Source: Thiocapsa bogorovii | GTDB taxonomy: Bacteria; Pseudomonadota; Gammaproteobacteria; Chromatiales; Chromatiaceae | Assembly: GCF_021228795.1 (NCBI RefSeq) | Contig: NZ_CP089309.1 | Span: 1,302,001-1,366,000, forward strand | Direction: 5' to 3' | DNA length: 64,000 nucleotides | Part shown: positions 1-64,000 of the stretch, piece by piece | Layout of the letters: each line of letters begins with the position of its first letter | Numbering within the stretch: the stretch's first letter is position 1 | Translations under genes and position numbers: made by a program | Notes under the pieces: model-generated | What the model was told of the DNA's origin: nothing | Database searches by the model: none | What the model saw: only the letters and a program-made list of their open reading frames with translations

Positions 1-59
1 TGCGGTACCAATGCGGTGGTTTCGGGTTCACCCTGCGGGTGAGGGATCGGGTTGCTCAT
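1..59 (-). CDS. Start of a gene running off the left edge (partial)
   Basis: A minus-strand gene begins here. The start codon at 57-59 is preceded by a strong Shine-Dalgarno sequence (AAGGAGGT on the minus strand, 64-71) at ideal spacing. The first residues read MSNPIPHPQGEPETTALVP, then the window ends. Nothing can be said about function from 19 residues. The start is credible because a near-perfect ribosome site precedes an open frame. Confidence 0.6.
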   Translation of the reverse strand, partial: MSNPIPHPQGEPETTALVP

Positions 60-181
60 GGGGACCTCCTTGCGCCGATATTTCAGCGGCTTGGATCACT
101 CGAGGCAAGGTTTAACTGCTCTTTTTAGGGACAACCACTTGTTCGGCTTCGAAGGGATCGATCGTAATCTACGAGATCTAA

Positions 182-316
182 ATGGCTAAGATCTACATCG
201 AAACGTCCATCGTCTCCTACCTCACCGCGCGGCCATCCAACAATTTGATCGCTGCTGCGTGGCAAAGGGAAACGGTCGATTGGTGGGAAACGCAAAGGGG
301 CCGATTTGACTTGTAC
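182..316 (+). pseudogene. PIN-domain (VapC-like) toxin gene, 5' part, cut by an IS256-family element
   Basis: The first 45 codons (MAKIYIETSIVSYLT...) match the N-terminus of VapC-like PIN-domain ribonucleases, including the first acidic active-site residue in the IYIETS segment. The frame stops at the left end of an insertion sequence. Removing the element and one copy of the 7-bp duplicated target CTTGTAC rejoins it in frame to the part at 1775-2129, giving an intact 160-residue protein (...GRFDLY + ISEVVVEE...). PIN toxins of this family cleave RNA and are paired with a small partner gene, which is present at 2116. The insertion must inactivate the toxin. Confidence 0.85.
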
Positions 317-1774
317 GAGCTATTGTCAAATCTGGTGTATGACCATAGGGCCAGAGTTTGATCAGGCGGCTTCCCGTTGCTCCTCTTGGGTCTCCGGTGG
401 GTCGTCGGACACCGGAATCCCGTCTTCGTAACGTGTCCCGCCGAGCAGTTCGGCCACTTTCTCGGGGGCACGGATGCGCCGCCAGGTCTTGGCGGCCTCT
501 TCGCTCATCTTGAAGGCCAGGCCGAGGAAGGTCGCGCGGGTGACGCAGTTCTTGGTCCGGCCGGTGCGATGGCGCACGGTGGCGAAGGTCGACTCGATGG
601 GGTTGGTGGTGCGCAGGTGCACCCAGTGCTCGGCCGGGAAGGCGAAGAAGGCGAGCAGGGCCTCGCGGTCCTTCTCGAGCTTCTCGGTGGCCTTGGGATA
701 TTTGGCCCCATAGCGGTTGATGAAGCGCTTAAAGGCTTGGTCGGCCTGCTTGCGGGTCGGCGCCATCCAGATCGCCTGCAGATCCGCCTTCGCCTTGCCT
801 TGCAACGACTTGGGCAAGGCATTGAGCACGTTGCCCATCTTGTGGAACCAGCAGCGCTGATGCGCGGTCTCGGGGTAGACCTGCTCAAGCGCACCCCAGA
901 ACCCCAGCGCCCCGTCGCCGACGGCCAAGCGCGGACCCGTCTGCAGACCACGTGCCTTCAGATCGCGCAGCACATCGAGCCAGGATTCGGTGGATTCACG
1001 CAACCCGTCGACGATGGCGACCCACTCCTTGGTGCCGTCGGGCCGCACCCCGATGATCACCAGCAGGCAGAGCTTGGGATCGTCGCTCTCGCGCAGTGTC
1101 GTGTAGATGCCGTCGACCCACCAGTAGGCGTACTGCCGGCCTTCGAGGCTGCGCTGGGTCCAGTCCTTGTACTCCTCGGCCCACGCGGCCTTGAGCCGGC
1201 CCAGAGCCGCCGCGGAGAGCCCTTTGGCGTCCTCTCCCACCAGCACCTCCAACGCCTCCCCGAGGTCGCCGCTGGAGATCCCCTTCAGATAGAGCCACGG
1301 CAGCGCCGCGGCGACCCGGGCACTGCGGCGCACGTACGGCGGGGCCAGCGCGGAGTTGAACTTCACCCCGGCCCCGGAGCGGTCGCGTACCTTAGGCACC
1401 TGCACCTCCACCGGACCCACCGTGGTGAGGATCTCGCGCGCCGGCAGATAACCGTTGCGCACCACCGCCCGGCGTCCGTCCATCAGCGACACCCCGGCAA
1501 ACTCCTCGAGCAGCTGCTCCACCTCCGCCTCGATGGCCCGCTGCAGGATGTCGCGCGCCCCGCGGCGCACCAGCTCCTCCAGCGGCAGGCCCAGCTCGGC
1601 CAGCACCTCGCCCCGATCCCCTCTTGCACGGCGGGCCCCCGTACTCGTATCGTCGCTCATGGCGCACCTCTCTCGTTGCTGCTTTGGGTCTCGACAACCA
1701 CATTGTCAGCAACGGTGCGCCGCCTGCTCAAGCTCTATCAGTCCCCGCTCATACACCAGAATCGAGCATAGCTC
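317..1774 (-). mobile_element. IS256-family insertion sequence, complete
   Basis: The element is 1458 bp. Its ends are imperfect inverted repeats: the left end begins GAGCTATTGTCAAATCTGG, and the right end, read inward, begins GAGCTATGCTCGATTCTGG. It is flanked by the direct repeat CTTGTAC at 310-316 and 1775-1781. IS256 elements normally duplicate 8-9 bp, so 7 exact bases fits if one flank has mutated. It carries one transposase gene on the minus strand. It looks recent, since the interrupted gene still reads in frame once the element is removed. Confidence 0.9.
362..1660 (-). CDS. IS256/Mutator-family transposase
   Basis: The protein has 432 residues, the usual length for this family. It shows the Mutator-type signature: an N-terminal region ending in the conserved VPKVRDRSG block, a DDE catalytic core (VVIGVRPDG, then AVGDGALGFW), the QRCWFHK motif, and the C-terminal TTNPIESTFATVRHRT block that contains the catalytic glutamate. 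It catalyses transposition of the surrounding element. No frameshift or stop is present, so it is probably functional. Confidence 0.95.
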   Translation of the reverse strand: MSDDTSTGARRARGDRGEVLAELGLPLEELVRRGARDILQRAIEAEVEQLLEEFAGVSLMDGRRAVVRNGYLPAREILTTVGPVEVQVPKVRDRSGAGVKFNSALAPPYVRRSARVAAALPWLYLKGISSGDLGEALEVLVGEDAKGLSAAALGRLKAAWAEEYKDWTQRSLEGRQYAYWWVDGIYTTLRESDDPKLCLLVIIGVRPDGTKEWVAIVDGLRESTESWLDVLRDLKARGLQTGPRLAVGDGALGFWGALEQVYPETAHQRCWFHKMGNVLNALPKSLQGKAKADLQAIWMAPTRKQADQAFKRFINRYGAKYPKATEKLEKDREALLAFFAFPAEHWVHLRTTNPIESTFATVRHRTGRTKNCVTRATFLGLAFKMSEEAAKTWRRIRAPEKVAELLGGTRYEDGIPVSDDPPETQEEQREAA

Positions 1775-2129
1775 CTTGTACATCTCAGAGGTGGTCGTAG
1801 AAGAGGCAGGCCGAGGCGATGAGTCAGCAGCGTCGCGACGACTTCGGGCACTTGAAGATATTGAGGTCCTGCAACTTGACAAGAAATCCGTGGCGCTCTC
1901 CAAGGCGCTGATTGAACGAGGCGCAGTACCAAAAACAGCGCTGGACGATGCGTTGCACTTGGCCGTTGCCGCGGTGAACGGCATGGAGTTTCTGCTCACC
2001 TGGAATTGTCGGCACATTGACAACGCCGAGCTGAAGCCAAAGATCAGAAACGTCATAGAAAGCGAGGGTTACCAATGTCCCGAGATAGCAACCCCAATCG
2101 AGTTAATGGGAGTCCATGACGATGACTGA
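1775..2129 (+). pseudogene. PIN-domain (VapC-like) toxin gene, 3' part
   Basis: After the target duplication, the frame continues as ISEVVVEEAGRGD and runs 116 codons to the stop at 2127-2129. The segment KTALDDALHLAVAAVNGMEFLLTWNCRHI is the conserved C-terminal half of PIN domains, with the aspartates and the TWNC...HI motif typical of this subgroup. No start codon or ribosome site of its own is evident, so this half is likely not translated unless the IS supplies transcription and an internal start. The end overlaps the partner gene by 14 bases. Confidence 0.85.
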
Positions 2130-2316
2130 CGAGGTAATGAAGGAACTTTGGGCCACAAAAGACAAGATAGCCAACGAGCACCGCTACGACATCGACGAAC
2201 TGGCCGAGTATTTCCTACAGAAACAATCTTCTCGCCGCGGCAGATTCCACTGCGACGAGCGAGACCTGAGAGCCGAACAAGGCGCTCCAGCCGAAGTCGG
2301 TATCTCGCGCGGCTGA
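2116..2316 (+). CDS. Small putative antitoxin partner of the PIN toxin
   Basis: The protein has 66 residues and its start overlaps the toxin stop by 14 bases (a second in-frame ATG lies 6 bases later). The N-terminal half (DEVMKELWATKDKIANEHRYDIDELAEYFLQKQ) resembles the small helical proteins that usually follow this PIN subgroup and are presumed to be the antitoxin. The last 30 residues (RRGRFHCDERDL...) do not look like the family, and the natural end may have been lost by frameshift. Because the upstream gene is interrupted, this partner may now be silent or driven from the IS. Confidence 0.6.
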   Translation: MTMTDEVMKELWATKDKIANEHRYDIDELAEYFLQKQSSRRGRFHCDERDLRAEQGAPAEVGISRG

Positions 2317-2841
2317 GCGCAAGCCTTCAGGGCAAGGCTGATGTCTCCTATGGGTCGAGACCGGACCCTTCCGCCGCCTCTCGGCCGTTGCCGCAGTGCG
2401 GAAAGATCGGCGGAAGTCAGGTGAGCGAATCTTCGGAATCTGTGACGAGATCATTTTGGAAACAACAGCTGATGATCGGTTGCAGCGGACGGCGCTCTGC
2501 GCCGCCGCTGATAGGGAGCGTTAACGGCAGGCCCGATATCTCCTTTGGATCTTGCGCTGTCAGTGGGCTGCACGCCCGTTCGTCGTAGGACTCCGACACG
2601 GCTGACCGACAGCAGTCGGCCAACTTCGGACATCGACCTCGGATCGATGAGCGGCATCTCGACGCCGGAAGTCGAGACCGCAAGCGAACACGGCAGCTGT
2701 TCTTCAGGAGCGAAAGAAGACGGATTGGGATCGGTGCGATATCCCCTGGATTTCGTGTTACGTCCCGATTTCCCGCAGGCCGGACGTGCGTGTCCAGGCA
2801 ATCGCGCGTTGAGCCAAGTCAACCCGCGCCAGCCCGCTACC
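2317..2841. other. Non-coding or decayed stretch
   Basis: About 525 bases without a convincing gene on either strand. Open frames exist but have low-complexity Arg/Ser/Pro-rich translations typical of shadows in GC-rich DNA. No hairpin followed by a T-run, tRNA or repeat was found. It lies between the toxin locus and the 3' end of the convergent GTPase gene. Confidence 0.5.
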
Positions 2842-4272
2842 TCAAAAGAAAGTCTTACGCCTAGGTGTCTCGGACCCGACACCTTCGACCAGTCGCGGAC
2901 GGCGCGGCTCTGGGGCAGGGAACATCGCCGGGCGATCCTGCTCCAACGCGGGTGCTGGCGCCTCGTTATCACGCATGGCGTTGTAGAGTTCGCTCCGAAG
3001 CTGAGGAATCAGCCTGCCCGTCAGTTCTTCAAGGCGCTCGCGGTCGTCCCAACGCATCTTCTCGAACGACTGAAGGCCGCGCTTTTCAGCAATCTCGCGG
3101 GCGCGTGGGCTGACCTCTTCCCATATCATGCGCAGGTCCTCCGCCCGGTCGAGCAACAGCAACTCTCGATCATGCAGCTCTTCGAAGATCTGGTCGAAGC
3201 GAGCAATCAGACGCCGTTTGGTCCGCGGGAGCGTTACATACCCGATAACAACGAAAGCCAGGACTGCGGCCAATGCAATCCCTGGCAACGCCACTACCAT
3301 GCCCGTGGCAAACGCGGCAGCGCTCAGCCCGCCCAAGAGCAGGATCGAGAGACCGACCCACCGCGCGCGGACCGATCTTAGCCTGTTGGCGGCCTCGCCG
3401 ATCACCATCGCGTGCAGCCGGAGCCGCTCAGCATAGGCCTGGATCTGTGTGATCTGGTTGTCCATCCGCCGGGTCGGTGCACGGCGTAACTCACCGATCA
3501 GGTCGTTTCGCGCTTTCTCAAAGTCCTCCATCGGTAGGCGCGACTTCGGCTTGTCGGCCACCGGTACAAAGGTGTTATAGATCATCGGCAAGTCTTTGCG
3601 CGGGATCACCTTTCCCAGGTTCCAGCAGAGGGCTCCGTAGGCCCGCGCGAAGTCGTGCAAGCTCTGGAACTGATCCACCTTGTTCAGGACGATCAGCATC
3701 TTATGGTCGATGCCCGATAAGGACTCGCGGAAGACCTGGAGTGTTTCGCCCGTCGTCCCGGGCTTATCCGGATCAAAGAAGACCAGCACAAGGTCGGCGC
3801 GTTCGGCGAACCAACGCACCACACCGGGGAAGTCATAACCACGCCCGGTCTCGTCCTTGGCAGCGTCGATCATGCCCGGGCTGTCGATCAACGTCACCGT
3901 TTGCAATAGTTCAGCGGGGCGCAGCTTCAGCCTCACATGTGAAACCAATTGGCTACCAAAGGGCCGGAGCCCCTCGTAGGGCAAGTCCGGATTACTCACG
4001 ACAGCAGCCCCATCTCGCTCGGTCGCGGTCGCGCCATGGGTGATGATCGTGAACCCGTCATCCGTGGGAGCGACCCCGGTGTTCTGAACGTCGTCGCCCA
4101 GGAGATAGTTGACAAAAGTGGACTTCCCCGATGAATGATTGCCCAAGAGCAAGACCTGCGGCGGCCGACGCAATTCGCCCAGAGTTGGGGGACGTCGGAA
4201 AAAGAACTCTTTTGCCAGCGGGTCGAGAAGGTCGTCGTAGAAGCCGCGGATCTGGACAGCGATTTTTTCCAT
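2842..4272 (-). CDS. Dynamin/EHD-like GTPase with membrane hairpin
   Basis: A 476-residue protein if started at MEKIAVQIRG; a longer frame exists to 4353, but the family-like sequence begins here. The GTPase domain shows the P-loop GNHSSGKST (about residues 44-52), a conserved Thr in the DDGFTII region, the DSPG switch and the NKVDQF base-recognition motif. A hydrophobic hairpin (LSILLLGGLSAAAFATGMVVALPGIALAAVLAFVV in the full sequence) follows at about residues 300-335, then a charged helical region. This fits bacterial dynamin-related or EHD-like GTPases that act on the inner membrane. The specific role is unknown. It stands alone, convergent with the toxin locus. Confidence 0.8.
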   Translation of the reverse strand: MEKIAVQIRGFYDDLLDPLAKEFFFRRPPTLGELRRPPQVLLLGNHSSGKSTFVNYLLGDDVQNTGVAPTDDGFTIITHGATATERDGAAVVSNPDLPYEGLRPFGSQLVSHVRLKLRPAELLQTVTLIDSPGMIDAAKDETGRGYDFPGVVRWFAERADLVLVFFDPDKPGTTGETLQVFRESLSGIDHKMLIVLNKVDQFQSLHDFARAYGALCWNLGKVIPRKDLPMIYNTFVPVADKPKSRLPMEDFEKARNDLIGELRRAPTRRMDNQITQIQAYAERLRLHAMVIGEAANRLRSVRARWVGLSILLLGGLSAAAFATGMVVALPGIALAAVLAFVVIGYVTLPRTKRRLIARFDQIFEELHDRELLLLDRAEDLRMIWEEVSPRAREIAEKRGLQSFEKMRWDDRERLEELTGRLIPQLRSELYNAMRDNEAPAPALEQDRPAMFPAPEPRRPRLVEGVGSETPRRKTFF

Positions 4273-4838
4273 GACGGGATGCAGAAGGGATAAGGGTAAA
4301 AGGGGATTTATAGGGGACAGGAATCGGGAATCCAAGCGAGCCGTTGCATGCAAGTCGAGCTGGTTGGAGAGGCTAACGTTCAGAATCCGGTCAAAGGCAC
4401 TGCGACGGTCCGTGTCGCTTTTGGGTCGAGAACGACCAGCGGGGTGTAAAACTTCCCGACACCCGAGAACCGGCTCGGGCGGATTTGTGGTCTGAGGCGG
4501 GAGTGGCCGGTCAGGTGCCTCTTATCTCCGCGTGTACTAGTTTCTCGGGGTCGGCACGAAGCGCCGTTGACCGGGGCTGCTCCGGCGACCTGCCTACGCT
4601 CGTGTCTGCCGCTGAAGGTGGGGCTTCCGGGAGGCTGTGCCGCACGCGGTACCGGCACCGGCGAGGTAGGCGAGGTAGGCGCAGTACAGGCGAAGCTGAG
4701 GTATGGTGAGCAAGCCAAGAGGTCTTCTGGTGAACTCCGGCAGACAAGAACCCACCTTTACGAAAGTCAAGATCCATTTGGCCCTTCCCCTCAACCTAGC
4801 TCCGTACAGAGCTTGTAAATCGGACATTACCGTACCCC
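4273..4838. other. Long intergenic region
   Basis: About 565 bases between the divergent GTPase gene and the next plus-strand gene. It should contain promoters for both. Reading all frames gave no recognisable protein. A short direct repeat (GCGAGGTAG twice, near 4659-4677) is the only structure noticed. Confidence 0.5.
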
Positions 4839-5411
4839 ATGACTACAATGCTCGCGCAGACGCATGCGATCAAAGGTTCTCGGGAATTTGAGCTTGTCGA
4901 TGACGAGGTTCGGTACATCATCAAGTCGCCGCTCAGAACGGAGTCTTTGAGCGTCGTTTTGAACGTCTTGGACCCTGAGCCTCTGATATCGGGTTCGACG
5001 CTTGCGTTTGTCAGCCAGGTGAACAGAGAGCCACTGGTTGAGTTGTTTCTCGATGAGCCGGACAGGGAGACCTTTAATCAATTCGTGAGCACGATGCGGC
5101 GACGGATTATCGAGGAGGATTTCGGCCGGCCTCGCGTCCCGGATAAGGTCGTCGATGTCAACGTCGACGGAGTCACTGAATCGATTGATATGCTGCGGAG
5201 ATACGTGGACCCGCAGGAGATCGAGGCCTTGCTTGCTGCCTTGGAGGAACTAAAGCAGACGCCGGATATCCCGCACTGCCTGCAACGCGTCGCGGAAGCA
5301 TTCAATGAGCTCGGTATTGCGCAAGGCCAGGTGCTGCTCTATGCGCCTTACATCAATTTCCTGTTGTCAGGGGCCGGTGCAGAGAGTGACCGCGCAGACA
5401 CCGAGAGGTAG
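4839..5411 (+). CDS. Conserved-looking protein of unknown function
   Basis: The protein has 190 residues, is soluble, acidic, and has no signal peptide or membrane segment. It begins MTTMLAQTHAIKGSREFELV; an alternative start is the second Met. A middle part rich in Asp/Val (DKVVDVNVDGVTESIDML) is followed by a helical part (DPQEIEALLAALEELKQTPD). I do not recognise the family. It is followed 53 bases later by a glutaredoxin on the same strand, so the two may be co-transcribed, which would hint at a redox or stress role (inference only). Confidence 0.65.
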   Translation: MTTMLAQTHAIKGSREFELVDDEVRYIIKSPLRTESLSVVLNVLDPEPLISGSTLAFVSQVNREPLVELFLDEPDRETFNQFVSTMRRRIIEEDFGRPRVPDKVVDVNVDGVTESIDMLRRYVDPQEIEALLAALEELKQTPDIPHCLQRVAEAFNELGIAQGQVLLYAPYINFLLSGAGAESDRADTER

Positions 5412-5464
5412 TCCGATCGACATCTCCTTTCGCGACACGATCGCTTCTCTAATTCGAGATCAGA

Positions 5465-5734
5465 ATGACTGCAAAAGTAGAGATTTACGGCACAAGCAAC
5501 TGCCGGAAATGCGTTGACGTTCGGGCGCTGTTGGACCGATACAGCATCGAATATGTCGACCATCTGATCGATTTGATGCCGCTTGAGAAAGACGAGATGT
5601 TCCGGCGCTGCGGGCTCAAGCACTACCCCCAGATATTCATTAATGATGAACATATCGGGGGAGAAGAGGAGTTGATGATGCTGGAGGCCGACGGGCGGTT
5701 GCGGAAGCTACTGGGTTCGCGAGTGCAGTCCTAA
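5465..5734 (+). CDS. Glutaredoxin
   Basis: An 89-residue thioredoxin-fold protein. The active site is CRKC near residue 14 (YGTSNCRKCVDVRALL), a C-x-x-C dithiol motif. The cis-proline is in KHYPQIFIN, and the C-terminal GG of NDEHIGGEEEL matches the glutathione-binding region of glutaredoxins. It should reduce protein disulfides or glutathione mixed disulfides in the cytoplasm. The usual CPYC is replaced by CRKC, which is less common and may change redox potential or partner choice. It lies 53 bases after the unknown 190-residue gene. Confidence 0.85.
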   Translation: MTAKVEIYGTSNCRKCVDVRALLDRYSIEYVDHLIDLMPLEKDEMFRRCGLKHYPQIFINDEHIGGEEELMMLEADGRLRKLLGSRVQS

Positions 5735-5780
5735 TCCCGGATTCGAGACTGACGTCCGCGAGAGGGGAGTGAAATTTCCT

Positions 5781-5808
5781 GACACCCCCCGCGGTTCGTG
5801 GGGGTGTC
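5781..5808. repeat. Perfect 9-bp hairpin downstream of glutaredoxin
   Basis: GACACCCCC and GGGGGTGTC form a perfect stem with a 10-base loop, 46 bases after the glutaredoxin stop. No T-run follows, so it is not a classical terminator, but it could stabilise the mRNA 3' end. Confidence 0.55.
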
Positions 5809-5904
5809 CGCTTCGGATCGTAAGCGGTCTGCTCGCATGCCGGGTCCGGTCGCCCCCGAACCAACTTGGTGATGGGCGTGCATCCGACTTTAGAAATTTT
5901 CTTC

Positions 5905-6048
5905 ACTCCACTCCTGAAAATGACAACTCGGTGATGAACGCCATCGGCGGCTGCCCGGCGATGGCGTGAAAGCGGCGCGCGAGCCCTGAACGGGACGCGC
6001 CGATCCGTTTCGCGGGGTGGCCAAGGTCCATGGATGAGTGGGGACCTC
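5905..6048 (-). pseudogene. Relic of an AraC-family regulator
   Basis: Minus-strand translation gives HPAKRIGASRSGLARRFHAI followed by AGQPPMAF, matching the first helix-turn-helix of AraC regulators of the cupin-type subgroup (usual form: GMSRSAFARRF...G.PPMAYL). The frame ends soon after at a stop, so the second helix-turn-helix is missing, and upstream sequence no longer resembles the cupin domain. It is a broken gene that can no longer bind DNA as a normal family member. Confidence 0.6.
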
Positions 6049-6061
6049 GTGCATCATCTGT

Positions 6062-6170
6062 AACCTGACCGACCGCGTTCAACGGGCGCTCGGCCGAGCA
6101 CCGCGCGACTTCTGCGACTATGCGCAAGCCACGGCAGCAATAGGGGTCTGGAGCCTGGAAGAGACGACTG
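6062..6170 (+). pseudogene. Possible relic of an NmrA-like NAD(P)-binding protein
   Basis: The plus frame reads LTDRVQRALGRAPRDFCDYA then QATAAIGVW, which resembles the C-terminal segment of NmrA-type short-chain dehydrogenases (LGR.PRDF.DY...A.TGVW). No Rossmann-fold glycine motif is found upstream. Such genes often sit divergent from AraC regulators, as this does relative to the adjacent relic. The assignment is from memory of the family pattern and is tentative. Confidence 0.3.
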
Positions 6171-6290
6171 CCAGAGCGATGGCCATCATCGCCGACGGGC
6201 TGGACATGGTTGAACCGAGGCAGGTCTGCAGATGACGGCGACTGGCCGTACATCCCGTGGCCTTGTCTGCGCGAGTCGCCACAAGCCGGG

Positions 6291-7283
6291 TCAGTCAGAC
6301 GACCCCTGTTCCCGCAGGTAGCGGACGACGCCAGGATGCAGATGCTCGGCCGGCACCTGCGTCGCGGTATTCTGCATGGTCGTGAAGCGCCATTGCGCGA
6401 GGCGCGCCGAGAGCGGCTGCGCACCGCGATGAATCGCCTCCGCAAGACGGTACGCGAGGGCATCGGGCAATTGCGGCCGCGTGAGGATCAGGGACCAGAG
6501 ACCCACCGAGTCGATGCGTTGCTTCTGACCTCGATAACTGCCCGCGGGTACCGACATGGCGCGCAGATGCGGATGCCTGGTGAGGATCTGCTCCACCTGC
6601 TCGCCGGTCGGTGCGATGAAGCGTGCGCCCGACGCGCTATCCGCGGCGCGAACGAAGCCAGGCCAGCCGATGCCTGCTCCCCATAACGCCTCAACCTTGC
6701 CCTCCAGCAGCAGGCGCGGACCGTCCGCGGCGCGCTCAAGGATGACAGGATTGAAGTCCGTTTCGGGGTTCAACCCGATGCCGTCGAGCACGTCGTAGGC
6801 AAGCAGGCGCAGCCCGGATGCATGGGTACCGAAGGCGACGGGTCTGGCCTTGAGATCCTCGATGCGTTGGTAGGGGGAATCGGCGCGTACGACGAACATG
6901 CCTGGGTTCGGATACATGACCGATACCACCTTCAAGTCGGCCGATGTCCGCCCAAGACCCTGCAACGAATTGTGTGCGGCGTTGCCCTCGACCAGACCGA
7001 TATCCACGGCGCCCGCCTCCAGCAGGGTAAGGTTCTCGCTGCTGCCCTGTGTGGCGACGGTCTCAATACGGAGGCTCGGGTCGATCGCGTTGATGACGTC
7101 TGCCAGCGTTTGACCGAACAGCTGGAAGCCGCCACCTGGAGTAGCGGTACCGAGCACTAGCGTGGTGGCTTCGGTGCGAGCGCTTTGGGCCGATTCGCCG
7201 GAGGCGACCGGAATGGCCGCCATTAGGAGCAGCGCGAGTAATAATCGGGAGGTGCTCGAGTGCATAGGGGGAAGCTTGGACAT
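6291..7283 (-). CDS. TAXI-family TRAP transporter solute-binding protein
   Basis: About 330 residues. A signal peptide (LLLALLLMAAIPVASG) is followed by LVLGTATPGGGFQLFGQTLA, the typical opening of TAXI receptors, then the VATQGSSENLTLLEAGAVDI segment, and later VAFGTHASGLRLLA. It should bind a small organic acid in the periplasm and deliver it to a fused DctQM membrane protein. No such membrane gene is in this window, so it is an orphan or uses a distant partner. The start at MSKLPPMHSS is chosen over an upstream Met because the signal peptide follows directly; MHSSTSR is a third option. Confidence 0.85.
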   Translation of the reverse strand: MSKLPPMHSSTSRLLLALLLMAAIPVASGESAQSARTEATTLVLGTATPGGGFQLFGQTLADVINAIDPSLRIETVATQGSSENLTLLEAGAVDIGLVEGNAAHNSLQGLGRTSADLKVVSVMYPNPGMFVVRADSPYQRIEDLKARPVAFGTHASGLRLLAYDVLDGIGLNPETDFNPVILERAADGPRLLLEGKVEALWGAGIGWPGFVRAADSASGARFIAPTGEQVEQILTRHPHLRAMSVPAGSYRGQKQRIDSVGLWSLILTRPQLPDALAYRLAEAIHRGAQPLSARLAQWRFTTMQNTATQVPAEHLHPGVVRYLREQGSSD

Positions 7284-7541
7284 GCGAGGTTCGAGGGACG
7301 CTTCAGTTTTTAGCACGGCATGGTATCAATCGCCCTGTGTCGCCAGCGAGACCTTGGCCCTCGAAACTCGGTTGAAATTTCCGGGAGTCCATCTGGATAA
7401 CGACAAGCCGTGAGCCGCCAAGCAGACGTTAGCGGACAAACGGCAGGGCTCTGGCGACTACCCGAGCGGGACTTTCACCCGCTAAAGTACGCGGCAGTCC
7501 CAAGCCGCATCTTCCCCTATTTCTCGCGAGGTCGCTTCTTA

Positions 7542-7970
7542 ATGATGTGTCGAGCAAAGCAGGGATCGGTGTCGATACTTTGGGCCGCGCGCTGGCTCTT
7601 GTTTGCGCCGGCCGCCCCGGCCGCGGAGATCCCGTACGTCCTCGTGCTGTATTCCAACCATCGCTTACCGCCGGCGAATCTCGAGTTCGAAGCCGCCCTG
7701 CGCGAGACTCTCGGTGAATCGACCGAGCTGAACGCCGAGTTTCTCGCCGGCCTGCCGACCGATGCGCTGTTGCAACGGCTGAGTGAGCTGGACAGCGACA
7801 CCCTGGTGGTTACGCCGGGCTACTTCGAAGACGGTGTCGGTCACCTGTTTTCCCCTCGCGAAGCCGCCCGGCCCATAGCCGCTGCCGCCACCGCGCCGGT
7901 GTCCACCACTGCTGTTGTCGTGGTTTGTGAGCCAGGCTTTGCCCATCTTGGGTCTTTGTCATGCGGGTAA
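7542..7970 (+). pseudogene. Truncated ABC-substrate-binding-like sensor gene
   Basis: Starts MMCRAKQGSV with a hydrophobic leader, then EIPYVLVLYSNHRLPPANLE, which is the opening of periplasmic domains like that of the sensor kinase just downstream (YRVLVLHSHRSSLPANTDW). It then jumps to LVVTPGYFEDGVGHLFSPRE, a segment that normally lies about 200 residues further on, and ends shortly afterwards in unrelated sequence. A large internal deletion and loss of everything after it leave about 140 residues with no kinase domain. It probably arose as a paralogue of the neighbouring sensor. Confidence 0.6.
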
Positions 7971-8107
7971 CGAAGGTTGACGGTATCCTCAGACGCATGA
8001 GACCAATCCCGTACAGTCAAGCACGGCGGGGCCGCGATGTTGAGCCGATCTGCACCCTCCAGCGCTGGCGCAACACGTTGTTCGGCTCTTTGTTCGGCTC
8101 CGGCCAG

Positions 8108-10003
8108 ATGAGCGCGATGCGGATCGCTGCACTCTTCGCTCTCTTGTTCATTTCCCCCGCGCTGCCGGCCCAAGATCGCGGCGAGCCCTACCGGGTGCTG
8201 GTGTTGCATTCGCACAGAAGCAGCCTGCCCGCGAACACGGATTGGTATAAAGGTATCGTGCGGGGATTTGCCTCGGCGCCTGACATGCAAGTCCAAATCG
8301 ATGTCGAAGCGCCTGATCTGACGCGCGTCGACGATGCAAACTACGTCGCTGAGCTACGCCGCAGCTATGGCCATAAGTACCGCGACTACAGGCCTGAGCT
8401 GGTCATCGCGACCTACACGCCGGCCTTCGAGTTTCTGTTCAACTATGGGGAAGAGCTGTTTCCTGGTGTGCCGATCGTGTTCTGCGACGCGGATGGCCGC
8501 ATCGTGGGCGCACACAAACTGCCGGCGACCATGACCGGCGTCACTTTCAATGCCGACATCGCCGGCACGCTGGAATTGGCATTGGCGCTGCATCCCGACA
8601 CCGAGCGGGTGGCCGTGATCGTCGGGGCCGGTGCGTATGGCCAATGGTACGAGCGCCTTGCAGAACAGGCATTTCAATCACTGAAGACCCGCCCTGACCT
8701 TGTCTGGTTGAAGGGTCTGCCATCGAACGAGCTCTCGGAGGCGGTCAGTCGGCTGCCGGCCCGAACGGTGATCCTCTACCTGATCCAATATCAGGACCGA
8801 GCCGGCAATGCCTACACGCCGCATAGCATCCTTCGCGATGTCGTCGATGTCGCCAGCGTGCCGACCTATGGTCTCTGGGACACCCTGATCGGCACCGGTA
8901 TCGTCGGCGGTCGCCTGGTTGCTCTGGAGGACGACGGGTTTCGCGCGGCAGAGATGGGCGTGCGCATCCTCCGGGGCGAAGCGCCGCAAGCGATACCTGT
9001 CGTCAACCGGCTGCACAACCCGGCGATCTTCGACGCCCCGGCGCTTGCGCGTTGGCGGATCGACGACGACCGATTGCCCGCGGGCAGCCGCATCCGCAAC
9101 CGCCAACCCTCGCTGCTGCAGGAACATCCAGGCGCGATCGCCACCGGGGCTCTCGTCATCGCCTTGCAGGGGCTGCTGATCGCGGCCCTGTTCGTGAACC
9201 GGAGACGCTTGCAGCGGACCGAGCTCGCACTGCGCGACGAGAACGCCCGCGGCAAGCAGACCATGAACGACATGATCGCACTGCGCGCAGCACTCGCCCG
9301 ATACGGCAAGCAGCGCAGCCTCGGCGCGATGGCCACGGCCATTGCTCACGAGATCAATCAGCCGCTGATCGCTATCCAGAACTACGCCCAGGCGGCGAAA
9401 CGGCGCCTGCGCAGTGGCAACGATCAAACCTCCAAGCTGCAAGCCTTGTTCGAGAAGATCGAGGGCCAAGCGACTCGGGCGGGTGAGATCACCCATAAGG
9501 TGCGGGCATTCATCAGTACCAAGCAGGTCGCCCTGGAGCCGCTGCCGCTCTGCGCGACCTTGAAAGAGGCGGTCAGGATGATGGAGCTGGAGACCGAGAG
9601 GCGTGGCTGCATCATCGACTGCACGTCCGCCGGAGAGCTCCCCGCCGTCCTTGCCGACGGCCTTCAGGTCCAATTGGTGTTGGTCAACCTGCTACAGAAC
9701 GCGCTTCAGTCGGTCTGCGGTGACGAAGCGAGCGATCGCCGTGTGCGCGTCCATGCCGAAAGGATCGACGGCGACGTCCAGGTCTGCGTCTCGGACCGGG
9801 GACCCGGGGTACCGTCGCAGCAGGTCGAGGCCATCTTCGAACCGCTGCATTCCACTAAGAGCGGCGGCATGGGCATGGGCCTGTCGATTTGCCAAGAGAT
9901 CATTGAAGCCCACGGCGGACGACTTTGGTACGAGCCCAACCCCGCTGGCGGTGCGATGTTCTGCTTTACGCTGCGCGTGGCCAGCCATGATAAAAACAGC
10001 TAA
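8108..10003 (+). CDS. Sensor histidine kinase with ABC-substrate-binding-like periplasmic domain
   Basis: 631 residues from MSAMRIAALFALLF, chosen because a signal peptide follows. Residues about 25-335 form a periplasmic domain of the ABC-transporter substrate-binding type (LVIATYTPAFEFLFNYGEEL, GTLELALALHPDTERVAVIV). One membrane segment (ATGALVIALQGLLIAALFV) leads to a kinase core: His414 in AHEINQP, the N box NLLQNALQS, and G boxes DRGPGVP and GMGMGLSI. It should sense a periplasmic small molecule and phosphorylate the FixJ-type regulator whose gene overlaps its end by 17 bases. The ligand is not known. The TAXI receptor next door is transcribed the other way. Confidence 0.85.
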   Translation: MSAMRIAALFALLFISPALPAQDRGEPYRVLVLHSHRSSLPANTDWYKGIVRGFASAPDMQVQIDVEAPDLTRVDDANYVAELRRSYGHKYRDYRPELVIATYTPAFEFLFNYGEELFPGVPIVFCDADGRIVGAHKLPATMTGVTFNADIAGTLELALALHPDTERVAVIVGAGAYGQWYERLAEQAFQSLKTRPDLVWLKGLPSNELSEAVSRLPARTVILYLIQYQDRAGNAYTPHSILRDVVDVASVPTYGLWDTLIGTGIVGGRLVALEDDGFRAAEMGVRILRGEAPQAIPVVNRLHNPAIFDAPALARWRIDDDRLPAGSRIRNRQPSLLQEHPGAIATGALVIALQGLLIAALFVNRRRLQRTELALRDENARGKQTMNDMIALRAALARYGKQRSLGAMATAIAHEINQPLIAIQNYAQAAKRRLRSGNDQTSKLQALFEKIEGQATRAGEITHKVRAFISTKQVALEPLPLCATLKEAVRMMELETERRGCIIDCTSAGELPAVLADGLQVQLVLVNLLQNALQSVCGDEASDRRVRVHAERIDGDVQVCVSDRGPGVPSQQVEAIFEPLHSTKSGGMGMGLSICQEIIEAHGGRLWYEPNPAGGAMFCFTLRVASHDKNS

Positions 10004-10607
10004 GCAAACGGTGTTCATCGTCGATGACGACGATGCGGTGCGCGACTCGATACAGGAATTGCTCGCGTCCGTCGGGCTGCGCGCCGAGTGCCATGCCTCC
10101 GGTCAGGCGTTCCTGGACGCATTCGAGCCGGAACGCCCCGGATGCCTGATCCTCGACGTGCGGATGGCGGGCATCAGCGGTCTGGCGGTGCAAGAACGAC
10201 TCAACGCACTGGGTACGACCCTGCCGATCATCATGCTCACCGCCCATGGCGACGTCCCCATAGCAGTCCAGGCCATGCAGGCCGGGGCCGTCGATTTCCT
10301 GCAGAAGCCCTACCGGGACCAGGCCTTGTTGGATAGCGTCAATCGGGCGTTGGGGCTGGACCTTGGCGCGCGGCGATCAGGCACCGGGGACGGCGATCTC
10401 GCCCAGGGTCTCAGCTTGCTGACGCAGCGCGAACGCGAGGTGTTCGACAACTTGCTCAAGGGCGGCACCAGCAAAGAGATCGCCCGCGAACTGGATGTCA
10501 GCCATCGCACTATCGAGGCCCATCGCCAGAATCTGCTGCGAAAGCTGGGCCTGAGCTCCGTCAAGGAGCTGCTTGCGTTGGCGCTGGCGTCGCGGAGGGA
10601 ACGCTAG
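9987..10607 (+). CDS. FixJ-type response regulator (receiver + LuxR helix-turn-helix)
   Basis: 206 residues. Receiver domain at 7-120 with the acidic pair DDDD, phospho-acceptor Asp57 in LILDVRMAG, and the conserved Thr and Lys in LTAHGD and LQKPY. LuxR/FixJ DNA-binding domain at about 140-200 (LTQREREVFDNLLKGGTSKE, then RTIEAHRQNLLRKLG). The start codon lies inside the kinase gene, indicating translational coupling. It likely activates transcription when phosphorylated by that kinase. A palindromic candidate site lies about 90 bases downstream of the stop, upstream of the next gene. Confidence 0.9.
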   Translation: MIKTAKQTVFIVDDDDAVRDSIQELLASVGLRAECHASGQAFLDAFEPERPGCLILDVRMAGISGLAVQERLNALGTTLPIIMLTAHGDVPIAVQAMQAGAVDFLQKPYRDQALLDSVNRALGLDLGARRSGTGDGDLAQGLSLLTQREREVFDNLLKGGTSKEIARELDVSHRTIEAHRQNLLRKLGLSSVKELLALALASRRER

Positions 10608-10697
10608 GCGGACAGAGCGCGCGCAAACCTGGTTTCGTGCCCTGAACCGATCCGCACGGGTTCGCTCAGCGCGTTGTCTGTGGCTGTTTCTCCCGGT

Positions 10698-10722
10698 GAC
10701 TACGTACGTAGGACGCGTAGTC
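10698..10722. promoter_or_regulatory. Candidate operator palindrome
   Basis: GACTACG and CGTAGTC are perfect 7-bp arms around TACGTAGGACG, in the gap between the FixJ-type regulator and the orphan receiver gene. The core TACGTACGTA recurs at 11246-11252 just before the IS1380 element. The position suits a regulator-binding site for the 10878 gene; binding is inference. Confidence 0.35.
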
Positions 10723-10877
10723 AATCGTATGTCCCTACTGCCTACGCTCCTCTATCGTCAACGCAGACAAGAATTCCGAGCGCGGTGCTGCCAACGCGGT
10801 AAGGCCGGCCTGCCAATCAAAAAGCGCGCTATTGGCGAAGGGTTGTTTCATCGCCGCTGCAGGAGTGATCAAACCCC

Positions 10878-11255
10878 ATGCCAACAGTGACGGTGTCTGT
10901 GGTCAGCGCTGACCCCGCCATGCGCGCCTATCTCGCTGATTTGCTGCGCTCCGCGAGCCTGCGCAGCAAGGCGTTCACCGATCTGCAGGCTTGCCTCGAT
11001 CATGTCGGCTCAGACCGGATCGGCTGTCTGCTTGTCGATATGCCGGCCAATGATTCCGGTGGCTCCGAGCCGAGCCAGCTCGCCGCCGCCTGCGTCCGAA
11101 TGCCGACGCTGGTCATCGTCGATCGCGGCGACGTCCCGCAGGCAGTCAGCGCCTTGAAGGCCGGCGGGTTGGTCATCCTGGAGAGGCCGGTCACACGCGC
11201 CGACCTGTTGGCTGGCATCCGAAGGGCAGGGTCCGACGAGCGGTTACGTACGTAG
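10878..11255 (+). CDS. Stand-alone receiver-domain protein
   Basis: 125 residues, resembling the receiver half of FixJ-type regulators: VSVVSADPAMRAYLADLL, an Asp in CLLVDMPAND where the phospho-acceptor is expected, and the C-terminal ALKAGGLVILERPVTRADLL with the switch Lys replaced by Arg. The acidic pocket is weak (one Asp instead of two or three). There is no output domain. The stop codon lies one base before the inverted repeat of an IS1380-family element, so the gene could have been shortened by the insertion, although the domain appears complete. It may be a degenerate or sink receiver for the upstream kinase. Confidence 0.65.
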   Translation: MPTVTVSVVSADPAMRAYLADLLRSASLRSKAFTDLQACLDHVGSDRIGCLLVDMPANDSGGSEPSQLAAACVRMPTLVIVDRGDVPQAVSALKAGGLVILERPVTRADLLAGIRRAGSDERLRT

Positions 11256-11256
11256 T

Positions 11257-12999
11257 CTAGCCCGGATGTTTCATAAACCGACACAGCCGACACTGGCCTC
11301 GCGGATTTGCGCGGCGCTGGGCGTCACCGAGGGCGATGACCGGGACGCCGCGGGGGTTGAATGGTGGAAATACCGAGCGGCAACGGGCTTGATCAACGGG
11401 GCACGAGTAGTTTTGTCGCCGCGCAGGCGTACGATGCCCTGCCCGAGGTGGGCATAGTCGTCGTGCGCGTGCTGAAATCCCCGTGCGGGGATGTATGTGC
11501 GTCTAGGCGGGCGCCGCCCGGGGCTGCGCGTTGAAGAGCCTCTCGGTGACCTGCTGCAACAGCGTCTTGACCGGACAGCTCGAGGGCAGGTGCAGGCGCA
11601 CGCGGTCTTTGTACTGCACCACGCGCACGGCGAGCTTGAACAGTTTGATGATCACGGTGGCAGGCTGGGCGTTGGCCAGTTCCGTGCCGACGAGGACCTC
11701 GGTGCGCAGCGTTTGGTGCAAGACGTAAGCGGCGCAGGAGAAGAACAAGCGCATCTGATTGGCCAAGAAGGTGCTGTCGGAAGTGCGATCGCTGGCCAGA
11801 TCGTTCTTGATCATTTTGATGAAGTTCTCGTCCTGGCCGCGCGCGCAGTACAGATCGCGGTAGACGCACTCGGGACTGGGCAAGTCCAAGGAGGTGACGA
11901 CGAAGCGGAGGTTGTCGCCGCGCGCCGTCACCTCGGCTTTGAGGATGGTCCGACACGCGCCGGGCCAGGAACCGGCACGGTAGTCAACCTCGTGGTAGGT
12001 GCGGGTCCGCTCGGGTACGTCGGCGTCGGCGCGCCGGGCGTTCTCGATGCGCAGCGCATGGAGCTTGCGGGCGTCGGCCAAGAACGGCTCGGCCCGTGGC
12101 GTGAGAGCCCGGTTACCCGCCAGGCCGAAGATGAAATCCGTCAACGGATCGGCCATCGCCAAGGCCATCAACTCGGGGTTGGAGAAGTGTCCGTCGCCGC
12201 GCAGGATGATGCGTGTGCGTGGCCACGCGGCCCGCAGCCGCTTGAGCACGCGCTTGAGGATCATCGCGTTCTCGGCGCCGGTGGGGCGCTTGCCGGGACG
12301 CAGCACCGCGGTGATGAACTTCCCCGAGAGGCCCTCGAAGAGAAACAGCGGCAAGTAGCAATGGTTGCCGTAGTGATGATTGTAGAACGCGAACTCCTGC
12401 TGGCCATGGGTGGCGTCTTCGGAGTGGTCCATATCGAGCACGATCACCTGCGGCGCCTTCGGGTAGCTGGCGATGAAGGCCTCGACGAAGGCCTGCGCCA
12501 TGCGGTAGAGGTCGCGCGCGCCGACCCCATTCTCCAAACGCGAGAAGGTCGGCCCGCTGGCCAGGTCCGTCGTCGCATCCAGCGGCTTGCGCTCCAGCCC
12601 CAGCTTGAACAGCGCATCACGGCGCAGCGCATTGGCGTCGTTGCCGTCTTCGTAAGCACAGGCGATCTGGTAGACCCGTTGCGCGATCAGCTCACGCATC
12701 GGATGGGTGGTGTAGGACGGATGGCGCCAATCATCGATCGCTGCGCTCAACCGCTCGGTCAGGCCGATCTGCCGATCAACCCCGCGCAGAATCATGGGGC
12801 CAAAGTCAGACGACATGGCGCCGCCGTCGAAGTCGCCGCGGACCGTGAAACCGGCGACCGGGGGAAAACGCAGCTGTTCCGGGGTAGACTCGGGCATGGG
12901 CGACCTCGTTTAGCTTCTTCCGAAGCGTTCTTGGCGGAACAGCCATTTTATCAATGGGTTGAACGAGAGTCGCCCTTTTTTATGAAATATTCGGGCTAG
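11257..12999 (-). mobile_element. IS1380-family insertion sequence, complete
   Basis: About 1743 bp, bounded by inverted repeats: the left end reads CTAGCCCGGATGTTTCATAA and the right end, read inward, CTAGCCCGAATATTTCATAA, a typical IS1380 terminus. One minus-strand transposase gene lies inside. No clear target duplication was seen at the flanks (IS1380 usually makes 4-5 bp), so an adjacent deletion or later change may have occurred. Confidence 0.85.
11503..12897 (-). CDS. IS1380-family transposase
   Basis: 464 residues, full length for the family. It carries DDE-type catalytic blocks: VIVLDMDHSEDATHG for the first Asp, IILRGDGHFSNPELM for the second, and the YCARGQDENFIKMIKNDL segment with the catalytic Glu, plus the conserved N-terminal IGLTERLSAAIDDWR. 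Uninterrupted, so probably active. Confidence 0.95.
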   Translation of the reverse strand: MPESTPEQLRFPPVAGFTVRGDFDGGAMSSDFGPMILRGVDRQIGLTERLSAAIDDWRHPSYTTHPMRELIAQRVYQIACAYEDGNDANALRRDALFKLGLERKPLDATTDLASGPTFSRLENGVGARDLYRMAQAFVEAFIASYPKAPQVIVLDMDHSEDATHGQQEFAFYNHHYGNHCYLPLFLFEGLSGKFITAVLRPGKRPTGAENAMILKRVLKRLRAAWPRTRIILRGDGHFSNPELMALAMADPLTDFIFGLAGNRALTPRAEPFLADARKLHALRIENARRADADVPERTRTYHEVDYRAGSWPGACRTILKAEVTARGDNLRFVVTSLDLPSPECVYRDLYCARGQDENFIKMIKNDLASDRTSDSTFLANQMRLFFSCAAYVLHQTLRTEVLVGTELANAQPATVIIKLFKLAVRVVQYKDRVRLHLPSSCPVKTLLQQVTERLFNAQPRAAPA

Positions 13000-13186
13000 G
13001 TGGAACGGCCAATAGGAATGTCGGCAGGCGTGGGTTCAAATCACTTCGCGCCGGGGTCGTCGCAACGGCTGTGTGCCACGGTGTCAGTGGCAGCGATCCC
13101 GCAATCGAAGACGCCCCTCGAACCGATGCCCGTACCGCGCTTGAAGGCGAAAACCAGAGATTATCAGTGAATTGGAGCATACTGCG

Positions 13187-15169
13187 ATGATTGAAAATCC
13201 TGATCCAACGGCGCCGCTGCGCGCCAAGGTTCTTGCCGCGACAGTGGCCGCTATGTTGTCTGGCGCCATGTTGTTTGGCGCTAGCGTGGCTGTGGCGGCA
13301 GAGACCGACCCCATCGCCGGCGCCAGAGGCGACTACGACGCTGCCGCGGGCACGTACACCGTTGGCGCGGGCGATAACCTCAGCGCCATCGCAAAGCGCT
13401 TCGGTACGAGCGTCGGCGAGCTGGAGACAGCCAATGACCTACGCTCCGACGACCTAGCCGTGGGCCAAGAACTGAAGGTGGCTGCCGCGGACGCAGGGTC
13501 CAGCGCTGTCGGCGCGACCGGTGACAAGCCCAACATCCTGTTCATCATGGGCGATGACATCGGCCTGATGCAGCCTAAGGTCTATCACCGCGGCTGGATG
13601 GTCGGGGAGACGCCGAACATCGACCGGATCGCCCAAGAGGGCGGTATCTTCATGGACTATACGGCGATGCAGAGCTGCACCTCCGGCAGGGCGGCGTTCT
13701 TCACCGGCATGTACCCGGTGCGCGTCGGCTTGACCGTGCCGCAGCTTCCCGGCAGCCCGGCATGGCTGCGCCAGGGCACGCCGACATTGGCCAAGGTGCT
13801 GCTCGATCTGGGTTACAACACCGGGCAGTTCGGCAAGAACCACTTGGGCGACCATACCGAGTCCTTGCCGACCGCGCACGGATTCCAGGAGTACTTGGGC
13901 TATCTCTACCACCTGGATGCCGTCCAGCAGGTGAGCTTCCCCGACATCAACAAGACGCCGACCGATCAGGTTGTCGCGCCGCCGTGCAAGAACACGCCGA
14001 TCCCCGGCATAGAGGAGGTGCCCGGCGCGGTCGATCCCAAGACCACGACCTGCCTGACGCCGCCGCGTCCGCTCATAGCGTGCACCTCCAGCGACGGCAG
14101 TCTCAAGAACCAGACCTGCAAGGACGAGGGTCCGATCACGCTGGAACGGTCCAAGACCCTCCCCGAGGAGATTTCTACCGCGGCCATCGACTGGCTTGAC
14201 CGCAACGATCCCGAGAAGACCGGCAAGCCTTTCTTCCTCTGGTACAACAACGTGCGCATGCACGTCACGACGATGCTGCCGCCCAAATATGAGGCCATGT
14301 TGGGTGTCAGGGGCAACGGAGATTACGGCATCAACGAAGCCGGCATGCAGCAGATGGACGACAACATCGGTTACGTGCTGAAGAAGCTCGAGGATATGGG
14401 CGAGCTGGACAACACCATCGTCGTCTTCACCACCGACAACGGCGCCGAGAAGATCACGTTCCCGGATGGCGGCGTGTCGCCGTTCAAAGGCCAGAAGGGC
14501 ATGGCCTGGGAAGGCGGCTACCGCTCGCCGGCGGTCATCCGCTGGCCCGGCAAGATCAAGCCTGGGACGGTGTATACCGAGCCGGTTGCGGCGCTCGACT
14601 GGATGCCGACGCTGGTCGAAGCGGCCGGTGGACCCAAGGGCATGGAGCTGAAGGCCCAGATCGAGAAGGGCGGTGCGTACGGCTTCAAGAAGACCACGCT
14701 CGACGGGTTCAACCAGCTCGACTACATCACCGGCAAGTCCAAGGAATCCGCCCGCGACCACTTCATCTACTACCAGGGCGCGACCCTGTCGGCCGTGCGC
14801 TACAAGAACTGGAAGTTCTACTACACGATGGCCAATCCGCTGGCCGAGGGGTGGGTGAATCCCTCCGCGACCTACAACTTCACGTTGGTCCAGAACATCA
14901 AGCGCGATCCGTTTGAACAGGCGGTCGGTCCGGACCAGGACTCGTCCAACAGCATTGGCGGCGCCCTGGCCGCGCCCAGCACGGCGTTTATCTACAACTG
15001 GAACATGCTGCCGATCGGGCAGCAGATCGCCCTGCGGTATCTTGAGAGCTACGTCGAGTTCCCGCCGATGCAGGCGCCGCCCTCTTACAACCTGGCACAG
15101 GTGATGGAGGAGATCGAAGCGCAGAAGCGGGCGATCGGCAGCATGAAAGGTGGGCACCCGAGCGATTAA
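13187..15169 (+). CDS. Secreted LysM-sulfatase
   Basis: 660 residues. Signal peptide at 1-38 (MLSGAMLFGASVAVAAE), then a GDYDAAAGTYTV segment leading into a LysM domain at about 55-98, then a sulfatase (alkaline-phosphatase superfamily) domain starting KPNILFIMGDDIG with the metal-binding DD. The site that must be converted to formylglycine is Cys164 in SCTSGRAAF. The usual motif is C-x-P-x-R or C-x-A-x-R; here the third position is Ser. GQFGKNHLGDH and VVFTTDNGAE supply further active-site residues. It should hydrolyse sulfate esters in the periplasm or on the cell wall. The start is ATG at 13187; a TTG at 13172 is an alternative. No maturase gene is in the window. Confidence 0.9.
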   Translation: MIENPDPTAPLRAKVLAATVAAMLSGAMLFGASVAVAAETDPIAGARGDYDAAAGTYTVGAGDNLSAIAKRFGTSVGELETANDLRSDDLAVGQELKVAAADAGSSAVGATGDKPNILFIMGDDIGLMQPKVYHRGWMVGETPNIDRIAQEGGIFMDYTAMQSCTSGRAAFFTGMYPVRVGLTVPQLPGSPAWLRQGTPTLAKVLLDLGYNTGQFGKNHLGDHTESLPTAHGFQEYLGYLYHLDAVQQVSFPDINKTPTDQVVAPPCKNTPIPGIEEVPGAVDPKTTTCLTPPRPLIACTSSDGSLKNQTCKDEGPITLERSKTLPEEISTAAIDWLDRNDPEKTGKPFFLWYNNVRMHVTTMLPPKYEAMLGVRGNGDYGINEAGMQQMDDNIGYVLKKLEDMGELDNTIVVFTTDNGAEKITFPDGGVSPFKGQKGMAWEGGYRSPAVIRWPGKIKPGTVYTEPVAALDWMPTLVEAAGGPKGMELKAQIEKGGAYGFKKTTLDGFNQLDYITGKSKESARDHFIYYQGATLSAVRYKNWKFYYTMANPLAEGWVNPSATYNFTLVQNIKRDPFEQAVGPDQDSSNSIGGALAAPSTAFIYNWNMLPIGQQIALRYLESYVEFPPMQAPPSYNLAQVMEEIEAQKRAIGSMKGGHPSD

Positions 15170-15250
15170 CGGGATGAGCCACCAAGCGTGAAGTGATGAA
15201 CCGGGCGTCCCTCCGCAAGAGGGGCGCCCGCATCATCGAGAGGAAAGCCG

Positions 15251-15337
15251 GTAGGCTGGGTCGAGCTTGCGAAACCCAGCTTTTTTTACTGTTCGCAATA
15301 CTGCCGTTGCTGGGTTTCGTACCGCAACCCAGCCTAC
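15251..15337. repeat. Dispersed palindromic repeat, copy 1
   Basis: A long imperfect palindrome: GTAGGCTGGGTCGAGC, GCGAAACCCAGC, a short loop region, then GCTGGGTTTCGTACC and CAACCCAGCCTAC. Two related copies lie at 36947-37030 and 51190-51274. Each lies between genes, as REP or MITE-like elements do. It sits between the LysM-sulfatase and the LysM-HAD gene. Confidence 0.8.
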
Positions 15338-15418
15338 TCTTTCGAAGACAGTCTCTTCCCGAAGAGGCGGACTTTTTAGCCCATGATGGCTGCATACCAA
15401 TCAGTAAGGTATCCACTC

Positions 15419-16723
15419 ATGAAGAAACCCTCAATCCTGGAACTGCCCTTCACCACGAAGTGTAAAGTCGCCTGCTCGGTACTGGCGCTCAGCGCCTGTC
15501 TGGCCTTCGGCAGCGCCCAGGCCGCCGACCAGGGGGCTCGCCACCACGCGGAGGGCGACTACGATGCCGCCACCGGCACCTATGAGGTGGTCAAGGGTGA
15601 TGATCTGATTAAGATCGGCGAACGCTTCGAGGTTCCGCTGGACACGCTGAAGGCGGAGAACAACCTCAGCTCGGACGTCATTAAGCCTGGTCAGAAGCTG
15701 ACCATCACGACGGGCGCACCGACTGTCTCAGCCCCTGTATCGGCCCAGAAAAAACAATCGGGGCTTGCCGCCGATGATCCGCTGTCCTCTTGGAACGACG
15801 GGCCGGCGAAGCAGGCGATTATGGCCTTCGTCAAGGAGACCACGACGGAGGGAAGCCCGCAGTTCGTGCCGCCGGCAGAGCGCATCGCGACCTTTGACCA
15901 GGACGGCACACTGTGGGTCGAGCACCCCATGTACAGCCAGGTCGTCTACTGCCTGGACCGGGTTCCGGCGGTGGTCAAGGCAAAACCTGAGCTGGCGCAG
16001 GTGGAGCCTTTCAAGACCGTGCTGTCCGGCGACCGTGAGGCCATCGCCAAACTCTCCACAGACGACCTGTTCAAGATCCTCGCCGCCACGCTGACCGGCA
16101 TGGATGTCGATGAGTTCAAGGCCGAGGCGGAGAAGTGGCTCGCAACCGCCAAGAACGCGCGTTGGGATCGGCCCTACACGGATCTCACCTACCTGCCGAT
16201 GCAGGAGGTGCTGGAGTACCTGCGCGCCAACGGCTACAAGACCTACATCGTCACCGGCGGCGGTCAGGACTTCGTCCGGGTGTATTCAGCGCCCGTGTAC
16301 GGCATCCCACCGGAGCAGGTGGTCGGTACCGCTGGCGAGACCAAGTACGGCTATCGCAAGGACGGCAGGCCGTTTCTCACCAAGGAGCCAAAACTGCTCC
16401 TGGACAACAACAATGCCGGCAAGCCCGAGGGCATCCACCTGATGATCGGGCGTCGGCCCCATGCCGCCTTCGGAAATTCCACCGGCGACCGGCAGATGCT
16501 GGAATACACCAAGGCCGGTGACGGCGCGCGATTGTCGATGATTCTGCTGCACGACGACGCCGAGCGCGAGTACGCCTACGGACCGGCGCAGGGGCTGCCC
16601 GACACCCGCGTCGGCACCTTCACCCAGGCGCTATACGACGAGGCGCAGAAGCAGGGCTGGATCGTCATCAGCATGAAGAACGACTGGAATCGGATCTTTG
16701 CCTTCGACGAAGGTCAGGACTGA
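15419..16723 (+). CDS. Secreted LysM protein with HAD-superfamily phosphatase domain
   Basis: 434 residues from MKKPSILELP. A signal peptide ends near SAQAAD (about 36). It is followed by GDYDAATGTYEVVKGDD and a LysM domain to about 97. After a linker, a HAD hydrolase domain runs to the end: motif I FDQDGTLW with Asp160 and Asp162, motif II VTGGGQDF, and motif IV GNSTGDRQM. The DxD pair indicates a phosphatase. It resembles periplasmic HAD proteins often found beside bacterial arylsulfatases. Substrate unknown; with the sulfatase upstream it may strip ester groups from the same polymer (inference). Confidence 0.85.
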   Translation: MKKPSILELPFTTKCKVACSVLALSACLAFGSAQAADQGARHHAEGDYDAATGTYEVVKGDDLIKIGERFEVPLDTLKAENNLSSDVIKPGQKLTITTGAPTVSAPVSAQKKQSGLAADDPLSSWNDGPAKQAIMAFVKETTTEGSPQFVPPAERIATFDQDGTLWVEHPMYSQVVYCLDRVPAVVKAKPELAQVEPFKTVLSGDREAIAKLSTDDLFKILAATLTGMDVDEFKAEAEKWLATAKNARWDRPYTDLTYLPMQEVLEYLRANGYKTYIVTGGGQDFVRVYSAPVYGIPPEQVVGTAGETKYGYRKDGRPFLTKEPKLLLDNNNAGKPEGIHLMIGRRPHAAFGNSTGDRQMLEYTKAGDGARLSMILLHDDAEREYAYGPAQGLPDTRVGTFTQALYDEAQKQGWIVISMKNDWNRIFAFDEGQD

Positions 16724-16966
16724 GCTGGCCGGCCCCGCGCCTGTGCCGCAACGCGAGGTGAAATCCGCCCACCGCCGCGAACCTGCAGGCGCAGGCCGGC
16801 AAGCCGGTCGGCGTAAGTGAAAACGGGGGCTCCACCACCGGGTGAAGCCTCAAAATAACGTATATCAGGAACGGTCAACTTTGAGCGCCGTGCTGATGAA
16901 AGACGGGATCGTCCGCTGCGTCAACGCAGTGGAACAGTCATGCATGAAAAGGCGGGAGAAAGAGAC

Positions 16967-17110
16967 CTCGCGCAGAGACGCAAAGGCGCAGAGAAGAAGA
17001 GAGCAATGAGGCAAATCAAATAGACGCCGCGAAAACTTGGGAAGGGCATTACGGTAGTTAAGTCGACCGATTCTATTTCTTCCCTTTGCGTCTCTGCGTC
17101 TCTGCGCGAG
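16967..17110. repeat. Inverted-repeat element in a 670-base intergenic region
   Basis: Left arm CTCGCGCAGAGACGCAAAGG (from 16967) and right arm, ending at 17110, whose reverse complement begins CTCGCGCAGAGACGCAGAGA; the first 16 bases match perfectly, and the purine-rich flanks also pair. The roughly 90 bases between the arms show no gene. The rest of 16724-17397 contains nothing I can call. It may be a MITE-like element; elements of this CTCTGCGTCTCTGCG type are scattered in many proteobacteria and cyanobacteria. Confidence 0.6.
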
Positions 17111-17397
17111 CCTCTTCTTGCCGCGTCGCAACAGAGTGCGACCTCAATTTACAATTTGTATAGTGAAGAGCCGCCTAAGACAGACGACACAGTCCATTCA
17201 AGCAGCATATCCGACAACAAGCATATTATTTCTAGGCCGAACCCGCCGGCGCTCCAACACCGGCGAGCGTAAAATTCGCGCGCGGAACCCAGTCGATTGC
17301 CCGGAGATACCCGATGGACGCTCTGTTGTTCCCTACGAACAATGCCCCAATCCTTATTGCCAAGGCACCCATTGCCTCTGTCCGAAGACTGATGTTC

Positions 17398-18231
17398 ATG
17401 AAAAAATCATTCAATGCGGGGCGGTCGCGGGGATGGGTCAGGGTCTGGGCCTTGGCCATTACATGGCTGGGGTGCGCGCCTGCGATGGCCGAGATGAGCG
17501 CAACGGAACTCGCCAAGCTCGCTCAGAACCCGGTCGGCAATCTCATCAGCGTACCGTTTCAGAACAACACCAATCTGAACTATGGGCCGGAACGGGGCAC
17601 GCAGAACATCCTCAATATCCAGCCGGTGATCCCGATCTCGATCAACAAAGACTGGAACATCATCACGCGGACCATCGTGCCCGTGATCTGGATGCCCTCG
17701 CTCGGTGAAGACATCGGCAGCACCACCGGCATCGGCGATACCGTATTCACGGCCTTTCTGTCGCCGGCCAATCCCGGCAAATGGATCTGGGGTGCAGGAC
17801 CGGTCGTTCAGGCCCCGACCAACAGCAGCGACGAGCTGGGCAACGGCAACTGGGGGCTTGGCCCGTCTGCCGTGCTGTTGCATCTGGAGAAGGGTAGTCC
17901 CTGGGTCTATGGCGCCTTGGTCAACAATATTTGGTCGCTGACCAACAACCAGCAGGGCGGCTATTACAACAACGGCCTGATTCAGCCTTTTATCAACTAC
18001 AACTTCAAAGGCGGCTTGTATCTGGTCTCGGCGCCGATCATCACCGCCAATTGGGCCGCCGAGAGTGACAACCGCTGGACTGTTCCGGTCGGCGGTGGCG
18101 TCGGCAAGATTTTCCACCTCGGCAAGCTGCCGGTGAACATGCAGCTTTCTGGGTACTACAACGCCGTGACCCCGGAATTCGGCGCCGACTGGCAGATCCG
18201 CGCACAAATCCAGTTCATGTTTCCCAAATAG
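17398..18231 (+). CDS. Outer-membrane beta-barrel transporter-like protein
   Basis: 277 residues from MKKSFNAGRS; the signal peptide ends at APAMAE. The mature part has alternating beta-strand character (NILNIQPVIPISINKDWNII, WIWGAGPVVQAPTNSS, WTVPVGGGVGKIFHLGK) and ends with a terminal aromatic-containing strand (IQFMFPK). This matches the outer-membrane 'transporter' family often mis-annotated as neuromedin U, related to phenol-degradation MetA-like barrels. Genes of this type frequently neighbour periplasmic sulfatases and HAD hydrolases. It may admit the substrate of those enzymes (inference). Confidence 0.75.
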   Translation: MKKSFNAGRSRGWVRVWALAITWLGCAPAMAEMSATELAKLAQNPVGNLISVPFQNNTNLNYGPERGTQNILNIQPVIPISINKDWNIITRTIVPVIWMPSLGEDIGSTTGIGDTVFTAFLSPANPGKWIWGAGPVVQAPTNSSDELGNGNWGLGPSAVLLHLEKGSPWVYGALVNNIWSLTNNQQGGYYNNGLIQPFINYNFKGGLYLVSAPIITANWAAESDNRWTVPVGGGVGKIFHLGKLPVNMQLSGYYNAVTPEFGADWQIRAQIQFMFPK

Positions 18232-18405
18232 GTACTCGACGGTTTGGAGGTGGGCACGATTAGAAAGATCTGAATCCAAATTCATCCCGTAGCCACCGGG
18301 ATGCCGGAACAACGCGTTCTTCAAGCGAGAAGACGAATGGGTGGGTCCTTGACCTACACGGCAGTCTTCAACCGATTCAATAACCTTTGAACAAAGAGTA
18401 AAACA

Positions 18406-18858
18406 ATGTTGCATTCCTATTCCAAAGTGATCGGCGCGGTTGCCATGACCGCCATGGTGCTTTTCGGCAGTCTGGCCGTCGCCGAGGACGCCAAACAGCC
18501 CGCTGGCACAGTCACCATTCAAGAAAAAGAGCTCGGATTCATCCTTAGCGGCACCAAGGGCAGCGGGACCTTGACATTCCAGGGTGAAGATTACCCGTTC
18601 AGCCTCAAGGGAATCAGTGTCGGGGCCAATGTCGGCATCTCCAAAATGAGTGCCTCCGGCGAGGTCTACGATCTAACCAGCGTTTCGGATTTCCCGGGAA
18701 CCTTCACCAAGCTCGACGCGGGCGTCGCCTTGGGCGGTGGCATGGGCGGACTGCGCTTGAAGAACCAGAATGGCGTGATCTTGGTGCTGCGCTCACGCAC
18801 CGAGGGCGTCGATCTCAATCTCGGAAGCATGAGCGGAATGACTGTCACGATGGAGTAG
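18406..18858 (+). CDS. Small secreted glycine-rich beta protein of unknown function
   Basis: 150 residues; signal peptide to about AVAED. The mature part is rich in short beta-strands and glycine (GFILSGTKGSGTLTFQGEDY, GVALGGGMGGLRLKNQNGVI). The pattern resembles small periplasmic lipid-binding-like beta proteins such as EipA or SYLF types, but I cannot assign a family firmly. It follows the outer-membrane channel-like gene by 175 bases on the same strand. Confidence 0.7.
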   Translation: MLHSYSKVIGAVAMTAMVLFGSLAVAEDAKQPAGTVTIQEKELGFILSGTKGSGTLTFQGEDYPFSLKGISVGANVGISKMSASGEVYDLTSVSDFPGTFTKLDAGVALGGGMGGLRLKNQNGVILVLRSRTEGVDLNLGSMSGMTVTME

Positions 18859-18983
18859 TGATCAGCTTTTGCCAGGGATGGCGCGGACATCTAATGAAAG
18901 CGGGCTCTCCAATAGCCGCGGGCGCAACGTATGCGCGTGGACCCCAGTCGATTGCCTGATTTTGAACCGTGCGAGGAGAACCG

Positions 18984-21356
18984 ATGCCCGATCCCCAGTC
19001 CGCCGCCCGGAGCCTAATGGCCCCGGTTGTCCCGCACGTCATCGCGGCGGTTCTCAGTATGCTGCTGCCCAGTGTGCCAACGCTCGCGGCCGACGCGACC
19101 GCCGCCGACGGCTATATCGGCAGCGCGCGCTGCGGCACCTGCCACGCCGCCGAGCTCACCGCATGGCGCGGCTCCCATCACGACCTGGCCATGGCCGAGG
19201 CGACGCCTGAGAACGTCCTCGGCGACTTCGACGACGCCGAATTCACCGCCCACGGCGTCACCACGCGCTTCTACCGTGACGGCGATGAATTCCGAGTCGA
19301 CACCGACGGCCCGGACGGAAAGCCCGCGAGTTATTCCATCGCCTACACCTTCGGCTGGACACCGTTGCAGCAATACCTGATCCGCTTCCCGGACGGACGG
19401 CTGCAAGCGCTCGGCATCGCCTGGGACTCGCGCCCGGTGCAGGAGGGCGGCCAGCGCTGGTTCCACCTCTACCCGGACGAGGCGGACTACGGCCCCGATA
19501 ACCCGCTGCACTGGACCAACCGCGACCAGACCTGGAACTACCAGTGCGCCGAGTGCCACTCCACCGACCTGCACAAGGGCTACGACCTGGGCACGGACGC
19601 CTACACCACCACCTGGGCCGAGATCGACGTCGCCTGCGAGGCCTGCCACGGCCCCGGCGCCGCGCACGCAGCGCAGGCCGAGGCCGCCGCGGCCGGCAAT
19701 GCCGATGCCTGGGACGCCCACAAGGGCTTGGCGCCGGACCTCGCCGACCGCGACAACGCCACCTGGGTGCAGCACCCGGAGACCGGCCTGCCGCGCCGCG
19801 AGCCGCCGCGCAGCGGTCATGCCGAGGTCAATACCTGTGCCCGGTGCCACGCCCGCCGCGGCCAGCTGCACGTCCCCTACACCCCGGACGCACCGCTGGA
19901 GGACACCCATCGGCTGGCCCTGCTGACGGAGGGCCTGTACTACGCCGACGGGCAGATCCAAGACGAGGTCTTCGTGCACGGCTCCTTCATCCAGAGCCGC
20001 ATGTTCCACCAGGGCGTCACCTGCAGCGACTGCCACGACCCGCACTCGCTGCAACTGCGCGCGCCCGGCAACGCCGTCTGCGCCCGCTGTCATGCACCCG
20101 CGCGCTATGACAGCGCCGAGCACCATCATCACCCGATGACCGCTGCCTCCGGCGCCAAGGGCAGCGGCACCGCCTGCGTCGACTGCCACATGCCCGAGCG
20201 CAACTACATGGTCATCGACGCGCGCGCCGACCACAGCCTGCGCATCCCGCGCCCGGACCTCGCCGCGGCCCTGGGCACCCCCGACGCCTGCACCGGCTGC
20301 CACACCGAGCTGACCCCGGCACAGGCGGCGGCGCAGGTGCAGACCTGGTACGGCACGCCAAAGCGCCCGGCGCACTTCGCCACCGCACTGCACGCCGGCC
20401 GCAGCGGTGCAACGGACGCCGCAGCAAGGCTCGCCGAGCTGGCCGCGAATACCGAGGCGCCCATGATCGCCCGGGCGACGGCCCTGGACCTGCTCGCCGA
20501 GCTGCCACAGCCCGTTGATCCTGCCCTATTGCAAGCCCTCGCCGAGTCCGATTCCCCGCTGCTGCGCTCCGCCGTCGCTGGCGCCCTGGAGCGCCTGCCT
20601 CCGCAGGACGCGCTGAGCATGGGGCTTGATCTGCTGAACGACCCGACGCGCCTGGTGCGCGTCGACACGGCACGCTCGCTGGCCGCCTTCGCGCGGCTGG
20701 AGGCCAACGTCCCCGGCCGCGAGTCCCCGCTGCGCAAGGCCCTCGCACCGGCGCTGGCGGAGTACCGCGAGTCCCAGCTCACCAGCGCCGAGCGCCCCGA
20801 GTCTTGGCTCAACCTCGGCGTGCTCGACAGCCTGCTGGGCGATTCCGATGCCGCGGAGCGCGACTACCGCCAGGCGCTGGCGCTCGACCCCGAATTCACC
20901 CCGACCTACGCGAACCTTGCGGACCTGTACCGCGCCCTCGGTCGCGACGCCGACGGTCGCGCCGTGCTGGAACAAGGGCTGGAACAGGCAGCGGACGACG
21001 CCGACCTGCTGCACGCCCTCGGCCTGTTGGAGATCCGCACCAAGCACCTTCCCGCCGCGGTGGACCTGCTTGGCCGCGCCGCCGAGCAGGCCCCGGATCA
21101 GTCGCGCTACGCCTATGTCCACGCCTTGGCGCAGGAAGCCGCCGGCGACCCGCGCGCGGCCATCGCCACCCTCACGGCAGCCACCGATCGCCACCCCAAC
21201 GACGCCGACATCGCGCTCGCGCTGGTGAGCCTCAACGCCAAGGCCGGTGACCGGGACGCCACCATCGCCTGGGCGGAGCGTTACCTCGCCCGCTTCCCGG
21301 ACCCGACCGGGCAGGTCAGCACGCTGCTGGCGCAGCTCCGGGGCGCTGCGGAGTAG
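18984..21356 (+). CDS. Octaheme c-type cytochrome with HEAT-like and TPR repeats
   Basis: 790 residues from MPDPQSAARS; the start is fixed by AGGAG 7 bases upstream (a GTG at 18969 is less likely). After a signal peptide there are eight CxxCH haem sites in the first half: CGTCH, CAECH, CEACH, CARCH, CSDCH, CARCH, CVDCH and CTGCH. The C-terminal half has HEAT-like helices (SPLLRSAVAGALERLPPQDA) and then tetratricopeptide repeats (ESWLNLGVLDSLLGDSDAAE, PTYANLADLYRALGRDADGR). It is exported and probably passes electrons in the periplasm while the repeats bind a partner. The exact redox role is unknown. The related NrfA/c554-type architecture is suggested by the His-rich spacing but not provable here. 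Confidence 0.9.
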   Translation: MPDPQSAARSLMAPVVPHVIAAVLSMLLPSVPTLAADATAADGYIGSARCGTCHAAELTAWRGSHHDLAMAEATPENVLGDFDDAEFTAHGVTTRFYRDGDEFRVDTDGPDGKPASYSIAYTFGWTPLQQYLIRFPDGRLQALGIAWDSRPVQEGGQRWFHLYPDEADYGPDNPLHWTNRDQTWNYQCAECHSTDLHKGYDLGTDAYTTTWAEIDVACEACHGPGAAHAAQAEAAAAGNADAWDAHKGLAPDLADRDNATWVQHPETGLPRREPPRSGHAEVNTCARCHARRGQLHVPYTPDAPLEDTHRLALLTEGLYYADGQIQDEVFVHGSFIQSRMFHQGVTCSDCHDPHSLQLRAPGNAVCARCHAPARYDSAEHHHHPMTAASGAKGSGTACVDCHMPERNYMVIDARADHSLRIPRPDLAAALGTPDACTGCHTELTPAQAAAQVQTWYGTPKRPAHFATALHAGRSGATDAAARLAELAANTEAPMIARATALDLLAELPQPVDPALLQALAESDSPLLRSAVAGALERLPPQDALSMGLDLLNDPTRLVRVDTARSLAAFARLEANVPGRESPLRKALAPALAEYRESQLTSAERPESWLNLGVLDSLLGDSDAAERDYRQALALDPEFTPTYANLADLYRALGRDADGRAVLEQGLEQAADDADLLHALGLLEIRTKHLPAAVDLLGRAAEQAPDQSRYAYVHALAQEAAGDPRAAIATLTAATDRHPNDADIALALVSLNAKAGDRDATIAWAERYLARFPDPTGQVSTLLAQLRGAAE

Positions 21357-21453
21357 ATTGCTTGAGGGCGCCAAACGTTTGCAGATAAGTCGAGCTTGCC
21401 TTCGTCTCAGTCGTTGTGGTTGTCGTTGTCGTAATCAATCAATCAAACAAACA

Positions 21454-21781
21454 ATGCAATTCGGCCACGAGCAACTCGATGTCTACCGGATCTCGATCCG
21501 ATACGTGGCTTGGGCAGATGAAACCGCAAAGCCTTTGAAAGGTATCGATCGCCACGCGCGGGACCAACTCCTCAGGGCCTCGCAGTCGATTCCTTTGAAT
21601 ATCGCTGGAGGCAACGGCAAGGGATCCAACGCCGATCGGCGACGGTTCTTCGAAATCGCTCGAGGCTCGAGGTTCGAGTGCGGGTCGATCCACGACTGTC
21701 TGGAAGTCTGCGGAGTGCTGACCGCAGCTGATTTTTTCATTCTTGGAGCAAACCAAGACCTACTTGTAAGAGGATGTGAAC
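21454..21781 (+). pseudogene. Four-helix bundle (S23-type) protein, C-terminus disrupted
   Basis: MQFGHEQLDVYRISIRYVAW and LLRASQSIPLNIAGGNGKGS are hallmarks of the small four-helix bundle proteins related to the product of 23S rRNA intervening sequences. The family normally ends near residue 120 with a conserved LL.RI..MLT.M segment. Here, after about 105 residues (ANQDLLVRG), the frame runs on through the next gene to 22167 with no family likeness. The true C-terminus seems to have been replaced by the lipoprotein gene's leader region. No rRNA is nearby. It was probably acquired as a mobile passenger and is now broken. Confidence 0.55.
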
Positions 21782-22159
21782 ATGAAAAAACAAGGTATGG
21801 CGCTGGCCGTCTCCGCGCTGCTGGTCACTGCCGGCTGCGCTTCGATCGAGAAGTCGGATGCAATAGCCACAGAGCGGGAATTGGCCGCTGCCGGGTTCCA
21901 AATGAAATTCGCCAAGACCACGGAGCAGATCGCAAAGGTCACATCGCTTCCGCAGCGCAAGCTCACGCGCACGTCGGGTCCGGATGGTCAAATGCGTTTC
22001 GTTTGGGCCGATGCAACCGACTGCAAGTGCGTTTATGTCGGGAACGAGGCGGCCTACGACCGCTACCAGAAACTGTCGGTCAACCAGCAGATCGCAGAGG
22101 AGAACGAGATGTCCTCGATGAACTGGGATGCCTGGGGCGCCTGGGGGCCGTATTGGTAG
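21782..22159 (+). CDS. Conserved small lipoprotein of unknown function
   Basis: 125 residues from MKKQGMALAV. A clear lipobox (LLVTAGC) predicts lipid attachment at the Cys and a location in the outer or inner membrane. The mature part has TLPQ-like segment TSLPQRKLTR, then FVWADATDCKCVYVGNEAAY with a CxC pair. A hydrophobic, Trp-rich tail ends in WGAWGPYW. The pattern belongs to a widespread uncharacterised proteobacterial lipoprotein family. AAGAGG lies upstream of the ATG. No function can be given. Confidence 0.75.
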   Translation: MKKQGMALAVSALLVTAGCASIEKSDAIATERELAAAGFQMKFAKTTEQIAKVTSLPQRKLTRTSGPDGQMRFVWADATDCKCVYVGNEAAYDRYQKLSVNQQIAEENEMSSMNWDAWGAWGPYW

Positions 22160-22343
22160 AGACTTGACGAACAGGTCGAAGCGCGAGCCGGTATCCGCCG
22201 CGCCTGCGCGCAGAGGTGGCGGCCGGCTGGAATACACCACCGGAGCGGTGGCAGACCCGGCGTGCCAGTTTGGATCGCTTATCCGACGACGCGTCTCGTG
22301 CCTAGATTATCGACCGTGTTGATTAACCAGAGGAGCAAATCAC

Positions 22344-22832
22344 GTGTCAACCCTAACCGTTTGGAAGTTCGAGTCAGCAACCGGTGCGGCGCAAATACTG
22401 ACCAAGTTGGAAGGTTTGCAAAAGCAACATCTCATTGAGATTACTGATGCCGCCATCGTTGAATGGCCGCAAGGTAAAAAGAAGCCTAAGACCAGACAAG
22501 CCACGAATCTGACAGGGGCCGGAGCGCTCAACGGCGCCTTTTGGGGCATGCTCTTTGGGCTGCTCTTTTTCGTCCCCTTCTTTGGCCTAGCCGTGGGCGC
22601 GGCGATGGGGGCTCTGGCTGGCCATTTCGGCGACTACGGCATTGACGACGACTTCATCAAGTCCGTGCGTGATCAGATCACGGAGGGAACATCGGGCCTA
22701 TTCTTGCTGACCGAGGAGGTTACGCTGGACAAAGTCGAAGAAGAGCTCAAGGGCCAGATCGGCACGCTGATCAAATCCAATCTGACCAACGAGCAAGAGG
22801 CGAAATTGCGAGAAGGATTTGGTGAGGAATAG
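22344..22832 (+). CDS. DUF1269-type membrane-associated protein
   Basis: 162 residues, starting with GTG after GAGGAGC. It shows the features of DUF1269 proteins: an N-terminal ATGAAQILTKLEGLQKQHLI helix, a central glycine-rich hydrophobic stretch (FWGMLFGLLFFVPFFGLAVG then AAMGALAGHFGDYGIDDDFI), and a C-terminal helix with LDKVEEELKG. The central hairpin probably inserts in the inner membrane. Function is unknown in the family; members are often stress associated. Confidence 0.8.
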   Translation: MSTLTVWKFESATGAAQILTKLEGLQKQHLIEITDAAIVEWPQGKKKPKTRQATNLTGAGALNGAFWGMLFGLLFFVPFFGLAVGAAMGALAGHFGDYGIDDDFIKSVRDQITEGTSGLFLLTEEVTLDKVEEELKGQIGTLIKSNLTNEQEAKLREGFGEE

Positions 22833-22939
22833 GCGCATGTTCGTGTGCGCTTGTTGGCCAAGGCCGAGCGAACCGCAACACACTAGCGCGCTTGCTGCGA
22901 AATTCTGATATCGACGACGTCCGGCCGCTAGGGATTCAT

Positions 22940-22977
22940 CGAAATCGGGATCCAATTTGATTTCGATCCCGATTTCG
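22940..22977. repeat. Perfect 13-bp hairpin
   Basis: CGAAATCGGGATC and GATCCCGATTTCG pair perfectly around a 12-base loop, in the gap between the DUF1269 gene and the second sulfatase. No T-run follows. It may separate the two transcripts or be a dispersed palindromic element; further partial copies of the arm (GATTTCGATC) directly follow. Confidence 0.6.
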
Positions 22978-23097
22978 ATCGGGAAAAGATATTCGGTGAT
23001 GGATGTGTTTGGCCTATTCGTGAACTGTTCCTTGGCGGGCGCCGCCAATTCCCACGACAGTTCCCTCACCACTTCCTCATATCGTTGACTGGGAGAA

Positions 23098-24723
23098 ATG
23101 ATGAAAAAGACCTTGCTGAAGCTCGTTCCGCTGATTGCGTTGTCGGCCTGGATGCCCGGCGCAATGGCGGCCGCCGAAAAGCCCAACATCCTCGTCATCT
23201 TCGGCGACGATATCGGCATGTGGAATGTCGGCGCCTATACCCACGGCATGATGGGCCACACGCCGAACATCGACCGCATCGCCAAAGAGGGCATGCTGTT
23301 TACCGACCACTACGCGCACCCGAGCTGTACCGCCGGACGGGCCGCGTTCATCACCGGGCAATTGCCGGTACGCACCGGCATGACGACCATCGGCATTCCC
23401 GGCTCGAAGCAGGGCCTGCAGAAGGAAGACCCGACACTGGCCGAGGTCCTGAGACCGCTTGGCTATGCGACCGGGCAGTTCGGCAAGAACCACCTGGGCG
23501 ACCGCAACGAGTTCCTGCCGACCGTGCACGGGTTCGACGAGTTCTACGGCAACCTCTATCACCTCAACGCCGAGGAAGAGCCCGAGCAGCTCGACTACCC
23601 GGGGGTGAAGAATCCCGCGTTCAAAGAGAAGTTTGGCCCGCGCGGCGTCCTGCATTGCTGGGCGACGGACACCGACGACCCCACCGATGACCCCAAGTTC
23701 GGCCCCATGGGCAAGCAGCGCTGCGAGGACACCGGTGCGCTCACGCGCGAGCGCATGAAGACCGTGGACGGCGAGTTCCTGAAGGCGGCCGAGACCTTCA
23801 TCGAGAGCAGCATCAAGGAAGACAAGCCATTCTTCGTCTGGTTCAACCCCACCCGGATGCACATCTGGACCCATGTCCCCACGCAGTACATGCAGAAGGC
23901 CGTCGACGAGGGACGCCCCGAGAACGATGTTTATCGCGCCGGCATGATCCAGCACGACGAAGAAATTGGCCAGTTGCTGAAGAAGCTCGACGACCTGGGG
24001 GTTGCCGACAACACCATCGTGATCTACTCGACGGATAACGGCTACGAGCTGATGTTTTGGCCGGACGGCGGCTACTCGCCCTTCCGGGGCGAGAAGGGCA
24101 CGACCTGGGAGGGCGGCGTGCGGGTGCCGATGATGGTCCGCTGGCCCGGCAAGATCCCTTCGGGGAGCGTCTCGAACGCCATCCAGAGCCATGAAGACCT
24201 GTTCGTCACGCTGGCCGCGGCCGCGGGCGAGCCGGACCTCAAGGACAAGCTGCTCCAGGGCGCGGAGATGGGCGGCATGACCTACAAGGTGCACCTGGAC
24301 GGTTACGACAATCTCGATCTGTGGACCGGCAAGACGGACACATCCGGCCGTAAGGACTACTTCTATTACGACGAGGCGACCCTCACCGGCGTGCGCGTGG
24401 GCGATTGGAAGATGCTGTTCGGGGTCAAGGAGAATGGGCTGTGGTGGGACCCGATCGTTTATCCGTCGGCGCCCTATCTCTTCAACCTGCGCATGGACCC
24501 CATGGAGCGCTTCGACCCCCTTTCCCACGAATGGGGCTATATCGGCCGCAAGTTCTTAGCCCAGAAGATGTGGACCCTGGTGCCGGCACAAGGGATTCTC
24601 GCCGAGCACATGCAGAGCTTGCAGGAATGGCCGCCGCGCCAACGGGCCGAGTCGCTGAGTCTGCAGAAGGCGACGGAGGCGGTGATGCGGCAGCTTGAGA
24701 AGAACCCCGGCCAGGTCTGGTAA
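23098..24723 (+). CDS. Secreted sulfatase (C-T-A-G-R type)
   Basis: 541 residues, with a short signal peptide (ALSAWMPGAMAAAE) and no LysM domain. The sulfatase domain starts EKPNILVIFGDDIGMW; the residue to be made formylglycine is Cys77 in HPSCTAGRAAFITG. C-x-A-x-R is the variant recognised by radical-SAM maturases in studied anaerobes (established for anSME enzymes). GQFGKNHLGDRNEF and VIYSTDNGYE complete the metal and sulfate site. GGGAG-like GGGAGAA precedes the ATG. The protein is close to the LysM-sulfatase at 13187 but lacks its N-terminal module. It should cleave sulfate esters in the periplasm. Confidence 0.92.
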   Translation: MMKKTLLKLVPLIALSAWMPGAMAAAEKPNILVIFGDDIGMWNVGAYTHGMMGHTPNIDRIAKEGMLFTDHYAHPSCTAGRAAFITGQLPVRTGMTTIGIPGSKQGLQKEDPTLAEVLRPLGYATGQFGKNHLGDRNEFLPTVHGFDEFYGNLYHLNAEEEPEQLDYPGVKNPAFKEKFGPRGVLHCWATDTDDPTDDPKFGPMGKQRCEDTGALTRERMKTVDGEFLKAAETFIESSIKEDKPFFVWFNPTRMHIWTHVPTQYMQKAVDEGRPENDVYRAGMIQHDEEIGQLLKKLDDLGVADNTIVIYSTDNGYELMFWPDGGYSPFRGEKGTTWEGGVRVPMMVRWPGKIPSGSVSNAIQSHEDLFVTLAAAAGEPDLKDKLLQGAEMGGMTYKVHLDGYDNLDLWTGKTDTSGRKDYFYYDEATLTGVRVGDWKMLFGVKENGLWWDPIVYPSAPYLFNLRMDPMERFDPLSHEWGYIGRKFLAQKMWTLVPAQGILAEHMQSLQEWPPRQRAESLSLQKATEAVMRQLEKNPGQVW

Positions 24724-24958
24724 ACCGATCTCCACGGGTCCGATCGCCGGCGAGGAGTCCGGCAATCGGGCCGGGGATCATCTGCTTGCGGCGCCTCGCT
24801 CTATCGTCAAGACGCGGAGCAAAGGCACTCGCACCCGCGACATGTTCTCCGGCTTCGGCGCGGAACGAGTGACGGATAGTGTCCCCGTCATTTCCTAGCC
24901 CCGTAACGTCCAATCGGCGGGGATCACCCCCGTTCGAGCCCACCACGGAGACAGCGAC

Positions 24959-26191
24959 CTGAATATCCCCGTCGTACGCGCGCAGCATCTGATCGACTAT
25001 ATCGGAGTCCTCCGAGACCTTGGTGTGCCGGTCGAGCGCGAGTTGGAGCGCTCGCGACTCCCTGTTGCGATCGAGGAAACGCCCAACGACTACGTCAGCC
25101 TGCCACGCGCCCTCGACTGGCTTTGGAGGTCGAGGGGTGAGTTTGGGATCATGGAGCTTGGCTTCCTCGCGGGCCGCGCGGCTTCGCTCAGTGCGCTCCA
25201 TCCCGATGTTCAACGTGCAGTGATGGGGGCTTCCACTGGACTTTCCCGCATCGAGGTCCTGTCCGACCGGGTGCACCAGGAGAGCAACGCCGTCAGGATC
25301 GACATCCGCCGTGAAGGCATCGATCGACGCGTGGTTTGCGAAATACAGGGCTTTCGGAACAGTCCTCTTGTCGGGTTTGCCGAGTGGAAGGCGATCGTGG
25401 GAATCATCGACGTGATGCGCAGTGCCGTCGGACCCAATTGGTGCCCGGCCGAGATCACCTTCGTCTCGCGCGGACGGCCCCCGGAGGCGGCGCTGGACGC
25501 CTTCGGCAACGCCCGCATCCTGACCGGTCAGCGGTACTGTTCGGTAATCGTCGCGGCGGCAGATATCGCGCGGACCTGCATCGACCGCCGGTCAAGCTCG
25601 GATGAGGTCAAGGATCCGACGATTCCCCCGCGAGCCCCATCCGGCCTGAGCGACGCCTGGGACTTCCTGACCGCCCTGCGCGCGCTCATCCGTCCCTATC
25701 TCGCGCAGGGTCATCCGCCCCTGTCGCTGGCGGCCGAGATCGTCGGTATGAGCGAGCGCAGCTTGCAGCGTCGGCTGGCGCAAAGCCGGACGACCTATTC
25801 CGCAATTGTCCAAGAGGCGCGTTTCTTGATCGCATCGGACCTGATGGCTGATTCCGATCTAAACATCGCCGACATCGCTTTTGCCGCCGGCTACGAGAAC
25901 GCGTCACATTTTTGCAGGGCGTTCAAGCGGCTTACCGGCATGACGCCTCGCGACTACCGTTGCGCCCCTGGCCTAAAGCATCGACGACGGGCTGAAGCCC
26001 GCGGCAACGCCTTCGGCGCTGTCCTGAGTGCGTACCGCAATGCCGCGGCAAAGACCGGCCATTCTGCTTGGAACGGCGATCATCCTCCACCCGATCCCCA
26101 CAGCGCTCTTGACTTGGGTATGGGTCAGGCAGCGCTCGACCACCGGGAATTGTCACCTTCCGTTACGGAGGGTGTCGCGCAAGGCCTGTGA
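24959..26191 (+). CDS. AraC-family regulator with arabinose-binding-like N-terminal domain
   Basis: The family's N-terminal domain (IPVVRAQHLIDYIGVLRDLG...) extends upstream of the first GTG (25025). The best start is CTG at 24959, giving LNIPVVRA where relatives have MNIPVVRA, with GGAG 8 bases upstream and an in-frame stop at 24896. The C-terminal DNA-binding part has two helix-turn-helices (LAAEIVGMSERSLQRRLAQS and IADIAFAAGYENASHFCRAF, then FKRLTGMTPRDYR). After the usual end the frame runs about 60 further residues. Comparison with the relic at 50852-51185 suggests a one-base insertion near 25970 removed the native stop. Likely regulates the sulfatase region; target unknown. Confidence 0.75.
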   Translation: MNIPVVRAQHLIDYIGVLRDLGVPVERELERSRLPVAIEETPNDYVSLPRALDWLWRSRGEFGIMELGFLAGRAASLSALHPDVQRAVMGASTGLSRIEVLSDRVHQESNAVRIDIRREGIDRRVVCEIQGFRNSPLVGFAEWKAIVGIIDVMRSAVGPNWCPAEITFVSRGRPPEAALDAFGNARILTGQRYCSVIVAAADIARTCIDRRSSSDEVKDPTIPPRAPSGLSDAWDFLTALRALIRPYLAQGHPPLSLAAEIVGMSERSLQRRLAQSRTTYSAIVQEARFLIASDLMADSDLNIADIAFAAGYENASHFCRAFKRLTGMTPRDYRCAPGLKHRRRAEARGNAFGAVLSAYRNAAAKTGHSAWNGDHPPPDPHSALDLGMGQAALDHRELSPSVTEGVAQGL

Positions 26192-26422
26192 CTGCAATGC
26201 GGCGGCCTGCCGTCTTGTCCAGAACATCTTCTTGTATTCGGTTTGCACCTTTTGCCAAAAGCTCTCCTTCGGCGCTTTCTTGCATTCCTCGACGATATAC
26301 GGGTTCAACGTCTCCCTCCCCTCCACGTCGAGCGCTTCCGCTTCGGGCTCACCATTGCTACCAGGATTGACGGGTCTTAACGATCGAGCTACCCACGGAT
26401 TAAGACCCGCTGCGCAAATCAT
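26153..26422 (-). CDS. Doubtful small ORF
   Basis: 89 residues on the minus strand, overlapping the stop of the large surface-protein gene by 4 bases. The central part (YIVEECKKAPKESFWQKVQT) is lysine-rich and does not look like a shadow translation, but it matches no family I know and no good ribosome site is seen. It also overlaps the extended tail of the AraC gene. The second copy of the surface protein at 34023 is not followed by this sequence. Confidence 0.3.
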   Translation of the reverse strand: MICAAGLNPWVARSLRPVNPGSNGEPEAEALDVEGRETLNPYIVEECKKAPKESFWQKVQTEYKKMFWTRRQAAALQSQALRDTLRNGR

Positions 26423-29187
26423 CGTCGACCATGGAAGCGACCGCCAAAGCCGCCGCCGAATCGGTCACCGAAGCCGCCACCGAATCGACCGCCGAAGGCA
26501 CCACCGCCCGGACCTGCGCCGCCGAATCCCCCTCCGCCGAATCGGTTGTCAAAATCACCTTCGCCGAAACCGAATCCGCCGAATCTGTCGTCGAAACCGA
26601 ACCCGCTGTTCAGGCGGTCGTCACCGAGAGAACGCGCTTGCTGCTCGCGATCGGCCCAACCGGCATCGCCGGCATCCTGCCAGCCGCCGTCTTCGTGCCG
26701 CTGCCACTCATTACCGGTATTGCGGTAGACGTTGCCGTCCGCACCGGCATAGAGATTGTTACCGACACGGGCGGTGTCGAGGGTGCGTGTCTCACCGGTG
26801 CGCGGGTTGCTGAAGGTGGTCTGGTGCGCCGCGGCGGTGCCGCCGAACGGACCGCTCGCGCGCACGCTATCACGCGAGACGGAGTCGCCGTCGGGACCGC
26901 TTGCCGCCATCCTGGAGCCGTAGGATCGGACGCCCGTTGCCGGGTTGTAGCGCTCGCCGCGAGCCACTCCGCCGTCGACACCGCCCGCGGTGTCGAAGCT
27001 GCGTCCATAGCCGCGTTGGGCGACGCCGGTGTAGGGGTTGTAGCTGCGCCCGGCGGCATAGCGTCCGCTGGTGCCGGTGCGCCAGTTGCTGTAATCGCCT
27101 CGGGCGCCGGTGCCCAGGGTGCCGTCCGCGCGGTCGTACCAGGTGCGCGTGCCCGCGGCGACCGTATTCCCCCACTGGCGGTAGACATTGGCGCTGGTCA
27201 CGCCGCAGCAGCCATAGCCCATGTCGTAGGGTCGATAATAGGCGCCGCCCCAGTAGGGCTCCGCCATCGCGGCCGTGGCGAGCCCGAGACCGAAGCCGAA
27301 GGCGTAACCGGCGGCGGGGTTGTAGACCGGCTGCGCGGCCAGGCCGAAGGTCTCCGGAGCGGCATACCAGGCATCGCCGATCCAGGGTTGGTAGTCGTAG
27401 CCGGTGCCGTAGACCACGACGCCGTCGGTGGACTGCACGGTGCCGAGATAGCCCGGCGTATAGCCCTCGTAGATCACCTCCGGGGTGCTGTCGTAAATGT
27501 GCACGTAGGTGACGTAATGCAGCGGCGAACTGGGCGGAATCGCGTAGATGGCGTCCGGCACCGCGGTGGAGAGCTCCCAAGGACCGTCGAATGACGGCGA
27601 TTGGAACCAGACGCCGTCCTGCAGCGCATAGTACATCTCGCCGTTGACCCGGATGATCGGCGTCTCGCTGTTGACGGCGTATTCCAGGTCCGTCCCCTGG
27701 AGGAGCCCAATCGTCGGTGGACCGTCGAACTTGGCCGTAAACACGGGGCCGTCGTTGGCCTTGCGGGGAATGGTGGCGGTCTGCGGAATCGTATTGGCGA
27801 TGACCGCCTCGCGCGCCTGGGGTGTGCCGGCGACCGTGGAAAGTACCACCCCGGCCGTGCTCTGGGGCGGGATCTGCTTGAAATCGACGGGCAGGTCCGT
27901 ACTGGCAACAAAGGCCCAGGGCCCGTTGAGGTCGGGGGCGCGATACCAGCGCCCGGCCATCAAGGCGTAATAGCTGTTGTCGTCGGTGTCGACGAACACA
28001 TCGGCACTCGTGTTCTTGGCGCGCAACAGCGCGGTGCCATCGATCGGCACAAGATCCGGCTGCCCCTGGAAGACGATCAGCTCGGTCGGCGTCTGGCTGA
28101 CATAGACGTCCGGGATGCCGGCCGCCAGCAGATCGACCGTCGGTGTGCTGGGACTGCCGTTGAGCAGGTCCGCCTCTCCACGCGCGGCGAGTTGGCTGGC
28201 AACGGCGTCGATACCCGCCGGGGTGATCTCGGCATGCACCCAGGGCCCGGCGAGCGTGGGGGCGGTCACCCAGCCGTCGAGCAGATGGAGATAAAAGGGT
28301 TGGTTCTCGCCGGTGGTCAGAATCACCGCCCTTGTATTGATGATCCGCTGTACCGGGGTGTCCGCATCCGCGGCCGGCTTCAGCACCGGACTGCCCTGGA
28401 TGGGCACCAGAATCGCGGGTCGTTGACTGACGATCACGCGCGGCACCGGATTCTGCACCGCGACCGCGCCACCGTGATCGACCTTGGCGATTCCTAACGA
28501 TGCCTCGAGCCGATCCAGCGGGATGATGCGCAGCTGACTGCCGAACTCCTTATCCACATCCGCGGCCAGGGTGTTCGCAAGCTCAGGGAGGGTCGGGAAG
28601 TCCGCCTTGGTGATGGCGAGGTCTTGGAGCACCACCATCCGTTGTTCCCGGTCGACCTGGGTGCGCGCTTCGGCGTGGATCACGCCGAAGGCGTCTTCCC
28701 TATTCCCCTTAGACTCGACCGCAACCGCGCTGCGCAGCTTCAGCCTGTTGTCATTCCAACTCTCGACCTGCGGCTGATAGACCAACAGGGTACGACCAAG
28801 CGCCTGGACCTTGCGCGGCCAAGGGTCCGGAGGCAGGTCCGATGAAGCGGCGGCTGCCGGCGCCGATTCCTGTGTCGATTGGAGCATCGGATTGTCGCCC
28901 GGCGGATTGTCCCTTGCCGGAACGCCGAGGCTATGCGGGGCAACCACCAGCTTCTGACCCACCTGGATCTGGTTCGTCGACAGGTCATTCTGCTGATCGA
29001 TTTGGGCCAGCGACATGCCGAAGCGGGCGGCGATGGCGCTGAGCGCATCGCCGCTGACCACCGTGTAGACACCGGTTGCCGCATCGAAACGGCCGAGCGC
29101 ATGGGCACTGGGGCCATTGTCAGCGGCAAGTGTGTGACTGGCGACCAAGGTGACGAGTACGAGAAACAGCAAAGACCGGGTCATCAT
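26419..29187 (-). CDS. Large LysM surface protein, 'carbohydrate-binding family V/XII'-like
   Basis: 922 residues. The signal peptide ends near HTLAADN. ALGRFDAATGVYTVVSGDAL introduces a LysM domain at about 35-84. The central 150-580 region has repeated beta-type units (QPFYLHLLDGWVTAPTLAGP, SYYALMAGRWYRAPDLNGPW, MYYALQDGVWFQSPSFDGPW), each ending in a G-W/WF...GPW motif. From about 580 it becomes Gly/Tyr/Arg-rich (GGGGFGGAGPGGGAFGGRFG), ending in HGRR. It resembles proteins annotated as carbohydrate-binding family V/XII and probably coats or binds the cell wall or exopolymer. A partial near-identical copy lies at 34023-35369. Confidence 0.75.
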   Translation of the reverse strand: MMTRSLLFLVLVTLVASHTLAADNGPSAHALGRFDAATGVYTVVSGDALSAIAARFGMSLAQIDQQNDLSTNQIQVGQKLVVAPHSLGVPARDNPPGDNPMLQSTQESAPAAAASSDLPPDPWPRKVQALGRTLLVYQPQVESWNDNRLKLRSAVAVESKGNREDAFGVIHAEARTQVDREQRMVVLQDLAITKADFPTLPELANTLAADVDKEFGSQLRIIPLDRLEASLGIAKVDHGGAVAVQNPVPRVIVSQRPAILVPIQGSPVLKPAADADTPVQRIINTRAVILTTGENQPFYLHLLDGWVTAPTLAGPWVHAEITPAGIDAVASQLAARGEADLLNGSPSTPTVDLLAAGIPDVYVSQTPTELIVFQGQPDLVPIDGTALLRAKNTSADVFVDTDDNSYYALMAGRWYRAPDLNGPWAFVASTDLPVDFKQIPPQSTAGVVLSTVAGTPQAREAVIANTIPQTATIPRKANDGPVFTAKFDGPPTIGLLQGTDLEYAVNSETPIIRVNGEMYYALQDGVWFQSPSFDGPWELSTAVPDAIYAIPPSSPLHYVTYVHIYDSTPEVIYEGYTPGYLGTVQSTDGVVVYGTGYDYQPWIGDAWYAAPETFGLAAQPVYNPAAGYAFGFGLGLATAAMAEPYWGGAYYRPYDMGYGCCGVTSANVYRQWGNTVAAGTRTWYDRADGTLGTGARGDYSNWRTGTSGRYAAGRSYNPYTGVAQRGYGRSFDTAGGVDGGVARGERYNPATGVRSYGSRMAASGPDGDSVSRDSVRASGPFGGTAAAHQTTFSNPRTGETRTLDTARVGNNLYAGADGNVYRNTGNEWQRHEDGGWQDAGDAGWADREQQARSLGDDRLNSGFGFDDRFGGFGFGEGDFDNRFGGGGFGGAGPGGGAFGGRFGGGFGDRFGGGFGGRFHGRR

Positions 29188-29290
29188 GGTGCAAGGCTCC
29201 CGATGAGCGATTGTTAGGGAATGTAGCCAGGGGCATTTGGGCCTAGGTTTGGCTCGTCCGTGATGGCTGCCTCATAGAGCAACACGCCTG

Positions 29291-29893
29291 TCAGACGGCA
29301 AAGGACCGGAATCCGGTCAACGCGAACTGGACACCCATCGACAGTACAAGGAGTCCCATCAAACGCGTTATCGTGTCCCTCAGAAAACCGGAACCCTGCC
29401 GTCGGCCAGCGAGACCCGCTGTCAACATCATGGCGAGCCAGGTCGTCGCGACCGCGACGCCGTTGGCAACCAGGGCCGTGGTCGGGAGTTGCAAACGCGT
29501 GTGAGCCGCCGCGATCGTAATGACTCCCGTAATGGTCCCTGGACTCGCCGCGAACAGGATCAGGGGTGTCAGCGAGGGTGTTGAATCGGACCCTGCGGCC
29601 GGTGACGAGGCAATCGACCCCTTGCCGCTGAGCATCGAGAACCCCATCCACGCGAGCACGCCACCGCCGGCAACCATGAAGGCGTCCAGCGATACGCCGA
29701 ACAGGTCCAGCACCCTCGTCCCGGCAAGGGCTGCACCCAACAGGATTGCGAGGATGGCCACCGCGGCCTTCGTCGCGTCGGCCAACTGCTTGCGCCGCGA
29801 ACTCCCCGCCTCGGCTTGGGCGAATAACACCCCGCAGATTGCGGGATTCACGAGCGACAGCACTGTCGCAATGGCCTGGAGTTGTTGTTCCAA
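29291..29893 (-). CDS. MarC-family integral membrane protein
   Basis: 200 residues with six predicted membrane segments and the family signatures VNPAICGVLFA near the N-terminus and PLILFAASPGTITGVITIAA in the middle, matching MarC/NAAT proteins. The name comes from an E. coli multiple-antibiotic-resistance locus, but the function is unproven. It is on the same strand as and just upstream of the large surface-protein gene (about 100 bases apart), so they may share a transcript. Confidence 0.85.
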   Translation of the reverse strand: MEQQLQAIATVLSLVNPAICGVLFAQAEAGSSRRKQLADATKAAVAILAILLGAALAGTRVLDLFGVSLDAFMVAGGGVLAWMGFSMLSGKGSIASSPAAGSDSTPSLTPLILFAASPGTITGVITIAAAHTRLQLPTTALVANGVAVATTWLAMMLTAGLAGRRQGSGFLRDTITRLMGLLVLSMGVQFALTGFRSFAV

Positions 29894-29942
29894 AGGCGTT
29901 CTCTTTTTAAGCTGAGTAGTCGGTAATGGAAGCGAGGCGCAC

Positions 29943-30057
29943 GCCCCGTTTCATTCGGAATGACACCGGGGCTCCTCGTCACGGCGTCGCTCCGGTCTCG
30001 ACCGAGGTCTCGCCCTTTCCAGCGGATAGTCCCGCAGGTTCCAGCGCTTGTAGCCCT
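29943..30057 (-). repeat. Duplicated 3' tail of a rhodanese gene, copy A
   Basis: These 115 bases match 35367-35482, which is the end of the rhodanese relic, with one base deleted within the CCCTTT/CCCTTCT stretch. Both copies begin at the same GCCCCGTTTCATTCGG. On the minus strand it still encodes KGETSVETGATP and a stop. Confidence 0.8.
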
Positions 30058-30425
30058 TGGTCGGCATCCATGCGCGTGGCCGCCGCCTCTAGAATTGCTT
30101 CCTCAGCCTCCATGGCCGCCGCCAGTGCAATCTCAACGCTGGTTACGGCATAGGCTTCGGCACGCTCCGCCCGCTTCTCCAGCTTTTGTTTGTCGTGCTT
30201 GGCCGTCCACTCCGCGACCCGCTCTTCAAGCTCGGCCTTCTTGGCCTCGGCAAGTTGCAGCAGCTTGGCCTTCGCGGCCTCGGCGTCGGCCTTCATATCC
30301 GCCGCCCTGGCGCGCGCCGCGGGGAGCTTGGCGCTCAGCTCGGACTCTGTTGCCAAAACCAAGGCTATAATCCACCGCTTTCCCTTACTGCCCACCGGCC
30401 GGGCGCCGATAAGGCCGCACCGCAT
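29979..30425 (-). CDS. Chimeric coiled-coil ORF
   Basis: 148 residues in three pieces. Residues 1-24 (MRCGLIGARPVGSKGKRWII) are unrelated to the paralogue at 43316. Residues 25-120 form a long Ala/Glu/Lys-rich coiled coil (AKLPAARARAADMKADAEAA, KRAERAEAYAVTSVEIALAA). The last residues (KGETSVETGATP) come from the duplicated rhodanese tail. No strong ribosome site was found. It may be a remodelled stress-type coiled-coil protein or a non-functional fusion produced by rearrangement. Confidence 0.5.
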   Translation of the reverse strand: MRCGLIGARPVGSKGKRWIIALVLATESELSAKLPAARARAADMKADAEAAKAKLLQLAEAKKAELEERVAEWTAKHDKQKLEKRAERAEAYAVTSVEIALAAAMEAEEAILEAAATRMDADQGLQALEPAGLSAGKGETSVETGATP

Positions 30426-30450
30426 CCTGGCTGCGCGTAATTTATCCTGC

Positions 30451-30622
30451 TCTATTGCTGATAGTGAGGTGCTGACGTTGGGGGCCTCATCAGAGGAGTT
30501 CAGCGTATTCGCTATATTGAAGGTCGAAGCCGGCGAGCATCTCTACCGTGCCCCCAATGAAAACGCGAGTATTATGCCGGGCCCGATCGCCTCGGTCTGA
30601 CCACTTCACGCCAATCGGCGAG
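30451..30622 (-). promoter_or_regulatory. Conserved upstream region of coiled-coil gene, copy 1
   Basis: About 170 bases upstream of the coiled-coil ORF are recognisably similar to 43580-43752, upstream of the paralogous gene. The best-kept blocks (plus strand) are TTCAGCGTATTCGCTAT and GTCGAAGCCGG. No protein frame is conserved. It may be a promoter and leader, or a small RNA. Confidence 0.45.
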
Positions 30623-30679
30623 GCACGCGTCTGGATTGCTTGGTGGCGCCGAATGCATGCAGATGAGTCAAGTTTGTCT

Positions 30680-31909
30680 TCAGTACGCAACCACGAGCCG
30701 GACCCACAGATAGGCGATGGCCAAGGTCACGGCGGAGACGGGCAGGCCGACCTTGGCGAAGCTCCAGAACGAAATCTTAAGGCCCTTCGCGGCCGCCGCA
30801 TCGACGACGATGATGTTGGCGAGGCTGCCGATGATAATCAGGTTGCTGGCGAGGCCGCTGGCGAGCGCCATCAGCGGCCCGGCCAGGGGGTCTTGTCCGG
30901 CAAAGGGGAGCAGCAGCATCACGGTCGGCACGTTGGAGGTGATATCACTCAGCACGGCCGTGACCGCAAACAAGACGCCCGAGTCCTGCAAGTCGATACC
31001 CATTGTCCGCAGCCAAGTCACCAGGTCCGTCGCCAAACCGGCCTTGGCGAAGGCGCCGTTGACGATGAACAGCCCAACGAACAGGATCAGCAGGTCCCAG
31101 TCCACGCGCTCGAGCATTGGCCGCGCCATGAAGCGGGCGTTGAACAGCATCAGCACGCCACCGACGGTCGCGACCATGCCGCGGTCCCATTCAGTGAACA
31201 CGAAGGAGTACAGGAAAAACAACAACACCAACAGACCCTTGATCGTCTCCCATCGATCGAAGGAGGGATCAGGTAACGCATCGGGCTGCGGCGCATCACC
31301 GGGTTGCAGCGCCCAGCGACCGCGATAGATCAGGGCCAGCACTGCCCAGACCACCAGCAGCGACAGCAGCGCCGGGACCAGTGCATACACCAGATACCCG
31401 GAGAAACTCAGATCCAGCCGCTGCGCGATCAACATGTTCTGCGGGCTGCCGATAATGGTCGCGACCGAGCCGGCGTTGGCGGCAAGCGCGATCGCGAGCA
31501 AGAATGGCACCGGATTCATGCCGCGGCGCAGCGCGATCGCCAGCACCACCGGGGTCATCGCAACCGCGACCACGTCGTTGGTGAGGAAGGCCGACAGCAC
31601 GCCCACCAACGCGATCAGGAGGCCCAGCAGCATGACCTGCGAGGCTTGGATTCGCGCCACAAGACCTGAGAGTGCCGCGTAGAGGCCAGCCGTCTGCAGT
31701 TGCACTGAAACGAGCATCAGTCCGAACAGCATGCCCAGCGTCCCGAAGTCGATGGTGGCGATGGCGGCCGCCTGATCCAACTCGCCGAGAGCGAGCAGGA
31801 CGACTGCGCCGCCGAGCGCAACCGAGGCGCGGTCCATCTTCAGCCCGGGCAACCCGCCCAAAATCATGCCGAGGTAGACCACCAGAAAAACGATCAGGGT
31901 AATGGACAA
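30680..31909 (-). CDS. ArsB/NhaD/SLC13-superfamily permease, copy 1
   Basis: 409 residues, about eleven membrane segments. Typical ion-transporter superfamily motifs: AFLTNDVVAVAMTPVVLAIA with the first conserved N, ANAGSVATIIGSPQNMLIAQ, and in the second half SDITSNVPTVMLLLPFAGQ with the repeat-related N. It could exchange Na+/H+ or move anions; the exact substrate cannot be read from sequence. It differs from copy 2 (44242) by only a few residues (for example MTPVVL here, MTSVVL there). It lies next to an ATPase tail relic, while copy 2 is next to the full proton ATPase, so this copy is the transplanted one. Confidence 0.85.
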   Translation of the reverse strand: MSITLIVFLVVYLGMILGGLPGLKMDRASVALGGAVVLLALGELDQAAAIATIDFGTLGMLFGLMLVSVQLQTAGLYAALSGLVARIQASQVMLLGLLIALVGVLSAFLTNDVVAVAMTPVVLAIALRRGMNPVPFLLAIALAANAGSVATIIGSPQNMLIAQRLDLSFSGYLVYALVPALLSLLVVWAVLALIYRGRWALQPGDAPQPDALPDPSFDRWETIKGLLVLLFFLYSFVFTEWDRGMVATVGGVLMLFNARFMARPMLERVDWDLLILFVGLFIVNGAFAKAGLATDLVTWLRTMGIDLQDSGVLFAVTAVLSDITSNVPTVMLLLPFAGQDPLAGPLMALASGLASNLIIIGSLANIIVVDAAAAKGLKISFWSFAKVGLPVSAVTLAIAYLWVRLVVAY

Positions 31910-32023
31910 ATCATCGGCCTCGCGTAGGGGTGATGAACGCGGAAGAGACCTGCAGGGCTGAAGCGCCTGCTCGCACCCCTGCGATGGTCTGGAGGCCGCA
32001 AGCTCCGGCGCGCCTGACCAACC

Positions 32024-32170
32024 TTACGGCGACGCGACCTCGGCGCCGACCACAGGGGCTGCGGCATCGTACGCCCCGAGCGGCTGATTGATCGTATCCC
32101 GCTGCTTCGCCTGCCACCCGGCCTTGTGATCAGCCGGAGCATCGGTTGCCCGCTTGATGGTGGCCATCAG
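32024..32170 (-). pseudogene. 3' remnant of a proton P-type ATPase gene
   Basis: The minus frame reads MATIKRATDAPADHKAGWQA then KQRDTINQPLGAYD and stops at 32024-32026. This aligns with the last 48 residues of the ATPase at 45586 (MDIIKRATYALADHKTGWQA...). Everything upstream is missing. It marks the edge of the duplicated segment and has diverged freely, as expected for a dead fragment. Confidence 0.85.
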
Positions 32171-32274
32171 CAGGACCCCCGGCGGCTGCGTTCCCCAGCA
32201 GGATCTTGTAGGGCATCATCGTCGTGCAGGCGCCCCGGGCTCATGGCGTGCGCGTCTCCTATGCCGAACTGTCC

Positions 32275-33672
32275 CTAACGCAAAACCTTGACGTCGGCGC
32301 TCTGCACGGGCGCGGCGTCATTGCCCCAGGACGCGCGAATGTAGCTCGCCACGGTCGCGATCTGCTCGTCAGTCAGGATCGACCCGAAGGCGGGCATCAC
32401 GACGTACGGCGAGAAGGCATCGGACGGGTCGGCGGGTGCTCCGAGCAAGAGGGTCTTGATGACGTCGTTGGGCTCAGTGATCGTCACGGCGGGATTGCCG
32501 CGCAGTGCCGGAAAGTAGGGGGTGCGGCCCTGCCCGTGATCCTGATGGCACGCACTGCAGTGGGCCATGTAGAGATCTCGACCGCTCTCTTCATCCGCTG
32601 CGCTCAGCCGATTCGGTGCTGGCGGTTGATGGGTCGGTTCGGTCTTTGCGGGCAAGTCCTTAAGATAGACTGCCATCGCGTAGAGGTCCGCTTTCGTGAG
32701 CTTGGATAGGCTGTCATGCACCACCTCCGCCATCGGACCCAGCGCCTCGGTCACCGGTGCGTCGCCGGTGCCGTTCGGGTCCGAATCGTGGGCCGTCTTG
32801 GCAATCCCGGTGCCGAGAAATGCCGCGAGCTCATCGACGCTCCAGCGTTCGAGCCCCGCGTCCAGGGCGTCGGTCAGATTGGGTGCGTACCAACCGTCGA
32901 TGACGGCGCCTGTCATGGCCTTGGACTTTTCGGTTGCACCGGCGAGATTGCGCGGGGTGTGGCACTCCCCGCAGTGTCCCAGTCCTTCGACGAGATAGGC
33001 GCCTCGGTTCCAGTCGTCGCCGCGATTCGGGTCAGCGTTGTAGCGTTCGGCATTCAAATAAAGATCCTGCCAACCGAACATCAGGTCCCGAATCGAGAAC
33101 GGCCAGCGCAAGTGGGTTTTGGGTGGCCGGTAGCTCGACGGCTCCACGGACATCAGATACGCCTTGATGGCCAGCAGATCCTCGTCGTCCACTTTGGTGT
33201 ATGAGGTATAGGGAAACGCCGGATAGTAGGGTGATCCGCTCGGCGAGATGCCGTGTTGCAGTGCCCGCAGGAAATCCCGGTCGCTGAAGGCGCCGATCCC
33301 GTCTTGTTCCGACGGTGTGATGTTTGGCGTATAGATGGTGCCGAACGGCGTTTCGATGGCGAGACCGCCCTCGAATGGCTTTCCGCCCGGTCGGGTATGA
33401 CAGGCTACGCAATCGCCGGCGGTCGCCAAATACTTGCCCGCGCTCACTTGGTCGTCCAAGAGTGCGCCGGGCCCGGGGATTCCCGAACCAGGCAGCCGCG
33501 AGGGTGAGGACGAGGGCGAGGGCTGTGGCGCCCCTTCGGTCGCCGGCGGAGGAGTAGGCAGAGGTGCCGTCGCACCCGCGGGTGCGTGATTACGATCGCG
33601 GGACATGAAGCCGAGGCCGACCGCTCCCGCGGCGAGCAATGCGATTGTCAAGGTTCGGGAGGGTATGCGCAT
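32275..33672 (-). CDS. Triheme cytochrome c (alcohol/gluconate dehydrogenase subunit type)
   Basis: 465 residues: membrane anchor or signal at 1-23 (TLTIALLAAGAVGLGFMS), a Pro/Ser-rich linker to about 70, and three haem c domains with CVACH (88-92), CGECH (about 234) and CSACH (about 373). Conserved downstream methionine regions such as VVMPAFGSILTDEQI provide axial ligands. The order and spacing match the cytochrome subunit of membrane alcohol or gluconate-type dehydrogenases, which passes electrons from a periplasmic dehydrogenase to quinone. No catalytic subunit is adjacent. It may serve another donor. Confidence 0.88.
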   Translation of the reverse strand: MRIPSRTLTIALLAAGAVGLGFMSRDRNHAPAGATAPLPTPPPATEGAPQPSPSSSPSRLPGSGIPGPGALLDDQVSAGKYLATAGDCVACHTRPGGKPFEGGLAIETPFGTIYTPNITPSEQDGIGAFSDRDFLRALQHGISPSGSPYYPAFPYTSYTKVDDEDLLAIKAYLMSVEPSSYRPPKTHLRWPFSIRDLMFGWQDLYLNAERYNADPNRGDDWNRGAYLVEGLGHCGECHTPRNLAGATEKSKAMTGAVIDGWYAPNLTDALDAGLERWSVDELAAFLGTGIAKTAHDSDPNGTGDAPVTEALGPMAEVVHDSLSKLTKADLYAMAVYLKDLPAKTEPTHQPPAPNRLSAADEESGRDLYMAHCSACHQDHGQGRTPYFPALRGNPAVTITEPNDVIKTLLLGAPADPSDAFSPYVVMPAFGSILTDEQIATVASYIRASWGNDAAPVQSADVKVLR

Positions 33673-33878
33673 GGTGTATCGCTCGTCTTCAATAGGCCAG
33701 GTGTCAGTTTAGCCGGCGGCGAGGTTGAAAGCACTCCGACCGCATCAGTGGAGTTCGATCGATTCGGACGTTGTAGGACCAAAGGGTTCATGAACCTGTC
33801 GGCTCTCACCGGACAGGTGTCGGTGATCGCTGCCACTGTCATGCTGCTGATCCTGGTCGCGACCACCTCGACCGATGT

Positions 33879-34021
33879 CGCGATCACGGCATCGACGGCT
33901 TCAAGCGCGACGTCGCCTCGGCGGTGGTGGCGCGCAACATCCAGCGCATCGGCGCCATGCTGCTGGCGCAGGGAGCCGAGCAGGTGCGGCGCGAACGGGG
34001 CCGACAGCACCGACGACGCGC
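33879..34021 (+). pseudogene. C-terminal relic of a transposase (ISNCY-like)
   Basis: The plus frame reads RDHGIDGFKRDVASAVVARN then IQRIGAMLL and an Arg-rich end, a pattern I associate with the C-terminus of ISNCY-type transposases. It stops abruptly where the duplicated surface-protein sequence begins at 34023. It may have mediated the rearrangement that placed that copy here. Confidence 0.4.
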
Positions 34022-34022
34022 G

Positions 34023-35369
34023 TCATCGTCGACCATGGAAGCGACCGCCAAAGCCGCCGCCACCGAATCCTCTGCCGCCGAATCGATTTTCGAAATCACC
34101 ATCGCCGAAACCGCCTCCACCGAACCTGTCGTCCGAACCGAACCCGCTGTTCAGGCGGTCGTCACCAACGGAGCGCGCTTGTTGCTCGCGATCGGCCCAA
34201 CCGGCATCGCCGGCATCCTGCCAGCCGCCGTCTTCGTGGCGCTGCCACTCATTACCGGTATTGCGGTAGACGTTGCCGTCCGCACCGGCATAGAGATTGT
34301 TACCGACACGGGCGGTGTCGAGTGTGCGTGTCTCACCGGTGCGCGGGTTGCTGAAGGTGGTCTGGTGCGCCGCGGCGGTGCCGCCGAGCGGACCGCTCGC
34401 GCGCACGCTATCGCGCGAGACGGAGTCGCCGTCGGGACCGCTTGCCGCCATCCTGGAGCCGTAGGATCGGACGCCCGTTGCCGGGTTGTAGCGCTCGCCG
34501 CGAGCCACTCCGCCGTCGACACCGCCCGCGGTGTCGAAGCTGCGTCCATAGCCACGTTGGGCGACGCCGGTGTAGGGGTTGTAGCTGCGCCCGGCGCCGT
34601 AGCGTCCGCTGGTGCCGGTGCGCCAGTTGCTGTAATCGCCTCGGGCGCCGGTGCCCAGGGTGCCGTCCGCGCGGTCGTACCAGGTGCGCGTGCCCGCGGC
34701 GACCGTATTCCCCCACTGGCGGTAGACATTGGCGCTGGTCACGCCGCAGCAGCCATAGCCCATGTCGTAGGGTCGATAATAGGCGCCGCCCCAGTAGGGC
34801 TCCGCCATCGCAGCCGTGGCGAGCCCGAGACCGAAGCCGAAGGCGTAACCGGCGGCGGGGTTGTAGACCGGCTGCGCGGCCAGGCCGAAGGTCTCCGGAG
34901 CGGCATACCAGGCATCGCCGATCCAGGGTTGGTAGTCGTAGCCGGTGCCGTAGACCACGACGCCGTCGGTGGACTGCACGGTGCCGAGATAGCCCGGCGT
35001 ATAGCCCTCGTAGATCACCTCCGGGGTGCTGTCGTAAATGTGCACGTAGGTGACGTAATGCAGCGGCGAACTGGGCGGCATCGCGTAGATGGCGTCCGGC
35101 ACCGCGGTGGAGAGCTCCCAAGGACCGTCGAAAGACGGCGATTGGAACCAGACGCCGTCCTGCAGCGCATAGTACATCTCGCCGTTGACCCGGATGATCG
35201 GCGTCTCGCTGTTGACGGCGTATTCCAGGTCCGTCCCCTGGAGGAGCCCAATCGTCGGTGGACCGTCGAACTTGGCCGTAAACACGGGGCCGTCGTTGGC
35301 CTTGCGGGGAATGGTGGCGGTCTGCGGAATCGTATTGGCGATGACCGCCTCGCGCGCCTGGGGTGTGCC
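34023..35369 (-). pseudogene. Second partial copy of the LysM surface-protein gene
   Basis: About 98-99% identical to 26419-27828 apart from a 63-base deletion in the Gly-rich tail. It holds only the C-terminal half, from TPQAREAVIANT onward. Signal peptide, LysM domain and the first repeats are missing. At 35367 the sequence switches to the rhodanese-tail repeat, which happens to supply an in-frame MSFRMKRG start. It may be an inactive fragment or a donor for variation of the intact gene. Confidence 0.85.
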
Positions 35370-35482
35370 CCGTTTCATTCGGAATGACACCGGGGCTCCT
35401 CGTCACGGCGTCGCTCCGGTCTCGACCGAGGTCTCGCCCTTCTCCAGCGGATAGTCCCGCAGGTTCCAGCGCTTGTAGCCCT
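35367..35482 (-). repeat. Rhodanese 3' tail repeat, copy B
   Basis: Matches 29943-30057. This copy is contiguous with further rhodanese coding sequence and so is the parental arrangement, while the other copy is isolated. Confidence 0.8.
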
Positions 35483-35995
35483 CCTCGTCGAGGCGCAGTT
35501 TCTCGAATCCCGCCGCTTTGAAGTAGGTATAGTCGATCGCGGCCCCCGTGGCGCCGAAACAGGTTAGGAGGACCAGCTCCTTCTTAGCGCGTGGATGCGT
35601 TTCGAGCAGACCGATCGGGAGGCTCGCATCGACGTAGGTCAGGCCGTCGACATTCGCCTTGAGCAACGACTCCCAGGGCTGGCTCAGGCTGCCCGGTATC
35701 CGGCCGTATTTGATATTGGCATCGTATTTCGACCGTCCCAGCCAGTAGTCGTGCGGGCGTCCGTCCACGACCGGATGATCTCGGTAGAGCCGGGAAAGCT
35801 CGCCGACCCCGATCTCCAGCTCGGGCCTGGGGTGCACAGTGAACAGGCCGGGCTCCGGAATCACCTGTGTGTCGTCGGTGTCGCCCCCGGCAGCCTGCCA
35901 GGTGTGCCAACCACCGTCGAGGATCGAGACCGCGTCATGACCGAGCAGATTGAAGATCCAATACGCATAGAAGGCCCCTTGTCTCCGAAACTCAT
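35403..35995 (-). pseudogene. N-terminally truncated rhodanese
   Basis: The minus frame from RRQGAFYAYWIFNLLGHDAV then SILDGGWHTWQAAGGD belongs to tandem-domain thiosulfate sulfurtransferases. It retains the second domain with the active-site Cys in LTCFGATGAA and ends EKGETSVETGATP. The first domain, signal peptide and start are gone; upstream sequence belongs to the secreted-protein gene at 36022. Rhodaneses transfer sulfane sulfur to thiophilic acceptors. The fragment could still fold but has no start of its own. Confidence 0.75.
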
Positions 35996-36021
35996 CGTGT
36001 CGTTGGCATCTCCATGTCCGC

Positions 36022-36461
36022 TCATGGCTCGGCGCGTTCGAAATAGATGTCGTACTTCTGCTGCGCGACCGCCTGGTAGTAAACGCCGTTGAGGATATCG
36101 GTCTGCGGGTCGGAGGTGAGGTTGTAGGTGGAACCGTTGTAGCCCCCAGCGCGCAGTTCCAGGAAGACCGTGATCGTCTTACCTTCCCGCGACGCCTCGG
36201 CCTTCGCGAACGGAAGTTGCCGGGGATTCGCGTGGGCCGCGTCGAGCCTGCCACTGCCGTCGATGCCGCGGATCGCGATCATGTAGCCACCGTCGGGGCG
36301 TACCCATAAGCCCAACAAGCTGTCGTAACCGGGTGGGACTCCGCTGCTGGCGTCTCGGCCACGACCGCTGGAGACGCGATATCTAGCGCGATGGCATGCC
36401 CTGCGGAGACGCCGAGGGCAAGTGCGAGTATCGATAGGGTTCGCAGAACGCGTTTCTTCAT
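36022..36461 (-). pseudogene. Small secreted protein gene with a frameshift
   Basis: The start at MKKRVLRTLSILALALGVSA gives a signal peptide (to about ALDIA). Near 36345 the frame shifts by one base: the leader frame runs into TACWAYGYAPTVAT, whereas the next frame gives PPGYDSLLGLWVRPDGGYMI and then the full domain (ELRAGGYNGSTYNLTSDPQT, GVYYQAVAQQKYDIYFERAE). Together they form one 145-residue secreted protein of a family with no known role that often accompanies sulfatases. The shift may be real or a sequencing error in a GC-rich stretch. Confidence 0.65.
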
Positions 36462-36646
36462 TGAGATTTCTTCCACATTGATCCTGCCGACACCCAGCCC
36501 ACCCGCTGAAGCACCCGCGTCGGGATCTCGTTCCAGCAAGGTTGGAGGGAAACGCGCGGGCCGCTCACTTACGCAGCGGCCTGCTCGTCTCACGGCCGGA
36601 TCAGCGGCTGGCCTACGCGCGAACTGACTCGACCTTCTTCAGGGCT

Positions 36647-36945
36647 TCATCGGTTGAACGTCGTCTCCGCTGGCCGGCCGATGCCCGAAAAGTTGTTTTA
36701 CGCCACCGCGCCGACGCCGAGTCCGTCATACTTGGATTCGAACTCAATCCTGTGCTGACCGGGCGTGAGCGCCTCCGGTCCCTTCCACTTGATACGCTCC
36801 GGATCGCGCAGGTTCCACAGGAATACCGGCTTGCCCTCGAGCAGGTACATGCCGAAGCCGGCGAAGCGCCCGCCGGACGTCACGATCATGCCCTCTGCGC
36901 CGCCTTCGGGCACGGTGATGTCCGCGATCGTGAAGAAAGAGCTCG
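36647..36945 (-). pseudogene. C-terminal relic of an arylsulfatase
   Basis: The minus frame reads SFFTIADITVPEGGAEGMIV then TSGGRFAGFGMYLLEGKPVF, and ends GQHRIEFESKYDGLGVGAVA, matching the C-terminal beta-sandwich of large arylsulfatases. A stop (TAA) interrupts it, after which the same frame continues NNFSGIGRP, also family sequence, to a second stop at 36647. The catalytic domain is absent. Confidence 0.65.
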
Positions 36946-36946
36946 T

Positions 36947-37030
36947 CGGCTGGGTTGAGCTTACGAAACCCAGTATTTCAGAGGCTTAAAATGCCGCCAT
37001 CGCTGGGTTTCGTACCTAAACCCAGCCTAC
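36947..37030. repeat. Dispersed palindromic repeat, copy 2
   Basis: GGCTGGGTTGAGC, ACGAAACCCAG ... GCTGGGTTTCGTACC, AAACCCAGCC. It aligns with the copies at 15251 and 51190. It abuts the sulfatase relic, so its insertion may have coincided with loss of the upstream coding sequence. Confidence 0.8.
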
Positions 37031-37234
37031 GGGCTGCGCCTGCACAAGGGATAAGTAAACCGTCACCGCAACTCGCTCGGGCGGACCATATCTGTCCGGA
37101 GCGGCTCCCGCTTTCGGAAGGGAACTCGTGTTCCGTAGAGTTCAATACGACCTCCGGCCATCGTTAGAGCGTACAGGTCAACCCCAGTGGACCGCTTGTC
37201 ATTTCGCGACAGTCGCCTGGCGAGTCGGGGATGC

Positions 37235-38689
37235 TCATCCTTGAGTCTCTCCAACCGCCGGCATCGCGTCGAAGCTGCCGCCCAAAGCGAGATGCAGCCG
37301 GATGCGATTGGCGCGCTGTTCGTTGCTGGTCTTGATCACGGCGGCCCGGGTCGCGATCTGATCCGCCTGAAGGCTCGACACCCAGAGCAGGTCGCGGCTG
37401 CCGGCCTCGTATTGGATCTTCGCCAACCGTACCGCCTCGGTGCTGCTCGCCAGGGCGGCCTCCTCGAAGGGCAGGCGCATGGCGACCAGGGATTCGTTCG
37501 CCAGGGCGTTCTCGACCTCTTCGAATGCCGTGAGTAGCGCGGCGCCGTAGGCCGCAACCGCCTGTGCCTGTTCGGCGGTCGCGATCTGGACCTGGGCACG
37601 CAGCGCGCCGCCCTCGTAGATCGGGATCGACATGCCGACGGCCGCGGAGACCAGCCAGGGGTTGAGCCGCAGCAGCGAGAGGACGTTATCGCCCAAGCGC
37701 CCACCCACCAGCGAGACCCCAAGGTCCGGCAGCAGGGCGAGGCGCGCCGCCTCCTGCTTGCGGAAGGCCGCCAGGACCTGCTGCTCGGCCGCGACCAGGT
37801 CGGGCCGGCGCCCGAGCAAGGCCGCGGGTGCCCCGGCGGCGACGGGCGGCGGCAACGCGGGCAGCACCAGCGCGGCCTCGATCTCCGCGGCCGGGTAGCG
37901 GCCGAGCAGCACCTCCAGCGCCCGGCGTGCCTCGCCGTAGGCGGCGGTCGCCCGCTGCTCCTCGGCCCGGGCCATGTCGAGCCTGGCACTGGTGGCGGCA
38001 ATGTCCAGTTCCGTCGTCTTGCCGGCCGCCTGCCGGATAGTCACCAGCTTGAGTTGTTCGCCATAGACCTGAGCCGCCTGCTCCGCCAGTACCAGCAGTT
38101 GATGCGTCTCGCAGGCGAGATACCAGGCCTTCGCCACGGTGGCCCCGAGTGACTGGCGGGCGTACTGGTAGTCCAATGCCGTTGCGGTCGCCTGGGCCTC
38201 GGTCGCGGCGCGTTGAGCACGTAGCCGCCCCCAGACATCCGCCTCCCAGGCGACGCCCGCGTAGACGATATCGCTGGCGGCGGTGCCGGCGTGATCCTGG
38301 TCGTGCGTCAACCTTGCTCCGGCATTCGCCCCCACCTGCGGCAGCAGCTGCGCCCCGACCACGAGCACGGCCTGCTGGGCGATGCGCACGGCCTCCGCCG
38401 CCTGCGCGAGGTCGCGGTTGTTCACGATTGCCTCGGCCACCAGGGCGTCGAGCACAGGGTCGTTGAAGGTCGCGAGCCAATTGTCAGTCACGGTCGCGTC
38501 AGAGGCTGAAGCCTGCCAGGTGGCCGGGATGGTGGTTCCAGCGGGCAGGGCGTCCACGACGATCTGCTGCCCGTCCGGCGGCGCGGAGAGGGCACATCCG
38601 GCCACCACGGCGGCCGTCGTGATGGCGGCTGCGGCGGCGATGGCAGGGGCACGCCTCAGCCGGAGAAGGGGTAGATCCAGTTCAACCAT
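37235..38689 (-). CDS. Outer-membrane efflux lipoprotein (TolC/OprM family)
   Basis: 484 residues with lipobox VVAGC at about 27-31, then the two TolC-type repeats of long helices and strands (NWLATFNDPVLDALVAEAIV, DLAQAAEAVRIAQQ; LLGRRPDLVAAEQQVLAAFR). Length and order match NodT/OprM efflux outer-membrane factors, which form the exit duct of tripartite pumps. The start overlaps the HlyD gene end by 34 bases, so both are in one operon and coupled. Confidence 0.92.
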   Translation of the reverse strand: MVELDLPLLRLRRAPAIAAAAAITTAAVVAGCALSAPPDGQQIVVDALPAGTTIPATWQASASDATVTDNWLATFNDPVLDALVAEAIVNNRDLAQAAEAVRIAQQAVLVVGAQLLPQVGANAGARLTHDQDHAGTAASDIVYAGVAWEADVWGRLRAQRAATEAQATATALDYQYARQSLGATVAKAWYLACETHQLLVLAEQAAQVYGEQLKLVTIRQAAGKTTELDIAATSARLDMARAEEQRATAAYGEARRALEVLLGRYPAAEIEAALVLPALPPPVAAGAPAALLGRRPDLVAAEQQVLAAFRKQEAARLALLPDLGVSLVGGRLGDNVLSLLRLNPWLVSAAVGMSIPIYEGGALRAQVQIATAEQAQAVAAYGAALLTAFEEVENALANESLVAMRLPFEEAALASSTEAVRLAKIQYEAGSRDLLWVSSLQADQIATRAAVIKTSNEQRANRIRLHLALGGSFDAMPAVGETQG

Positions 38690-39810
38690 GAGTAGGCGCG
38701 TATGCCGACTTTGCGCATCCAGGAAAAGCTGCTCTTGGGGTTTGTGTAGATGGCCGCGCGCCCCTGGGTGCCGATGGGGAACTTGCTCTGATCCGGGTCG
38801 TCGAGTCGAATGATGACTGCAAACTGTCCCTGGGGGACGTCCGCGGGGACCGCGTTGAAGTTCGGCAGGTTGCCGCTCGGGAGCATCTGTCCGAATCCGC
38901 TTCCCTGCCAGATGCCCTCGACGGTGCCCGGCCAGATCTGGCCTGGGTAGAGGTCCAGGGCGACTTCGACCGGTTGCCCTGGCTTCACGTATTTGAGGTT
39001 CTCCTGGAAGTATTGGGCCACCAGATAGCGGTCGTCGTCGCAGATGAGGGAGGCGATGGCACCGAAGCGCACGTCGCCGGCCACCATGCCGGGGCGCACC
39101 TGTAGATTCATGATGTAGCCGTCCTCCGGGGCCACCATGATGGTGTTGTCGAGGTAGAACCGGGCCAGAGCGAGCTCCGCCTGGATCGTTGCGACACTGG
39201 TGTTGACGCCGTCGATGTCGGAGGTAAAGCGCAGGCGCGCGCGCTGCTCGTCGGCCTGGGCCTCAAGGATGCCGGCCTCGCCGGCGGCGACCTGGGCGGC
39301 CCACTTCTCGGCGTCCTCCTTGGGACCCGCCCCCTGCTTGGCCAGGTTGGCCGAAAGCTGGCTCTGGTACTTGGTGTAAACCAGTTCGTCCTTCAGTTTC
39401 GCGAGCTTGTGCACCGAGATGGCCACGTCGGCTTCATCGATCAGAACGTCCTGCTTGGCCTTGGCCAGCTGCGCCTCCAGGTTCCGCACCTTGTACTCGT
39501 AGGGGCGGCGGTCGAACTGGAACAGCGGCGCCCCGGCCTTGACGTGCTGGTTGTGCGCGACCAGCACATCGGTGACCAGGGTCGGCTCCGACAGCCGCGG
39601 GGTGAGCTGGATGGTGTGCTGGACCAGCTTGGCCTCGGTCGACAGCGGCGCCACGAAGCGCAAACCGATCATAAAGATGATCAGCAGGTGCAGACCGAAC
39701 AAGACCGAGACGACGCCCCAGGCAATGCTGAACTTGATCCATTTGAAATAGAAGAAGACTAGCCAGACGACGACGGCGTAGACGAAGCAGATGACGAGAC
39801 CGGCAATCAC
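38656..39810 (-). CDS. HlyD-family periplasmic adaptor
   Basis: 384 residues. Two membrane segments at the N-terminus (LVICFVYAVVVWLVFFYF and the IAWGVVSVLFGLHLLIIF stretch), then a lipoyl-like half (VTDVLVAHNQHVKAGAPLFQ), a coiled coil (LEAQLAKAKQDVLIDEADV), and the second lipoyl and beta-barrel domains (TIMVAPEDGYIMNLQVRPGM). It resembles E. coli YiaV/AaeA-type adaptors that link an inner-membrane protein with an outer-membrane factor. It sits between a DUF3302 gene and the efflux lipoprotein gene, with 12 bases to the former. Confidence 0.92.
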   Translation of the reverse strand: MIAGLVICFVYAVVVWLVFFYFKWIKFSIAWGVVSVLFGLHLLIIFMIGLRFVAPLSTEAKLVQHTIQLTPRLSEPTLVTDVLVAHNQHVKAGAPLFQFDRRPYEYKVRNLEAQLAKAKQDVLIDEADVAISVHKLAKLKDELVYTKYQSQLSANLAKQGAGPKEDAEKWAAQVAAGEAGILEAQADEQRARLRFTSDIDGVNTSVATIQAELALARFYLDNTIMVAPEDGYIMNLQVRPGMVAGDVRFGAIASLICDDDRYLVAQYFQENLKYVKPGQPVEVALDLYPGQIWPGTVEGIWQGSGFGQMLPSGNLPNFNAVPADVPQGQFAVIIRLDDPDQSKFPIGTQGRAAIYTNPKSSFSWMRKVGIRAYSWLNWIYPFSG

Positions 39811-39822
39811 GCGGCTTGGGCC

Positions 39823-40245
39823 TCAGTCCTTTCGGTCGGCGGCGGGTGGTGAGGCAGCCTCCGCGGCCTTCGGCGATGCGCTAGGCTTCGCATTCGGCTG
39901 CTCGTTCGGCCCCTCATTCGTCTGGGGCGCCGGCTCGCGCGGCGCGCCTCGGAGCCGTGCGATCTCCTCTTCGGTCGCGCGCGCTTCCTCGCGCGGGAAG
40001 CGGCGGATGTCGACGACGTCGGTGGGCTTGTAGGCCCAGATGAAGGCCTGCACCCAGGGATAGATGGTCGGCAGCAGACCAGCCCAGCCAAGCAGCTTGA
40101 CCGCTTCCGCCTCCGGGTGGTTGCGGGCCATCGCGATGCGCCCGGGCAGCCCGGCCAGCCAGACCCCGAAAGCGACCACCGAGGCCCCTGCCAGGGCGAA
40201 GGTGACGAAAGTTAAATAGTCCCAAAAGCCGAGTTCAAATCCCAT
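39823..40245 (-). CDS. DUF3302 (YiaW-like) inner-membrane protein
   Basis: 140 residues with two membrane segments (TFVTFALAGASVVAFGVWLA and LLGWAGLLPTIYPWVQAFIW) and the WAYKPTDVVDIRR region typical of DUF3302. The C-terminal 50 residues are Pro/Ala/Asn-rich and poorly conserved. In E. coli the yiaW gene likewise precedes the HlyD-type yiaV. Function in the family is not established. Here the pair has gained an outer-membrane factor. Confidence 0.85.
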   Translation of the reverse strand: MGFELGFWDYLTFVTFALAGASVVAFGVWLAGLPGRIAMARNHPEAEAVKLLGWAGLLPTIYPWVQAFIWAYKPTDVVDIRRFPREEARATEEEIARLRGAPREPAPQTNEGPNEQPNAKPSASPKAAEAASPPAADRKD

Positions 40246-40364
40246 GGCGCTCCCCGTTCCGGACTTGTTGCGACGGGCCTGCCCCGAACCGGACCGCCGG
40301 CGGGAGGGTTCCTGCCTATGCGATCTGGATTCATGACTGTCACGCCCACCATTTGCGTAGGTTG

Positions 40365-40556
40365 CTAGCCCTCCGCTTCCACCTCGGCGAGGGCATCCCG
40401 CAGCGACTGGAGGATCAGCTTACGCGTGGCGCCCTCGTCGACCGCGTCGGGTACGTCCCACTCCATGATTCGGCTGTATTTCTTCAGCATGTGCCGAAGG
40501 TCCTCCACGATTTCCCGGTGATAGCGCGTCATCTCGATAGTTTCGATGTCGGTCAC
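40365..40556 (-). CDS. Small helical protein of the MTDIE family
   Basis: 63 residues: MTDIETIEMTRYHREIVEDL, then a second helix (ATRKLILQSLRDALAEVEAE). It has a shorter paralogue of 32 residues at 49289-49387 that shares the first helix. In both places the gene follows an HdeD C-terminus at the same distance (66 and 62 bases). Function unknown. Confidence 0.65.
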   Translation of the reverse strand: MTDIETIEMTRYHREIVEDLRHMLKKYSRIMEWDVPDAVDEGATRKLILQSLRDALAEVEAEG

Positions 40557-40622
40557 TGCTGGTCTCCTGTCGGGTTGCTCGGGGTGCTGCCTCCGTGCGA
40601 CGCGGCTCTTGAGAGCCGCGCA

Positions 40623-40668
40623 TCAGGCCGGCTCGGCCTGAACTTGCGTACGCTCGCGGCTGAGGAAT
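40623..40668 (-). pseudogene. 3' relic of an HdeD-family gene
   Basis: The minus frame reads FLSRERTQVQAEPA and stops, matching the end of the HdeD gene at 49450 (FLALDARKSVQVQAEPA). Only about 14 codons survive. The distance to the following small gene equals that in the intact locus, which supports the relic assignment. Confidence 0.6.
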
Positions 40669-40683
40669 GTCCTCCTGCGCGGG

Positions 40684-40890
40684 TCAGCTCGTGTGGATTT
40701 CGGTGGGTAAATGCCGGTTCAGGATCTCCTCGATCTCGGCCTCGGCCGTCGTCGGACTCATCACCTGGACCTGCTTCTTGTCGTGGTCGACGCGGATCTT
40801 CTCCTGCGGGATGCCCACTGAGATCAGGTCATTACGCACATTCGGGAGGGTGTCCGCCGATGCATACACGGCGGTGATGATTTCTGCCAT
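40684..40890 (-). CDS. Small soluble protein of unknown function
   Basis: 68 residues: MAEIITAVYASADTLPNVRN, then DLISVGIPQEKIRVDHDKKQ and a helical end. The beta-alpha-beta pattern with VDHDKKQVQVMSP resembles small ferredoxin-like or general-stress domains, but no family is assigned. AGGAG lies upstream of the ATG (GAGGAGATCAACAAA). Confidence 0.6.
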   Translation of the reverse strand: MAEIITAVYASADTLPNVRNDLISVGIPQEKIRVDHDKKQVQVMSPTTAEAEIEEILNRHLPTEIHTS

Positions 40891-41157
40891 TTTGTTGATC
40901 TCCTCTGTGGTTACGGCCTCTGTGGTTAAGGCCTGTGGTGGTTACGGAAAGAGCAGCGCCAGCTGTACGTTCAACGCCCAGCTCGGCGCGTTGTTCGGAC
41001 GAGAGGGCAGGCAGCAGCGGGTTCGAGCCCGATTGAGCTGCTGCCCAGCGTGGGCTCGGAACGCGTCGGCAGCAGGGCAGCGGCCCCGAGTTCCCGCAAG
41101 AAGCTACCGTTCGAGCGAGGCGCTGAGGTATCCAGCGCCTACGTTCCGGGCCATAGA

Positions 41158-41382
41158 TTAATCCTTCTTCTCGTCCATGTGCTTGATCTCTGCTTCGGCC
41201 TTCATGTTGGTGGCGACGCAATCGGCGACGTGATCGTCGATCTTGTCAGCCGCAATGCTCTTCTCCATCGCTACCTGGCGACAGTAATCCTCGACCTCTG
41301 CCTTGTCCGCGGCAGCGAGCGCCGCCAGTGGAACCGAAGTGAAGGCGATGAGTGCGAATGAGACCGTGGTCTGCTTTTTCAT
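41158..41382 (-). CDS. Small secreted protein with two cysteines
   Basis: 74 residues; the signal peptide ends near LAALAAADK. The mature 50 residues contain DYCRQVAMEKSIAADKIDDH and VADCVATNMKAEAEIK, two Cys that could pair as in other small periplasmic stress proteins. It has a strong AGGAG upstream (TAAGGAGCTGACCCA). Function unknown; the neighbours suggest acid or envelope stress. Confidence 0.65.
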   Translation of the reverse strand: MKKQTTVSFALIAFTSVPLAALAAADKAEVEDYCRQVAMEKSIAADKIDDHVADCVATNMKAEAEIKHMDEKKD

Positions 41383-41624
41383 TGGGTCAGCTCCTTAGAA
41401 TCATTAGCACTGTTGACGATCGATTTCGCCGCTCCTCGTCCGAATGCGTACGACAACGCGGGACACCATCTAGCCCGCGGCGAGCGGCAAAATTAGCACG
41501 ATGTGCGTCCCCCCAGGAACAGGGCGTTGGGCGACCTGTTCGCGCGAACGCGGCCCTGACGCTTGCCGGCGAAACCGGAGACGACGAGCATGACCAGCCA
41601 AGTTGACAGGGTCGTTCGACCCGT

Positions 41625-43058
41625 TCAATCCCTCCCGAGCGTCAGCCATCGGTTTATCCGTGTAACCAGGGCCTCGCCCCCCGGGGAGTCCGCTGTAGTG
41701 GTCCATTTGAGGGCCATCCCGGAGCCAAATGCCAGCAGGATGATGACCGCCACCAGCGCGGCGAACAGGGAGTCGTCGATGATGTTCAGCGAGCGACCGA
41801 CACCGACGAAGATCAGTGCGACCTCGCCGCGCGGCAGCATGCCGAATGCAATGGTGGCATGGTCGACTCCAGGCCCCGCGAGCTTTGCGGCGGCCAACTT
41901 GCCGACAATCGCCACCAGCAGCAGCGCGAGGGTCAGCAGCAACGTAGGCCATTCGAGAAAGACCGCCAGATTCACCTGCATCCCGATCAACAGGAAGAAG
42001 ATCGGCGCGAATACCGCGATCAGGGGCACCAGCATCTGCTTGGTCTGGTCGCGCAGCGCCTCGTCCGACAGGATCAATCCCGCCGCGAAGCCGCCGATGG
42101 TGCCGCTCAAACCCAGGGTGCTGCACAACCAGGCGAGCAGAAAGGCGAACGCGAGCGGCGCCAGGAAGCGGATCTCCGCCGGACTGATGCGGTTCAGCTG
42201 ATGTGCGAGCGGGCGCCCGAGCCGGTCACCGAAGACGACGATGGCGCCCAGGAAGAGGGCGCTGGAGGCCAGCAACCAAGCGACCGCGGGCAGGTCAAGG
42301 TGGCCCTTGACGACCAGCTCGATTGCGAGCGCAAGCAGCACCAGGCCAATTACGTCATTGAGCACGCAGGCCCCAAGGATGAGCCCGCCCTCGGCGGTGT
42401 TTGCCTTGTCAACGTCGTCCAGCATGCGGGTGACGACGCCGATGCTGGTTGAGCAGAGCGTAGCAGCGACGAAGAAGCGACCCGACGCGGACAGGTCCAG
42501 CGGCAGCAGCCAAGCTACCCCGAGCCCGAGCAGAAGGGTCCCGAGCGCTCCGCCGACCGCCACCCGCGCCGCCCCCGCCCCGACCTCGCGTAGTTGGCGG
42601 ACACCGGTCTGAAGTCCGACCCGGAACAGCAGCAGGATGATACCGAGGCTCGAGAAGAGCCATAGGCTCAAGCCGGTATTCACGTTGGCTAACGCATGGT
42701 CTCCGCTCAGCAGTTGCAGCACCTGATCACCGCGCCCGCCCGGTGCCATTTCCTCTGTGGAGAAGATCGTTGCTGCCGCATCGCCGACCGAGACGCCGCT
42801 CTTCCACACCTCATCGAAGACCGGGCTGGCGGCGCCGTAGCTCATGATGAAGTCGAAGAACGGAAGCCCCAGCCAATAGCCGAGATTGCCAACCAGAACC
42901 CCGATCAACAGTTCCCCCAGCACCCCGGGCTGGCGGAATCTGTTGGTCAGCCAGCGCGCCACGACGACCATGGTCAACAGCAGCGCCAACTCCAGCAGGA
43001 TGCTAGCGAAGGGATCCGTGGTCATCGCCTGTGTCGGTAGTTCGAGCAGATCGGGCAT
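41625..43058 (-). CDS. Kef/CPA2-type cation:proton antiporter
   Basis: 477 residues with about 12-13 membrane segments and the monovalent cation:proton antiporter-2 pattern: RQPGVLGELLIGVLVGNLGY, an extra periplasmic loop (ASPVFDEVWKSGVSVGDAAA), FRVGLQTGVRQL, GGLILGACVLNDVIGLVLLA with the ion-binding ND-type site, and FGMLPRGEVALIFVG. It lacks the RCK/TrkA-N domain of KefB/KefC. It should exchange K+ or Na+ for protons across the inner membrane. Confidence 0.88.
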   Translation of the reverse strand: MPDLLELPTQAMTTDPFASILLELALLLTMVVVARWLTNRFRQPGVLGELLIGVLVGNLGYWLGLPFFDFIMSYGAASPVFDEVWKSGVSVGDAAATIFSTEEMAPGGRGDQVLQLLSGDHALANVNTGLSLWLFSSLGIILLLFRVGLQTGVRQLREVGAGAARVAVGGALGTLLLGLGVAWLLPLDLSASGRFFVAATLCSTSIGVVTRMLDDVDKANTAEGGLILGACVLNDVIGLVLLALAIELVVKGHLDLPAVAWLLASSALFLGAIVVFGDRLGRPLAHQLNRISPAEIRFLAPLAFAFLLAWLCSTLGLSGTIGGFAAGLILSDEALRDQTKQMLVPLIAVFAPIFFLLIGMQVNLAVFLEWPTLLLTLALLLVAIVGKLAAAKLAGPGVDHATIAFGMLPRGEVALIFVGVGRSLNIIDDSLFAALVAVIILLAFGSGMALKWTTTADSPGGEALVTRINRWLTLGRD

Positions 43059-43092
43059 GTCCGTTTCCTCAGGGTAAAGGACGACGGCTGCG

Positions 43093-43275
43093 TTAGCGGT
43101 TCATGTCCGGAGGGCCCGGCTTGCGTTGCTGGGTCTGCGTGACCTCGCCCGCAAGTTGGCTACCGCTGATCTTCGCAACCACGGGCTCCGCTGCCTGCGA
43201 AAACGCGACTCCGGGCAACGCTGCGCCAGTGGTTAGCAAAGCGCCTAGGGCAAGTCGGAATAGGTTCTTCTGCAT
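43093..43275 (-). CDS. Very small secreted protein
   Basis: 60 residues: MQKNLFRLALGALLTTGAAL, cleaved near VAFSQA, leaving about 32 residues (EPVVAKISGSQLAGEVTQTQ...). No family is recognised. It sits 34 bases downstream of... the antiporter start on the same strand, i.e. it is upstream in transcription order and could share a transcript. Confidence 0.5.
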   Translation of the reverse strand: MQKNLFRLALGALLTTGAALPGVAFSQAAEPVVAKISGSQLAGEVTQTQQRKPGPPDMNR

Positions 43276-43315
43276 GATAATATCCCCTGATTACAGATAT
43301 TTATAAGATACAAGA

Positions 43316-43516
43316 TCAGGGTGTGCCCTCGATGGTCGCTCGCAGCGCGTCTTCCTTTTCTTGAAGCTCGGCCTTCTTGGCCTCGACGAGTTCCAGCAGC
43401 TTGGCCTTCGCGGCCTCGGCGTCGACCTTCATATCCGCAGCCTTGGCTCGCGCTGCCTCGAGCTTGGTGCTGAGCTCGGTGTCTGTTGACTTGGCTCCGG
43501 CTTCGAGTTGAGCCAT
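43316..43516 (-). CDS. Short coiled-coil protein
   Basis: 66 residues beginning MAQLEAGAKSTDTELSTKLE, with AAGGAGGG directly upstream of the ATG. It is a continuous Ala/Lys/Glu coiled coil (AAKAKLLELVEAKKAELQEK). In-frame sequence upstream (QELKAKLQGKLDAAGDCLKE) also looks like coding sequence but lacks a start, so the gene may once have been longer. Homologous to the middle of the chimeric ORF at 29979. Confidence 0.6.
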   Translation of the reverse strand: MAQLEAGAKSTDTELSTKLEAARAKAADMKVDAEAAKAKLLELVEAKKAELQEKEDALRATIEGTP

Positions 43517-43579
43517 TCCCTCCTTCAGGCAGTCGCCAGCCGCATCGAGCTTACCCTGCAGCTTCGCCTTCAGTTCTTG

Positions 43580-43752
43580 CCTATTTCTGATGGTGAGGTG
43601 CTGATGGTAAGGGGTTGCTCAACGGGGATCAGCGTATTCGCTATGTTGAACGTCGAAGCCGGTGAGAACCTTCGCCTTGCCCCAATGAAATTACGCGCGA
43701 ATTATGCCACTCTTGATCGCGCCGGACTGACCACTTTACGCCAACCGGCGAA
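43580..43752 (-). promoter_or_regulatory. Conserved upstream region of coiled-coil gene, copy 2
   Basis: Similar to 30451-30622 and in the same position relative to its coiled-coil gene. Shared blocks include TCAGCGTATTCGCTAT and GTCGAAGCCGG. See the matching finding. Confidence 0.45.
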
Positions 43753-43931
43753 GCACTAGGCTAGAGCGCGACGGTCATTCGGCGAATGGTGAAGGGACCG
43801 AGGGAAAACCGGCCGGGTTCAATTTTTGCTAAGCGGCGACTATGCACCGGCGTACACCCATCCAATTCGACGGTCTGCCGCTGCAAAGCCTGCACCGGGT
43901 TTCTGATTTGATTGAGCCTGGCACCTGTTCC

Positions 43932-44138
43932 TCACTCTCCGAAAGGGCCTTTCGGCAGCTTGTCACGGGTCGGTGACTGAAAATTCCCGCCGGCGACCAC
44001 CTCTCGCGGAACCGACGGTGCCTCCTGCTGGGGAATCTCCGCTGAGTAGATCTTGTCAATCGCGACCTCGGCGTCTTCTGAAACCGGTGTCGGCGCCTGC
44101 TCGGCGGGTGTCGCTGGGCCGCCGGATTGGGCCGCGTA
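43932..44138 (-). pseudogene. C-terminal fragment of an unknown exported protein
   Basis: The minus frame reads YYAAQSGGPATPAEQAPTPV, SEDAEVAIDKIYSAEIPQQE, and ends KLPKGPFGE with a stop. It is proline- and glutamate-rich like an extracytoplasmic tail, and is preceded by an in-frame stop. No family is recognised. The remainder of 43753-44241 has nothing else I can call. Confidence 0.35.
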
Positions 44139-44240
44139 ATAGCTTCATCTGCGTCGACAATGCCACCGAGGTGGGTGCGCACTGTTCCTTGTAGCGATTA
44201 GGGCGCAGCCCATCGAGTGCATCGCGGCGAAATAGAGGCC

Positions 44241-45732
44241 TTCAGTACGCAACCACGAGCCGGACCCACAGATAGGCGATGGCCAAGGTCACGGCGGAGA
44301 CGGGCAGGCCGACCTTGGCGAAGCTCCAGAACGAAATCTTAAGGCCCTTCGCGGCCGCCGCATCGACGACGATGATGTTGGCGAGGCTGCCGATGATAAT
44401 CAGGTTGCTGGCGAGGCCGCTGGCGAGCGCCATCAGCGGCCCGGCCAGGGGGTCTTGTCCGGCAAAGGGGAGCAGCAGCATCACGGTCGGCACGTTGGAG
44501 GTGATATCACTCAGCACGGCCGTGACCGCAAACAAGACGCCCGAGTCCTGCAAGTCGATACCCATTGTCCGCAGCCAAGTCACCAGGTCCGTCGCCAAAC
44601 CGGCCTTGGCGAAGGCGCCGTTGACGATGAACAGCCCAACGAACAGGATCAGCAGGTCCCAGTCCACGCGCTCGAGCATTGGCCGCGCCATGAAGCGGGC
44701 GTTGAACAGCATCAGCACGCCACCGACGGTCGCGACCATGCCGCGGTCCCATTCAGTGAACACGAAGGAGTACAGGAAAAACAACAACACCAACAGACCC
44801 TTGATCGTCTCCCATCGATCGAAGGAGGGATCAGGTAACGCATCGGGCTGCGGCGCATCACCGGGTTGCAGCGCCCAGCGACCGCGATAGATCAGGGCCA
44901 GCACTGCCCAGACCACCAGCAGCGACAGCAGCGCCGGGACCAGTGCATACACCAGATACCCGGAGAAACTCAGATCCAGCCGCTGCGCGATCAACATGTT
45001 CTGCGGGCTGCCGATAATGGTCGCGACCGAGCCGGCGTTGGCGGCAAGCGCGATCGCGAGCAAGAATGGCACCGGATTCATGCCGCGGCGCAGCGCGATC
45101 GCCAGCACCACCGAGGTCATCGCAACCGCGACCACGTCGTTGGTGAGGAAGGCCGACAGCACGCCCACCAACGCGATCAGGAGGCCCAGCAGCATGACCT
45201 GCGAGGCTTGGATTCGCGCTACAAGACCTGAGAGTGCCGCGTAGAGGCCAGCCGTCTGAAGCTGCACTGAAACGAGCATCAGTCCGAACAGCATACCCAG
45301 CGTCCCGAAGTCGATGGTGGCGATGGCGGCCGCCTGATCCAACTCGCCGAGAGCGAGCAGGACGACTGCGCCGCCGAGCGCAACCGAGGCGCGATCCATC
45401 TTCAGCCCGGGCAACCTGCCCAGAATCATGCCGAGGTAGACCACCAGAAAAACGATCAGGGTAACGGACAAATCATCGGCCTCGCGTAAGGGTAGTGAAC
45501 GCGGAAGATACCTGCCGGGCGGAAGCGCCTGATCGCATCCCTGCGATGGTCTGAAGACCGCAAGCCCCGGCGCGCCTGACCAATCTTACGACGACGCGGC
45601 TTCGGCGCCGGCCGCGGGGACCTTGGTATCGCTCGCGCCGAGCGGCTGGTTGATCGTGCGCCGCTGCTTCGCCTGCCACCCGGTCTTGTGATCGGCCAGG
45701 GCATAGGTTGCACGCTTAATGATATCCATCAG
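44241..45732 (-). repeat. Duplicated segment (permease + ATPase 3' end), copy 2
   Basis: Parental copy of the duplication at 30679-32170. Here the segment continues into the full ATPase gene. Confidence 0.9.
44242..45471 (-). CDS. ArsB/NhaD/SLC13-superfamily permease, copy 2
   Basis: 409 residues, nearly identical to the product at 30680. It lies 114 bases downstream of the proton ATPase gene on the same strand, so it likely belongs to that operon. A proton pump followed by an ion permease suggests pH or Na+ homeostasis, with the permease using the proton gradient (inference). Confidence 0.88.
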   Translation of the reverse strand: MSVTLIVFLVVYLGMILGRLPGLKMDRASVALGGAVVLLALGELDQAAAIATIDFGTLGMLFGLMLVSVQLQTAGLYAALSGLVARIQASQVMLLGLLIALVGVLSAFLTNDVVAVAMTSVVLAIALRRGMNPVPFLLAIALAANAGSVATIIGSPQNMLIAQRLDLSFSGYLVYALVPALLSLLVVWAVLALIYRGRWALQPGDAPQPDALPDPSFDRWETIKGLLVLLFFLYSFVFTEWDRGMVATVGGVLMLFNARFMARPMLERVDWDLLILFVGLFIVNGAFAKAGLATDLVTWLRTMGIDLQDSGVLFAVTAVLSDITSNVPTVMLLLPFAGQDPLAGPLMALASGLASNLIIIGSLANIIVVDAAAAKGLKISFWSFAKVGLPVSAVTLAIAYLWVRLVVAY

Positions 45733-48207
45733 GAAGACCCAGATCAGCGTGTAGGCCAGAACCCAACCGATGGTAGTCCACGACAGCTTGGGCACCAGCC
45801 AGCCGTAGGCGCACATCAGGATTGCGAGAATGTTGGTTGCCCAGAGTGCGGCATTGAGCGGGAGGCTCGGGAACGGCGGCAGGAAGAACCAGCGCGCGGT
45901 GCGTGTGTTGTAGAGCAGAAAGTGGCCGCCAAGGACGATCTGCAGGAACATCACCGATTGCAGCTCGGCCTGGGTAAAGAGTTGAAACAATGCCTGCTCC
46001 GGTTCACTGCTCAGGATCTCGAAACCGATCAGCAGCAGACCGAACGACTGCACCACGGAGAAAAAGCCGAGCACCGAGGACACGCCCAGCACCCGCCGCA
46101 TCTTCCAGCGGATCGGTTGCGGCGCGACCTCGGTGTTGTCATAGGCGATGGCCATGATCGGCGCATCGTCGAGCACGGCCAGGACGACGATCATGATCGC
46201 GGTCAGCGGCGTGAACTCCAGCAGCAGCGTGGACAGCACGACCAGGAACATGATGTCCATGGTCAGCGCCACGCGATAGATGGTGTAGCTGTTGATCCGG
46301 CCGAAAATACGCCGGGCCTCGTCGATGGCGCTATTGATGACCGACAGGCCTGGCGCGGTGAGGATCAAGGCCGCTGCGCCGCGGGCGGCGTCGGTGGCCC
46401 CGGACACGGCGGTGCCGCAGTCCGCCTGTTTCAGTGCCGGCGCGTCGTTGACGCCGTCTCCGGTCATCGCCACTAGATGGCCGCGATCCTGTAACGCCTT
46501 GACAATGGCGTACTTGTGCTCCGGAAACACCCGCGCGAACCCGTCCGCCCGCTCGATGGCCTCGGCGATGTCCGGCGGGACGTTGTTGGGGTCCATGTCT
46601 TTGGGGAAGGCTTCCGCCGCCGGGATGATGTTGGTTCCCAGGCCGAGCTGGCGAGCGGTTTCCCGGGCGATGGCGGTATCGTCGCCGGTGACCATCTTGA
46701 CCCGGACGCCCTTGATAGCGGCCTCATCAATGGTGGTCTTGGAATCGTCCCGCGGCGGATCGAACATCGGCAGGATGCCGAGCAGGCTCCAGGTCTTGCC
46801 CTCGTCGTCGGAGCGAGCGACGCCTAGAGCGCGATAGCCCTTGGTGCCAAGGTCCTCGACAGCCTGCTGGACCTTCGCAGCGTCAGCATCGTCCAGGGTA
46901 GCCAATGCGGCGATCACTTGCGGTGCCCCCTTGGACACGAGCATGGTCTTGCCGTCGGGTGTTGAGACCTCGGCCTGGGTGCGCTTGCCGACTGGATCGA
47001 ATGGCTTGTACTTGATCTGTTTGTAGGCGGACAGGGCGGCTTGATCCTTTAGAGCACCGATCACGGCGGTGTCGATGGCGTCGCGGTCCTCGATCTTGGA
47101 GGCCAGGGCGCCGGCCAGCACCACCTCTTGCGGATCGGTGCTGGTGAACAGGATCGGGTCGGCCAGGGTCAGGACGTTTTTGGTCAGGGTGCCCGTCTTG
47201 TCCGAGCAGAGGATGTCGACCCCCGCCATCTCCTCGATCGCCGAGAGCTTGGAGACGATCGCCTTCTGCTTGGACAGGGCCAACGCCCCCAACGCCATGG
47301 TGATCGAGAACACCGCCGGCATCGCGACCGGAATGGACGCCACCAGCAGAATCAACACGAACTGCAGGATGTTGAGCGCGTCGTCCCATTTCCAGTCGTC
47401 TCGTATCACGATGTCGCGCCAGACATCGAACCCGACCATAATCAGCGCGAGCACCACCGCGACGACGATCAGGAAGTTGGCGATCTGGAACATGGCGGTC
47501 TGGGCATGGCTGACCGATCCGGCGCCGGCCACCAGCTGGGCGGTGCGCCCAAAAAAGGTGTTGGAGCCGGTGGCGATGACGACACCCTCCATCTCGCCCT
47601 CCTTGACCACACTGCCGGAATAGGCCGCGTCACCGACCTTCTTGTCAGCCGGCAGTGATTCGCCCGTCAGTGCTGCCTGGTCGATGGCGGCATGGTCGCC
47701 TCCGATCAGGCGCAGGTCGGCCGGGACGATCACGCCCAGTCGTATCTTGACGACGTCGCCCGGCACCAAGTTCGCGGCCTGCACGGTCTGCCATTGACCT
47801 TCACGCAGCGCGGTGGCCTCCGGCGCCAGGCTGTTCTTGAGTGCGGCCAGCGCGGAGGAGGCCTTGCGGTCCTGCCAGAACTCCAGGGCCGCATTGAACA
47901 CCAGCAGGCCGAAGATGACGGCGAAGTCGTCCCAGCGCCCGAGGAAGGCAGAGACCACCGCGGCGGCCTCGATCATGTAGGCGATGGGACCGGTAAAGGG
48001 GCCCAGCAGCTTGGCGAGCAGCCCCTCTTTCTTTTCGACCAGGGCGTTTGGCCCGTACTGGACCAGTCGTTGTTCCGCCTCTGCGTTGCTCAATCCCTTG
48101 TCTGCCTTCACGTCCAGTGCCGCCAGGACCTCGGCGACCGGTCGCTTGTCCAGATCGACCAGTCCGCCTGCCGACGCCGGGTTGCCCACGGCCTTTGCAT
48201 TGTTCAT
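45586..48207 (-). CDS. Plasma-membrane proton-efflux P-type ATPase (P3A)
   Basis: 873 residues from MNNAKAVGNP, chosen because GAGG precedes it; an upstream in-frame Met exists at 48249. Domains in order: N-terminal cation-ATPase domain (GLSNAEAEQRLVQYGPNALV), E1-E2 domain with TGES in AALTGESLPA, phosphorylation site DKTGTLTKN, nucleotide domain with KGAPQVI, and the hinge TGDGVNDAPALKQAD. The membrane helix VASIPVAMPAVFSIT and helix ...VLAVLDDAPIMAIAYD match fungal/plant-type H+-ATPases and their bacterial homologues. It should pump protons outward using ATP. A dead copy of its tail is at 32024. Confidence 0.93.
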   Translation of the reverse strand: MNNAKAVGNPASAGGLVDLDKRPVAEVLAALDVKADKGLSNAEAEQRLVQYGPNALVEKKEGLLAKLLGPFTGPIAYMIEAAAVVSAFLGRWDDFAVIFGLLVFNAALEFWQDRKASSALAALKNSLAPEATALREGQWQTVQAANLVPGDVVKIRLGVIVPADLRLIGGDHAAIDQAALTGESLPADKKVGDAAYSGSVVKEGEMEGVVIATGSNTFFGRTAQLVAGAGSVSHAQTAMFQIANFLIVVAVVLALIMVGFDVWRDIVIRDDWKWDDALNILQFVLILLVASIPVAMPAVFSITMALGALALSKQKAIVSKLSAIEEMAGVDILCSDKTGTLTKNVLTLADPILFTSTDPQEVVLAGALASKIEDRDAIDTAVIGALKDQAALSAYKQIKYKPFDPVGKRTQAEVSTPDGKTMLVSKGAPQVIAALATLDDADAAKVQQAVEDLGTKGYRALGVARSDDEGKTWSLLGILPMFDPPRDDSKTTIDEAAIKGVRVKMVTGDDTAIARETARQLGLGTNIIPAAEAFPKDMDPNNVPPDIAEAIERADGFARVFPEHKYAIVKALQDRGHLVAMTGDGVNDAPALKQADCGTAVSGATDAARGAAALILTAPGLSVINSAIDEARRIFGRINSYTIYRVALTMDIMFLVVLSTLLLEFTPLTAIMIVVLAVLDDAPIMAIAYDNTEVAPQPIRWKMRRVLGVSSVLGFFSVVQSFGLLLIGFEILSSEPEQALFQLFTQAELQSVMFLQIVLGGHFLLYNTRTARWFFLPPFPSLPLNAALWATNILAILMCAYGWLVPKLSWTTIGWVLAYTLIWVFLMDIIKRATYALADHKTGWQAKQRRTINQPLGASDTKVPAAGAEAASS

Positions 48208-48371
48208 GTTCGTTCCTCGCTCTTCAGCCCGTGGTCGGCCAGGTTTCAATCAATTGGTGTCGCGGTTGGACGGCACCACTGCGAGCCGGTAGTCAATGTG
48301 TCAAAACCGCGTTGGATACAGAAGTCGCGGTCGCCAAAAAAGCGCCGCCACCAGCGCTATTCGTTTGCGCG

Positions 48372-49292
48372 CTAATTGTCCTTCTTGTTCTTTTTCTTTT
48401 TCTTGCCCTTCTTCGAGTTGTCGCTTCCCGCCTCGACCGAAGCATCCGGGTCAGCGATGCCCGCTTGCTCTGCCATGCCGTGGTACTTGCTCGCGATCTC
48501 CGCCATATCCACCGAGGGCGCGGGGAAGGACATCTTCAGCGACTCAAGCGTCTCCGCGACGATTTTCGAGATCGCCAGGTTTCGGAACCACTTGTGGTTG
48601 GACGGGATAATGAACCAGGGCGCTTGCTCGGTGCTGCATTTGCCGAGCGCATCCTCGAACGCGCTGGTGTAGGCATCCCAAAACGGGCGTTCGGCATAGT
48701 CACCCTCGCTGATTTTCCAATGCCGAGCTGGATCATCAATGCGCTGCTTGAAGCGCCGGAGTTGCTCGTCGCTATCGATGTGGAGATAGAACTTCAGGAT
48801 ATGTGTGCCGTTGTCCGCAAGCATCTGCTCGAAGGCATTGATCTGGGCGTAGCGCTTGGACCAGACCGAGCGCGGAACCATTTCATGCACACGTTGCACC
48901 AGGACATCTTCATAGTGCGAACGGTTGAAGATGGCCACTTGCCCCTTTCCCGGCGTGTGCTGGTGATAGCGCCACAGGAAATCATGGGCGGCCTCCTCCT
49001 TGGACGGCACCTTGAAGCCCGTGACGGAACAGCCCTGTGGATTCATCGCCCCGAGTACGTGGTTGATCGTGCCATCCTTGCCTGCGGCGTCGCGCCCCTG
49101 CAGCACGATCAGCAGGGATCGCTTGTCCTCCGCGTACATCAGGTACTGCAGATCGTGCAGCTTCTGGTTATGCGCTTCGATTTCCGTCAGCGCATCCTGA
49201 TGCGTTTCGTGCTGATCTTTGAACCCCGCGTCGATCTTGCTTAGGTCCACCTTTGAACCAGGGGCGACGCCGAATTGTTTTCTGTAGGTCAT
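48372..49292 (-). CDS. ppk2: Polyphosphate kinase 2 (PPK2) family protein
   Basis: 306 residues. It shows the PPK2 core: LIVLQGRDAAGKDGTINHVL (Walker A), FNRSHYEDVLVQRVH (Walker B) and the lid region RRFKQRIDDPARHWKISEGD. It opens RKQFGVAPGSKVDLSKID, typical of the polyphosphate:nucleotide phosphotransferase group. It transfers phosphate between polyphosphate and nucleotides, so it can regenerate ATP or ADP under stress. The Lys-rich tail (KKGKKKKKNKK) may bind polyphosphate. Its start overlaps the stop of the 32-residue ORF. Confidence 0.93.
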   Translation of the reverse strand: MTYRKQFGVAPGSKVDLSKIDAGFKDQHETHQDALTEIEAHNQKLHDLQYLMYAEDKRSLLIVLQGRDAAGKDGTINHVLGAMNPQGCSVTGFKVPSKEEAAHDFLWRYHQHTPGKGQVAIFNRSHYEDVLVQRVHEMVPRSVWSKRYAQINAFEQMLADNGTHILKFYLHIDSDEQLRRFKQRIDDPARHWKISEGDYAERPFWDAYTSAFEDALGKCSTEQAPWFIIPSNHKWFRNLAISKIVAETLESLKMSFPAPSVDMAEIASKYHGMAEQAGIADPDASVEAGSDNSKKGKKKKKNKKDN

Positions 49293-49387
49293 GATTCGTA
49301 GTCTCCGTGCGAGTTGCTGAGGAGCCGAAGGTTTTGCACGATCTCGCGGTGGCAGCGTGCCATCTCGACCTTTTCGATGTCAGTCAT
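49289..49387 (-). CDS. 32-residue ORF of the MTDIE family, coupled to ppk2
   Basis: MTDIEKVEMARCHREIVQNL then RLLSNSHGDYES. It shares its first helix with the 63-residue protein at 40365. GGAG (AAGGAGATCCAG) precedes the start. The stop overlaps the ppk2 start as ATGA, so its translation may deliver ribosomes to ppk2. It appears truncated relative to its paralogue. Confidence 0.55.
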   Translation of the reverse strand: MTDIEKVEMARCHREIVQNLRLLSNSHGDYES

Positions 49388-49449
49388 CTGGATCTCCTTT
49401 GGGATGACGCTGGGTTCTGCTTGGAGTTGACGCGGCGCTAGCGTCGCCT

Positions 49450-50049
49450 TCAGGCGGGTTCGGCCTGGACCTGTACAGACTTGCGCGCATCCAGGGCCAG
49501 GAAGATGTACGACCACCCGTTGAAGATGAGTTCGATGGCCACGAAGAGACCGATCACCCAAAGGCCGGACGCCGGCCATTGGGCAATGATCATGCCGCCG
49601 AGCAGAATGGATACCAGCCCCGAGAGCAGCGCCCAGTACCACCCCGCGGCCGCGTCTCGGACCCGTAAGGCCATCATGATCCGGACCACGCCGACGACGA
49701 TGAGGATGCCGGCCAAGACCAGGGTCAGTAGGCTTGACGCGAGCACGGGATCAATAAGAATCAGGCCTCCCGCTGCGACATAGAGCAGGGCAATGAGTAC
49801 ATGCGCCAGCATGCCCTTCCAGCCCTTGCAGCCAAAGGCTTGCACGAGTTGAAGCAGGCCCGGGGTCAGGATCAGGGCGCAAAAGAAGACAACGGTCGCT
49901 AGGGTCAACCCGAAGGTCATATAGAGGCCGACGCCCCCGAGCAGGATCGAGATGATTCCGAAGGCCAGTAGCCAGCCCCAGTTCTTCTCTAGTGCACCGA
50001 ACACGGCGGCGACTGCGGCCTTACTCGTTGCATCATTGGTTGGGGTCAT
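49450..50049 (-). CDS. hdeD: HdeD-family membrane protein
   Basis: 199 residues from MTPTNDATSK (a Met 15 bases upstream is possible). Six membrane segments in paired repeats (WGWLLAFGIISILLGGVGLY, WYWALLSGLVSILLGGMIIA), as in HdeD proteins. HdeD is needed for acid resistance at high cell density in E. coli; its biochemical role is unknown. The C-terminus ends VQVQAEPA. It precedes the small ORF and ppk2 on the same strand, with HdeA/HdeB-like protein upstream, which strengthens the acid-stress reading. Confidence 0.88.
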   Translation of the reverse strand: MTPTNDATSKAAVAAVFGALEKNWGWLLAFGIISILLGGVGLYMTFGLTLATVVFFCALILTPGLLQLVQAFGCKGWKGMLAHVLIALLYVAAGGLILIDPVLASSLLTLVLAGILIVVGVVRIMMALRVRDAAAGWYWALLSGLVSILLGGMIIAQWPASGLWVIGLFVAIELIFNGWSYIFLALDARKSVQVQAEPA

Positions 50050-50148
50050 GACGATCTCCTCCATATTGCAAGCAGCAACTGGACCTGGGCTCGGTTTTGC
50101 CAGTCGGCACCGCTCGCGGAAGAGCCCGCGAGCGGGCCGTCTACATCA

Positions 50149-50457
50149 TTAGAAGTGCTCTTTGATCTTTGTCCACAGCGAGGCCTCTTTGTCGCCCTCG
50201 CACGCCGTCACGACAGCTGCAATCGGTTGGCCGAACGCGTCATAGCCGACCTCGAGATCCTCGGCGCCGACCTCTTTCTTGGACGCTGCCGCCTCGATGC
50301 CGCTCATCCAGTAGACGATGTCGTCCTGTTGCGATTCGTCCATCGCAAGGAATTGGTCGCAGGTGACATCCTTCAGCTTGTCCGCGCTCGCGGCGCCCGC
50401 CGACAACAGAATGCCAAGGCCTGCGCCCAGCGAAAGTGCAATTGCTGCTTTCTTCAT
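50149..50457 (-). CDS. HdeA/HdeB-like periplasmic acid-stress chaperone
   Basis: 102 residues. The signal peptide ends near AGAASAD. The mature part has the two conserved Cys, in VTCDQFLAMDESQQ and AAVVTACEGD, and the YWMSGIEAA segment typical of HdeA/HdeB. These proteins unfold at low pH in the periplasm and hold other proteins soluble. AGGAG-like GATCTATATCG context is weak, but the frame and signal peptide are clear. Confidence 0.88.
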   Translation of the reverse strand: MKKAAIALSLGAGLGILLSAGAASADKLKDVTCDQFLAMDESQQDDIVYWMSGIEAAASKKEVGAEDLEVGYDAFGQPIAAVVTACEGDKEASLWTKIKEHF

Positions 50458-50850
50458 CGATATAGATCTCCGAACGATTTCGACCCGCTAGCGGGTCATG
50501 AAGGTTTCTTACGATCGCTCCGACCACGGCATTGCCTGGGGAGTCTTTGCTTGGCACCGCCAATAGAGGGCCTTGTGCCGCCATCCGCGTTGGTGCCCAA
50601 ACGGCATGCGTTCGGGCCGCCTTGTTTGCCGGTGATTGTCCGTTGGCCGGCCTGGCGGCATTGGCGTAGCGCGACCGGTGGTCGGCCCACCAGTCGTTCC
50701 TCTCGAGGACCAAGAAAATTCCAGAAACGCGGGCCGGATTTTGCCGGATCAGCCGAGGTCGCGACCTACCATTTGGCGCCAAATAAGCAGGCTGGGCTCC
50801 TGCCGCCCAATCTAGCCCGGCAGCGGGAGAAGTTAAGAAAGAGTGGCGCG
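50458..50850. other. Intergenic stretch
   Basis: About 390 bases upstream of the AraC relic and of the HdeA/HdeB-like gene. No gene is recognisable. It should hold the promoter of the acid-stress genes (minus strand). Confidence 0.45.
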
Positions 50851-50851
50851 C

Positions 50852-51185
50852 ACGCTATGTCGCGCAGGGTCATCCGCCCCTTTCGCTGGTGGCCGAGATC
50901 GTCGGTATGAGCGAGCGCATCTTGCAGCGTCGGCTGGCGCAAAGCGGCTCGACCTATTCCCAAGTTGTCCAAGGGGCGCGTTTCTCCATCGCATCGGACC
51001 TGATGGCGGATTCCGACCTGGACATTACCGACATCGCGTTTGCGGCCTGCTACGACAACGCCCCGCACTTTTCCAGGGCGTTCAAGCGGCTGACGGGCAT
51101 GACACCGCGCGACTACCGCCGCGCCGGGGCCTGGAGCATCGGCGAGGGGCGGATGCCCACGGCAACGCCTTCGGCGCTGGCCTGA
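50852..51185 (+). pseudogene. C-terminal fragment of an AraC-family regulator
   Basis: Homologous to the end of the AraC gene at 24959 (from TATGTCGCGCAGGGTCATCC onward). Encodes two helix-turn-helices (VAEIVGMSERILQRRLAQSG, ITDIAFAACYDNAPHFSRAF) and FKRLTGMTPRDYRRAG, then a short tail ending SALA. The sensor domain and start are missing. The fragment retains the ancestral stop that the intact gene appears to have lost. Confidence 0.75.
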
Positions 51186-51189
51186 GCTC

Positions 51190-51274
51190 GTGGGCTGGGT
51201 TGGGCCTGCGAAACCCAGCATTTCAGGAGTGACGATACCGCGGTCGCTGGGTCTCGTGCCCCAAGCCAGCCTAC
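51190..51274. repeat. Dispersed palindromic repeat, copy 3
   Basis: GTGGGCTGGGTTGGGC, GCGAAACCCAGC ... GCTGGGTCTCGTGCC, AAGCCAGCCTAC; the third member of the family at 15251 and 36947. It lies 5 bases after the AraC fragment. Confidence 0.75.
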
Positions 51275-51346
51275 GGGCTACACTGATCTCGTGTAGTCGG
51301 GAAGGAGACATCTAGGGCAAATCTAACAATCTAACTCGCTCCAGGG

Positions 51347-52447
51347 TCATTGTTCGGACCCGATATAGCGCTCCAGTACGGACTTCCACGCCTCGCCGCG
51401 GGTGATGTCCAGAAGTGAACGATTGATGGGCTCACGCAGCGGGCTGGGCTGCGGCAAGGCGATGCCGTAGTCTTGCCGCTGCAAGACCTGGGGCAGCACG
51501 CGCAAGGTGTCCTCGTGATCCCTGGCAATCAGGAAGCGAAGGATCGGTGCGTCGTACAGGACCGCGTCTGCATCACCGGCGGCGAGCCGGCTCAACGCCT
51601 GCTCCAAAGACGGGGCGGTCTTGTGGCGAACTCCGTAGCGCGTCAGGAACTCATCGCTGGTGCTGTCGGCGACCGTGACCACCCGGGTGCCGTAGAGGTC
51701 GTTCGGGCCGCGGATGGGGTGTCTCAGCTCGCCGACCGTCAGCGCGGTGGCGATGGCGGCGGTGAAGCCTGAGACCATGATCACGCTGGCGAACATCCAG
51801 ACGAGCGCAATCCCGCGACCGATGGCCGTGATCGGCGTCTTGTCGCCGTAACCGACGGTTGTCATCGTAACCGCGGACCACCAGAGACCGGAGCCGATCC
51901 CTCGCGCCAAGCCACCGTGAAAGTGGGCGTTGCGGCGGCGCTCGGCCAGCCAGATCAGCACTCCGATCAACGTCAGCAGTCCGAGCAGGGCCGCCACGCT
52001 GTGCAGGAAGCGACCGGAGAAGAGGCGCTGCAGGGTTGCCATGAAGCCACCCTCGGGGTGCTGCACGACAGCGATCCCGAGCCCCGAGGTGTAGAAGGGT
52101 TGGGTGAAGTCCACCCGCTCCTCGCGCGCGCCGGTGATGGTCAGCGCCGCCGCGACGGCATCCACCTCACCCTCGGCCACGGCATCCACCATCCGGCTTA
52201 GATCCAGTTCCACCAGCCGGTAGTCCAGGTTCAGCCGCTCGGCGATCTGTGCCCAGAGATCGATGGCGATGCCGCTCCAGCTCCCGTCGGCGTCCCGCAT
52301 CGCGAACGGCGGGACCTGGCGGGTGCCGATGACCAGCGGCGACCGACCGGACCCGACGGCGTCCGGCTCCGTTTCCGGTTGCGCGCGGACCACCCCGGAG
52401 GCCGCCAGGCAGGTCACCAACAGCAGGGCGGTCAGCAGCGGGTGCAT
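51347..52447 (-). CDS. GluR0-like ligand-gated K+ channel
   Basis: 366 residues from MHPLLTALLL, where a signal peptide begins; an in-frame Met at 52534 would add 29 residues. Domain order: S1 ligand-binding lobe (PLVIGTRQVPPFAMRDADGS, then WSGIAIDLWAQIAE), membrane segment, pore loop with the K+ filter TVGYGD (AVTMTTVGYGDKTP), a second membrane segment, then the S2 lobe (GPNDLYGTRVVTVADSTSDE ... DADAVLYDAPILRFLIARD). This is the architecture of prokaryotic glutamate-receptor channels such as GluR0. An extra segment precedes the pore, as in that family. The ligand is probably an amino acid. Confidence 0.88.
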   Translation of the reverse strand: MHPLLTALLLVTCLAASGVVRAQPETEPDAVGSGRSPLVIGTRQVPPFAMRDADGSWSGIAIDLWAQIAERLNLDYRLVELDLSRMVDAVAEGEVDAVAAALTITGAREERVDFTQPFYTSGLGIAVVQHPEGGFMATLQRLFSGRFLHSVAALLGLLTLIGVLIWLAERRRNAHFHGGLARGIGSGLWWSAVTMTTVGYGDKTPITAIGRGIALVWMFASVIMVSGFTAAIATALTVGELRHPIRGPNDLYGTRVVTVADSTSDEFLTRYGVRHKTAPSLEQALSRLAAGDADAVLYDAPILRFLIARDHEDTLRVLPQVLQRQDYGIALPQPSPLREPINRSLLDITRGEAWKSVLERYIGSEQ

Positions 52448-52672
52448 GCTGTGACGTGAATTGATGAGGATCGCCGCATGCGTGTCGGTGCTGGGGCTAA
52501 ACCGCATCCGGCGCGGCATGCGTCGTCTCTTCATCGAAGCTGCCTCGGCCGGATCCTGGAACCTGCGAGATGACGCGGTTCAGGATCGTCAATAATCAGA
52601 ACGTTAAACTGCGTCCCCGCCTGGTTCACGGGTTCACGCACCGTTGGGCTCGCCTGGAAATCAGCAGGTCGC

Positions 52673-54688
52673 TCAGGACGCGATTGAAGACGATTGCCCG
52701 GAATTCTCACACGCTTTCTGCCCGCTGTCCTCACGCAGATACAGCGTCTGACTCGGGAACGCGATGCTCAGGCCATTGGCCTCGACGATGGCGCAACAGC
52801 GAAAGAGCACGTCCTGCTTGACCTGGAGCCAGCCCTCCCAGTCGACGGTCTTTGAGAAACAGTAGATCAGGATGTCGATTGAACTGTCGCCGAGGGCATC
52901 GAGATAGACCAGCAGCGTCCGCTTGATGCCCTGCCCGTCCATGGTGTCTGCGATCTTGGCGAGTTGCTGTTGCGTGTAGCTGGAGATATCGGTGGTGGCG
53001 TCGGCGACGCCCTCATGGGCGATCAGCATGGCGCGAATGTCATCGACGGTCTTCTTCACCTGCTGCATGTCGCTGCCGTATTCGAGCCCAAGCGTGAACT
53101 TGATGCGCCGACCCAGTTTGCGCCGACTCCAGTTGCGTACATCGACACCGGCCAGATAGGCGTTGGGCAGAAAGATCACCGCGTTGTCGAAGGTGCGGAT
53201 CTTGGTGCTGCGCAGGCCGACATCGATCACCATGCCCTCGCCGTTGGGCGTCACGATCCAATCGCCCTGCTGGCACATGTCGTCGGCGATGATGGAGATG
53301 CACCCGAAGATGTTCGCGATGGTCTCCTTGGCCGCAAACGCGATGGCCAGACCGCCGATGCCGAGCGACGCCAGGAGTGCGCGGATGTCGAAGCCGAAGC
53401 GCTGCAAGAGGTAGAGCGCGGCAATCACGATCAGCGTGAAGCGGATCATGCTGGACAGAAAGTTGACCAACTCTCCGCGTAGGGTCGGATGGCGATGAAG
53501 CAGTTCGCTCGAATAGAGCCTCACGAAGTTGTCGATCAGGCGAAGCAGCGCCCACACGATGAGCACGACGTACAGGCTGCCGAGCACGTCCAGGATGCGC
53601 TCGTCGGATTCGCGCAAGAACAGGATGCGCGTCGCCTGAGCGATCGCGGTCAGCACCAGCAGGACGCGTAGCGGACCATAAAACGACTGCTCGAGCAGGC
53701 GGACAAAGCGCTCGGATTCGGAAGGGTCCGTCCGCGCGATCCGCGCCTGTTTCGGAAAGGCACGTCGCAAGAGTCGCAGCAGCACCGGCAGCAGAATCAG
53801 GCCGACACCCGTCAATGCCAGAAACAACACGGCCGCAGCACAGAGTTGGCCAACGCTGATGAGTTGGCCGATGCTGAATTGACTGCCCGGCATCACATAG
53901 GCGTTGATGTCGATGGCCCAGGGCTGCGTGTCGATGGCGCCGATCAGTGCGCTGATGCCGACCCAATCCAACAGCTGGTTGCTCCTCGCCGCGTCCTTGA
54001 CGAAGCCGAACAGAGACTGCGCCACGGCGCCATAGACCTCGGCGCGTTGGCTGTAGTCACGATAGGCGTCGATCAATGCTTGCTCGGAGCTGCTCAAAGA
54101 GGTCGGCTCGGCAGCTTGCAGACGCTGCACGGTGCGCCCGAACGGGGCCTGGTTGAAAACGGTTCGATGCTCGAAGCTGTTGAACGCGTCGATGAAGTCC
54201 GCGGTGGGTGCGAACCTGATCCAGTCACCCGCCACCCTTGTTAGCAGATCCGCAAAACTCTCGCTCAGGATCGCGCTGTTGAGCCGCAGAATCGCGGTCA
54301 TCTCGGCGGTCTTGTCCCCGCCGGCACGGGCATGCGACACGCCGTCGCGAAGACGCTCCAATTCGGCCGCGGTGACGGTGGGCGCTATGCCCTTGCCGCC
54401 TCCGGAAAGGATTGTCCGTGTGAGTTGCTCCAGCGTGGCGTCGCGCTCGTGCGTGAGCCGCGCACTGCTGACGGCATCGGTGGTGGCGGCAATCCGTTGG
54501 TCGAGGTTGGCGACGGCCAGCAGTTGCGGCTGCGTGAACAGTGTGCTGCTGCCGAGGTTTTCCGCGCGGAGTATCGGTGCATCGCTTGCCGACACGATCG
54601 CCGGGAACACGAGGAGTCCGATGAGCAGCGCGGCGATCGTTCGGATGCCTCGGCGGCCTCGGCCCGGGACGTTCGGTGGTCGGCTCAT
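52673..54688 (-). CDS. Large MscS/KefA-type mechanosensitive channel
   Basis: 671 residues from MSRPPNVPGR; AAGGAG precedes the ATG. Signal peptide (TIAALLIGLLVFPAIVSA), a long periplasmic alpha-helical domain (60-260), several membrane segments, then the MscS core: ASLGIGGLAIAFAAKETIAN pore helix, DWIVTPNGEGMVIDVGLRST beta domain and the C-terminal cytoplasmic part. It should open under membrane tension and release solutes on osmotic downshock. It sits between two other channel genes on the same strand. Confidence 0.88.
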   Translation of the reverse strand: MSRPPNVPGRGRRGIRTIAALLIGLLVFPAIVSASDAPILRAENLGSSTLFTQPQLLAVANLDQRIAATTDAVSSARLTHERDATLEQLTRTILSGGGKGIAPTVTAAELERLRDGVSHARAGGDKTAEMTAILRLNSAILSESFADLLTRVAGDWIRFAPTADFIDAFNSFEHRTVFNQAPFGRTVQRLQAAEPTSLSSSEQALIDAYRDYSQRAEVYGAVAQSLFGFVKDAARSNQLLDWVGISALIGAIDTQPWAIDINAYVMPGSQFSIGQLISVGQLCAAAVLFLALTGVGLILLPVLLRLLRRAFPKQARIARTDPSESERFVRLLEQSFYGPLRVLLVLTAIAQATRILFLRESDERILDVLGSLYVVLIVWALLRLIDNFVRLYSSELLHRHPTLRGELVNFLSSMIRFTLIVIAALYLLQRFGFDIRALLASLGIGGLAIAFAAKETIANIFGCISIIADDMCQQGDWIVTPNGEGMVIDVGLRSTKIRTFDNAVIFLPNAYLAGVDVRNWSRRKLGRRIKFTLGLEYGSDMQQVKKTVDDIRAMLIAHEGVADATTDISSYTQQQLAKIADTMDGQGIKRTLLVYLDALGDSSIDILIYCFSKTVDWEGWLQVKQDVLFRCCAIVEANGLSIAFPSQTLYLREDSGQKACENSGQSSSIAS

Positions 54689-54832
54689 GAGTCGCTCCTT
54701 ATCGCGGATTGGACAACGTCCGGGGTGCGGGCTGGATTGTGCGGCATCATCGGATATCGCAACTGACCATTTCGCGCCACATGGAAACAACGGCCATGTC
54801 GGGTAGGATGGTCATCGAGCAGACTTGTCTGG

Positions 54833-55010
54833 TTGATGGGTATCCTCGGCGGCTCGGCGACACTGGCCGACGGGCACGGCACCGGCGCCGCCTATGGACA
54901 GGTGTTCGGCGAGGCCAACGTGTTTGCAAGGTGCCGTCGAGGTGGCGATGGCTTGCGCGACCTTCGGGCCGATCTTCTGGCCATGGCGCTCGCTCGGAGG
55001 TCGGCGTCGC
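54833..55010 (+). pseudogene. gltS: Relic of a sodium/glutamate symporter (GltS-like)
   Basis: One frame reads MGILGGSATLADGHGTGAAY then GQVFGEAN, and a shifted frame continues QGAVEVAMACATFG. Both match the conserved GGHGTAAA...G...A.ATFG region of GltS symporters. At least one frameshift and loss of all other parts make it non-functional. Confidence 0.55.
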
Positions 55011-55164
55011 CGCGGCAGGCCCAGCCGGCGCTGCGGAGTCGCGCCGCATCATCGAGCGAATCAGCGCCCTGCTGGTCGAGGCCGGCGACCATTCCAGGGA
55101 GCGCGAGCGCGTCATCACCGAGAGGTTCGACAGCGCCTACACCGACGTAAGGTGGAACGAGATA

Positions 55165-56730
55165 CTAGAGGTGATTCACCCAAACGCGCTGCAAGACCAC
55201 GAACAAGAACGCCGTCGAACAGCCGAACATCAGCACCCCCGTTATCGCGATCAGCGTCCCGAGATGTCGCCAAGGATACTTCAGCAGGACGTCGCCATAG
55301 CCCAGCGTCGTGAGCGAAGCGGCCGTGAAGTAGATGCCTTCCGTAATGCTTGGCAATAGCCGCGTTCCGCGCAAGAACAGGCCCCATCCCGCGGCCTCCA
55401 CCACATGTGCAAAGGTCAGTGTCAGGAAGCAGCCGAGAAGGAAGATCTTGCCGGTATGGTTCGGTCCTACATGCTCGAGCAACCATGCCTTGGTCAGGAA
55501 CATCTCGCCGATCACATCGAAGATCACGACCAGATGAAAATAGAACAGTACGAGTGCAAGCAGCAGTGCAACGGCATGGATCCCAATGATCCTTCCGGCT
55601 GAAGCGGGGCGATGTCGCATCACCTGTATTCCATCCGACGCGTCTTGACGCCCTCCTTCGGAGGCGGGCAGAGCGTCACATTGCTTGCTAGGCTCACCAC
55701 TGCCCTCTTCGAGTGCCGACATCGATCCTGAGCCTGCTGCTACTAGAGTCTCCGACAATCGCCTGGGTTTCTTTTTCGCGGAACTTGCCTGATCCTGATA
55801 GCGATCCTGCATCCGAAGGCGAAGCACGAGCCAGGCCAGCAGGGAAATGACGAGAGACAAGCCGGTCACCAGCCAGAAACCAAGCGGATTATGTTGGTCC
55901 GGGATTCCCGCGACGTTCATTCCGAGCAGACCGGTAATGAACGTCAACGGCAAGAATACGGTCGCGACGATCGTCAAATTAAGGCTGGAACGGGTCATGG
56001 TCTCCGAGCGTTGCGCATCGATCTGATCCACCAGCAGCTGTACCCGTGTGCGGCATTCATCCAGCCCCTCCAGATAGCGGGCCACATGATCCGATGCCCT
56101 GTTCAGCGTTTCACGATCGTCGGCATCCAGGGCCAGGGCGGGATCGGTCGTCATCGGAGCAAGCACCTGCCGCGTGGCATTCACTTGCCGTCTGGTACGA
56201 AAGATTCGGCGCCGAAGCTCGCTGAGCACCTGCGGGTGTGGTACCGAACCGCCGTCGAGCAGCTCATCTTCGACGTCATCGATATCTTGGGTCAGATCGG
56301 AGATGATCGGCTCAATCCGGTAGGTCATACGCGAGACCATGAACCCCAGCAGGTCCACTGCCGTGATCAACGTCCTGTCCGACGACAAGCTCTGTCGTAA
56401 CTCCTCCACGACGGCGACCGTCCCGGAGTGTACCGTGATCGCCCTATTCGGGCCGATCAACAGCTTCAAGTCGACGAGATCGCTGAGATCCTCCGTCTGA
56501 CTTCCGCGCAGTGTCTTGATGCTCAGCAAGGTGCCGTCCGGCACTTGTTCGTATTGGTTAAAACGCACCGGCTTCAACAACGCCGTTCTGGTCCGATCGT
56601 CGATCTCCTGCCACGCCATCAGCCAGTCGCGATCGGTTTCGTCGGCAATGTCGATGTCATACCAGGTGACGCCGTCGGCACCGGTGTTGTTCGAGGCTTT
56701 TCCGGGACCGAATCGTGTCGTCTTAGGCAT
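55165..56730 (-). CDS. CorA-type divalent-cation channel fused to a K+-channel pore domain
   Basis: 521 residues, one uninterrupted frame. Residues 20-245 form the CorA/ZntB cytoplasmic domain (VTWYDIDIADETDRDWLM, IDDVEDELLDG, RRIFRTRRQVNATRQVLAPM). Two membrane segments follow: the first ends at GMN (270-272) in TFITGLLGMNVAGIP, the second is LSLVISLLAWLVLRLR. A polar linker (about 305-380) leads to a second module with membrane segments and a K+-filter-like loop TTLGYGD (474-480) in FTAASLTTLGYGDVLLKYPW, then a final helix. CorA forms pentamers and K+ pores form tetramers, so the joint assembly is puzzling. It is followed on the same strand by the mechanosensitive channel. Confidence 0.88.
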   Translation of the reverse strand: MPKTTRFGPGKASNNTGADGVTWYDIDIADETDRDWLMAWQEIDDRTRTALLKPVRFNQYEQVPDGTLLSIKTLRGSQTEDLSDLVDLKLLIGPNRAITVHSGTVAVVEELRQSLSSDRTLITAVDLLGFMVSRMTYRIEPIISDLTQDIDDVEDELLDGGSVPHPQVLSELRRRIFRTRRQVNATRQVLAPMTTDPALALDADDRETLNRASDHVARYLEGLDECRTRVQLLVDQIDAQRSETMTRSSLNLTIVATVFLPLTFITGLLGMNVAGIPDQHNPLGFWLVTGLSLVISLLAWLVLRLRMQDRYQDQASSAKKKPRRLSETLVAAGSGSMSALEEGSGEPSKQCDALPASEGGRQDASDGIQVMRHRPASAGRIIGIHAVALLLALVLFYFHLVVIFDVIGEMFLTKAWLLEHVGPNHTGKIFLLGCFLTLTFAHVVEAAGWGLFLRGTRLLPSITEGIYFTAASLTTLGYGDVLLKYPWRHLGTLIAITGVLMFGCSTAFLFVVLQRVWVNHL

Positions 56731-56761
56731 GGCGAATCGTCTCTACTTGGAAGAAAAATTC

Positions 56762-57000
56762 ATGGCCGGAATTACAACCTCTGGCCTTGTTGGGGCGTCC
56801 CTGTCTTCGAGGAATGCGTATTCGGGTGTCCGATATCCTCGAAATGCTGACAGAGAGCGTCACTACCGCCGATATCCTGTGCGTGCTTCCTAACCTGGAA
56901 GCGGAGGGACTCAAGGAGTGCCTCCTGTTCGCGGCCGCTTCTACGGCGACGCTCGGCGATGGCGACGCCCTGAATCGAGCGTGGCCGCGACTTGGGCCAC
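56762..57000 (+). pseudogene. DUF433 gene with a frameshift
   Basis: Starting MAGITTSGLVGA, the sequence shifts by one base after about 12 codons; the next frame reads GRPCLRGMRIRVSDILEMLT then ESVTTADILCVLPNLEAEGL and KECLLFAAA. This is the DUF433 pattern (G.PCIRG.RI.V.DIL). DUF433 proteins are small DNA-binding-like proteins often paired with PIN toxins. No toxin gene follows; the porin gene is opposite. Not functional unless the shift is a sequencing error. Confidence 0.65.
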
Positions 57001-57052
57001 CGGTAGCCGGGGGAAGCCACGGGCCAATGAGATGGCCGCCACGGCAGCCCGC

Positions 57053-58480
57053 TCAGAGCAGGTTGAAGTCGTAATTGAGAATGACGCGGAAGTCGAGCTG
57101 ATCCACTGCGCCCGGGCCGGCGGCATTGATCACGGCCACTCGTCCGCGCAGCCACAACCCTTCCAAGCTCCCATTTTTTGGTCTCCAATCCAGCGTGAAG
57201 TCCAACTCGTCTGTGTTCGGACTCGCGTTGGAGCCACTGTCCGGCGTATCGCCGGCGGTGTAGTTGACGAAGCCGCTGACGCCGGCGAGGCCGCCGATAC
57301 GGCCAAAGTCATAGGCTGCGCCGACGCGCCAGGCGCGCTCACCGGCGCTGTCGAAGTCCCCGACGATCACGCTGTTGTAGCTGGGCACGCCGCCCCAGGG
57401 GTTCTGGATGTCGGCGCCGCTCCCCGTGTCCGTATAGGCCAGCGTCAGGGTCACGCCATAGGCACCGATGTCGAATTTACCGCCGACCTGATAGGTCTGA
57501 AAGCGGCCGATTAGTTCTTCGCCGACGCTACGTTGATCCGTGTACTGGGCCGATAAGCGCATCTCCAGCTCCGCCTCGTCGTCGGTAGGGGTCAGCGCCC
57601 TGGTGGCCTCGGTATAGAAGGTGTTGAAGGTGTCGATGCCGAAAATGTCGACGGCGCCGATGTTGGCACCCTCCCCGAAGCGCCAGCGCGCGCCCAGCAC
57701 GCCGGCACCGTGGTTCGCATCGGCGCCGGCGGCGCTGGATAGAGACTGCCAAGTCGTTTCTGTACGTTTTCTGATCTTGTCGATATAACCGAGCACGTAG
57801 TTGAAGCGCTTGGCGTCGCGATCAAAAAGCAGGTACGCCTCGAAGGTGTTCGGCGTCATCCGGGTATCATGCTTGTTCACGTAGGGCAGTTCCATGCCCT
57901 GACGCCACAGCTGCAGGTGACTGGTGCCGAACGGGCGGAGCAAGAGATAGCTCTCGCCGAGCACCGTATAGCCATCCTGCACCGGCGCCAAGAGTCCGGA
58001 GCCGGGTTTGTCTTTCGGGGCATAGACGGGCTGGCTGGTATAGAGCGTGAGGCCGAACCCGACTCGCTCCCGCCAAAGCCCCGATTTGAACCCCAGTGAG
58101 CCGCCGGCGGCCCAAGCCTGGCTGTCGGTCGCGCCGTCGCGTAGCCGCTCCAGATAGTAGGTGCGGAACTGACCGCCGAGCTTGGCCCCATCAAGAAGTT
58201 TCGACACCAGACCCTTCGGCGCCGGTGGAGCGGCGTTTGGAGTTGGGGTTGTTTCTGCTTTGCCTAGGGCTGGCTTGTCCGGCCGGCCCAGGTAGTCGAT
58301 GGCGACGTTCAGATCTTCCGGGGACTCTGCCATCGCGCCTTTCTGGGTCATATAGTCGGGCTCGCTGGCATGGACGGACAGCGCGGCGGTCAGCAGCAGT
58401 GCCGCGGCCAACTGCACTGAAAGATGGGGTGGAACGCGCAATCGCCTTCGTGGGAAACGCAGCGACGACAGCGGTTGCAT
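57053..58480 (-). CDS. OprD-type outer-membrane porin
   Basis: 475 residues. The signal peptide ends near LSVHASEPD. After a 60-residue variable segment comes the porin barrel (LGGQFRTYYLERLRDGATDS, YVLGYIDKIRKRTETTWQSL, FQTYQVGGKFDIGAYGVTLT), ending in a terminal strand RVILNYDFNLL. The pattern of 18 or so strands and the TYLE/R.DS start fit the OprD family, which takes up amino acids and small organic acids. It may feed the periplasmic amino-acid-sensing channel nearby. Confidence 0.85.
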   Translation of the reverse strand: MQPLSSLRFPRRRLRVPPHLSVQLAAALLLTAALSVHASEPDYMTQKGAMAESPEDLNVAIDYLGRPDKPALGKAETTPTPNAAPPAPKGLVSKLLDGAKLGGQFRTYYLERLRDGATDSQAWAAGGSLGFKSGLWRERVGFGLTLYTSQPVYAPKDKPGSGLLAPVQDGYTVLGESYLLLRPFGTSHLQLWRQGMELPYVNKHDTRMTPNTFEAYLLFDRDAKRFNYVLGYIDKIRKRTETTWQSLSSAAGADANHGAGVLGARWRFGEGANIGAVDIFGIDTFNTFYTEATRALTPTDDEAELEMRLSAQYTDQRSVGEELIGRFQTYQVGGKFDIGAYGVTLTLAYTDTGSGADIQNPWGGVPSYNSVIVGDFDSAGERAWRVGAAYDFGRIGGLAGVSGFVNYTAGDTPDSGSNASPNTDELDFTLDWRPKNGSLEGLWLRGRVAVINAAGPGAVDQLDFRVILNYDFNLL

Positions 58481-58639
58481 TCTTCGTTCAGCCTATTTTT
58501 GAGTCTTTACTTTGGAATGTAGTCGAGAAAAAGCTGAATCAGCCCGGTGTATGTCTTGGCGGCATGTTCCAGCATCCGCAGATCATCGGCAACGTTTGTC
58601 AGACAAGCAATTTGCTGGGGGCGAATACACCGTGCTAGT

Positions 58640-58870
58640 GGCCTTGCAGCGGCGCTTGTGGCGCCCCGGATGCCGTGCTCGCGCATCAGACGCTCGACCC
58701 GTGAATTGCTCGCACAGATGCCCCGTGCGCGCAGCTCACGCGCCATCCGCGGGCTTCCGAAGGGGCCCTTCAGCTCGGCCTGGATGGATCGGATCAGGGC
58801 CAGCAACTGTGCATCCGTTAACCCCAGACGCTCCGGTATGCCGCCACCCTACCAGGCCCGGTAGCCGCCG
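58640..58870 (-). pseudogene. IS3-family OrfB transposase relic
   Basis: The minus frame reads PERLGLTDAQLLALIRSIQA then ELKGPFGSPRMARELRARGI and SRVERLMREHGI, the helix-turn-helix region of IS3-family OrfB. A stop (TAG) interrupts it in the GYRAW-GGG position where relatives have Arg. The DDE core is missing; sequence below 58640 is unrelated. Confidence 0.75.
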
Positions 58871-59102
58871 ACCCTGAAGGCGAGGACATCACACTAAACC
58901 GCGCCCAGCGCGGTATGCGATGTTTGTGGATGGGATCAGCCCCGGCAGACTTGACGACCGTTGGAGCCGGCGCGGTTTAGAAGCTCGTGACGAAATACTC
59001 TTGGAAACAACATCCCGGCAGAGCATCATCGAGCGGGTCGAGCGCGAAACAACCGCGACTGACTCATCACTCACCACCCCTCAACACTCGCCACTTGTCC
59101 CC

Positions 59103-59762
59103 ATGATCCCTGAATTCTGGCTCGACCGTTGGCAGCACGGTGAAATCGGATGGCATCTCCCGGAGATCAACGTGCATCTCCAGGAGTTCTGGCCCGGCCT
59201 CGGCCTCATGCCCGAAACCTTGGTCTTCGTTCCGCTCTGCGGCAAAACACTCGACCTCCTCTGGCTCGCCAGCCGGGGGCACGGCGTCGTCGGCGTGGAG
59301 ATCAGCGAGCTGGGCGTGAAGGAGTTCTTCGCCGAGAACCGGCTGGAGCCGCGCGTGACGGAGACGCCACCGTTTCGCACCTACGCGGTCGACGAGCTGC
59401 GGGTGCTCGTCGGCGACTACTTCGACCTCACTCCCGCCCATCTCGACGGCGTCGATGCCGTCTTCGACCGCGCCTCGCTGATCGCCCTCCCCCCGCAGAT
59501 GCGCCCGGCCTACGCCGAGCACTTCAAAACCATCGTGCCCGCGACCGCGAAGAGCCTCCTGATCACGCTCCAGTATGATCAAAGCGAGATGTCCGGCCCG
59601 CCCTTCTCGGTCGGCCGCGACGAGGTCCAAACCCGTTTCGGGGACCGTTACCGCATTGAACAACTGGCGAGTTTCGACGTGATCGACGAGTCGCCCGGTT
59701 TTCGCCGACGCGGACTCACCGCGCTCGCAGAACACGTGTGGAGGTTGGAGCCGCACCCGTGA
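59103..59762 (+). CDS. tpm: Thiopurine S-methyltransferase
   Basis: 219 residues starting MIPEFWLDRWQHGEIGWHLP, the standard opening of bacterial TPMTs. The SAM-binding motif follows as VFVPLCGKTLDLLWLASRGH, then GVEISELGVKEFF. The family's GDYFDLTP and DRASLIALPPQMR blocks follow. It uses S-adenosylmethionine to methylate thiol, selenium or tellurium compounds, so it may detoxify metalloids. It is a monocistronic plus-strand gene, followed by a carbonic anhydrase relic on the opposite strand. Confidence 0.93.
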   Translation: MIPEFWLDRWQHGEIGWHLPEINVHLQEFWPGLGLMPETLVFVPLCGKTLDLLWLASRGHGVVGVEISELGVKEFFAENRLEPRVTETPPFRTYAVDELRVLVGDYFDLTPAHLDGVDAVFDRASLIALPPQMRPAYAEHFKTIVPATAKSLLITLQYDQSEMSGPPFSVGRDEVQTRFGDRYRIEQLASFDVIDESPGFRRRGLTALAEHVWRLEPHP

Positions 59763-59809
59763 AACGTCGCAAGAAAAACATCTAGCGTCTTGGTACGTCG
59801 CGACGCTCT

Positions 59810-60115
59810 TGCCAAGCGGAGCGCGTCGTCGCTGGCGGGGCCGCCGGCGTTGCGGATGACGTGCGCGTCGCCTTCGGCGAGACCGGCGTATTTGGCCGGA
59901 TCGAGGCGCGCGTCTATACACGTCAAGATGGCGAAATGTCGCCTCGGCATCAGCAAGGCCGGATCCCGATCGTGGCCGCCAACAAATGCTTTCAACGCTT
60001 GAGCATCCCGCTTGACCGCGGCCATGGCGGTCGCGTCACGGCGCAGTCCGGCAACGGACTCGACGAGCCGGGTCGTTTCGTTACCGGGCAAGCCAAAACG
60101 CTTCATCGGCCAACT
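59810..60115 (-). pseudogene. Truncated beta-carbonic anhydrase-like gene
   Basis: The minus frame reads RRHFAILTCIDARLDPAKYA then GLAEGDAHVIRNAGGPASDD, the conserved first zinc Cys and CxDxR motif of beta-carbonic anhydrases. After SDDALRLA the sequence ceases to match; the second zinc Cys and His are missing, so the active site is incomplete. The N-terminal 60 residues (MKRFGLPGNETTRLVESVAG) are atypical. Confidence 0.7.
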
Positions 60116-60349
60116 CAGCACATGGCCCATCCCAGAGAGACGGTGACGACGAGCTCCGGCCCAGACATGGGAACGAGCGTCTGTGGAACGAGCGTCTGTC
60201 TGAGGGCGACGGTTGCGGGCCGAGAACTGGAACGGAAACTGCTGATTCTTGTTCGCAAACGGCGTTCACTCTTGCCTTCCAGTCCGTCCTGGACGGTCGG
60301 GTCGGCATGAGCGCTTTCGGAAAGTCTGATCCGCTCGGGAAGACAAACC

Positions 60350-60478
60350 ATGAAATCGAGCATTCAGAAGATCGTGCCCCTATTGCTGGCTGGCCCACGG
60401 ATTACAGGCGGACCCGCGTTGGCCGATAATCCGCCGCAACCAGAGGGCGCACTCGCTACTGACGCTTCCGCCGGGTGA
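60350..60478 (+). CDS. Possible very small secreted peptide
   Basis: 42 codons, MKSSIQKIVPLLLAGPRITG and then GPALADNPPQPEGALATDAS. GGGAAG lies 6-10 bases before the ATG. The hydrophobic core is short (PLLLAG), so export is uncertain. No family. It might be the decayed start of a longer exported protein. Confidence 0.3.
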   Translation: MKSSIQKIVPLLLAGPRITGGPALADNPPQPEGALATDASAG

Positions 60479-60627
60479 GCACACATTGCTGCTGATTCCG
60501 AGTGAAAAGGACCAGGTTCCAAACTCACAACCAGTGATGTCTGAGCAGATGAAGATCACGGTTGAATAGGTGTGCCGGCAAGCCGGTCGGCTGGCCCCTT
60601 GCTAAAGTCCAGTGAGGTCAAACCCAG

Positions 60628-62143
60628 ATGTCAAAAAGGAGTCGCGCCCCAGCCGACGTTAGCCTCGGAGCCGGTGCGTCGATTGTCCAGCGGCTGTTCT
60701 GGCTTCCGCTCTGGCTGTTCGTCGGCTTGGCGGGCACGGTCCTGGTCGGGATACTCTTCGTTTCCTGGCACAGTCTGCAGCGGCTGGTGCCCATCGAGGC
60801 TCATCTTCGCCACATCGAGCGCATCCAAATCGCAGAACGCGGCATGGAACAGACGCTGCTGAGCGGGTTACGCGGAACACGGATCAGCCCATCGAACTTG
60901 CAGGAGCTCGGTGACGAGGTTCGGCAGATCGCTGCGCGCGAGGGGGCGCTTGATCCGCAGACCCCGGCGCGGCTGAACCGGATCGACACCCAGCTCGGCG
61001 CCACGCAGACGACGCGCCCAGCCGACCTGCTCTTCGAGACGCTGACCGAGATCCGCCAGGTGCTCGACGATGAGCGCGAGCGCCACAGTGGGCTTCTGGC
61101 CCAGATCGGACAGGACACACGCACGGAGTTCAAGCTCACGGTGGTGCTCCTGCTGGCGGGGCCACCCGTGTTCGGCGTCGCGCTGATCTTTCTGCGCGCC
61201 CACGTCAAACAGCCGCTGCGGGCACTCGAGGATCTGCTCGGGCGCCTCGCGCGCAAGGACTACCGGCCCGTCCCCCCAGCCGTCATCGGCGAGATCGACA
61301 AGGTCGCGCTGCCCGCCTTCCACAGCTACAACGAGCTGGTTCTGCGCCTCCAGGAGCTGGAGTGCGAACATCGCGACCGGGAACAGCGCCTGGAGCAGGA
61401 GGTGCGTCGCGCGACCGAGGCGCTGCTTGCCCAGAGCCGCGAGATGGCCCGCGCCGAGCGGCTCGCCGCTGTCGGTGCCGTCTCCGCGGGACTGGCGCAC
61501 GAGCTGCGCAACCCGCTCGCCGGAATACAGATGGCCTGCGGCAAGCTCCATCGAGCGCTGGGAGACACTGAGCATGCGGCCCGAATCGCGGCGGTCATCG
61601 ACGAGCTCAAGCGCATCAATCAGCTGCTCACCAGCCAGGTGGATGCGGCACACCACGTGCCGGAGCCGCTTGAGGTGGTCGCCGTCAAACAGCTGGTCGA
61701 CGAGTTGCTGACCCTGCTGCGCTACCAGATCCCGGACAGGATCTCGATCACCTCGCACGTACCGGGCGATCTGAGCTGCCTTCTGCCGGCCGCCGGTCTG
61801 CGCCAGGCTTTGCTGAATCTCATCCTGAATGCCGTGCAGGCGATGCCCGAGCAAGGGCATATCCAAATCGCCGCCGGGCGGGAGGACGGCGCGCTCTGGC
61901 TCCGTGTCGCCGACACTGGCCCCGGTTTTCCACAGGAGCTACTGCGCGCCGGGATCCGCCCCTTCGCGACCGGCCGACAGGGCGGAACGGGTCTGGGGCT
62001 CGCGATGGTCCGCCGCTTCGTGCGAGACCATGACGGCGACCTGCTCCTCGCCAACCAGACATCGCCGCATCAGACATCCGATGGCGCCATTGTCACCCTG
62101 CGACTACCGTACAGACCTGCCGACACATCCGGAGCCCCGCGTT

Positions 62144-62151
<8 letters not shown>
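60628..62151 (+). CDS. Sensor histidine kinase (NtrB-like output partner)
   Basis: 507 residues. Two membrane segments (LPLWLFVGLAGTVLVGILFV and VVLLLAGPPVFGVALIFLRA) enclose a periplasmic helical sensor of about 120 residues. A HAMP-like region (KQPLRALEDLLGRLARKDY) and coiled coil precede the kinase core with His291 in LAHELRNPLAG, the N box LLNLILNAVQAM, and G boxes DTGPGFP and GGTGLGLAM. The stop overlaps the regulator start by 8 bases. The signal is unknown. Confidence 0.9.
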
Positions 62152-63544
<1,393 letters not shown>

Positions 63545-63991
63545 GTCTCGACTCATTCTCGATCACTATCGGCAGCGTCGCGCGCGCTGATCAGAGCGGT
63601 TGCCGAGCGCATTCTGCAGATGGACGTCCTCAGACGAGGCCAGCCTGAGCCCGCCGACCGGTAACGAGCCGCGCGGCAGATGCAGTGACTGATCCCCCTT
63701 TCTAGTCCAACCAGTCAATGACGATCAACGCTTCGCAGGCCCTCGTGCGCGGCAGCTTGGTGCCTGATCACCAGGTCAACCGGTCTGCCCGGGGAATATG
63801 AGCCATCCGCCATCGATTGGTCCCATCCCTGCGCCGCCAAACCGAGCGGCGACAAAGCGGTGACAGAACATCGAGAATCGGCATGGTCGATGCGTGACGA
63901 CAATTAGGGCGCGCCATCAAGAAGACGCAGCTCCAGGTCGACTCATCAACCGGCGGGTCGGCTGCACTCTCTCAATCTGAAATGCAAGGAG
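63545..63991. other. Intergenic region before a new gene
   Basis: About 450 bases with no recognisable coding sequence on either strand. It should contain the promoter of the gene beginning at 63998. Confidence 0.45.
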
Positions 63992-63997
63992 ATGACG

Positions 63998-64000
63998 ATG
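63998..64000 (+). CDS. Start codon of a gene continuing beyond the window
   Basis: AAGGA at 63986-63990 lies 7 bases before ATG at 63998-64000; another ATG at 63992 is closer and less likely. Nothing of the protein is visible. Confidence 0.4.

Follow-up and report, generated by a model that had tools for sequence, protein, structure and literature searches.

The window, i.e., the whole stretch of 64,000 nucleotides of Thiocapsa bogorovii DNA that was analysed, holds a single open frame of 521 codons at 55165..56730 on the minus strand. It starts with an ATG (56730-56728), ends with a TAG (55167-55165) and has no internal stop. The N-terminal part (residues 1-304; 55819..56730, minus strand) is a CorA module of the ZntB/CmaX-like kind, as judged from Pfam, the best PDB relatives and the modelled helices. 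Here, PF01544 (CorA) covers residues 19-304 with 187.3 bits against a cut-off of 27, and the GMN motif follows the first membrane helix at residues 270-272 (55915-55923, minus strand). According to Ion_trans_2, the models and the family alignment, the C-terminal part (residues 375-521; 55168..55608, minus strand) is a K+-pore module, for which PF07885 (Ion_trans_2) matches residues 444-514 with 32.8 bits (cut-off 22.5). Its selectivity filter TTLGYGD occupies residues 474-480 (55291..55311, minus strand). The initial annotation had described exactly such a frame, i.e., a complete CorA/ZntB module with GMN at 270-272 followed by a second membrane module with a TTLGYGD filter. It was right in coordinates, strand, length and motif positions, and both families score above their Pfam cut-offs in one chain.

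Further genes of the window lie downstream of the fusion on the same (minus) strand. An MscS-type mechanosensitive channel of 705 residues (52673..54790; Pfam MS_channel) is found at a distance of 0.4 kb. A GluR0-like protein, in which a Pfam SBP_bac_3 match spans a P-loop pore with the motif TTVGYGD, is encoded at 51347..52534, 2.6 kb from the fusion. Just downstream of the fusion, 54833..55146 holds remnants of a TAXI-type and a gltS-like gene, both names being taken from inspection of the translations. The remnants show 90-91% DNA identity to G000:C1:911021-911176 and 912308-912450 of the same genome, where the counterpart frames are long and open.

With regard to known systems, the CorA half shares the CorA domain, the GMN and a GIP shortly after it with the ZntB/CmaX branch of the CorA/MIT superfamily. 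Its nearest solved structures are CmaX (7nh9, E 8.1e-25) and ZntB (5n9y, E 1.2e-23). The fusion differs from the superfamily by its additional C-terminal K+-pore module, and it does not reach the equivalog cut-offs of ZntB (NF007092, 134.7 vs. 292) or CorA (TIGR00383, 85.5 vs. 200.75). In Pseudomonas, CmpX is a member of the MscS family, and to our knowledge the cmaX-cfrX-cmpX operon comprises neither a K+ pore nor a fusion. The CorA-type gene of this operon (PMC7641640), which lies beside cmpX, encodes CmaX, the protein of structure 7nh9.

The K module was modelled both alone (from residue 371; pLDDT 87.7) and within the full chain (pLDDT 79.6). The models place helices at residues 378-421, 423-455 and 488-520 and a pore helix at 462-473. 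Hydropathy and models thus agree on three long helices where two would be usual, a feature absent from the initial annotation. Of the K modules aligned, 29/30 match PF07885 at E 0.01. The best 50 of 497 Foldseek matches are P-loop cation channels (Kv, KcsA, MthK, NaK, cyclic-nucleotide and KirBac types); none of these 50 reaches E <= 0.001, the best having E 0.046 and a probability of 0.98. Among PDB entries, the K profile matches Kv1.2 best. The module has its outer helix, pore helix, TxGYGD and inner helix in common with small bacterial Ion_trans_2 K+ channels, to which the fusion adds a long N-terminal helix, a charge pattern that suggests N-in and the N-terminal CorA. In the full-chain model, residues 326-364 and 366-372 have a pLDDT below 50, i.e., the linker is predicted to be disordered over about 50 residues.

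Homologues that are in frame and intact occur in six further genomes with 66-75% identity. A scan of genome contigs, which provided 21 loci, includes MAG130 (L003, a MAG labelled Deltaproteobacteria) with the whole protein in one frame at 75% identity, as well as Rhabdochromatium marinum (L004, identical to G014), again with the whole protein in one frame. Within the order, 6/210 genomes show a stop-free single frame (the window's own, G014, G201, G203, G204 and G205), which together with MAG130 makes seven distinct genomes with intact fusions; the GMN is found in 7/7 of them. The fusion is present in purple sulfur bacteria, also in other genera of the family. Beyond the window's own genome, none was found among 369 genomes of the class (E <= 1e-35) or 398 genomes of the phylum (E <= 1e-30), both sets being samples of larger groups. 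A search of plasmids provided 179 matching records, none of which covers more than 80% of the query. Among 150 genomes of the Accumulibacter family, G232 alone carries the fusion, in broken form. Unfused genes of the same CorA subfamily are found in G004, G168, G169 and G219 (56-63% identity), and G172 holds a fragment (48%).

This distribution also decides on the reality of the joined frame. The initial annotation had named a sequencing error that joins two genes, or separate genes in all close relatives, as observations that would speak against a fusion. Separate CorA and K genes do both occur in some relatives (G004, G168 and G219), as expected if an error in sequencing or assembly had deleted the stop between two genes. 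But six other genomes carry the intact in-frame fusion, G204 and G205 as single-contig assemblies, and the length differences of their linkers preserve the frame; since these genomes are independent, we rejected a lost stop, which keeps next to no probability. Likewise, it does not apply to all close relatives that the genes are separate, given the fusions in other genera of the family. We therefore regard a conserved in-frame fusion of a CorA-superfamily transporter with a K+-channel pore as practically certain. The initial annotation knew of no described example, and we also found no report of a CorA/K+-channel fusion in the open-licence papers searched.

We further compared the seven intact fusions pairwise (NG86, 21 pairs). 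We obtain a dN/dS of 0.07-0.38 in CorA and of 0.19-0.46 in the K module, i.e., both are under purifying selection. The linker, with a dN/dS of 0.15-1.63, shows a higher dN than CorA in 21/21 pairs. That is, it evolves faster yet stays in frame, with one 13-residue deletion shared by G204, G205 and R. marinum. Concerning the filter, four of the seven intact fusions have GYGD (window, MAG130, G201, G203), as do both Accumulibacter copies, two have GFGD (G204, G205) and one has GCDG. The latter belongs to R. marinum (L004:5001-6521), which differs from G205 by four clustered coding changes with nearly unchanged flanks. Since its filter reads TMLGCDG, this copy is probably not K+-selective.

The two Accumulibacter copies are broken. 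In MAG L005, a frameshift lies in the CorA half while the K half is open. In MAG L006, a transposase-bearing insert of about 4 kb splits the CorA half and the linker contains a stop, again with an open K half. Thus, an intact CorA half is not required for the K half to be retained, and the fusion as a whole is rare, patchy and labile. The insert (L106:5911-9105) encodes a DDE_Tnp_1-associated protein, an IS66 transposase and a DruA-domain protein. Two further observations concern genomes with other arrangements. A 63-nt stretch with 90-92% identity to the tail of the K module is left near TAXI/gltS genes in G003 and G004 (L126:1501-1563 and L129:1501-1563), both of the window's genus and without intact fusion in the protein search of relatives. 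In another gammaproteobacterium (L176:1528-3965), an unfused CorA gene (36% identity) is divergent from a K+-channel gene that we labelled Kch-like by inspection.

The initial annotation had called the region between both modules a polar linker. A linker indeed exists, but it is more than a plain polar stretch: residues 323-374 (55609..55764, minus strand) match a MITE profile. The first sign came from the protein search of relatives, which provided short linker matches elsewhere in the genome; DNA searches identified these stray matches as copies of a dispersed element. When scanning the whole window with the MITE profile (nhmmer), we obtain one significant match, which covers 55609-55764 with 66.9 bits (E 5.9e-20), while the four other matches have E-values of 1 or more. 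The best of 300 shuffled linkers reaches 4.2 bits, such that a chance repeat match was rejected as source of the linker. Matches of almost full length are also found in the linkers of MAG130 (5e-29), G201 (3.9e-16) and G203 (2e-10). The profile is weak in the linkers of G205 (E 0.08) and G204 (0.22) and finds no match in those of R. marinum and either Accumulibacter.

We also applied a gapped test that allows for long gaps, using four MITE copies as reference and 300 shuffles per linker. Here, 7/9 fusion linkers beat 300/300 shuffles (z 7-33), and the two Accumulibacter linkers show z-values of 3.0 and 3.3 with 3/300 shuffles being equal or better. Judged from these similarities, the linker of the fusion is very probably a domesticated MITE copy. 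Upstream (5') of unfused K genes, none of eight stretches provides a convincing MITE remnant (z -1.9 to 4.1); the best one, L009, is equalled by 1/300 shuffles. Of the candidate linker remnants at the N-termini of the K proteins of L008 and L009, that of L008 was not borne out in the gapped shuffle test.

The MITE itself is a short, dispersed element of about 165 bp without own transposase; we know of no name for the family. We aligned 34 copies of 162-165 nt, which have the common inverted ends CTTAGGCGATT and AATCGCCTTAG, and one copy that we folded forms a whole-element hairpin (z -4.66). Elements of this kind are found in 31/210 genomes of the order, where three candidates were scored per genome such that no copy numbers follow. 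For G028 and G183, a first look listed 373 and 693 candidates, of which three each were scored. The flanking 3-mers are identical for 29/34 dispersed copies (shuffle mean 16.1, 0/10,000 shuffles as high), and rare ones are among the identical pairs (TTG/TTG, TCA/TCA, CAA/CAA). That is, dispersed copies are flanked by a target-site duplication of 3 bp. For the loci L137-L165, L091 and L092, we noted the target duplications as 3-bp TWA. The reading frame used by the fusion is open in 5/34 copies, so reading through the MITE is possible without being the rule. Furthermore, 7/34 copies lie within some frame of 200 residues or more, from which we draw no claim because such frames are common at 63% G+C. 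In G219, two MITE copies (L103:3030-3184 and 8811-8970) are located beside the unfused CorA gene, one of them about 0.5 kb 3' of it.

Given that MITE traces beat all shuffles in 7/9 linkers, a single MITE event probably gave rise to the fusion. In an ancestor, a MITE would have come to lie at the junction of corA with the gene of a K pore, both would have been joined by a frame without stops across the MITE, and the fused allele may then have spread to several genera, partly by horizontal transfer. The trees are less uniform. In the CorA tree, the nine rows of fusions form one group, though weakly supported (72/99), when L053 (a fragment) and L088 (a long branch) are left out. If both are included along with one wrong protein (L176_x), the fused rows do not form one group and require 2 changes. 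In the K tree, the fused K modules are not one group (p-AU 0.0275 against a single group), and stand-alone K modules of a Verrucomicrobiaceae MAG, a Rhodobacteraceae MAG, Tropicimonas and a Thiodictyon MAG are placed among or beside them. Therefore, fissions or more than one origin are needed. In view of the K tree and the broken Accumulibacter copies, the simplest reading is a single fusion event, after which the CorA half was lost several times.

The order of events could also have been reversed, i.e., the fusion arose first with another linker into which the MITE hopped later in frame. This is what Rickettsia palindromic elements do, which are reported to be 105-150 bp long and to sit in frame within protein genes (PMC10969869 and PMC2229807). 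Those are other elements in other hosts and lie within one gene, while the MITE here is at the junction of two modules. The weak MITE trace in both Accumulibacter linkers would fit such a late insertion. On the other hand, traces are found at the same junction in 7/7 fusions outside Accumulibacter, and a clearly MITE-free linker in 0/9 fusions examined, which renders a late insertion unlikely, although it deserves to be kept in mind. In the open-licence literature that we searched, no report describes a MITE located where two channel genes are joined.

The helix count also bears on the orientation of the pore. Both ends of CorA proteins are cytosolic. The K module should thus start in the cytosol, and with three crossings its filter should face the cytosol as well. 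In agreement, positive charges are more common on the side of the N-terminus and the pore loop in 28/30 K modules and equal in 2/30; this filter-in bias is modest, and among the residues counted is the PWR conserved in the pore loop. By eye, the reverse charge pattern is seen in L168, a distant paralogue from the same genome. There is precedent for such an arrangement, i.e., GluR0-type channels comprise a K+ pore that is fused to another module and inverted in the membrane (PMC3483616). Their partner is a periplasmic binding protein, while that of the fusion is a metal transporter, pentameric in our proposal, and the inversion of its pore is deduced from the crossings. Based on models and helix counts, an inverted pore with its filter on the cytosolic side, like in GluR0, is a tentative assignment that we hold to be slightly less probable than its opposite. 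Topology is a sharper puzzle than symmetry. That a mobile element bridged two adjacent channel genes and that the resulting chimera of tethered CorA pentamer, MITE linker and upside-down K+ pore, with stand-alone relatives alike, constitutes a new class of inverted K+ channels is a more doubtful proposition.

Regarding symmetry, the initial annotation had pointed out that pentameric CorA and tetrameric K+ pores do not match. K+ pores are tetramers. The matched full-length PDB entries of CmaX and ZntB have 5 chains, and ZntB is described as a pentamer in PMC5670123. The problem is therefore real, but it is softened because about 50 residues of the linker are disordered in the model. Five CorA parts would assemble, and their K modules would form tetramers at the end of flexible, disordered linkers. 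To meet the 5:4 mismatch, one K subunit could be left over, or neighbouring pentamers could pool their K modules. The main effect of the fusion would then be to fix the co-localisation and dosage of both parts, and it may couple their gates as well.

Such coupling was the idea of the initial annotation: metal bound to the CorA part would open or close the K+ pore, i.e., a putative Mg2+- or Zn2+-sensing gate. In favour of it, CorA proteins change conformation with Mg2+, and both halves are under selection. But a long disordered linker with a 13-residue deletion in one lineage is a poor means of coupling both modules rigidly. Moreover, one fusion has lost its filter and two others have a broken CorA half, such that we consider metal gating rather improbable. 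Even less is to be said for the idea that the K module no longer conducts and serves as membrane anchor or regulator of CorA. The GFGD of G204 and G205 and the GCDG of R. marinum could be read this way, but GYGD is kept in the window, MAG130, G201, G203 and both Accumulibacter copies, the K module has a dN/dS of 0.19-0.46, and GFG filters conduct K+ in known channels. Similarly low is our estimate for two products from one gene, where translation restarts within the linker to release a free K module and the fusion is a translational convenience. The window has an ATG at residue 371, and many genomes encode the K module on its own, some of these copies being placed among the fused ones; however, none of the six other intact fusions has Met 371 in the alignment. 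A start at residue 371 was thus rejected as a conserved feature.

The gene neighbourhood provides a further view on function. Homologues of the window's MscS-type gene (tblastn, 73-80%) are located 2-5 kb from the fusion in G203, G204, G205 and G014, and an MscK-type gene is about 1.5 kb away from it in G204 and G205. MAG130 shows the same-strand order MscS, CLC, fusion, small frame and Na+/H+ exchanger. Here, CLC is directly upstream of the fusion with a gap of 93 nt, as it is in the two Accumulibacter copies (48 and 48 nt), and a CLC gene is also upstream of the unfused K genes in L008 and L009. In G201, it is found 2 kb downstream on the opposite strand. Within the 64-kb window itself, no CLC match was obtained at E 1e-8. 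Elsewhere in the window's genome, a homologue of MscK type (1140 residues) precedes the K gene that stands alone, and a CLC-like stretch (36%) is about 3 kb away. Among 12 neighbours of unfused K genes that were searched with Pfam, 2 are CLC, 3 have no family and the rest is mixed; an MscS profile built from two proteins has no match among 49 neighbour proteins of unfused K genes.

The CLC, MscS/MscK and Na+/H+-exchanger neighbours in relatives suggest a role in ionic or osmotic balance, a putative function that we favour by a small degree. Together with these neighbours, the fusion protein would keep K+, Cl- and divalent cations in balance when osmotic conditions or the pH change. The explanation as a whole, i.e., an inherited MITE-joined fusion of tethered channels for ion balance with a presumed filter-in topology, appears reasonably probable to us.

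Evolution of proteins driven by MITEs has been called conceivable beyond Rickettsia (PMC10969869). The fusion is a traceable bacterial case in which a short mobile element sits exactly at the fusion seam and still supplies the linker, such that this kind of evolution can be studied across related genomes. At the same time, channels of five-fold and four-fold symmetry are joined in one chain, and the fusion forces a definite topology on a family of K+ pores.
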